Shown one piece after another: positions 1-36,197 of a DNA stretch of 36,197 nucleotides. A program made the position numbers and the translations under genes. The stretch covers positions 1 to 36,197 of the forward strand of contig JAISXJ010000100.1 in NCBI GenBank assembly GCA_031270565.1. Direction: 5' to 3'. The notes beneath the pieces are model-generated. The model ran no database searches. It saw nothing but the letters and a program-made list of their open reading frames with translations, and had not been told where the DNA came from. Origin of the DNA: Prevotellaceae bacterium. GTDB lineage: Bacteria > Bacteroidota > Bacteroidia > Bacteroidales > Paludibacteraceae. Positions within the stretch are counted from its first letter, which is position 1, and every line of letters starts with the position of its first letter.

Positions 1-263
1 GAAATGTGCCGCAATAATTGTATATGTATATAGCGTCACAACGCAAAAAAACTTCGCGTTGATAACCAGTAACCAAAAAGTTTTTAATAAATGATAAGCC
101 CTTGAATACAAGGAGTTAAAGCGAATGCGGGGGGGGGCTTTTGTAACGAGCTTACTTTTAGCCGGTTGAACCGTCTAAACAGCAAAAATGGTGAATATGG
201 AATACCAGATATAAACATAGTCTTGAGTTAATTTTAGTTGTGTATAAGAACGGGGCAAAAGTA
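1..263 (-). repeat. Poly-C leader element, copy 1 (continues past left window edge)
   Basis: Shares promoter, TTTAGACGGTTcAACCGgCTAAA hairpin, GTTACAAAAGC(9)GCATTCGC, CCTTGTATTCAAGG hairpin and TTATCATTTATTAAA with the copies at 11504, 17730-18016 and 35068. Confidence 0.85.
84..218 (-). CDS. Conserved 44-aa micro-ORF, copy 1 (9-C tract)
   Basis: MFISGIPYSPFLLFRRFNRLKVSSLQKPPPAFALTPCIQGLIIY*; same length and core as copies 3 and 4; promoter TACTTTTG at 263-256. Below the length cutoff of the supplied ORF track. Confidence 0.4.
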   Translation of the reverse strand: MFISGIPYSPFLLFRRFNRLKVSSLQKPPPAFALTPCIQGLIIY

Positions 264-336
264 ATACTTTTTAGTGAATAACTAATAGTGAATAATTTTT
301 TTTCGGGCTTTTATTTCTCTGTGTCTCTCTGTGTGT

Positions 337-450
337 TCTCTGTGTAACTCCGTGCAAAAAGAAAACTTGGCAACTCTCGCTGCTGAATTTCACAGAGAAG
401 CACAGGACTTGTCCCGCCAAAGCGGGAGGTTTCACAGAGTTACACAGAGA
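337..450. repeat. Inverted-repeat intergenic element with internal hairpin
   Basis: tctctgtgtaactccgtg (337-354) versus cacagagttacacagaga (433-450), 17/18 complementary; internal CCCGC-CAAA-GCGGG (413-426) core shared with ~17582-17605. Confidence 0.6.
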
Positions 451-570
451 TTTGTCCCTGACAGAAACAGCATTATTCACTATTCACTATTCGTTATTCA
501 CTATATTATAGCGCCTCAAAAAAAGAATTAACCCATATTACTCCGTTAACAGTGAATCGCTAAAAAGGTG

Positions 571-578
571 TATCTTTG
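571..578 (+). promoter_or_regulatory. Bacteroidetes -7 promoter element (TATCTTTG)
   Basis: Matches TAnnTTTG consensus; 47 bp upstream of the ATG at 625. Confidence 0.6.
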
Positions 579-624
579 TCGGTCGAAAATTTCCATTTAT
601 CTAACTCTAAAAAAAACAACCCTT

Positions 625-2385
625 ATGGAAGTAACACGTATCTTTGATTTGTTGCCCCACTATGTGGAGCATTACCCCAATCAGGATGTCGCTCTGGCAT
701 GCAAACGTAATGGCGTCTGGCAAACGTTTAGCATCGGACAGTACATCGAAACAGTTAATCATCTCAGTTATGGATTTATGAAGCTGGGCATTAAACCCGG
801 CGACAAGATTGCCATCATCAGCGCAAACCGTCCCGAATGGAATATGCTGGATATGGCAATTATGCAAATGGGCGCTATTTGTGTGCCGCTCTATCCAACT
901 ATCAGTCAAGCCGACTACAAGTACATCCTTAATCATGCAGAAATCAGACTGCTCTTTATTGAAGGCAAAGAATTGCGTACCAAAATTGAGCCGATTCTGC
1001 CTGAGGTCAGCTCCATTGAATTTATTTACACCTTTGTCAATCAAAATTCGGGACTTCCCTATTTTGACCAACTCGTAGAACTTGGCAAAGCCCATCCTCA
1101 GCCCGAAGCTCTCAAAACCGTTTCCGACAGCATTGACAGAATGAGTCTGGCTTCTATCATCTACACTTCCGGCACCACCGGCAATCCCAAAGGCGTGATG
1201 CTTTCGCACAACAACATTGTCCGAAATTTTGTCTGTCTGCGTGATATTCCCGCGCCTTGGAACAAGAGAGCCTTGAGTTTTCTACCGCTCTGTCACGCAT
1301 ACGAGCGTATGCTGGTTTATCTGTACCAGTATCTTGGTATTTCGGTTTATTATGCCGAAAATCTGGCAACTATCGCCGAAAATATCAAGGAGATTGTGCC
1401 AACGTTTATGACGTGCGTGCCGCGTGTGCTGGAGAAGATTTATGACAAACTCTATATGGCGGGTAAAAAGCAACCGTTCATCAGGCGGCAACTCTATTAC
1501 TGGGCATTTAATTTGGCTATCAGATATAAAAATGAAAACCGTACGAAGTGGTACGAGTTCCAGTATCGGATTGCCGATAAGCTGGTTTACAGCAAATGGC
1601 GGGAGGCGCTTGGAGGCAATTTTGATATTGTGGTGTCGGGCGGTTCTGCGATTTTGCCTCACATGGCAGCTTTCTTTTCCGCCATTCACATGCCCGTATT
1701 CGAGGGCTACGGCTTGAGCGAAACATCGCCCGTTATTGCCGTAATGAACCGCCATCCGGGGGGACGCCAGTTTGGTACGGTAGGGTATAAAATGCCTGAC
1801 ACGGAATTGCGTATCGGTGAAAATAATGAAATACAGTGTCGCGGACATAATGTCATGCTCGGTTACTATCGCGACCCGGAACTTACGGCGGAAGTCATTG
1901 ACAAAGAGGGATGGTTGCACACCGGCGATACCGGAGAATTGTCGCCGGAGGGTGTTCTGCGCATTACGGGACGGTTGAAGAATATCTTTAAAACGTCGTT
2001 TGGGAAATATATTAATCCTCAAATGATAGAATCGAAGCTGACAGAATCGCCCTTTATTGAGAACATTGTGGTTGTAGGTGAGAACAAGAAATTTGCAGCA
2101 GCGCTGGTTGCTCCCGATTTTGTCTTCCTCAAATCGTGGTGCGCCAGACACAAGATGCCTTACACCACAAATGAAGAGATGGTGAAAAATCCGGTTGTGA
2201 TAGCTCGTTATCAGAAGGAGATAAAAAAATATAATGTCAATTTTGGAGACTGGGAGCAGATAAAACGTTTTGAACTTATCCCCGATGACTGGAATCAGAA
2301 TCATATCCTAACCCCAACGCTGAAAGTGAAACGTAAGGTTGTAGAAAATCTTTACGCCGACAGAATAGAAAATCTTTTTTCTTAG
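625..2385 (+). CDS. Long-chain acyl-CoA synthetase / AMP-forming ligase
   Basis: YTSGTTGNPKGVMLSHNN P-loop, FEGYGLSETSPV, GWLHTGDTGELSPEG and GRLKNIFKTSFGKYI motifs. ORF opens at 568 but the ATG at 625 (MEVTRIFDLL) follows the promoter at 571-578 more sensibly. Confidence 0.93.
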   Translation: MEVTRIFDLLPHYVEHYPNQDVALACKRNGVWQTFSIGQYIETVNHLSYGFMKLGIKPGDKIAIISANRPEWNMLDMAIMQMGAICVPLYPTISQADYKYILNHAEIRLLFIEGKELRTKIEPILPEVSSIEFIYTFVNQNSGLPYFDQLVELGKAHPQPEALKTVSDSIDRMSLASIIYTSGTTGNPKGVMLSHNNIVRNFVCLRDIPAPWNKRALSFLPLCHAYERMLVYLYQYLGISVYYAENLATIAENIKEIVPTFMTCVPRVLEKIYDKLYMAGKKQPFIRRQLYYWAFNLAIRYKNENRTKWYEFQYRIADKLVYSKWREALGGNFDIVVSGGSAILPHMAAFFSAIHMPVFEGYGLSETSPVIAVMNRHPGGRQFGTVGYKMPDTELRIGENNEIQCRGHNVMLGYYRDPELTAEVIDKEGWLHTGDTGELSPEGVLRITGRLKNIFKTSFGKYINPQMIESKLTESPFIENIVVVGENKKFAAALVAPDFVFLKSWCARHKMPYTTNEEMVKNPVVIARYQKEIKKYNVNFGDWEQIKRFELIPDDWNQNHILTPTLKVKRKVVENLYADRIENLFS

Positions 2386-2396
2386 CAGCAAAAAAG

Positions 2397-2430
2397 GAAA
2401 GGGGCGACTTGAAATTAAGTTGCCCCTTTC
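2397..2430 (+). terminator. Rho-independent terminator-like hairpin after the acyl-CoA synthetase gene
   Basis: GAAAGGGGCGACTT-gaaatt-AAGTTGCCCCTTTC stem, followed by T-rich sequence. Confidence 0.75.
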
Positions 2431-2616
2431 GGTTTATTCTTTTTGGGGGTGCTATAAAAAGAATGAATAATGTAACGCCGTCAGGCGGGTATCTCCCGCA
2501 AGAAGTTTCGGGATGGTTCTATGAACCTTTCGAGAACACTCGTAACCCTCGAAATGACGATAAAATATCTTTATTTGCAACCACTTATATCAATGCACTA
2601 ATCTAAATATATTTTT

Positions 2617-4692
2617 ATGAAAACAAATTACAGACTTTTTGTATTAGCGCTCACCATTTGCAGCTTGAGTGTAAACGCGCAATCATTTACCTACAACGGT
2701 ATTAACTATGAAGTTACTTCTACTTCGCCAAATGAAGTAAAGGTTGCTAATAACAGAAGTTATTCAGGGGCGGCAGTAATACCCAGTTTGGTTAAGTACA
2801 ACAGCAATACTTATGCTGTTACTGCGATAGGAGAGCAGGCTTTTCTCTTTTGCAGTACCTTGACTTCGATAACTATTCTCGAATCAGTAGAGACGATTGG
2901 AGATTATGCTTTTCGTGGTTGTATCGGTTTGACTTCGGTAACCATTCCTAATTCAGTAGAGACGATTGGAGATTATGCCTTTCGTGGTTGCAGCGGTTTG
3001 ACCGGTACATTAACTATTCCTAATTCAGTAGAGACGATTGGGAAGGGGACTTTTTACAGTTGCACAAGCTTGGAGTCTGTAATGATTCCTAATTCAGTTA
3101 AGACAATAGGAGTGCAGGCTTTTTACTATTGCACGAGCTTGGTATCTGTAATGATTGGTAATTCAGTAGAGACGATTGGAGAGGAGGCTTTTTACGAGTG
3201 CAGCGATTTGACTTCGGTAACAATCGGTAATTCTGTAGAGACGATTGGAGATTATGCTTTTTACGGTTGCAGCGGTTTGAATTCGATAACAATCGGTAAT
3301 TCTGTAGAGACGATTGGAAATTATGCTTTTTCCTATTGCAGCGGCTTGACCGGCACATTAACTATTCCCAATTCGGTTACTTCGATTGGAAGGTGGGCTT
3401 TTGATGGTTGCAGCGGTTTGACTTCGGTAACAATTGGTAATTTAGTAGAGGCGATTGGAGAGTGGGCTTTTTACGGTTGCAGCGGTTTGATCGGTATTGA
3501 TGTTGCTGCAGGCAATCTGCATTACAGTTCCCTTGACGGCGTATTGTTTAACGAAGTGCAGGATGCATTGATACAGTACCCCGGTGGTAAAGCAGGCAGT
3601 TATATTATTCCTGAATCTGTAAAGACGATTGGAAGGTATGCTTTTGAGAATTGCAGCAAGTTGACTTCTGTAACAATCTGTAATTCAGTAGAGACGATTG
3701 GAGAGGGGGCTTTTGCCGTTTGCGAAAGTTTAACAGAAGTAACTATTGGAAATTCGGTTACTGCGATTGGAGAGATTGCTTTTTACAAGTGCAGCAAGTT
3801 GATTTCGGTAACAATCGGTAATTCTGTAAAGACGATTGGAGTGGAGGCTTTTTCTTATTGCATCGGTTTAACCGGTACATTAACTATTCCTAATTCAGTA
3901 GAGACGATTGAAGGTGGAGCTTTTGCCGTTTGCGAAAGTTTAACAGAAGTAACTATTGGAAATTCGGTTACTTCGATTGAAGAGTGGGCTTTTTCCGGTT
4001 GCAGTGGCTTGACTTCGGTAACAATCGGTAATTCTGTAAAGACGATTGGATGGGCGGCTTTTTGCGATTGCAGCGATTTAGAGACAATATATGTAAAAGC
4101 AATCACTCCGCCTGTAGCGGATTATTATACCTTTGACAATGTGCTGACCGGTATTCCTGTACACGTGCCCTGCGGCAGAGCGTCGGCGTACCAAAGCGCC
4201 GCAGAGTGGAGCAGTTTTGCCAATTATATAGAAGATCTTCCGCTGCTCAATCTCACTGTACAAAGCGAAGATGTACGCAAAGGAACGGCAAGCATCACAC
4301 AGGCAAACACCTGCGACAATAGTACGGCAGTCATCGCGGCAACGCCCCTCGTCGGCTATCAGTTTAAACAGTGGAGCGACGGCAATACGGACAATCCGCG
4401 CATCGTTACCGTAACAACAGATACGACGTTCACGGCAATCTTTAGCGGCATAGACGGCACACAGGCTACTGCCTTTGCGCTCTATCCGAATCCCGTAAGA
4501 GATGAACTGTTTATTTCGGGTGTGTCGGGAGAAGCAAGGATTGTAATCTCAGATTTGTCAGGGCGCACGGTAGGGGTGAAAAATATTTCGTCCCTACAAA
4601 CCGGCGAGATAAGCATCAATGTATCGCATTTGGCAAAAGGTGTGTATCTGATAAAAATCGGCAATTATACAGGGAAGATTGTGAAAGAATAA
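2617..4692 (+). CDS. BspA-like leucine-rich repeat (LRR_5) surface protein with T9SS type A C-terminal sorting domain
   Basis: Signal peptide; many ~23-aa repeats (NSVETIGDYAFxGCSGLTSVTI); divergent repeat domain (GYQFKQWSDGNTDNPRIVTVTTDTTFTAIF); C-terminal LYPNPVRDELFISG...GVYLIKIGNYTGKIVKE. Confidence 0.92.
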   Translation: MKTNYRLFVLALTICSLSVNAQSFTYNGINYEVTSTSPNEVKVANNRSYSGAAVIPSLVKYNSNTYAVTAIGEQAFLFCSTLTSITILESVETIGDYAFRGCIGLTSVTIPNSVETIGDYAFRGCSGLTGTLTIPNSVETIGKGTFYSCTSLESVMIPNSVKTIGVQAFYYCTSLVSVMIGNSVETIGEEAFYECSDLTSVTIGNSVETIGDYAFYGCSGLNSITIGNSVETIGNYAFSYCSGLTGTLTIPNSVTSIGRWAFDGCSGLTSVTIGNLVEAIGEWAFYGCSGLIGIDVAAGNLHYSSLDGVLFNEVQDALIQYPGGKAGSYIIPESVKTIGRYAFENCSKLTSVTICNSVETIGEGAFAVCESLTEVTIGNSVTAIGEIAFYKCSKLISVTIGNSVKTIGVEAFSYCIGLTGTLTIPNSVETIEGGAFAVCESLTEVTIGNSVTSIEEWAFSGCSGLTSVTIGNSVKTIGWAAFCDCSDLETIYVKAITPPVADYYTFDNVLTGIPVHVPCGRASAYQSAAEWSSFANYIEDLPLLNLTVQSEDVRKGTASITQANTCDNSTAVIAATPLVGYQFKQWSDGNTDNPRIVTVTTDTTFTAIFSGIDGTQATAFALYPNPVRDELFISGVSGEARIVISDLSGRTVGVKNISSLQTGEISINVSHLAKGVYLIKIGNYTGKIVKE

Positions 4693-4746
4693 CAGTCTCC
4701 GCCAGCCCCCTGCAAAAGAGGGTGGGTAAGCATAGTACAGACACAT

Positions 4747-4768
4747 AAAAGCCTCGCAAGGGGCTTTT
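4747..4768 (+). terminator. Terminator-like hairpin between convergent genes
   Basis: AAAAGCCTC-GCAA-GGGGCTTTT followed by T-rich sequence. Confidence 0.65.
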
Positions 4769-4820
4769 TGTGTTTTATTAAAAGGTTTTTGAGAGAAACG
4801 GTCTGTTGCTTATCCAACAT

Positions 4821-6095
4821 TCAGGTTATCACGACCGATTGAAAGGTATTGATTAACGACAGGTCGCAGGGCGCTTCTACCCGGATATAGTTTTCGGTGA
4901 ATCCAAACATTTTCTCCCCTCGCCGTCCCGATTCCCAAAGCGCAATGCCGCTATTGCCCCGTTGCGTGTCCATAAAACGTTCCGTCTTCTCCTGAGAAAG
5001 TCGATGCAAAGCTTCGCTTCGGCGTTTCCGCTCCTGCTGAGGCACAATATAGCCAATCTCCAGCGCTTGGGTGTTGTTGCGTTCCGAATAGGTGAAAACA
5101 TGCATCTGAGTTATGTCGAGTTCCTGCAAAAAAGCGTATGTCTCCTCGAAACAGTCCGGCGTTTCGCCACGCATCCCCACCATTACATCCACACCGATAA
5201 AGGCATCCGGCATCAGCCGTTTGACCGTTTTCACCTTTTCGGCAAACAGTTCCCGCGTGTATCGGCGTCTCATCAGTCTGAGTATCGTGTTACTGCCCGA
5301 CTGTAACGGGATGTGAAAGTGTGGCGCAAAATGGTTTGATACCTTGACAAAGTCAATGATTTCATCCCTGAGCAGGTTCGGCTCAATGGACGAAATGCGG
5401 AAACGTACTTCACCCGACAGGTTGTCCAGCGCCTTAATAAGGTCAAGAAAAGTCTCCCCTTTCGGCGTTTCAAAAGCGCCGATATTTACTCCCGTCAATA
5501 CAATTTCCTTAGCCCCCCTGTCAATGGATTCCTGCGCCACAGCCAGCGTCTGCTCTATGGAGGCATTGCGGCTGCGCCCCCGTGCCAGCGGAATGGTGCA
5601 GTAGGAGCAGTAATAGTTACATCCATCCTGAATTTTGAGGAAGTGCCGGGTGCGGTCGTCGGCAGAGCATGCCGGCTGAAAAGCGTTGATTTTCGCCGTT
5701 CTGCCAACGTGAATCTGTTTCCGGCGATTTCTGTCAAGGTGTGTCAGGAAATCCGTAAGAGCCATTTTTTCATTCGACCCGAGCACAAGGTCAACGCCCG
5801 TTATTTGAGCCACTTCATCCGGTTTAAGCTGCGCATAACAGCCCGTAACCACAATATAAGCATTTGGATGACGCTCCATAAGCCGGTGAATAGCCTGTCG
5901 ACACTTTTTGTCGGCGACATTGGTAACGGAGCAGGTATTGATAATGCAAATATCTGCCTGTTCGCCCGCTTTGGCACGAACAAATCCCTCCGCAAAGAGC
6001 ATTTGTCCAATGACAGAAGTCTCTGCAAAGTTGAGTTTGCATCCCAGCGTGTGAAATGCAACTTTCTTTCCGCAGAACTGAGACGTGTCAATCAT
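4821..6095 (-). CDS. mtaB: tRNA t6A37 methylthiotransferase MtaB (radical SAM)
   Basis: VAFHTLGCKLNFAET, INTCSVTNVADKKCRQ, DGCNYYCSYCTIPLARGRSRN (radical SAM CxxxCxxC), GVDVMVGMRGETPD. Confidence 0.93.
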   Translation of the reverse strand: MIDTSQFCGKKVAFHTLGCKLNFAETSVIGQMLFAEGFVRAKAGEQADICIINTCSVTNVADKKCRQAIHRLMERHPNAYIVVTGCYAQLKPDEVAQITGVDLVLGSNEKMALTDFLTHLDRNRRKQIHVGRTAKINAFQPACSADDRTRHFLKIQDGCNYYCSYCTIPLARGRSRNASIEQTLAVAQESIDRGAKEIVLTGVNIGAFETPKGETFLDLIKALDNLSGEVRFRISSIEPNLLRDEIIDFVKVSNHFAPHFHIPLQSGSNTILRLMRRRYTRELFAEKVKTVKRLMPDAFIGVDVMVGMRGETPDCFEETYAFLQELDITQMHVFTYSERNNTQALEIGYIVPQQERKRRSEALHRLSQEKTERFMDTQRGNSGIALWESGRRGEKMFGFTENYIRVEAPCDLSLINTFQSVVIT

Positions 6096-6128
6096 AGCTC
6101 AAACACATAGGAACGCATTTTTCCGGCA

Positions 6129-7790
6129 TTATTTCCGAAAATTATACCCGTTCAGGTCATAGATGGATAGCAGCGCGGGCAAACGTGTCAGAAATCCGTC
6201 AAAGTTTTTTTTCTCCGCTTTCAGCCATTGCACCTCCGATAGCGCCGCAAGGCGCGGCAGTATCATATATTCTACATGTTCGACAGTGGGAATATATTCC
6301 GCCCAGAGGTTGGCTTGCACACCAAGAATGTGTTGTTTCTCTTCGTCGGTCAGTTCGGCAGGCACAGGCTCTAAGGAATAGACATTCTCCACATCGGAGA
6401 ACCCGCCAATGGCAAGCGGCTCTTTTTCTGTGTCGGTGGACTGGTAATAATCGAAATAGAGATGCGTTCTGGGCGTCATAATGACATCGTGTCCAAGCTT
6501 GGCGGCATTGATTCCACCGGTCATTCCCCGCCACGACATCACCGTTGCCTCTTCGGCAATATCGCCATCCAGAATCTCGTCCCATCCGATGATACGCCGC
6601 CCTTTTCCTTTGAGAAAAGTCTCTACGTGCTGGGTGCAGTAGCTTTGCAACCTGTCTTCGGCGGTATGTTTTTCGTCGGCTTGCAACCCCTTAGCCCGTA
6701 TCAGCGCCTGACATTTTGGGCATTGCTTCCAATGGTCGCGCGGCGCTTCGTCTCCGCCGATGTGAATATATTTTGACGGAAACAGGTCTGTTACTTCACT
6801 CAATACGTCTTCTATAAACGGTATGCTTGCCTCATTGCCGATGCAAAGCACATCCTTGAATATACCCCATCTCGTGGCAACCTCATACCCCTCGCCCGCG
6901 CAACCAAGTTCCGGATAGGCGGCAAGCGCTGCCAGACTGTGACCGGGTATTTCTATTTCGGGAATAATGGTAATATAACGTTCCTGTGCATAAGCAATCA
7001 CAGTTTTTATCTCCTCCTGCGTGTAATAACCGCCATAAGGTATTCCGTCGTACGTCTGTGTATTTTTCCCAAGAACAGTTTCTTTGCGTACCGCGCCGAT
7101 TTCGGTGAGTTTGGGATACTTCTTAATCTCTATGCGCCATCCCTGATCGTCGGTCAGATGCCAATGAAAGGTATTCACGTTGTGCAGCGCGAGGATGTCA
7201 ATAAACCGTTTTACGAACTCTACCGGAAAGAAATGGCGACACACGTCAAGCATCATCCCGCGATAGGCGAATCGGGGATAATCGCGGATGTGTACGGCAG
7301 GAAAAGCGAGTTCGTCGGCATTTACGGTGCGAGGAATGGCCTTGCGCAGTGTCTGAATACCGTAGAATACGCCATTGGCAGTGCGCCCCTGAACGGTTAT
7401 AGTCCGGCTTTTGACTATTATTTCATAACCTTCTTCCTGACTGATATGGTCATTCAGCATCAGGATAATGGCATTAATGGGTCTGATACCGTTCACCTGC
7501 GTACCTTCTACGACAAGTTGCCACCCCGTTGTTTCCCGGATATAATCCGCCAGAAACAGGGCATTTCTCCGCATCAGCGTATTGTCTTCGGGATAAAGGA
7601 TAACGGTTTTATCAGACAGATAAAAGGCTACACCCCTCTGATAGGTTATCTCCTGAGGAAGGGGCACAACCTCATAATGAACACTGTTTCCCATAACGGG
7701 AACGGCTATAAAAAACATAGCAATAAAAAAACAACAGAATTTAGACATAACAAATAGGTTATGGGGGCTTCTAAAAATTAGATTTTTCAA
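6129..7790 (-). CDS. Beta-N-acetylhexosaminidase (GH20)
   Basis: FHWHLTDDQGWRIEIKKYPKLTEIGA, IHIGGDEAPRDHWKQCPKCQ, GRRIIGWDEILDG; N-terminal signal peptide (true start may be the internal Met of MSKFCCFFIAMFF). Confidence 0.92.
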   Translation of the reverse strand: MKNLIFRSPHNLFVMSKFCCFFIAMFFIAVPVMGNSVHYEVVPLPQEITYQRGVAFYLSDKTVILYPEDNTLMRRNALFLADYIRETTGWQLVVEGTQVNGIRPINAIILMLNDHISQEEGYEIIVKSRTITVQGRTANGVFYGIQTLRKAIPRTVNADELAFPAVHIRDYPRFAYRGMMLDVCRHFFPVEFVKRFIDILALHNVNTFHWHLTDDQGWRIEIKKYPKLTEIGAVRKETVLGKNTQTYDGIPYGGYYTQEEIKTVIAYAQERYITIIPEIEIPGHSLAALAAYPELGCAGEGYEVATRWGIFKDVLCIGNEASIPFIEDVLSEVTDLFPSKYIHIGGDEAPRDHWKQCPKCQALIRAKGLQADEKHTAEDRLQSYCTQHVETFLKGKGRRIIGWDEILDGDIAEEATVMSWRGMTGGINAAKLGHDVIMTPRTHLYFDYYQSTDTEKEPLAIGGFSDVENVYSLEPVPAELTDEEKQHILGVQANLWAEYIPTVEHVEYMILPRLAALSEVQWLKAEKKNFDGFLTRLPALLSIYDLNGYNFRK

Positions 7791-7884
7791 GGCTTGCGAT
7801 TGAGGTAAAAGCGGAGTTTACTAGCGTAAATGAGCATTTTACCGAGTGAGCGTAACGCAGAAAAAGCAATTTTTAGAAGTTCCC
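7766..7884. repeat. MITE-like element with terminal inverted repeats
   Basis: Left end gggcttctaaaaatt (7766-7780); right end aatttttagaagttccc (7868-7884); 12-bp perfect core cttctaaaaatt/aatttttagaag. Non-coding, between two genes. Confidence 0.6.
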
Positions 7885-7930
7885 TAATATGTATTAGTAA
7901 AAATAAGCACACTATACAGGCGACGTAAAG

Positions 7931-8752
7931 TCATCCTGTTTTCTCACGGATTTTATACCGTTTAATCAGGCTAACCGCCCACAGCGCTATCGCTGCCGAC
8001 GCCACTCCCAGCCACCATTCGGAGCCAGCGCCAATGGCGTCAACATCGACGCTGATAATATGGCGCTGTTGCAGATAGGCAGTTATTACGGCAAAAGCAT
8101 TATGCAGAAAATGGGCAGCTATCGGCAACCACAACGACCCTGTCCAAGCCGCCATATAGCCAAATGCCGCTCCAAGCAACATACGCGGCACAAAACCGAA
8201 AAACTGCAGATGAATAGCGCTGAACAGCACTGCCGCAATCCACACGCCGGCATGCAGTCCGATACGCTGTTCTATCAGACGTTGTAACAAGCCCCGAAAT
8301 ACCAGCTCTTCTCCCAGAGCAGGCAATGCTGCCATCACCACCAGCGTAATGCCGAGCGTAGCGAGGTTGTCCATCTCAAGCAGTCGAACGGTGATTTCTG
8401 CGGAGGCAATCTCTTTGGCTCGCATCCATTCTTCCATCGGACTGAGAAAATCGGGCAGGGAGACCATATTATTGAGCATACTCAGCAGGTTAACAGCCGG
8501 CAACGCCACCATAACGAACAGCCCCATACATAACCACGCCCCGACCGGCGGAAGAGAGTTTAGCCGCAGCAGGTCGAACGGTTTACGACTGACAGCCCAC
8601 GCACACAGCAACGACGGCAACGCAAACAACAGCACATTCTGCTCAACCTGTATCCACCGGATTGTTGACACCGGCAGGACGTCAGCGCCCGACGTAACTG
8701 TCAGCGCCAATCCTGAAATGAAGAGGATAAGATTTCCGACAAGTGCAGACAT
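7931..8752 (-). CDS. CPBP family intramembrane metalloprotease (Abi/CAAX-like)
   Basis: Multi-TM; ALGEELVFRGLLQRLIEQRIG and FSAIHLQFFGFVPRMLLGAAFGYMAAWTGSLWLPIAAHFLHN motifs. Confidence 0.9.
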   Translation of the reverse strand: MSALVGNLILFISGLALTVTSGADVLPVSTIRWIQVEQNVLLFALPSLLCAWAVSRKPFDLLRLNSLPPVGAWLCMGLFVMVALPAVNLLSMLNNMVSLPDFLSPMEEWMRAKEIASAEITVRLLEMDNLATLGITLVVMAALPALGEELVFRGLLQRLIEQRIGLHAGVWIAAVLFSAIHLQFFGFVPRMLLGAAFGYMAAWTGSLWLPIAAHFLHNAFAVITAYLQQRHIISVDVDAIGAGSEWWLGVASAAIALWAVSLIKRYKIREKTG

Positions 8753-8761
8753 AATAAATGA

Positions 8762-11296
8762 TTAAAGAGATGTACCGTCTTTTGTTTTGGACGTTTTGAT
8801 TAAGCCAAAGATAATCATCCCCAGCAGCACGACAATCACGACGCCAACCACGATGGATGCCACCAGCGAAATCCGCGCACTACTCTGGTAAACCTCGTCC
8901 ACGCATTTAAACTCAATCTTGTGACTTCCGGCGGGTATCTGTATGCCTCTGAGAATATAATTGACCTGTATAACGGGTGTCTCTACGTCATCGACAAAGG
9001 CTTTCCACGTCTTGTAATAGACCTCTGAAAACACAGCCAGTCGCGCTTCGGAACTATTACTCTCATAAACAAGATTACCGGGGTTTACATAATTCGTCAG
9101 TTGAATATCCGCGCCGGCGTCATTGGCAACGGTATTCGGCAACGTTATCTTTTGACGCCAGCGAGCGTCAATGACGGCTGTTGTTCGCACATCAATCTCT
9201 GCGAGCGCCTTAATCTCTTCGTCGGGCGTATCCACCCAGTGAATATTCTCCACAAACCACACATTACCCATAGCCTGAACATTCTTATGCACACGCGCTC
9301 CCTGTTCTGTCGAATAAATAATGTATCGCGTATTGAGCATATTGACCACGTTCATAATGTATCGCGTATTGAGCATATTGACCACGTTCATATTGATTGA
9401 CGAACTTAAATAATAATCTATTATATCCTGATAACGCCGCAGTTTGGCGGGACTGTATCCGCCCACCGACTTGTGGAAATAGGATGTTTCCGACTCGTTA
9501 AATGTGTTTTCGGTGAGACGATTCAGTACGCGGTAATCAGGGTCTTTATCCTGTAAAATATGTTTGTCTATGTCGGAAGCTACAAACTCCTTTGCTTTTT
9601 TCCCGGAAATAAAGTTATCTTCTCCGAGAAACCGCCTATCTACTGTCCACAAGTCGCAAAGAATAAGTATGCCAAGCGCTGCCACCACGTAGGATGTTTT
9701 CCATACTTTGGAGAGATAGAACCATATAATACCTGCGGCTAAGGCGATAAAGGCTGTCGAACGCCATGCGTCGGAAGCGAGCATGTGTTTACGGTCGGCG
9801 ACAAGCGCTGTTTGTAACCATTCGGGGAAGTTGGCATCGACGGATGCGGAGAAATTGAATAAAGCGCTTCCAAACAGGGCGAAAAACAGACAGATGCCGC
9901 CCGTAATACCCGTAGCGACGAGCAACGGTTTGAGTAACCGTTTGCGTGCTTCACCCGAAGCATTCACAATCTCCTTGAGGGCTAACACTGCCAGCGTCGC
10001 CATGCCTGTGTTTGCCATTATCAGCGCCGTAGAGGGCGTGCGGAACTTGTTGTACAGGGGTAAATGGTGAAACAGAAATTCATTAACCGCCATAAAGTTT
10101 CGCCCCCACGACAGAATCAGCGACACAATCACCACTGCCAATATCCACCATCGTTCGGGCTTTTTCACGATAATTAGCCCAAGCACAAAAAGCAGACAGA
10201 TAATAGCTCCCGCATAGACAGGTCCTGAGGTGAAAGGTTGCGTACCCCAGTACATCGGCGCGTGTCGGGTAAACTGCGCTGCCTGTCGCGCCTGAACGTC
10301 CTCGTGGATGAGGAAGTCGTATGTTCGGGAATCCTGACCGATGTTGTAATGCGAACTGCCTCCGTAGAAGTTGGGAATTAACAGGGTCATACTTTCCATT
10401 TTGTCGTAACTCCATTGGTAGGCATAGTCAATGTCAAGCCCCGATTTGGTTTTCCCCGAAGCATCCGCCTGCAAGACGGCTCCTCCTCGCATAGTATCCT
10501 TTGCGTAGTCCATTGTAGGAATCAATGACCCAAGCGACGGCGCAATAGAGAGTAAAGCCACCGGCAGCAACACCGCCACCGCTGTCAGATAGGTTTTCAG
10601 CGTGCGCTGTATGACGGCATAAATCAGATAGACAATTGCCAGAATGGCAATCATCAGAATCAGGTAGTAGGAAATCTGCTGATGTCCCCACAGAATATTT
10701 ATGCCCGTAAAGAGCAGCGTTACCAGTGCGCCAATGAGATATTTTTTCTTAAAACAGAGAATAATCCCGCCAAGCACGGGCGCCATAGTTGCCATGACGA
10801 GTCCCTTACTGGCGTGGCCGGCATCAATAATGATTAGATTGTAAGAGGCAAATGCGTAGGCCACCGCTCCCACAATGCTCAGCCACGGCTTGCATCTTAG
10901 CGACAGCATAAAAATATAAAAGCCCAGCAGATAAATAAACAGTATCCCGATATGATTCGTTGGAAGACAGAATGTAAATATCTTTCCAAAGATACGGAAT
11001 ACATTCGTTGTCGGCGGCATATAGGTATAATTGGCGGGCATCCCGCTGAACATACTGTTCGACCAGAAAGCATAATCGCCTGTCTGTTTGTGATACTCTC
11101 TCAGGTCGTTTCCCCAGCCTCGCGAACTTTTGATGTCGCCTTGCATCAGGTCTTTATTCTCGAAAACGATGGGAGAAAAATAGGCAACAGTCAGCCCCAG
11201 AAACAGGGCGACAGCCGCAATATGCGGCAAAGATTTTTTGAACAGGTTATTATTCATAGCAGTTTTTTGTTTGGATGGCATCATTAAAACGTTCAT
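8762..11296 (-). CDS. YfhO-family multi-TM membrane protein
   Basis: Long hydrophobic protein; MQGDIKSSRGWGNDLREYHKQTG, FWSNSMFSGMPANY, late soluble domain ending in a TM; contains an internal 36-bp duplication. Confidence 0.8.
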   Translation of the reverse strand: MNVLMMPSKQKTAMNNNLFKKSLPHIAAVALFLGLTVAYFSPIVFENKDLMQGDIKSSRGWGNDLREYHKQTGDYAFWSNSMFSGMPANYTYMPPTTNVFRIFGKIFTFCLPTNHIGILFIYLLGFYIFMLSLRCKPWLSIVGAVAYAFASYNLIIIDAGHASKGLVMATMAPVLGGIILCFKKKYLIGALVTLLFTGINILWGHQQISYYLILMIAILAIVYLIYAVIQRTLKTYLTAVAVLLPVALLSIAPSLGSLIPTMDYAKDTMRGGAVLQADASGKTKSGLDIDYAYQWSYDKMESMTLLIPNFYGGSSHYNIGQDSRTYDFLIHEDVQARQAAQFTRHAPMYWGTQPFTSGPVYAGAIICLLFVLGLIIVKKPERWWILAVVIVSLILSWGRNFMAVNEFLFHHLPLYNKFRTPSTALIMANTGMATLAVLALKEIVNASGEARKRLLKPLLVATGITGGICLFFALFGSALFNFSASVDANFPEWLQTALVADRKHMLASDAWRSTAFIALAAGIIWFYLSKVWKTSYVVAALGILILCDLWTVDRRFLGEDNFISGKKAKEFVASDIDKHILQDKDPDYRVLNRLTENTFNESETSYFHKSVGGYSPAKLRRYQDIIDYYLSSSINMNVVNMLNTRYIMNVVNMLNTRYIIYSTEQGARVHKNVQAMGNVWFVENIHWVDTPDEEIKALAEIDVRTTAVIDARWRQKITLPNTVANDAGADIQLTNYVNPGNLVYESNSSEARLAVFSEVYYKTWKAFVDDVETPVIQVNYILRGIQIPAGSHKIEFKCVDEVYQSSARISLVASIVVGVVIVVLLGMIIFGLIKTSKTKDGTSL
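9321..9392. repeat. Perfect 36-bp tandem duplication inside the YfhO-like CDS
   Basis: aatgtatcgcgtattgagcatattgaccacgttcat occurs twice head-to-tail; adds 12 aa (MNVVNMLNTRYI repeated). Confidence 0.95.
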
Positions 11297-11328
11297 AGCT
11301 TCGTTTAAAGAATTAAAATTGAGCAGCG

Positions 11329-11336
11329 CAAAAGTA
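11329..11336 (-). promoter_or_regulatory. Bacteroidetes -7 promoter element (TACTTTTG) for the YfhO-like gene
   Basis: Reverse complement of caaaagta; TAnnTTTG match, 33-40 bp upstream of the CDS. Confidence 0.5.
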
Positions 11337-11503
11337 ATGCAAGTTTTTGGGATTGTGTGAGAGGGAACAGAAAAAGTTAATCCTTTTGGAGAGGATGCTA
11401 TAAAAAAAACCGGAAATTATCAGTTGTCAGTGAATAATGAAGAATGTACGCTGCAAGGCACGCAAAAATATTTTTCATTATCCATTGTTTATAAAAAAAG
11501 GCG

Positions 11504-11720
11504 TATCTTTGCCGCCGTTATTCACATCTACAAACTAAGATCAGGAATGCTTACATTCAGGATTACGAATTTACCATTTTTTCAGTTTAGACGGTTCAAC
11601 CGCCTAAAAGTAAGCTCGTTACAAAAGCCCCCCCCCCCGCATTTGCCTTAACTCCTTGTATTCAAGGGCTTATCAATTATTAAATATTTTTCTGTTAACA
11701 GTTAACAGCGCTCTCTCCGG
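11504..11720 (+). repeat. Poly-C leader element, copy 2
   Basis: Promoter TATCTTTG 11504-11511; C-tract of 11 at 11628-11638; same flanking core. Confidence 0.85.
11547..11651 (+). CDS. Micro-ORF, copy 2: frameshifted by an 11-C tract (34 aa)
   Basis: MLTFRITNLPFFQFRRFNRLKVSSLQKPPPPHLP*; with 9 C it would read on to ...AFALTPCIQGLINY*, as in the other copies. Confidence 0.35.
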   Translation: MLTFRITNLPFFQFRRFNRLKVSSLQKPPPPHLP

Positions 11721-11721
11721 T

Positions 11722-11798
11722 GTTGTCAGCACGTCGTCCGCAACTGCGGACGGTTTCCCGAAGTTGTCAGCACGCTGTCCGCAACTGTGGACGGCTTT
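11722..11798. repeat. Tandem ~41-bp repeat, two units, each with a GTCCGC-AACT-GYGGAC hairpin
   Basis: gttgtcagcacg[tc][ct]gtccgcaactg[ct]ggacgg[tc]ttt at 11722 and 11763. Confidence 0.8.
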
Positions 11799-11943
11799 AT
11801 ACAAATAGAAATATCAATCATATATGATGAGTAATTAATATTCTCTCTCCAGCCCCCCCTGAAAGTATGTTTTTGGTTAGTATTCTGCTTTCGGGGAGGG
11901 CTGGACAGGGATTCAAACAGCGTTATATTTAATACGCGAAAAC

Positions 11944-11968
11944 AAAAAGCCCCTTGCAGGGCTTTTTT
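11944..11968. terminator. Terminator-like hairpin
   Basis: AAAAAGCCC-CTTGCA-GGGCTTTTTT. Confidence 0.55.
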
Positions 11969-12047
11969 AGTGAATAACGAATAGTGAATAATGACTGACA
12001 ACTGAAAATTAATAACTACACTCTACAAACTACAAACTAAAAAAACT

Positions 12048-12055
12048 ATCTTTGC
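12048..12055 (+). promoter_or_regulatory. Bacteroidetes -7 promoter element (TATCTTTG) for rocD cluster
   Basis: TAnnTTTG match 87 bp upstream of ATG 12142. Confidence 0.6.
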
Positions 12056-12141
12056 AAGCGATTTTTTTGATGTTTAATTTTATAACACCAGAGATACGGA
12101 CATTTGTTTGCCGATTGCCGGTGTCGAATAATAAAAATACT

Positions 12142-13350
12142 ATGAAAACCAGTGAATTTATTGCCCGTGAGAATACTTACGGCGCTCACAACTATCACCC
12201 GCTTCCCGTTGTTCTGTCCAAAGGCAAAGGCGTGCACGTCTGGGATGTTGAAGGCAAACGCTATTTCGATTTTCTCGCCGGCTATTCAGCATTAGGTCAA
12301 GGACATTGTCATCCCAAAATCATTGCAGCGCTTAAAGAACAAGCCGACAAGCTGACACTTGTTTCCCGCGCTTTCTATTCCGATATTTTAGGAGAATACA
12401 TGGAATTTGCTTGCCGTTTCTTCGGCTACGATAAACTGTTACCGATGAATTCGGGCGCCGAAGCTGTGGAAACAGCGCTCAAATTGGCGCGTCGCTGGGG
12501 CTATGTGCGCAAAGGCGTTGCCGCCGAGAGCGCCAAGATTGTCGTCTGTGCAGATAATTTTCACGGACGCACCATCACCATTGTTTCGATGAGTACCGAC
12601 CCATCTTCATACGCCAATTATGGTCCCTATACGCCCGGCTTCATTAAAATACCTTATAACGATGTCCAATCGTTGCGAGATGCGCTTGCCGACCCTGCGG
12701 TGGTAGCCTTTCTGGTGGAGCCGATTCAGGGCGAAGCGGGCGTATGTGTACCCGATGACGGTTATCTGAAGGCATGTTACGACTGTTGCCGCGATAAGAA
12801 TGTCCTGTTCATCGCCGACGAAGTCCAGTCAGGCATCGCACGCACGGGGCGACTTTTAGCCTGCGATTATGAAGATGTACGTCCCGATATATTAATTCTT
12901 GGTAAAGCGCTTTCGGGAGGCGTTACGCCGGTGTCGGCTGTGCTGGCGGACGATGATGTGATGCTGACCATTCGCCCCGGCGAACACGGTTCCACCTTCG
13001 GCGGCAATCCGTTGGCATCTGCTGTCGGCATTGCAGCGCTGCAAGTGGTGATGGAGGAACATCTGGCAGAGAATGCGTACGCTATGGGAAATCTCTTTCG
13101 TGAGGAAATGTGTCGCCTGAATCATCCCCTGATTACGCAGGTTAGAGGGAAAGGACTTCTTAATGCTGTCGTTACAAAACCCGACGGCGCTGTTCAGGCG
13201 TGGGATATTTGTTTAAAACTTAAAGAAAACGGTCTTATCGCCAAGCCTACGCACGATTATATTATCCGTTTCACTCCGCCGCTTGTCATCACCGAGCCGG
13301 AGATGCGCGAAGCCATCGCTATTATTCAACAAACCTTTGCTGCATTATGA
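12142..13350 (+). CDS. rocD: Ornithine--oxo-acid aminotransferase
   Basis: PLP class III aminotransferase; [70 protein letters not shown]. Confidence 0.92.
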
Positions 13351-14240
13351 GAACCCTGTCCCTAATCGGAGCGCCCATACATATTGGTTGCGACAAGCGA
13401 GGCACGGAGTTAGCTCCCGACAGGCTTCGTAAGTGCGGCATTGTTGAATTGCTGCAACGCCACGTAGATGTTGTTGATGCCGGCAATATTATTGAGCCGG
13501 ACGTTTGTGAGAAAGATAAATTTTCGGAACATCCGCGTATAAAATATTTAAAAGAGATACAGGACATCAGCCGTCAGTTATCGCACAAGATGTATAATGC
13601 GCTTTGCGGCGAAACCTTTCCTCTCGTCATCGGCGGCGACCACGTTATGGGGCTTGGCGACGTAGCGGGCATGGCACGCTATTTCGGCGAACAGGCAGGA
13701 GTGATTTGGTTTGATGCGCACGGCGATTTCAATACCGAACAATCCTCGCCGAGCGGCAATACTCACGGTATGCCGTGCGCGGCGCTGATGGGAACGTGCC
13801 ACAACCATCTCAGCAGTCTGGCAGAGGTCAAGGTGAAACCTGAAAACATCTTTTGGGTCGGTATTCGAGACCTTGACCCATACGAAGAGGCATTTGCCCG
13901 AGAGCATAACCTCTCCATCTACCGCGCCGAGACAATTCGGAAAAACGGTATGGCGTTTGTGATAGATGACATTCTCCGTCAAACGACTTTGCGCAACATC
14001 AATAACATCCATTTCAGTATTGATGTGGACGGCATCGACCCGTCGGAGGCGCCCGGAACGGGAACAGCCGTACCGGACGGCATTTCTACCGCCGATTTCC
14101 GGCAACTGCTGCACGGGATGTTTGCATCGGGGAAAATTCGTTCCGCAGAGCTGGCGGAATATAATCCGCTGCTTGACACAGATAATATCACCGAACGGTG
14201 GTGTGTGGAAACGATTGATTATATTGCTTCGCTCTTATAA
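13347..14240 (+). CDS. rocF: Arginase (ureohydrolase family)
   Basis: [59 protein letters not shown]; overlaps rocD stop by 4 bp. Confidence 0.9.
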
Positions 14241-14277
14241 TAGTTTGTTATTAAAATAATAAATAAATGATTTTCGT

Positions 14278-15909
14278 ATGAACAATGCCATTTTCAAATT
14301 CAGAGAACCAAAGAATGAGCCGGTTCTCACCTACGCGCCCCGCTCAGAGGAGCGCCGTTTACTTGAAGCCGAATTGAAGCGTCAGGCAAACACGCAAGTA
14401 GAAATTCCGCTTATCATTGGCGGAAAAGAAATCAGGACAGGCAAAACCGGTCACGTGGTTATGCCCACCGACCACAAGCACGTCTTGGCTACCTATCATC
14501 AGTGTACCGACAGGGAAGTGCATCAGGCAATTGATGTCGCTATGCAGGCAAAAAAGGCTTGGGGCAATTTGCCATGGGTGGAACGGTGCAGTATCATCCT
14601 GCGGGCGGCAGAGCTGTTTGCCGGAAAATACCGCTACGTGATGAATGCTGCCTGTATGCTTGGGCAGGCTAAAAACGTTATGCAGGCAGAGATTGATTCC
14701 GCCTGTGAAGCTATTGACTTTATGCGGTTCAATCCGTTCTTTGCGGGGGAGATTTACGGGAATCAACCGCTCTCATCCACCGACTGCATCAACCGTGTGG
14801 AATACCGTCCTTTGGAAGGGTTTATCTACACCGTAACGCCGTTTAATTTTACCGCTATCGCCGTTAATCTGAACATCAGTCCGGTGTTGATGGGCAATGT
14901 AACGGTTTGGAAACCGGCGACAACATCGTTGCTGTCGAGTTATTATGCTATGAAGATATTGCAGGAAGCGGGCGTTCCCGATGGTGTTATCAATTTCCTG
15001 CCCGGTTCGGGCGCTGTCATCAGCGACGTTGTTCTCAACAGCCCAGACCTTGGCGGTATTCACTTCACCGGCTCGACGGCTGTTTTCCAAAACTTCTGGA
15101 AGACGGTGGGCGAAAACATCGGCAAGTACAAGAGCTATCCCAAACTGGTGGGCGAAACGGGCGGAAAGGATTTTATCTTTGCTCACAAAAGCGCTTCCCC
15201 GCTTGAACTGGCTACTGCCGTTGTACGCGGCGCATTCGAGTTTCAAGGGCAAAAATGCTCCGCCGCATCACGCGCCTATATCCCAAAATCACTTTGGAAC
15301 GACACAAAAGCACATATTCTCGCTATGCTTGCAGAGATAAAGATGGGCGATGTGCGCGATTTATCAAACTTTGTGAACGCCGTCATTGACGAAGCCTCGT
15401 TTGATAATATTAAAAGGTATATCGACCGTGCCGCAAAGAGTGCGGACGCTGAAATCGTTGCCGGCGGAACGTGCGACAAGTCAACAGGCTATTTCGTTAC
15501 GCCGACGGTGATTCTTGCCAAAACGCCCGATTACGAAACAATGTGTGAAGAGATATTTGGTCCGGTCATCACCGTCTATGTTTATGATGATAACGAATAC
15601 GAACAGACGCTTCGTCTCTGTGATGCCACGTCGCCTTATGCCCTCACAGGCTCTATCTTCTCCAATGACCGTTATGCGACCCTTCTGGCAGATGAACACC
15701 TGCGTTATGCGGCGGGAAATTTCTACATCAACGACAAGCCGACAGGGGCTGTTGTCGGGCAGCAGCCGTTTGGTGGAGCGCGTGCCTCAGGAACGAATGA
15801 CAAGGCGGGAAGCGCTGCCAATCTGATGCGATGGGTATCGCCCCGTGCCATTAAGGAGACGCTTGTACCGCCTGCTCATTTCGGATACCCATTCTTGAAA
15901 CAGGAATAA
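14278..15909 (+). CDS. pruA: L-glutamate gamma-semialdehyde (1-pyrroline-5-carboxylate) dehydrogenase
   Basis: YTVTPFNFTAIAVNLNISPVLMGNVTVWKPATTS, GETGGKDFIFAHKSA, EFQGQKCSAASRAYIP, TCEEIFGPV-type segment; follows rocD-rocF. Confidence 0.9.
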   Translation: MNNAIFKFREPKNEPVLTYAPRSEERRLLEAELKRQANTQVEIPLIIGGKEIRTGKTGHVVMPTDHKHVLATYHQCTDREVHQAIDVAMQAKKAWGNLPWVERCSIILRAAELFAGKYRYVMNAACMLGQAKNVMQAEIDSACEAIDFMRFNPFFAGEIYGNQPLSSTDCINRVEYRPLEGFIYTVTPFNFTAIAVNLNISPVLMGNVTVWKPATTSLLSSYYAMKILQEAGVPDGVINFLPGSGAVISDVVLNSPDLGGIHFTGSTAVFQNFWKTVGENIGKYKSYPKLVGETGGKDFIFAHKSASPLELATAVVRGAFEFQGQKCSAASRAYIPKSLWNDTKAHILAMLAEIKMGDVRDLSNFVNAVIDEASFDNIKRYIDRAAKSADAEIVAGGTCDKSTGYFVTPTVILAKTPDYETMCEEIFGPVITVYVYDDNEYEQTLRLCDATSPYALTGSIFSNDRYATLLADEHLRYAAGNFYINDKPTGAVVGQQPFGGARASGTNDKAGSAANLMRWVSPRAIKETLVPPAHFGYPFLKQE

Positions 15910-15956
15910 CATTTGCAGATAAACAGAACCAAAAGCTGACAACTCTGACAGCAACA

Positions 15957-15981
15957 AAAAAGCCCCGCACGGGGCTTTTTG
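15957..15981. terminator. Bidirectional terminator between convergent genes
   Basis: AAAAAGCCCC-GCAC-GGGGCTTTTT. Confidence 0.85.
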
Positions 15982-15996
15982 TTTTGGCGGTCGCTT

Positions 15997-17451
15997 TTAT
16001 TTTTTTGAAATGCAACGCACAGAGAGGCCGTGAGACCGAGTAAGGACAAAGTCCGTCTTCTGGTTAGTCTCGTAGAAATGCAGGGTGTTACCGGAACTAG
16101 TACCACTAGCTACAGTGCTCCAGTAGTAGCTGTCGGTGCCAGGGGCGTAGTACAACTTGCCAGAGGTGTCCCGGCCGCCGGCAGCGGGCAAAAACAATGC
16201 GTCGCCAACCTGCATACCGGTAGTGTAATTGTTGTTAACGCTCGACCAGTTTGTGCCTACCTTTGTGATAGCGTTATTAGAGGTATTTATCACAGCAGTC
16301 CATTCCTCTTTTGTAGGCACGCGCCAACCGTCAGGGCAGGGATTAGCGGAAGTCATGTTCCAGTCAGCAGATGTGGTGGGAGGCTTTGTAATGTTTGTCC
16401 AGTCTGGTACAGACGATTTGTACGCCGGGTCTTGGTCTTGCGCCTGTGTCACAGCCGCATTGCTAACCCCCCATTTGTATTTCGCCCCGTGAATCTCCGC
16501 CGCAGGCGTAAACGGGTCTGCCGCTTGATTAGCGCCAAGATTGTGACACATGAATGCCCTCCATACTATGTCGCTTGAGGCGGCTGCTTTTGTATACGCC
16601 CCGCAACATGAACAATCCTGAAAAGATGTGTTCAGTTCAAGCACCCTATCGGCTGAGCCATCATTGTAAACGGCATACAACTTGAGCTTGAAAGCCTGGT
16701 CGCGAGTTTTGTTCAACAGCGTGCTTTGCAGCGATTCTTTGTAGTAAACCTTCACCTTGCACTTGGTGCCGCTGGTGATGGAGCCGCTGTAATTAGTGTT
16801 CGGAACAATGCTGTCTACGATATGTCCGCCGCCAACCGTTTCGCTGAAATAAAAGCGAACATTGTTTACCGTACCGAAAGGAGTAAACGTGTATTCCTGC
16901 ACGCCGGAATAGGGAGCCGCACTAACGCCGTCCTGAGACGTGCGGTCAATAAAATCGGTCTTCTGGAAGGTACGGACAGCTGTCGTGCCGCAACTGTTTA
17001 TGTCGTCATTGCCGGTGGTGGCAATGTCAAAGCAACGCTTACCGGAAAACGTACCGCTACCTGTAGGGAGACCGCCGCTTGTAAGGATATCGACGCCATC
17101 GCTACCGCCCCAATAATTCCACTTGCTTCCGTCCCAAAGATAGAGACCGTCTCCGTTAGGTATAAGGTAATCGTTGGCGTTCCAGACAATCATCCCAGCC
17201 AGCGCCTGTTTCTCAGTCGGAGTAGAGATAGCGCCCGCGTTAGGGAAGGTAGCGGGGATAGCAGTCAAAGAGGTCAGCTCTACATTCGAGAGCAGTAGCC
17301 CGCCTTTAACGCCGTTTTGCGGATTCAAATCTACAATCGTCCCTGCTTTTGGCAGGTCGCTACCTCCAATAGTTACCTGCGCCGCAGCATAATTGGCGAC
17401 GCTTAGAAATGCTGCTGTAAATGCAGCGAAAATAAATTGATTAGTTTTCAT
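15997..17451 (-). CDS. FISUMP-type (Fibrobacter succinogenes major paralogous domain) secreted protein
   Basis: Signal peptide (MKTNQFIFAAFTAAFLSVANYAAAQ); C-terminal GAKYKWGVSN...MTSANPCPDGWRVPTKEEWTAVI...LFLPAAGGRDTSGKLYY...YYWSTV...LSVRCI. Confidence 0.8.
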   Translation of the reverse strand: MKTNQFIFAAFTAAFLSVANYAAAQVTIGGSDLPKAGTIVDLNPQNGVKGGLLLSNVELTSLTAIPATFPNAGAISTPTEKQALAGMIVWNANDYLIPNGDGLYLWDGSKWNYWGGSDGVDILTSGGLPTGSGTFSGKRCFDIATTGNDDINSCGTTAVRTFQKTDFIDRTSQDGVSAAPYSGVQEYTFTPFGTVNNVRFYFSETVGGGHIVDSIVPNTNYSGSITSGTKCKVKVYYKESLQSTLLNKTRDQAFKLKLYAVYNDGSADRVLELNTSFQDCSCCGAYTKAAASSDIVWRAFMCHNLGANQAADPFTPAAEIHGAKYKWGVSNAAVTQAQDQDPAYKSSVPDWTNITKPPTTSADWNMTSANPCPDGWRVPTKEEWTAVINTSNNAITKVGTNWSSVNNNYTTGMQVGDALFLPAAGGRDTSGKLYYAPGTDSYYWSTVASGTSSGNTLHFYETNQKTDFVLTRSHGLSVRCISKK

Positions 17452-17646
17452 AAAAAACACATTTTAAATTAATTGATAGATATAGTTGAAATATAAAAAG
17501 TCAATTGTAATAGCGTCTTTTTGCGTTCTTTGCGTATTCCTTGCGTCTTTGCGGTAAAAATATTTAACCGCAAAGAGCACAAGACTTGTCCCGCCAAAGC
17601 GGGAGTTTTTTTCACAAAGGGCACAAGGGCATTTATTGGTTTTATG

Positions 17647-17714
17647 TTTGTAACGAGACAGGTCGTTAAAAACGACCAACCAACTAACTCCTCGTCAGAG
17701 ACGATGAGTAGTGG
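17647..17714. repeat. Composite three-hairpin REP-like element, copy A
   Basis: tttgtaacgag/acaggtcgttaaaaacgacc/aaccaactaactcctcgtcagagacgatgagtagtgg; near-identical to reverse complement of 34714-34788. Confidence 0.8.
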
Positions 17715-17729
17715 AGGCAATAAAACAGA

Positions 17730-18016
17730 ACGGCAACACCTCCGAAAATTCCGGAAACGCGCCGCAATAATTGTATATATATAGGGCAAGAAGACGCTAA
17801 AAAACGTCGTGCTACTAAGTGTAAACTGAAAAGTCTTTAATAAATGATAAGCCCTTGAATACAAGGAGTTAAGGCGAATGCGGGGGGGGGCTTTTGTAAC
17901 GAGCTTACTTTTAGCCGGTTAAACCGTCTAAACTGAAAAAATGGTAAATATGGAATCCCAGATGTAAGCATCGTTTTGTATTGATTTTAGATGTGTTTAA
18001 GAACGGGGCAAAGATA
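17730..18016 (-). repeat. Poly-C leader element, copy 3 (upstream of the FISUMP gene)
   Basis: Promoter 18016-18009; 9-G (plus strand) tract 17882-17890; shares gccgcaataattgtata downstream segment with copy 1. Confidence 0.85.
17837..17971 (-). CDS. Conserved 44-aa micro-ORF, copy 3 (9-C tract)
   Basis: MLTSGIPYLPFFQFRRFNRLKVSSLQKPPPAFALTPCIQGLIIY*; promoter TATCTTTG at 18016-18009. Confidence 0.4.
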   Translation of the reverse strand: MLTSGIPYLPFFQFRRFNRLKVSSLQKPPPAFALTPCIQGLIIY

Positions 18017-18028
18017 ATACTTTTTTTA

Positions 18029-18065
18029 GTGAATAGTGAATAACGAATAGTGAATAGTGAATAAT
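18029..18065. repeat. 7-bp periodic degenerate repeat
   Basis: GTGAATA GTGAATA ACGAATA GTGAATA GTGAATA in register; similar tracts at ~271-296, 467-505, 11970-11992, 21640-21765, 34847-34878. Confidence 0.8.
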
Positions 18066-18111
18066 ATTTTTTTAGTGGTTAGAGTGTAGTTATTAGTTAG
18101 TGAATAGTGAA

Positions 18112-18290
18112 CAGTTGTCCGCAAGGACAAAATGTGAATAACCGTAAGCGCAACTTACGGATAACGACGAAACACAACCAACCTCAACCCGTAGGGTTGA
18201 ACTAAATGATAATTCAACCCATACGGGTTGATGTTCAGCGTATTGCGATGTCCATAAGTTGCACTTACGGTTATTCACATAACACCCTAA
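18112..18290. repeat. Long imperfect palindromic (MITE-like) element
   Basis: Arms TGTGAATAACCGTAAGCGCAACTTACGG (18133-18160) and ccataagttgcacttacggttattcaca (18252-18279), 26/28 complementary; two internal CAACCC...GGGTTG hairpins. Confidence 0.8.
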
Positions 18291-18341
18291 CGGGCAAAAA
18301 AACGGTTTCCCAGACTGCCTGAATTGAAAATCGGCGAAGCC

Positions 18342-18433
18342 AAAGGCAGGACTTCTTAATCACTTGTCGCACCTTTCAGGTGCAGGTTCGTGAGGCTGCT
18401 TTTTTTTTACAAGATTGATAAAGTCCTGCCTTT
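18342..18433. repeat. Inverted repeat pair with internal hairpin
   Basis: AAAGGCAGGACTT (18342-18354) and AAGTCCTGCCTTT (18421-18433), perfect 13 bp; internal GCACCT-TTC-AGGTGC (18369-18383). Confidence 0.75.
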
Positions 18434-18491
18434 GCAGGCAGTGGTTGGTGTGTCGTGCTTATGCCGCAGGCGTGCCCTTTTGGGTAAAAAA

Positions 18492-18528
18492 ATCCTGCAC
18501 AGAAGCGATAAACGCTTCTGTGCAGGAT
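18492..18528 (-). terminator. Strong intrinsic terminator hairpin
   Basis: ATCCTGCACAGAAGCG-ATAAA-CGCTTCTGTGCAGGAT perfect 16-bp stem followed on the minus strand by a T7 run. Confidence 0.9.
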
Positions 18529-18558
18529 CCTCTTTTTCTGAAAACAAATATCTGAAAA

Positions 18559-19023
18559 CTAAACTTTATATTGTTTGCGCCACAGCAGCATGCCATAGCC
18601 AATTGCTAATAGCAACAGTAATAACAGCCCTTCGCCCACTGGGCCAGTATTTTGACTTCCGTTAGGATTGGTGCCGCCGGTATCGCCATCATCCTCTCCG
18701 GGGAAATCATCATCACCGGTACCGTCCCCTATATCTCTGAACAAAGATGGACGTTTTTTTGATTTTGACGACGATGCGCTATTCACTTCACCGAAGATGC
18801 CGTCGTAATGTCCGTATTTTCCCGCAATGTCTCCCAAATTTCTGATTTCTGTTTGCCATCCGGCATCACTCTGCTGATACGAGGACACCTTTCCATAGCT
18901 GCCATAAGGTGTTTCCGAAGAAAACGGACGGTTATAAAAATTCTCATAGGCTGTTTGTGCCGATACGCCTGTCGTAAACGTAGCGAAGAGTGTTATCAAC
19001 AAAATTTTTCTTATCTGATTCAT
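18559..19023 (-). CDS. Small secreted protein with C-terminal motif-TM-basic anchor
   Basis: Signal peptide (MNQIRKILLITLFATFTTGVSAQ); acidic low-complexity linker; C-terminus PVGEGLLLLLLLAIGYGMLLWRKQYKV. Confidence 0.75.
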   Translation of the reverse strand: MNQIRKILLITLFATFTTGVSAQTAYENFYNRPFSSETPYGSYGKVSSYQQSDAGWQTEIRNLGDIAGKYGHYDGIFGEVNSASSSKSKKRPSLFRDIGDGTGDDDFPGEDDGDTGGTNPNGSQNTGPVGEGLLLLLLLAIGYGMLLWRKQYKV

Positions 19024-19037
19024 ATCGTTCTGTTTTT

Positions 19038-21266
19038 TTAGTATGTAAATTTGGTGGTAACACTTCTTGCGCCTTCCAGACGAGCTATATAGATGCCTGT
19101 GGTAAGCGATAGCGCTATCTGCTGTGCCGGTGCGGCAGAAACAACGCCTGTATAAATGGTGCGTCCCTGTGCATCGAATATGCTTAATGTGGCGCCAAGG
19201 TCAACCTCTGATAGATTCGAGAGATAAACAGTGCCGTTTTTGTGCCATACTACAGGCATCTCAAGTCCCGTATCGGGGTTCTGAGGATCGGGGGTCGGTA
19301 TCGACGATACAAAATGAACCAGAAAACGATCTTCAGGATCATTGGGCGTCGCATTGAACGTGTAACGTCCGCCGGTTGCCAAAAGGTCGGTAAACTGACC
19401 CGTCATCAGGTCTTCTATCCACAAACCGTTACCTACTGTCAGGCTTTCCATACGCGATGCTGTGATGTTAAACTGTCCGCCGTTAGCGCCCGGCTTAAAG
19501 GAGAGTTTAACAGGCTCCATTTCGGACGGTACGGCATTAGCCGAGAGTTTGGAATTATTGTCCGATACGGAATAGAGCTGGAAAACATCATTGCCGTTCA
19601 GAAGCTTATCTGTGTCCTGAGAGTCTTTCTCGCGCGAAGACCCGCTGCGGATGCCGATAATTGCATGGTCATACCAGTATGCATTATCTGTCGGAGAAAC
19701 ACGGAACAGCACTTCATCAATGAAACTTGAAACCGCCGGTGCAGCGTATTGTGCCGGTGCATGTGCTATACCTGCCCCCGAGTGAGTGTCATATACATTC
19801 TTTGCACTGTTTCCATGCACAAGTAAATCAGGCGTGATAGCGAAATCACCGGCGACACTATTCGCTTTGTTTACACGCAACATCATAATACCTCCTGCAG
19901 GAATCACCAAAGGAAAGCCTGATTGAAGTTGTGCTTTTCCGGCGGTATTATCACTTGTGTTAGATGTAAAAAGCACATACGTTGTTGCTCCATTGGGAAG
20001 ATAATAAAACGTGTTTGAAAACTTAATACCACTAGAGCCGGTGTTATGTATTTTTGTAATAAGTTTCTGTACATCAATAGCAGCCGAATAAGAGTTGCCA
20101 ATTATCCAGTTGACAGTAGCACTACCATTACTAGCGGTAGCGATTGTACGTTTAATCTCCGCATCAGCAAAAAGTTGTTCAGATTCTACCGTCATACAAA
20201 ACGGCGCTCCATCAAAAGCATACGTATCTGCCCAATAGCCATCTTCAGAGTTATCCCGTTTAGGCCAGGAACCCGGACCGCCATTGGCAAGTCCATTGCC
20301 GCCGCCATTGGCTTCAAAAGCATCCCAATAAGTAGCATCCTGTCCCATAAGCAACTGTATCAGATATGCCTGTCCGCCGTTTAATACTTCATCCGGGTAT
20401 CGGAAATAATGTGCTCCGCTGATAGTAGTCCCACTACTCTTACTGTTCGCGTAAGGGTATGCCACATGATCATTGGCAGCTGTAAGCATCTGACGTACAT
20501 ACTGTCCGGCAAAATATCCCGTCCGTAAAGTTTTAAATGGAGAGGCAAATCCTAATGATGCTGTAGCGGTTGGGGCGGAGGAGTTATTGGCAGGACGAAG
20601 CGGCGCCACGTGGCGCTCAACAATCACCAGACCGGCTGTAACAGCGTTGTTGCCGTTTACTGAAGGAGACAAACCGGTTATACGCAGTGAGGCATCGTAG
20701 ATTTTAGAATTGTATAATCCTGATTTCAATCTGAGTTTTCCGGTAGCTGCGGTAGCTATATTTCCTGCAGAAGAAGTGTTTTTAAGCGTTCTGGCATCCA
20801 TACCCATTCTCGGTTCCAGCACAACCAAATCGCTTGTACCTATCACCACATGGGGGAAAGCAATAAATTTCTCGGAACGCTCATTAAAATTGCTCTGTTC
20901 ATCTTTTGAAGTAATGTAGCGAGTGCTCGCACTATGCCCACTTTCGTCAGCAAAAATAAATACGCCATTTATTCCCTCAGTGGCAGTTCTAATAAACACG
21001 CTGTCTGAAGAGCCTTGAAAGAAACTGCCGGTCAGTTTAGTGATACCTTCCTGTACAATTTTACATGCCGTACCGGTAGAAGAGTCTTCAGCCAGAAAGT
21101 CACCCTTGATGTAGAGCGTCGTAGCATCCGTAGCGTCGGAGCGAGTATCCACGTACATGTCTCCGACATTCACCATTTTTACGGAGGCTGGTGTAAAAAA
21201 CAGATTGTCTGCCCCAAAAAGCATCAGAGGCGACAAGAGACAACTTAATAATAATAATTTTTTCAT
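19038..21266 (-). CDS. Large secreted surface protein with T9SS-type C-terminal domain
   Basis: Signal peptide; C-terminus VYLSNLSEVDLGATLSIFDAQGRTIYTGVV...ALSLTTGIYIARLEGARSVTTKFTY; 14 bp upstream of the 18559-19023 gene. Confidence 0.8.
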   Translation of the reverse strand: MKKLLLLSCLLSPLMLFGADNLFFTPASVKMVNVGDMYVDTRSDATDATTLYIKGDFLAEDSSTGTACKIVQEGITKLTGSFFQGSSDSVFIRTATEGINGVFIFADESGHSASTRYITSKDEQSNFNERSEKFIAFPHVVIGTSDLVVLEPRMGMDARTLKNTSSAGNIATAATGKLRLKSGLYNSKIYDASLRITGLSPSVNGNNAVTAGLVIVERHVAPLRPANNSSAPTATASLGFASPFKTLRTGYFAGQYVRQMLTAANDHVAYPYANSKSSGTTISGAHYFRYPDEVLNGGQAYLIQLLMGQDATYWDAFEANGGGNGLANGGPGSWPKRDNSEDGYWADTYAFDGAPFCMTVESEQLFADAEIKRTIATASNGSATVNWIIGNSYSAAIDVQKLITKIHNTGSSGIKFSNTFYYLPNGATTYVLFTSNTSDNTAGKAQLQSGFPLVIPAGGIMMLRVNKANSVAGDFAITPDLLVHGNSAKNVYDTHSGAGIAHAPAQYAAPAVSSFIDEVLFRVSPTDNAYWYDHAIIGIRSGSSREKDSQDTDKLLNGNDVFQLYSVSDNNSKLSANAVPSEMEPVKLSFKPGANGGQFNITASRMESLTVGNGLWIEDLMTGQFTDLLATGGRYTFNATPNDPEDRFLVHFVSSIPTPDPQNPDTGLEMPVVWHKNGTVYLSNLSEVDLGATLSIFDAQGRTIYTGVVSAAPAQQIALSLTTGIYIARLEGARSVTTKFTY

Positions 21267-21394
21267 ACGTTGCTTGTTTGATTTTAGTTATATGTTTACT
21301 ATATATAGTATAAAATTTTATTTTTCAGAATATGTTACACATCCAATTCGTCCTGTAATCAGGATATACACCCATACTTTGACAACAACCGTGC

Positions 21395-21402
21395 CAAAGA
21401 TA
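21395..21402 (-). promoter_or_regulatory. Bacteroidetes -7 promoter element (TATCTTTG) for the T9SS protein gene
   Basis: Reverse complement of caaagata, ~130 bp upstream of start 21266. Confidence 0.5.
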
Positions 21403-21806
21403 CGGTATAAAGTTGCTGCAAGCGCCTTTAAAACCCCGCAAAAAATACGTTAATAATCTAATTACCATAATGTTATTATGCTTTTTCAGGCTCAAAATAT
21501 TTTTTATTTGTTTATAATATTTATGCTTTTTTGTATCGCATAACCTCTATTTGAGCCATTAAAAGTTTCCGTATCATTAAAAGTCCGGTACAACTTGTTC
21601 ATTCAACAATTCGGGGTGCAAAGGTACATCTTTTTTTTTATAATGAATAATATTTTAGTGAACAGTTTATAGTTTTTAGAGTTTAGAGTTTAGTTATTAG
21701 TGAATAGTGAGTAGAGTTTAGAGTGTAGTTTTTAGTTATTAGAGTTTAGTTATTAGTGAATAATACCCGTTGTGCAATTAGAAAACGATAAAAAGTCCTT
21801 TCACTA

Positions 21807-21909
21807 CCCCTCGTTTGTAACGAGGGGTAAATGATTATCTCGTTTGTAACGAGATTGGTCGTTGAAAACAACCAACCAATAACTCCTCGTCTCTGACGAG
21901 GAGTAGTGG
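21807..21909. repeat. REP-like hairpin cluster, copy B, adjacent to RAYT 3' end
   Basis: CCCCTCGTTTGTAACGAGGGG hairpin plus the three-hairpin module ctcgtttgtaacgag/attggtcgttgaaaacaacc/aaccaataactcctcgtctctgacgaggagtagtgg. Confidence 0.85.
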
Positions 21910-22458
21910 CTACACTTCATCTATTTCTATTACAGCGCTTAATCCCGCATAGTTTCGAGCAGAAGAAAATAAATATTCTTCTGCCTTTGCCACAATACCG
22001 GTACGTACCGGATTTTCGTGAACATAATTTATCCGTTGCTCTATCATTTCTGTTGTTGTTAATTCTACCGGATGACTTTTATCCTGCCAAAAACGATGGT
22101 GTTCAATGCGATGGTCAAACTTTCCGACATATTCAAAACGGTACAAAATCCAGTCTCTCCGGCTTTCCGGCAATTGTTTTAGTTCTTCCAACATAGATTT
22201 TGCCGTGTGTTTTTTATAGTCCCTGATAAAATCACTCATTCTGAAAGGTGGCTCTACACTGCAAACCAAGTGTAAATGATTTGTCATCAAACACCATGCA
22301 TATAATTTTAGCCCTTTGTTTTTTCGGCAATATGTCAACGATTCGGCAATTATGTTTTTGTAAATAAGGCGCGTAAATACATCTACCCAATCAGTTATGG
22401 TAAATGTAAGAAAATAAACACCGTCCTGTTTTTCTACTCTATAATTCTCTGATGACAT
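21910..22458 (-). CDS. REP-associated tyrosine transposase (RAYT; Y1/IS200-like HUH family)
   Basis: YFLTFTITDWVDVFTR, AWCLMTNHLHLVCSVEPPFRMSDFIRDYKKHTAKSM, YVHENPVRTGIVAKAEEYLFSSARNY. Confidence 0.9.
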   Translation of the reverse strand: MSSENYRVEKQDGVYFLTFTITDWVDVFTRLIYKNIIAESLTYCRKNKGLKLYAWCLMTNHLHLVCSVEPPFRMSDFIRDYKKHTAKSMLEELKQLPESRRDWILYRFEYVGKFDHRIEHHRFWQDKSHPVELTTTEMIEQRINYVHENPVRTGIVAKAEEYLFSSARNYAGLSAVIEIDEV

Positions 22459-22485
22459 ATTTTTCTATCTGTTTCCTATTGTTTT

Positions 22486-22568
22486 CGTTTGTAAACGACT
22501 TACCATTTGCCTCTCGTTACAAACGAGATTACCATTTACCCCTCGTTACAAACGAGGGGTAAATGGTA
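22486..22568. repeat. REP-like hairpin cluster on the 5' side of RAYT
   Basis: CTCGTTACAAACGAG (22513-22527) and perfect 18-bp stem TACCATTTACCCCTCGTT-ACA-AACGAGGGGTAAATGGTA (22530-22568). Confidence 0.85.
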
Positions 22569-22671
22569 AGGATAATTATTATTTATTATTTACTATTCAC
22601 AGAGAACTGATTACTCCGGTGCAAACAAAATACCAATTAATAGGCATTGCTCCCTTGAAAGACGTGCCATA

Positions 22672-22679
22672 CCTTTGCG
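22672..22679 (+). promoter_or_regulatory. Bacteroidetes -7 promoter element (TACCTTTG)
   Basis: TAnnTTTG match 24 bp upstream of the TonB receptor ATG. Confidence 0.6.
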
Positions 22680-22702
22680 CCGTTCAAAAATAATGCTTCC
22701 TT

Positions 22703-25096
22703 ATGACAGGTCTTAAAAGGTTTTTATGTTTGCATGTTCTTCTTTGCGCGTCCATGACCTCAATCGCACAGAATATTTACGGTACGGTAACAGACTGCGC
22801 CAATCATCAAACCCTTGCAGGCGTCTTTGTGAGAATCGCAGGAACGCATACAGGGACTTCCTCAGGCAATGACGGCAAATATGCTATTACCGGACTTAAA
22901 GCAGACATTTATACGGTAGAATTTTCCTGTATTGGGATGAAATCCGTTCGCAAGGAGGTGCGGGTTGAAGGCAGTCAGGACAGTCAGTTGAACATCTGTA
23001 TGGAAGCCACACAGGAAAAACTTGACGAGGTATCCGTAGAAGCCAAAAGCCCCGTACAGCGTCTGCGGGAGTCATCATACAATGTGATTGCCGTCGATAC
23101 AAGGGCGTTACAGAATACATCACTCAATCTTTCCCACGCGCTCGACCGCGTCTCCGGCGTCAAGATTCGAGAGACGGGCGGCGTGGGCAGCAGTTCACAT
23201 ATCTCTTTGAACGGTTTTAGTGGACGTCACGTCAAGCTGTTTATGGACGGGATGCCAATGGAAAGTTTCGGTACGTCGTTTCGACTGAATAATATCCCCG
23301 TACACCTTGCCGAACGCATAGAGGTTTATAAAGGTGTTGTGCCTATCGAACTTGGCGGCGATGCGCTTGGCGGCGCTATCAACATCATTACGGGACAGTC
23401 GCGCAGAACGTCTGTTGATGCGTCCTTTTCCTACGGTTCGTTCAATACGTACAAAGCAAACATTGACGTAATCTATTCGGCACGCAACGGTTTTTTCGTT
23501 CGCCTCAATGCCTATCAGAACTATTCCGACAACAGCTACAAAGTGAAAACCCGCCTGCTTACTTTCCACGCCGACGGAAGCAGCAACTATTCCCGTGAGG
23601 ATTACTGGTTTCGCCGTTTCCACGATAACTATCACAATGAAGCCGTCGTTGTTAACACGGGCGTAGCGAAAAAAAAATGGGCTGACCGTTTGCAATTTAA
23701 GTTTACATACAGTCGCGAAAAACAGGACATACAGCACGCCAATCTGATGAAGATAGTTTATGGCGGACGCGAACGCCGCGCGCAAAGCATTATTCCGGCA
23801 TTGAGTTATGAGAAGCGCAATTTGTTTGTTCCCAATCTTAACCTCCGTCTGTCAGCGAACTATAGTCTTGCCCGCAACAACAATATTGATACGCTTGCGC
23901 GTCAATACAATTGGCAAGGCGAGTATCGCACAAAGAGCTTCAAGGGCGAAGGGCAATATACAATGGGCGAATACGACAACCGCAGTATGTCGGTTTCGGC
24001 AGGTATCAATTATCGGTTGAATGAGCGACACCTGTTTGCGTTTAACAACCTATACAGCAGCTTCAACCGTCGTGCAACGGACGCCGTCGCCAACAGCGAA
24101 ACAACTACCGCCGCCACCTTTATGCGCCGGACAAACGCCAAAAACGTGCTGGGTCTCTCTTACCGTTTCGAGCCGTCCAAAATCTGGAACGCTTCCGCCT
24201 TTATCAAACGTTACGACGTTACCGTTCGCGGTCCGATAAATATATCAACCAACACAACCACGGTTGTTTACGAAGAGCAGCAACGCTCTTTTGGCACAAA
24301 CGGCTACGGCATTGCGGCTACCGTTCATCCCTCCGCTGCCTGGCAGTTGAAAACTTCCTTTGAGAAAGCATATCGCCTGCCGTCGGAAACCGAACTCTTT
24401 GGCGACGAGTCGCTTGAAACCGGCGATGCCGGTCTGCGCCCCGAAAACAGCCTCAACCTGAACGTAAATATCTCCTATGAGCACACTTTCGCCAAAGTTC
24501 ATACCATCGTCTGCGATGCAGGACTGATTTACCGCGATACCCGCGACTACATTCGCCGCCAGATTGAACAGCGTTATGGCGGCGCATTTTATACCAATCA
24601 CGGGCAGGTACGCAATTATGGCGTCGATATTGAGGCGCGTTATTTCTACAAAAAAATGTTCTCCCTCGGCGGCAATGTAACATATCAGGACATCCGAAAT
24701 ATGGAACGTTACAGCGCTACCGGCAGGGAACTGATTTATTATCGCGACCGGATGCCGAATGTGCCTTACCTCTTCGGCAATGCAGATGCAAATCTGCAAA
24801 TTAATGACTGTTTTCGACGGGGTAATGTCCTCTCTTTCGGGTATAATATGCGCTACGTACACTCATTCTTCCGCGACTGGGCAAGCGAAGGCGGCGACAT
24901 CATTATACCGAAACAGCTTTCACACGACCTGAACATCCTTTATTCACTCCGTAACGGACGCTACAACATTGCCGTAGAGGCGCTTAATATCACCAACGAA
25001 ATACTCTACGACAATTACAGCCTGCAAAAGCCGGGGCGAAGCTTTATGGTCAAACTCAGATATTTCTTTCGTAACAGAGATATACAACCCAATTAA
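22703..25096 (+). CDS. TonB-dependent outer membrane receptor with carboxypeptidase-regulatory-like N-terminal domain
   Basis: Signal peptide; IYGTVTDCANHQTLAGVFVRI; plug VSGVKIRETGGVGSSSHISLNGFSGRHVKLFMDGMPM...IEVYKGVVPIELGGDALGGAINIIT; C-terminal beta-barrel. Confidence 0.93.
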   Translation: MTGLKRFLCLHVLLCASMTSIAQNIYGTVTDCANHQTLAGVFVRIAGTHTGTSSGNDGKYAITGLKADIYTVEFSCIGMKSVRKEVRVEGSQDSQLNICMEATQEKLDEVSVEAKSPVQRLRESSYNVIAVDTRALQNTSLNLSHALDRVSGVKIRETGGVGSSSHISLNGFSGRHVKLFMDGMPMESFGTSFRLNNIPVHLAERIEVYKGVVPIELGGDALGGAINIITGQSRRTSVDASFSYGSFNTYKANIDVIYSARNGFFVRLNAYQNYSDNSYKVKTRLLTFHADGSSNYSREDYWFRRFHDNYHNEAVVVNTGVAKKKWADRLQFKFTYSREKQDIQHANLMKIVYGGRERRAQSIIPALSYEKRNLFVPNLNLRLSANYSLARNNNIDTLARQYNWQGEYRTKSFKGEGQYTMGEYDNRSMSVSAGINYRLNERHLFAFNNLYSSFNRRATDAVANSETTTAATFMRRTNAKNVLGLSYRFEPSKIWNASAFIKRYDVTVRGPINISTNTTTVVYEEQQRSFGTNGYGIAATVHPSAAWQLKTSFEKAYRLPSETELFGDESLETGDAGLRPENSLNLNVNISYEHTFAKVHTIVCDAGLIYRDTRDYIRRQIEQRYGGAFYTNHGQVRNYGVDIEARYFYKKMFSLGGNVTYQDIRNMERYSATGRELIYYRDRMPNVPYLFGNADANLQINDCFRRGNVLSFGYNMRYVHSFFRDWASEGGDIIIPKQLSHDLNILYSLRNGRYNIAVEALNITNEILYDNYSLQKPGRSFMVKLRYFFRNRDIQPN

Positions 25097-25118
25097 TAAA
25101 TTTAAAACACTAATTTTT

Positions 25119-26414
25119 ATGATTACAAATTGCAAACGATTACTTTTAACTCTTTTTACCGGTATTATTTTATGTGTACCCGTTGTTACTTTTATTTCGT
25201 GTAAAAACGACCCGTCGATACCGGAAAGGCAGGGCGCCTTTTTTATTTCGGCTACTGGAGAAACAACGCAGTACATTCTGCGGACAGATAACCCTGAATC
25301 GGGCGTTATGTCTATTGCCGACAACGTTAAAACCCTTGAACTGTCGGGATATACGTGGATTTTCAACAGCAACCCGTCTGTTGCCGTAGGGCTGATTTAC
25401 CAGCAGGGTGATCCGGGCATTGGACTTGGATACGTCCTGAATGACGACGGCTCGCTCTACGAAGCGGGACAGTTTCTCATTACCTCGCGTTTTACGTCTT
25501 ACGGCTTTTTTGACCGTTACGCCCTGACAAGCGTTGGCGGTCAAACCCCCGTCGATGCGCAGGGTAACGCCCTGACGGACACGGCTGGCAATGCACGTGC
25601 AGACGGCGTAACGTTCAACTTCATCGACCTGAATAACGGCTTCACGCTACAGGAAAAGACCATTACTACGCTCAATATCACCGGCAACGGCGAGCAGGCG
25701 ACTTTTTCCGGCATTGTGGACATTGGCGACGGTGAGTTCCTTACAAGTCTGGTCGTTTCCAAGCCCAAAGACCCGAACGCCGGCGGCGGCTCAAGCTCAG
25801 GCACAATAACTTACCCCGACAGCGTTTGGGTAGCCGCGTTCGACGCCAGCCTGAACCTGAAGCGCCTCTACCGCGATGACCGAATCAGCTACTCCTCCGG
25901 ACGCTTCCGTTCGCAGTACTATGCGCAGATGGCAAAGGTGGATAATGGCGACGTGTACGTCTTTTCCGGGTCGTATGAAAGCGCTACAACCCGTCCGGCA
26001 GGCGCGTTGCGGATAAAAAGAGGCGCGACAACTTTTGACGCCTCGTATTATTTCAACATTGAAGAAAAAACCGAAGGTTACCGTTTCCGCAAGGTCTGGC
26101 ACATCGCGGGCGACTGTTTCCTGCTCGAACTCTATAACGACATTGTGCCGACGGCGACAGGTGTGGCTACGCAGTATGGCGTGGTGGATGTCGCCGGCAA
26201 GACCTTTAAATGGGTAACAGGAATCCCCGCTAAGGATAAAATCACGGCTACGGGGCTGCCCACCGTGGCAGACGGCAAAATCTATTTCCCGATTGCAGCA
26301 GAAGCCTCTGACCCTGCCATTTATATCATCGACCCCGCAACGGCATCGGCAACAAAGGGACTGAGCATTGCGGGCGCGACAAGTATTAATGCTATCGGAA
26401 AACTTACACACTAA
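25119..26414 (+). CDS. DUF4374-like lipoprotein
   Basis: Lipobox-like VVTFISCKND; FISATGETTQYILRTDNPESG...; directly downstream of a TonB receptor. Family assignment from memory, not searched. Confidence 0.65.
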   Translation: MITNCKRLLLTLFTGIILCVPVVTFISCKNDPSIPERQGAFFISATGETTQYILRTDNPESGVMSIADNVKTLELSGYTWIFNSNPSVAVGLIYQQGDPGIGLGYVLNDDGSLYEAGQFLITSRFTSYGFFDRYALTSVGGQTPVDAQGNALTDTAGNARADGVTFNFIDLNNGFTLQEKTITTLNITGNGEQATFSGIVDIGDGEFLTSLVVSKPKDPNAGGGSSSGTITYPDSVWVAAFDASLNLKRLYRDDRISYSSGRFRSQYYAQMAKVDNGDVYVFSGSYESATTRPAGALRIKRGATTFDASYYFNIEEKTEGYRFRKVWHIAGDCFLLELYNDIVPTATGVATQYGVVDVAGKTFKWVTGIPAKDKITATGLPTVADGKIYFPIAAEASDPAIYIIDPATASATKGLSIAGATSINAIGKLTH

Positions 26415-26418
26415 TACT

Positions 26419-27261
26419 ATGATTAAGTTACTGTTACAACTTCTGCTGTTTTTGGTGGACAACGTCCAGCTGTTGACGACACTCTTTGTGATGACAGGGA
26501 TATTTCTCCTGCTTGCAAAGTCAATCAAGAAGCATGCAGCGTTATATTACATCCTCTTTGCGCTCCCTGCTTTGCTGTTTGTTTTCAGGGAAATATGTTC
26601 GCTTTTCGACTGGAACATAATCAGTTATACACGCGATTCCATATTGGGACAGATAATGCGCGAGTACATCCACGTAGCCGGTTTTGCCTTTCCATTGCTG
26701 ATTATCATCATGTTTATCGGCGCTTTGCCTGCGCAAAACCCTTACGTAAAGCGGTTGATGATGATTCGCAAAGAGCTGTCGATTATCTCCGGCTTTCCCA
26801 TAATTGTACACTTCTGGGTGAGAGTACGTCATATTGGCGGCTCCTTTGAGTTTTTTGCCGACACGGATACTTATATGGAGACGCACCGGCAAATAAACAG
26901 CGCTCTGGGAGCAGGGCTGACGAACTCCGCCTTTTTGCTTGGAATACTGATGTTTGTGCTGTTCATTATCCTGTGGATAACTTCGTTTGATGTCATCCAA
27001 AAACGTTTGGGTCTCATACGCTGGAAAAAGATACAGCGCTGGTCATACGTACTTTACGCGATGCTCTTTGCACATTCGGTTCTGCTCAAGGTGGGCGGGC
27101 TTCTCAACGCCGGTGGCGGCGGACACGGTCACGGCGGTAGGGGCGGCAATATGACGCTCTCCCTGACGGTCGGTCTGATTTCAACCTGTCTTATATTTGG
27201 GACGTACCTTGTTTTACGTTTACGAAAGCAGATGAAACAGGCGCATCGAAATATTGAATAG
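26419..27261 (+). CDS. Multi-TM membrane protein, possibly ferric-reductase-like
   Basis: Several hydrophobic helices; HFWVRVRHIGG, WSYVLYAMLFAHSVLLKVGG, His/Gly-rich GGGGHGHGGRGG; ATG 26419 directly after the DUF4374-like gene. Confidence 0.6.
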   Translation: MIKLLLQLLLFLVDNVQLLTTLFVMTGIFLLLAKSIKKHAALYYILFALPALLFVFREICSLFDWNIISYTRDSILGQIMREYIHVAGFAFPLLIIIMFIGALPAQNPYVKRLMMIRKELSIISGFPIIVHFWVRVRHIGGSFEFFADTDTYMETHRQINSALGAGLTNSAFLLGILMFVLFIILWITSFDVIQKRLGLIRWKKIQRWSYVLYAMLFAHSVLLKVGGLLNAGGGGHGHGGRGGNMTLSLTVGLISTCLIFGTYLVLRLRKQMKQAHRNIE

Positions 27262-27292
27262 ATAGAACGTGCTGTTTTGTTGATAAAAAGAG

Positions 27293-27328
27293 AGCTGGAT
27301 ACAGTATAATAGGGTACTGTATCCGGCT
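27293..27328 (+). terminator. Intrinsic terminator after the TonB receptor cassette
   Basis: AGCTGGATACAGTA-taataggg-TACTGTATCCGGCT followed by T-run. Confidence 0.9.
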
Positions 27329-27374
27329 TTTTTCGGTTAATTCAGTTGTCAGTTTTCAGTTGTCAGTGAATAAA

Positions 27375-27474
27375 ATTGGCTACGCCGAACGTTGTATTCG
27401 TGTATTTGTGGCTAAATTATTTTTAAAACAGCCCCATTTTTCACAGGATTAACAGGATGCTCAAGATAATGATT
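27375..27474. repeat. ~100-bp intergenic repeat, inverted copy of 34891-34994
   Basis: attggctacgccgaacgttgtattcgtgtatttgtggcta...acagccccatttttcacaggattaacaggatgctcaaga matches reverse complement of 34891-34994. Confidence 0.85.
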
Positions 27475-27639
27475 TTTTATTTTTGAACACTGATAACGCA
27501 GATTAGACACGATTTTCACAGATAGAAATCTGGTGTTTATCTGTTAAATCTGTGTCATCTGTGTTCTGTTTTTTATTTTTGACAAACTGAAAACTGAAAA
27601 ACTAAACTCTAAACTCTACAAACTACAAACTAAAAGAAC

Positions 27640-27647
27640 TACCTTTG
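27640..27647 (+). promoter_or_regulatory. Bacteroidetes -7 promoter element (TACCTTTG) for purA
   Basis: TAnnTTTG match 32 bp upstream of ATG. Confidence 0.6.
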
Positions 27648-27678
27648 CACGGTAAAAAAATAATTAAAAAAGAAATTT

Positions 27679-28962
27679 ATGGGCAAAAGATTAGTTGTTG
27701 TAGGCGTCCAGTGGGGAGACGAGGGAAAAGGAAAAATGACCGACTTTCTGGGACAGCATGCCAATGTAGTTGTTCGTTATCAGGGCGGTAACAATGCGGG
27801 ACATACCATCACATTCGACGGTCAAAAATTCGCCTTACAGTCGATACCTTCCGGCATATTCCATTCCGGAGTAAAGAATATTATGGCAAACGGCATGGTT
27901 ATCAATCCGCCGGCAGTTCTGAAAGAACTTGAGGCGTTGCGGGGGCGTGGTATCACGGATTTTCAACTCTTTATTTCAGACCGTGCAGCAGTGGTTATGC
28001 CCTATCATCTTTTGCTTGACGGCGCATACGAGGCGCAAAAGGGCGATAAGAAAATCGGTACTACCGGAAAAGGTATTGGCCCCGCTTATGCCGACAAATA
28101 CAGCCGCATAGGTATTCGTATGGGTGATTTGCTTGATGCCGACTACTTTGCCGAACGTCTTGGCAATGCCTTAACTGTGAAGAATATGGAGTTGCAAATG
28201 CTTGGACTATCGCCGCTTGATTTTGAGTCGCTCTATCAGGAATATTTGAGCTATGCTAAAGCCCTGCGTCCCTATATTTGCGACACGGCAGCCCTGCTCC
28301 ATAGCGAAATCGTTGCCGATTCGCATATCCTTTTTGAGGGCGCTCAGGGGGTAATGCTCTGTGTTGACCATGGCACCTATCCCTTTGTAACATCATCCAG
28401 TCCGACGGCAGCGAGCGTTCCGCTGGGCACCGGTATCGCTCCCAAACATATCAAATACGCCTTGGGCATCTGTAAAGCCTATACAACTCGCGTGGGTTCA
28501 GGCGCTTTTCCAACTGAAATAGAGGATGATACAGCGCACTATATCCGCGAACGCGGACACGAATACGGCACGGTAACCGGTCGTCCGCGTCGTATAGGAT
28601 GGCTGGATGTGGTGGCATTGAAACACGCCTGTCGTATATCGGGCATCAACTGGCTGGCAATCATGCTTTTTGACGTACTCTCAGAGATAAAGACACTTAA
28701 AATCTGCACGGCCTATGAACTTGACGGAGAAATTATTGATTACGTTCCCAGCACATTCAGCGCCTGTCAGCGTTGCCGCCCCATCTATATCGAACTTCCG
28801 GGATGGCAGGAAGATATTACCGGAATCCGTACCTTTCAAGAGTTGCCGAGCCAAGCCAAAGCATATATCCATACGATTGAAAAACTTACTCAGATTCGTA
28901 TTGCTACAATTTCCGTAGGACCGGACAGAACACAGACCATTATTCGCAGAACAGTCTTCTAA
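27679..28962 (+). CDS. purA: Adenylosuccinate synthetase
   Basis: VVVGVQWGDEGKGKMTDFL, VRYQGGNNAGHTI, GTTGKGIGPAYADK, FEGAQGVMLCVDHGTYPFVTSS. Confidence 0.97.
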   Translation: MGKRLVVVGVQWGDEGKGKMTDFLGQHANVVVRYQGGNNAGHTITFDGQKFALQSIPSGIFHSGVKNIMANGMVINPPAVLKELEALRGRGITDFQLFISDRAAVVMPYHLLLDGAYEAQKGDKKIGTTGKGIGPAYADKYSRIGIRMGDLLDADYFAERLGNALTVKNMELQMLGLSPLDFESLYQEYLSYAKALRPYICDTAALLHSEIVADSHILFEGAQGVMLCVDHGTYPFVTSSSPTAASVPLGTGIAPKHIKYALGICKAYTTRVGSGAFPTEIEDDTAHYIRERGHEYGTVTGRPRRIGWLDVVALKHACRISGINWLAIMLFDVLSEIKTLKICTAYELDGEIIDYVPSTFSACQRCRPIYIELPGWQEDITGIRTFQELPSQAKAYIHTIEKLTQIRIATISVGPDRTQTIIRRTVF

Positions 28963-28981
28963 CAACAACATTTTTTCTGTT

Positions 28982-31792
28982 ATGTCATTACGATTCATGC
29001 CAAAACGCCTTTTTATTATTGACGCTTTTGCTTTCATATACCGTTCCTATTACGCTTTCCTGTCAAATCCGCGTATCAATTCCTCCGGTATGAACACCTC
29101 TGCGATATGGGGATTTGTAACTACGATCAGAGAGCTGATTAGAGAGAGGCAGCCGACCCATCTTGCCGTAGTGTTCGATCCGCAGGGTCAGACCTTTCGG
29201 CATAAAATATACTCCCAATACAAAGCGCATCGACACGAAACGCCTGAGGATATTCGGAAAGCCATACCTGTTATTAAAGAAATTATAGAGGCATATAAGA
29301 TTCCAATCTTTCAGGTTGACGGTTTTGAAGCCGATGATGTTATTGGAACGTTGGCGCAACAAGTTGCCAAGACCACAGATATTACGGTTTTTATCATGAC
29401 CTCCGATAAAGATCTCGGACAACTCGTCTCGGATAATATCTACCTCTACAGACCCCGATCCAACTCAAATGGTTATGAAACATTGGGCGTAAAGGAGATA
29501 AAAGAAAAATTTGACATTGAATCTCCTCAGCAGATAGTAGATTATTTGGGATTGAGGGGAGACCCCATTGATAATATTCCCGGTTGTATGGGCATTGGCC
29601 CCAAGACGGCAGTAATGCTGCTTAAAGAGTACGGTTCTGTTGAAAATATCCTTCAAAACACTCACCAACTGAAAGGTGTCCTGCGAAAAAGACTTGAAGC
29701 CAACCGCGATATAGTGTTGTGTTCCAAAATTTTGGCGACCATTAAAACCGATGTTCCCATTAGCGTAGATATTGAGGATCTCGTCAGAAAAGAGCCGGAT
29801 AGAGAACTGTTGAGCAAACTGTTTATAGCGCTGGAATTTCGGGCGATGTCCAAATTCATGGACCAATCTTCTTCAACATCCGTAGTTACGTTCTCATCCG
29901 CACCGGTAGAGATGCAACAATCGCTCTTTTCCGATGCCGTTACAGCAGACGAAACTACCGTCCATACACTTGAACATACCTTGCTGCAGACGGTAACAAC
30001 CGTTCCTCACCGCTATCACATTGTGAATACTCACGAAGGTATTGTTGATTTGGTTGAACGGCTGAATCGGTCTGAGGAGTTTTGTTTTAGTACCGAGACT
30101 ACTTCCGTCAATGTGCAGGAAGCCGGGTTGGTGGGAATTTCCTTTGCCGTTGAGCCACAGGAAGCTTTCTATGTGCCAATACCCGAACAACGAGCTGAAG
30201 CCGAACAGGTATTGAGTTATTTCAAAGATGTGTTTTCTTCGCAACGGCTGATTATCGGGCACAATATCAAATTCGACTTGGCAATGCTGACTCAATATGG
30301 CATTACGATAGGCAACAGACTATTTGACACCATGATTGCTCACTATCTGCTTCATCCTGAACAAGGTCACGCAGTGGATCATCTTGCTGAAGTATTATTA
30401 AAATATCGTTCGATTTCTATTGAAAATCTTGTCGGTAAAAAAGCCAGTAAACATGTTTCCAGACGTCGAGTGCCGCTTAATGCCATTGCGGAGTATGCCG
30501 CAGAAAAAGCCGATATTACCCTGCAAATCAAACAAATACTCAATCCGCTTTTACGTGAGAACGGCGTGGATGAACTTTTCTATGATATTGAAATACCATT
30601 GATGCGCGTATTGGCGCGTATGGAAAGAAATGGCATGTCGATAGACAGTCAGATGCTGAAGCATTTGTCAAAGCTATTGACCTCAGATATGTTACGTATT
30701 GAGTGCGACATTCATTATTTGGTAGGCAGTCACATAAATATCAACTCTCCAAGACAGGTGGGGCAATTGCTTTTTGATTATTTACACATAGGCGATAACA
30801 TCAAAAAAACAAGAACGGGGCAGTATGTTACCGATGAAGAGACCCTTGAGACGTTGCGTGACAAACATCTTGTTGTTTCCCAAATTCTGGACTATCGCAG
30901 TATAAAAAAAATGTTGAGCACCTACATAGATGCTTTCCCTAAGTTAATAAGCCCTCATACGGGGAAACTTCATACGACTTTCAATCAGACTGTTACGGTT
31001 ACAGGACGGTTAAGTTCGAGCAGTCCCAATTTGCAAAATATTCCCATCCGCGACGAAATAGGGAGGAAAATTCGGAAAGTGTTCATCGCGGAGCAGGGTT
31101 GCCTGTTGCTTGCCGCCGACTATTCACAGATAGAATTGCGCATTATGGCGCATCTCAGCAAAGATGAACATATGATTGCGGCTTTCAATGCCAATCAGGA
31201 TATTCATTCCGCTACGGCGGCAAAGATTTTTAAAGTGCCGCTGGGAAAGATCACAGAAGATATGCGTCGCACAGCCAAGGTGGCAAATTTTGGTATCATC
31301 TACGGTATTTCGTCCTTTGGGCTGTCGGAACGGCTTTCCATTTCACGACAGGAAGCCAAAGTGTTGATTAACGGGTATTTTGAATCGTTTCCAAAAGTAA
31401 AGCAGTTCATAAACGAGTCTATTAAACAGGCGAACGAAAAAGGTTACGTGGAAACAATATTACATCGCAAGCGTTATCTGCCCGACATTAAATCCAACAA
31501 TGGCAATGTGCGTGGATTTGCCGAGCGCACCGCCGTCAATGCACCAATACAGGGTACTGCCGCTGATATTATCAAAATTGCGATGGTACGTATTGATAAC
31601 AAAATAGATTCGCTTGGCTTAAAAACCAAAATGATTCTACAGGTACACGATGAACTGGTTTTTAATGTGCCTGATGGTGAAATAGATATCGTAAAAGCGC
31701 TTGTTACGGAGGAAATGGAACATGCAGTAGAGCTGATCGTGCCATTGAAAGCGGAGGTTGGCGTAGGTAAAAACTGGTTTGAAGCGCATTAA
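28982..31792 (+). CDS. polA: DNA polymerase I (start may be the internal ATG at 28997)
   Basis: 5' nuclease domain (GFEADDVIGTLA, MTSDKDLGQLV, DNIPGCMGIGPKTA); polymerase motifs A/B/C (LLAADYSQIELRIMAHLS, RRTAKVANFGIIYG, LQVHDELVFNVP). Confidence 0.96.
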   Translation: MSLRFMPKRLFIIDAFAFIYRSYYAFLSNPRINSSGMNTSAIWGFVTTIRELIRERQPTHLAVVFDPQGQTFRHKIYSQYKAHRHETPEDIRKAIPVIKEIIEAYKIPIFQVDGFEADDVIGTLAQQVAKTTDITVFIMTSDKDLGQLVSDNIYLYRPRSNSNGYETLGVKEIKEKFDIESPQQIVDYLGLRGDPIDNIPGCMGIGPKTAVMLLKEYGSVENILQNTHQLKGVLRKRLEANRDIVLCSKILATIKTDVPISVDIEDLVRKEPDRELLSKLFIALEFRAMSKFMDQSSSTSVVTFSSAPVEMQQSLFSDAVTADETTVHTLEHTLLQTVTTVPHRYHIVNTHEGIVDLVERLNRSEEFCFSTETTSVNVQEAGLVGISFAVEPQEAFYVPIPEQRAEAEQVLSYFKDVFSSQRLIIGHNIKFDLAMLTQYGITIGNRLFDTMIAHYLLHPEQGHAVDHLAEVLLKYRSISIENLVGKKASKHVSRRRVPLNAIAEYAAEKADITLQIKQILNPLLRENGVDELFYDIEIPLMRVLARMERNGMSIDSQMLKHLSKLLTSDMLRIECDIHYLVGSHININSPRQVGQLLFDYLHIGDNIKKTRTGQYVTDEETLETLRDKHLVVSQILDYRSIKKMLSTYIDAFPKLISPHTGKLHTTFNQTVTVTGRLSSSSPNLQNIPIRDEIGRKIRKVFIAEQGCLLLAADYSQIELRIMAHLSKDEHMIAAFNANQDIHSATAAKIFKVPLGKITEDMRRTAKVANFGIIYGISSFGLSERLSISRQEAKVLINGYFESFPKVKQFINESIKQANEKGYVETILHRKRYLPDIKSNNGNVRGFAERTAVNAPIQGTAADIIKIAMVRIDNKIDSLGLKTKMILQVHDELVFNVPDGEIDIVKALVTEEMEHAVELIVPLKAEVGVGKNWFEAH

Positions 31793-31858
31793 ATCAGTGT
31801 TAGTTTGTAGTAATAACTCAGTGTGCGTTGAGCCACTGCATAATTTGTTAATTCGCCG

Positions 31859-32863
31859 GTGATTCTTCAACAAAATATCAGCCTTCTTCCTCACAATACT
31901 TTCGGAATGAATGTATTTGCCTCGCAATGGGGCGAATACCATTCGGAGGATGACTTGCGGCAGTTCTTTGCCCGCATCAATTGCCGGACAACCGCAGTAT
32001 TGCCCATTGGACAGGGCAGCAATCTGTTGTTTACCAAGAATTTTGAGGGGATAATCCTACATTCGCAAATGCGGAAACTCCATATTGTTGATGAGACTGC
32101 CGACTATTGCTTGTTGCGTGTTGAATCAGGTGTTGTGTGGGATGATTTTTGCGGACTGACGGTTAATATGGGACTTTATGGTGCAGAAAATCTGTCGCTT
32201 ATTCCCGGAGAGGTGGGGGCGGCTGCCGTGCAGAATATCGGAGCGTATGGCGTTGAAGTCAAGGATTTGATTATGCAGGTAGAGACAATTGACCGACTTT
32301 CGGGCGCGACACATATTTTCTCCCAAGTCGATTGCGATTATGGCTATCGCCACAGCATTTTCAAGGGCAGTTTAAAAGACAGATACATTATTACTGCGGT
32401 GGTATTTCGTCTGTCAAAGACGCCCTGTTTACGTCTTGATTATGGCGATTTGTGGCAGCGAGCCGGCAAAAATCCTACGGCTTCCGATGTTCGTCGTGCT
32501 GTAATAACGATTCGTCGCAGCAAACTGCCCGACCCTGCGCTGTGGGGAAATGCAGGCAGTTTCTTTAAGAATCCTGTGATTGAACTGGCGCATTTTGAGA
32601 CGCTTGTACACACTTATCCCGACCTGCCTCACTTTTTCGCAGATGATAATCACGTGAAAATTCCCGCTGCATGGCTCATTGAGCGCTGTGCTCTGAAGGG
32701 TAAGCGTATCGGTGGCGCTGCCGTTTATGAGCATCAGCCACTGGTGATTGTCAATTGCGGCGACGCAACGCCAAACGATGTCGTAGAGTTATCACAACTG
32801 ATAAGAGAACGTGTTGCGGCGAAATTTCGTATTGATCTTGTCCCTGAGGTCTGCTTCATTTAG
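31859..32863 (+). CDS. murB: UDP-N-acetylenolpyruvoylglucosamine reductase (GTG start)
   Basis: NTFGMNVFA, LPIGQGSNLLFTKNFEGIIL, LSLIPGEVGAAAVQNIGAYGVEVKD, GNAGSFFKNPVI. Confidence 0.93.
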   Translation: MILQQNISLLPHNTFGMNVFASQWGEYHSEDDLRQFFARINCRTTAVLPIGQGSNLLFTKNFEGIILHSQMRKLHIVDETADYCLLRVESGVVWDDFCGLTVNMGLYGAENLSLIPGEVGAAAVQNIGAYGVEVKDLIMQVETIDRLSGATHIFSQVDCDYGYRHSIFKGSLKDRYIITAVVFRLSKTPCLRLDYGDLWQRAGKNPTASDVRRAVITIRRSKLPDPALWGNAGSFFKNPVIELAHFETLVHTYPDLPHFFADDNHVKIPAAWLIERCALKGKRIGGAAVYEHQPLVIVNCGDATPNDVVELSQLIRERVAAKFRIDLVPEVCFI

Positions 32864-32908
32864 AATAACGAAAATAATTGGCATACGCTTGTAACGGTAT
32901 ATTAATTT

Positions 32909-34594
32909 ATGGAAAAGACGGTTATCTATCAAATTTTTACGCGCCTGTTCGGGCAGGAGAAGAAAGCCAATCGTCCGCACGGCACCATTGCCGAAAATGG
33001 CTGCGGAAAGTTTAATCACATCACCACGCGAGCGCTGGAAGCTATTGCCGAGCTGGGCGTTACGCACATCTGGTTTACGGGCGTTATAGAGCATGCTTCG
33101 CTCACGCAATACGAAGAGTTGCCCGCAGAGACCGATTCGCCCGATGTGGTTAAGGGACGCGCCGGATCGCCGTATGCCATTCGCGATTATTACGATGTCT
33201 CCCCCGATTTGGCGGAATCTGTGCCGCAGCGTCTGTTTGAATTTCGGCAATTGATTGACCGCACGCACCGCGCAGCGATGAAAGCAATTATTGATTTTGT
33301 GCCAAACCATGTGGCGCGGCGCTATCATTCCGATGTAAACCCCGCTCACGTTGCCGATTTCGGAGCAACCGACCGCACCGACTGTGCTTTCTCTCCCCAG
33401 AATAATTTTTATTATTTTCCATCAGACACCTTTTCACCACAATTCCCCTTAACCTCCTATCACGAACAGCCGGCGAGAGCTACCGGCAACGACTGTTTCT
33501 CGCCTTCTCCGTCAACAAACGACTGGTACGATACCGTAAAACTCAACTATGGCGTAGATTATCTCGGCGATGGAACGCTTCACGATGACCCACTTTCGGA
33601 CACGTGGCTCAAAATGCGTGCTGTGCTGCTCTACTGGGCGGAGTTTGGTATCGACGGATTTCGGTGCGATATGGCAGAAATGGTACACGTCTCTTTTTGG
33701 AGGTGGGTGATTGGGGAAATCAGGCAGCATTTTCCCTCCATACTATTCATTGCCGAAATTTATCAACCGTCGTATTATGGCGCATATCTTGATGCGGGAT
33801 TCGATTTCCTTTATGACAAAGTCGGGTTTTATGATACGTTGCGGGCAGTTATTTGTCATCAGACGCCTGCTGCTCAGATTACCTGTTGCTGGCAGCAGGT
33901 GGGAGAGATGCAGTCGAAGATGCTCTATTTTCTCGAAAATCACGATGAACAGCGTATTGCTTCGTCCTTTTTTGCAGGCAATTCCGAAGCTGCCCGTCCG
34001 GCGCTGGCGGTGGCGGCGCTGCTGAATACGAATCCCGTTATGATTTATGCCGGACAGGAACTTGGCGAGCGCGGAATGGATGCCGAAGGCTTTTCCGGCT
34101 GCGACGGGCGTACATCCATCTTTGACTACTGGGGAGTAGATACGCTTTGTCGCTGGTATAACAGCGGAAAATACGACCGGACGCTTCTCAGTGTCAATGA
34201 AAAAAAACTGAGACAGTTTTATGCTTCCGTGCTTTCGTTGGCAAGAAGTGAAAAGGCTTTTACACAGGGGCATTTTTTCGACCTGATGTACTGCAACAAT
34301 CCTCCGCATATCAATCCACAGTGCCAGTATGCCTTTTTACGCGCTTGCGGGGATGATGTAATGCTTGTGATAGCACATTTTTCGGATGAGCGGGGATATG
34401 TCCGGCTTCATTTTCCGCAGCATGCCTTTGACTGTTTAAACATGCATCCGAAGGCTTTGTGTTGCGCTGTTGACCTGCTTTCGGGCGAAAGGTTCTCCAC
34501 AGCTTTCACCACCGGTGATTTCTTTGAGACTCATCTCGAACCACATTCAGCAAGAGTGTTTAAGATATGTGGAGATGGCGAAATATTAAAATAG
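32909..34594 (+). CDS. Alpha-amylase-family glycoside hydrolase (GH13)
   Basis: AIIDFVPNHVARRYHSD, FGIDGFRCDMAEMV, LFIAEIYQPSYYG, YFLENHDEQRIASSFF; no evident signal peptide. Confidence 0.9.
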   Translation: MEKTVIYQIFTRLFGQEKKANRPHGTIAENGCGKFNHITTRALEAIAELGVTHIWFTGVIEHASLTQYEELPAETDSPDVVKGRAGSPYAIRDYYDVSPDLAESVPQRLFEFRQLIDRTHRAAMKAIIDFVPNHVARRYHSDVNPAHVADFGATDRTDCAFSPQNNFYYFPSDTFSPQFPLTSYHEQPARATGNDCFSPSPSTNDWYDTVKLNYGVDYLGDGTLHDDPLSDTWLKMRAVLLYWAEFGIDGFRCDMAEMVHVSFWRWVIGEIRQHFPSILFIAEIYQPSYYGAYLDAGFDFLYDKVGFYDTLRAVICHQTPAAQITCCWQQVGEMQSKMLYFLENHDEQRIASSFFAGNSEAARPALAVAALLNTNPVMIYAGQELGERGMDAEGFSGCDGRTSIFDYWGVDTLCRWYNSGKYDRTLLSVNEKKLRQFYASVLSLARSEKAFTQGHFFDLMYCNNPPHINPQCQYAFLRACGDDVMLVIAHFSDERGYVRLHFPQHAFDCLNMHPKALCCAVDLLSGERFSTAFTTGDFFETHLEPHSARVFKICGDGEILK

Positions 34595-34637
34595 AATCCA
34601 TCGCTTCAAGAAACGTCATTTGGTTCTTTGAAAAATA

Positions 34638-34688
34638 AAGAATAATCATCCTGAGCATCCTGTTAATCCTGTGAAAAATGGGGCTGTC
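34638..34688. repeat. Partial copy of the 34891-34994 / 27375-27474 repeat
   Basis: aagaataatcatcctgagcatcctgttaatcctgtgaaaaatggggctgt. Confidence 0.8.
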
Positions 34689-34713
34689 TCAAGAGTTATC
34701 AGTTGTCAGTTTT

Positions 34714-34788
34714 CCACTACTCCTCGTCTCTGACGAGGAGTTATTGGTTGGTCGTTTTTAACGACCTGTCTCGTTACAAACGAGGGGG
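34714..34788. repeat. Composite three-hairpin REP-like element, copy D (inverted relative to A and B)
   Basis: ccactactcctcgtctctgacgaggagttattggttggtcgtttttaacgacctgtctcgttacaaacgaggggg. Confidence 0.85.
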
Positions 34789-34890
34789 AGAGTTTTCAGG
34801 CAGTCAGGGAAGCTGTTTTTTTGCCCGTTAGGGCATATACTTTTATAGTGAATAACGAATAGTGAATAGTGAATAATGAACGAAGACATA

Positions 34891-34994
34891 AAGAATAATT
34901 TTCTTGAGCATCCTGTTAATCCTGTGAAAAATAGGGCTGTTTTTAAAAGTATTTTAGCCACAAATACACGAATACAACGTTTGGCGTAGCCAAT
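34891..34994. repeat. ~100-bp intergenic repeat, inverted partner of 27375-27474
   Basis: ttcttgagcatcctgttaatcctgtgaaaaatagggctg...ccacaaatacacgaatacaacgtttggcgtagccaat. Confidence 0.85.
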
Positions 34995-35067
34995 AACTAA
35001 ACTCTACACTCTAAAAACTAAACTCTAAAAAAATATTATTCATTTTTCATTTTTCATTAAAAAGCAT

Positions 35068-35360
35068 TATCTTTGCCGCGACATTCTCATCAAATAATAA
35101 TGAATAAACAATTATGATTATTTCAGGGCTTTTATCCGTACCATTTTTTCAGATTAGACGGTTTAACCGGCTAAAAGTAAGTTCGTTACAAAAGCCCCCC
35201 CCCGCATTCAGCTTAACTCCTTGTATTCAAGGGCTTATCATTTATTAAAGACTTTTTTATTTACGCTTAACAGCGCGAAGTTTCTTCGTGTTTTTTCGCC
35301 GTATACAACTATAAGGGCAACTTTCCTGAAGTTTCGGGAGGGTTGCCGTTTTGAACTTAT
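35068..35360 (+). repeat. Poly-C leader element, copy 4 (upstream of a lipoprotein gene)
   Basis: Promoter 35068-35075; 9-C tract 35195-35203; downstream segment aligns with the reverse complement of copy 3. Confidence 0.85.
35114..35248 (+). CDS. Conserved 44-aa micro-ORF, copy 4 (9-C tract)
   Basis: MIISGLLSVPFFQIRRFNRLKVSSLQKPPPAFSLTPCIQGLIIY*; promoter TATCTTTG at 35068-35075. Confidence 0.4.
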   Translation: MIISGLLSVPFFQIRRFNRLKVSSLQKPPPAFSLTPCIQGLIIY

Positions 35361-35516
35361 GAGCCATAAGTTTGAAAAGATTGGTCATAAAACGCTTTAT
35401 TACGCCCTTCGTTGGGAGAATACACGTGGCGAAAAAGGTCTCTGGAGTGAAATAGGTATGGCAATAGCGCCGTAGAAACATGAATTATATTTTTGAATTT
35501 AAAAACACAACTAAAA

Positions 35517-36197
35517 ATGAAAAAACAATTTTTCCAAGTGGCTCTCGTAGCCGTAACAGTAATGGCAGGCGTAGCAATGACCGCCTGCGGAAGCAGTAAA
35601 CAGGCAGCGCAAAGAAGCGTTGCAAGTACGCAACAGTCATCAACTGACCAAGAAATTGAGCAGTTGAAACGACAAATGGAACTCGACAAGCTGAAAGGCG
35701 AAGCCGACCGCGCTGCAAAACAGCGCGAGGCAGATGCGGCAATCGCCGAACATAATGCCAAAATGCAGGCAGAGCGTTTAGCGGCAGCAACCGAACAGCC
35801 CTGCCAACTCTATGACGATGCTGAATGGTTCACCGGTACAGGTGTGCGCCGCGTGAAACTCAACAGTTTGAACACTGCGGCAACAGCCCTTTTGCGCAGC
35901 ACGCAGCAGCAACTCCGCCTCAAACTAAAAGGCGTGTACAAAGCCGTTGTGCGCGACTATTTTGACCAAATGGATATGGACGAAGGCTCTTACGCCGTAT
36001 CGCATATCGAAAGCGCAGGCGATTATATTATCGACCAAAAGTGCAACGAAACCTACGAGGCATGTCGAAAAAACACCGCGCCAGATGCAGAAGGCTATGT
36101 TACGCTCTATATGGGCATAAAAGTCAGTAAAAAAGCCGTTGTTGAGGAGATAATCAACGAAATTTCCAAAGACAAAAAAATGGAAGTGCGTTTTAAC
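35517..36197 (+). CDS. Coiled-coil lipoprotein, partial (runs off right edge)
   Basis: MKKQFFQVALVAVTVMAGVAMTACGSSKQAAQRSV: signal peptide with lipobox MTAC; charged helix QEIEQLKRQMELDKLKGEADRAAKQREADAAIAEHNAKMQAERLAAA; 227 codons without a stop to window end; not in the supplied ORF track. Confidence 0.8.
   Translation, partial: MKKQFFQVALVAVTVMAGVAMTACGSSKQAAQRSVASTQQSSTDQEIEQLKRQMELDKLKGEADRAAKQREADAAIAEHNAKMQAERLAAATEQPCQLYDDAEWFTGTGVRRVKLNSLNTAATALLRSTQQQLRLKLKGVYKAVVRDYFDQMDMDEGSYAVSHIESAGDYIIDQKCNETYEACRKNTAPDAEGYVTLYMGIKVSKKAVVEEIINEISKDKKMEVRFN

Follow-up and report, generated by a model that had tools for sequence, protein, structure and literature searches.

A dispersed leader family with a proline-encoding C tract precedes FISUMP surface-protein genes in a Prevotellaceae draft genome and may act as an attenuator

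Results

Four leader copies in the analysed window

The window, that is, the whole stretch of 36,197 nucleotides analysed here, is contig C31 of a 1.99 Mb draft MAG consisting of 201 contigs. It contains four C runs of at least nine nucleotides, which equal 6 overlapping 9-mers; the mean in shuffled sequences was 0.13 and none of the shuffles reached 6. Each run is part of an upstream open reading frame (uORF) within a longer leader. The features of the four copies are as follows.

1–272, reverse strand: leader copy 1, its 3' side cut by the contig edge
84–218, reverse strand: uORF of copy 1, 44 aa (MFISGIPYSPFLLFRRFNRLKVSSLQKPPPAFALTPCIQGLIIY)
129–137, reverse strand: C9 tract of copy 1
11504–11511, forward strand: -7 box TATCTTTG of copy 2
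11547–11651, forward strand: uORF of copy 2, 34 aa, ending KPPPPHLP
11628–11638, forward strand: C11 tract of copy 2, the feature under study
11649–11672, forward strand: hairpin H2 of copy 2, of the TAACTCCTTG-TATT-CAAGGGCTTA type
12142–13350, forward strand: class III aminotransferase (rocD-like), the next gene, about 480 nt past copy 2, with a TANNTTTG box in the gap before it
18009–18016, reverse strand: -7 box TATCTTTG of copy 3, lying 45 nt upstream of the uORF ATG
17837–17971, reverse strand: uORF of copy 3, 44 aa (MLTSGIPYLPFFQFRRFNRLKVSSLQKPPPAFALTPCIQGLIIY)
17882–17890, reverse strand: C9 tract of copy 3
17848–17871, reverse strand: hairpin H2 of copy 3
17793–17812, reverse strand: hairpin T1 of copy 3
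17731–17764, reverse strand: hairpin T2 of copy 3, terminator-like, without a strong U tract
15997–17451, reverse strand: FISUMP protein (PF09603) after copy 3, whose gene lacks a separate -7 box between the leader and its ATG
35068–35075, forward strand: -7 box TATCTTTG of copy 4
35114–35248, forward strand: uORF of copy 4, 44 aa (MIISGLLSVPFFQIRRFNRLKVSSLQKPPPAFSLTPCIQGLIIY)
35195–35203, forward strand: C9 tract of copy 4
35214–35348, forward strand: hairpins of copy 4, H2 (35214–35237), T1 (35273–35291) and T2 (35315–35348)
35517–36197, forward strand: secreted-type protein after copy 4 (MKKQFFQVALVAVTVMAGVAMTACGSSK...), without a Pfam match, cut by the window end

The truncated leader of copy 1 is 85% identical to positions 17754–18025 and scores 182 bits with the model R1. 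At positions 11717–11797 of copy 2, two 40-nt repeats (GTTGTCAGCACG...CGTCCGCAACTGCGGACGG) stand in place of T1 and T2, and a similar replacement was seen in L049 and L110.

The preliminary description had read the tracts as 9, 11, 9 and 9 C long, with 44-aa products from the 9-C copies and a 34-aa product from the 11-C copy, and our counts and translations were the same. As it had proposed, one C added to the 9-C copies joins the uORF to the frame PPPRIRLNSLYSRAYHLLKTF... or to its RIQ or RIC variants, and the stops that it gave for this open third frame agree for copies 2 (11808), 3 (17469) and 4 (35475). Its statement that no 10-C copy is present is right for the window and wrong for the genome, in which L036 (G000:C17) and L129 (G000:C200) carry 10 C and L195 carries 12.

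A dispersed leader family upstream of FISUMP-type genes

The four copies belong to a dispersed family of leaders of about 300 nt, of which the genome has about 90 copies. An exact 16-mer gave 67 matches, a covariance model gave 94 including fragments, and 90 copies were scorable for tract length. The conserved unit has the order of a Bacteroidota -7 box (of the TATCTTTG type), the uORF with the C run, hairpin H2 (TAACTCCTTGTATTCAAGGGCTTA), hairpin T1 and hairpin T2, and several copies have mosaic downstream segments in common. In 69 of 71 copies, the TANNTTTG box lies 40–50 nt upstream of the start codon of the uORF. In one copy, L039 (G000:C26:1-1604), a TTCTCC tandem array takes the place of the leader tail and yields PPPSPSPSPSPS...

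The distribution of the family is patchy. The leader peptide was detected among 358 genomes of the bacterial family in the host genome and in a second MAG (G017, Nc350_bin145) only, besides one spurious match, and it was absent from the four same-genus genomes examined. A scan of GTDB r220, which may leave out the host genome itself, with a 29-nt leader pattern matched only contigs of Prevotellaceae bacterium Nc350_bin145, whose sample name suggests a termite-gut origin. This MAG was rejected for same-locus comparison, as the best matches were 78–90% identical and the loci were not clearly orthologous; the spread of tract lengths described below refers to copies compared within one assembly, plus a few copies of the second MAG in the class counts. 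The spurious match, L133 (G197, E=6e-4), is weak, adjoins an amylase-like gene and lacks leader features, and was rejected as a leader. Rfam 15 gave no match at the gathering threshold in the window and none at E<=1 for one leader, and our literature searches found no paper describing such leaders, including before FISUMP genes.

The next gene is co-oriented with the leader in 43 of the 44 copies with room for one, whereas the orientation of the upstream gene is random (34:34). The single exception is a spurious overlapping ORF after copy 2, where the real next gene, the rocD-like one, is co-oriented. As every scorable copy is thus co-oriented with its next gene and the uORF is constrained (see below), a plain MITE is disfavoured. 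The next genes mostly encode FISUMP-type secreted proteins (MKTNQFLFAALTAAFLSVASFSAAQVTIGG...). The genome has 70 matches to PF09603, many of them with the leader, and among 53 AQVTIGG starts, 26 are preceded by the exact leader pattern and about 10 more by a divergent leader, while about 11 are cut by a contig edge. Large paralogous PF09603 sets are also found in Ca. Ornithobacterium hominis, which has up to 17 FISUMP paralogues per genome (PMC6421346).

The gap between leader and gene contains a TANNTTTG box in just six of the 44 copies, with 3.3 expected, and none of the six genes concerned is of the FISUMP type. We infer that the leader promoter drives transcription of the FISUMP genes.

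Sequence evidence that the uORF is translated

The consensus peptide of the uORF is MLTSGILYLPFFQxRRFNRLKVSSLQK-PPP. In 70 of 73 copies its ATG lies 81 nt before the tract and no stop or frame-breaking indel intervenes. Within RFNRLKVSSLQK, variation is concentrated at third codon positions (0.0857, compared with 0.0083 and 0.0060 at the other two), and 70 copies carry synonymous changes and 13 nonsynonymous ones, despite a roughly threefold excess of nonsynonymous sites. For the pN/pS analysis, 11 copies were picked for divergence (L206, L226, L227, L228, L231, L232, L212 and others). Codons 15–27 gave 0.35 in frame and 1.27 and 1.44 out of frame, and codons 2–14 showed no in-frame constraint in the same test. 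These codon-position and pN/pS patterns, together with the position of the box and the co-orientation, indicate that the uORF is translated in the 5' leader of the gene that it precedes; RNA pairing could also contribute to its conservation. Most copies have the PPP motif. The most divergent uORF, that of L228 (KIPIH), lacks PPP, and its leader lacks T1 and T2.

Tract length is kept better than reading frame

The tract is exactly 9 C long in 70 of the 90 copies of the host genome. The remaining copies have 8 C (six copies), 7 C (seven), 10 C (two), 11 C, 12 C and 6 C (one each) and 3 C (two), and several of these deviations look like C-to-T or C-to-G changes and not like changes of length. In class A (AAAAG-C9-G, ending LTPCIQGLIIY and a stop), 54 of 59 copies have 9 C, including a few G017 copies, even though near-neighbour copies differ at 5–12 of 170 flanking positions. 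Class B (AAAAG-C-T, mostly ending LNSLYSRD and a stop) alone is variable, with 9 C in ten copies, 8 in five, 7 in five and 10 in one, again with some copies from G017 counted in. C9 is also retained, despite a different frame, in other classes (TACAAAATA-C9; ACAAAAA-C9-GAAATCGCGTAA), and class D has one extra base ahead of the tract.

A C9 tract encodes at least two prolines in any frame. The valS gene of the same genome (named from the motif PPPNVTGVLHMGH) encodes PPP as CCCCCCCCC, which is also C9. The presence of C9 in this essential gene means that such a tract need not be unstable. Because C9 occurs in 70 of 90 copies despite insertions that change the frame, and because it encodes PPP in valS, the comparison of copies indicates that the length of nine, and with it PP(P) in any frame, is conserved better than the reading frame. 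The hypermutable tract and the setting of the frame by tract length, both suggested in the preliminary description, were not supported, given the constancy of C9 in class A, its presence in valS and its retention where upstream or downstream insertions change its frame.

The longest C runs seen in the genome sit outside the leaders: a C12 close to the end of a HigA-like antitoxin frame (L196, G000:C139, reverse strand, near 1096) and a C17 in a reading frame by the edge of a contig (L194, G000:C53, near 692).

The open third frame

Up to T2, none of the 36 class A copies and none of the 18 class B copies has a stop in the third frame. Stop-making alleles numbered 1, with about 5.4 expected, which is a modest signal. 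No codon-position selection was detected over the whole region in this frame (P=0.81), and its pN/pS (0.63 in class A, 0.49 in class B) is not clearly apart from that of the other frames. Between the hairpins and the gene, stop counts were 82 in the long frame and 133 and 112 in the others, a difference that is biased because the long frame was picked as the longest. The first stop of the third frame often precedes the next ATG by 14–69 nt, in no fixed phase, and at times lies far earlier. In a few copies, L118 and L121 among them, the third frame continues in phase into the gene, and in L128 its end overlaps the FISUMP ATG.

Among the 73 copies that were scored, or nearly so, the uORF has the short outcome in 67 and the long one in six (L036, L098, L100, L110, L128 and L130); the divergent copies L226, L228 and L231 are also in the long frame. 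By a hand tally, long-frame leaders make up about 7 of 21 before non-FISUMP genes and 2 of about 37 before FISUMP genes, an excess that shared descent may explain. Entry into the long frame takes one added nucleotide in class A and the opposite shift in class B.

Hairpins

H2 is a conserved hairpin about 11 nt 3' of the C run. H2, T1 and T2 are all predicted to be stable, with a median of -19.9 kcal/mol for T2. The sequences are conserved, though compensatory change in the hairpins was not above that in shuffled controls. A T-rich stretch follows T2, though a clean U tract is missing, and T2 was not picked up by the terminator scan.

Discussion

Starting from the copy number, co-orientation, promoter box, uORF translation and constraint and C9 constancy, which the sequence comparison establishes, we tentatively prefer, as a quite possible reading, the view that the C tract is part of a polyproline leader-peptide attenuator in which a proline stall in the uORF governs the downstream gene. 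A dispersed 5' leader of about 300 nt would thus drive the FISUMP surface-protein genes and some others. Transcription would start at the leader promoter, the uORF would be translated, and C9 would place two or three prolines in a row after the conserved RRFNRLKVSSLQK nascent segment. As the uORF ends just before H2 or within about 15 nt after it, ahead of T1 and T2, a slowing or stall of the ribosome on the polyproline run might set the timing that determines if transcription continues beyond T1/T2 and reaches the gene; the stall, termination at T1/T2, the attenuation and its signal are the putative parts of this scheme. Such an attenuator would work without tract length serving as a frame switch. 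The hairpins count against it in that their compensatory change does not exceed that of shuffles and T2 lacks a clean U tract, and so do L228, a leader with neither PPP nor T1/T2, and the occurrence of both short-frame and long-frame outcomes.

The nearest known counterparts are the mgtL and mgtP leaders of Salmonella mgtA and mgtCBR, which are regulated by their proline codons, and polyproline stalls before rut sites or an intrinsic terminator, subject to EF-P effects on coupling, uncouple transcription from translation (PMC5021804). As in these systems, a proline-codon uORF stands here in a long 5' leader, with RNA structures and then the regulated gene downstream of it. Unlike them, about 90 copies per genome precede a paralogous surface-protein family, the prolines are encoded by an uninterrupted C9 and the promoter is of the Bacteroidota type and not part of an enterobacterial leader; the likeness drawn here is one of architecture. 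With about one leader per 22 kb, most of them before secreted-protein genes, a polyproline leader would, if this attenuator is real, be used genome-wide and bring a large set of surface proteins in a gut Bacteroidota bacterium under one translation-sensing control. The roughly 90 natural variants form a test set for the relation of proline stalls, tract length and downstream frame to expression.

Slipped-strand phase variation, as suggested in the preliminary description, is unlikely, though it deserves serious attention. Tract length would then determine if the uORF terminates ahead of the hairpins (OFF) or continues through T1/T2 toward the gene (ON), switching FISUMP members. Part of that suggestion stands: the tract lies inside a uORF that appears to be translated, lengths of 6–12 C occur (mostly 9, the others chiefly in class B, where related copies show 7, 8, 9 and 10 C), the third frame is stop-free through the hairpins with few stop-making alleles, and long-frame copies exist, among them L036 with 10 C and L128, whose open frame reaches the FISUMP ATG. 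The constancy of C9 and its presence in valS speak against it, as do the same length in classes with different frames, the opposite shifts needed in classes A and B, the lack of clear amino-acid-level selection on the long frame and the variable position of its end relative to the next ATG.

Contingency homopolymers or repeats are known in surface-gene families, such as the poly-G loci of Campylobacter, the promoter poly-G of Treponema tpr and the repeats of Neisseria opa. The leaders resemble these in that each member of a surface-protein family has a single homopolymer or simple repeat, but here the tract is in a separate uORF about 200–600 nt before the gene, whose long frame reads in frame into that gene in only few copies, and is nearly constant in length. 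In a bolder version, about 90 near-identical leaders switch about 70 surface proteins, and slippage of the uORF C tract makes ribosomes either stop before the transcription-blocking hairpins or translate through them. We rate it slightly less probable again; if true, it would be phase variation by attenuation and not by breaking the gene itself.

It is rather improbable that the leaders were simply duplicated with their genes and homogenised by recombination, leaving the tract as a passive homopolymer and the uORF as a relic. The mosaic downstream segments and the patchy occurrence in two genomes fit such a history, and by the hand tally about a third of the non-FISUMP copies are in the open frame, as expected without selection on the post-tract frame. 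A relic would leave unexplained why the uORF shows third-position bias and low pN/pS in no frame but frame 0, why its frame is intact before the tract in nearly all copies and why co-orientation is universal.

Programmed ribosomal or transcriptional slippage on the C run, yielding a fixed fraction of long product, is very improbable. The arrangement of a slippery run and a conserved hairpin downstream invites the idea, but class A needs a -1 and class B a +1 slip, class D has its extra base before the tract, and the long frame lacks clear protein-level constraint. Least credible is the explanation of the length differences by sequencing or assembly errors, which the many copies at contig ends of this fragmented draft and the single 11-C and 12-C and two 10-C cases would allow, since class B lengths vary together with flanking substitutions and some differences are C-to-T changes.

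Other repeats in the window

An IS200-type Y1 transposase (PF01797) is encoded at 21910–22458 on the reverse strand, between 50-nt inverted-repeat hairpins at 21805–21854 and 22512–22561 (TACCCCTCGTTTGTAACGAGGGGTA). Palindromes of its flanks also occur in intergenic gaps, including those between leaders and FISUMP genes, which resembles a RAYT/REP system. Intergenic gaps (e.g., 471–505, 12005–12056, 18022–18099 and 21651–21767) are mosaics of AT-rich short repeats (TTCACTATTCACTA, CTCTACAAACTACAAACT) common across the genome. At 9318–9389, a perfect 36-nt tandem duplication in a large membrane protein gene (8762–11296, reverse strand) adds an in-frame MNVVNMLNTRYI repeat. The gene at 2617–4692 encodes a leucine-rich-repeat protein of the BspA type (PF13306, PF18962); its repeat unit of 69 nt occurs about 17 times, and the protein carries a type IX secretion tail.
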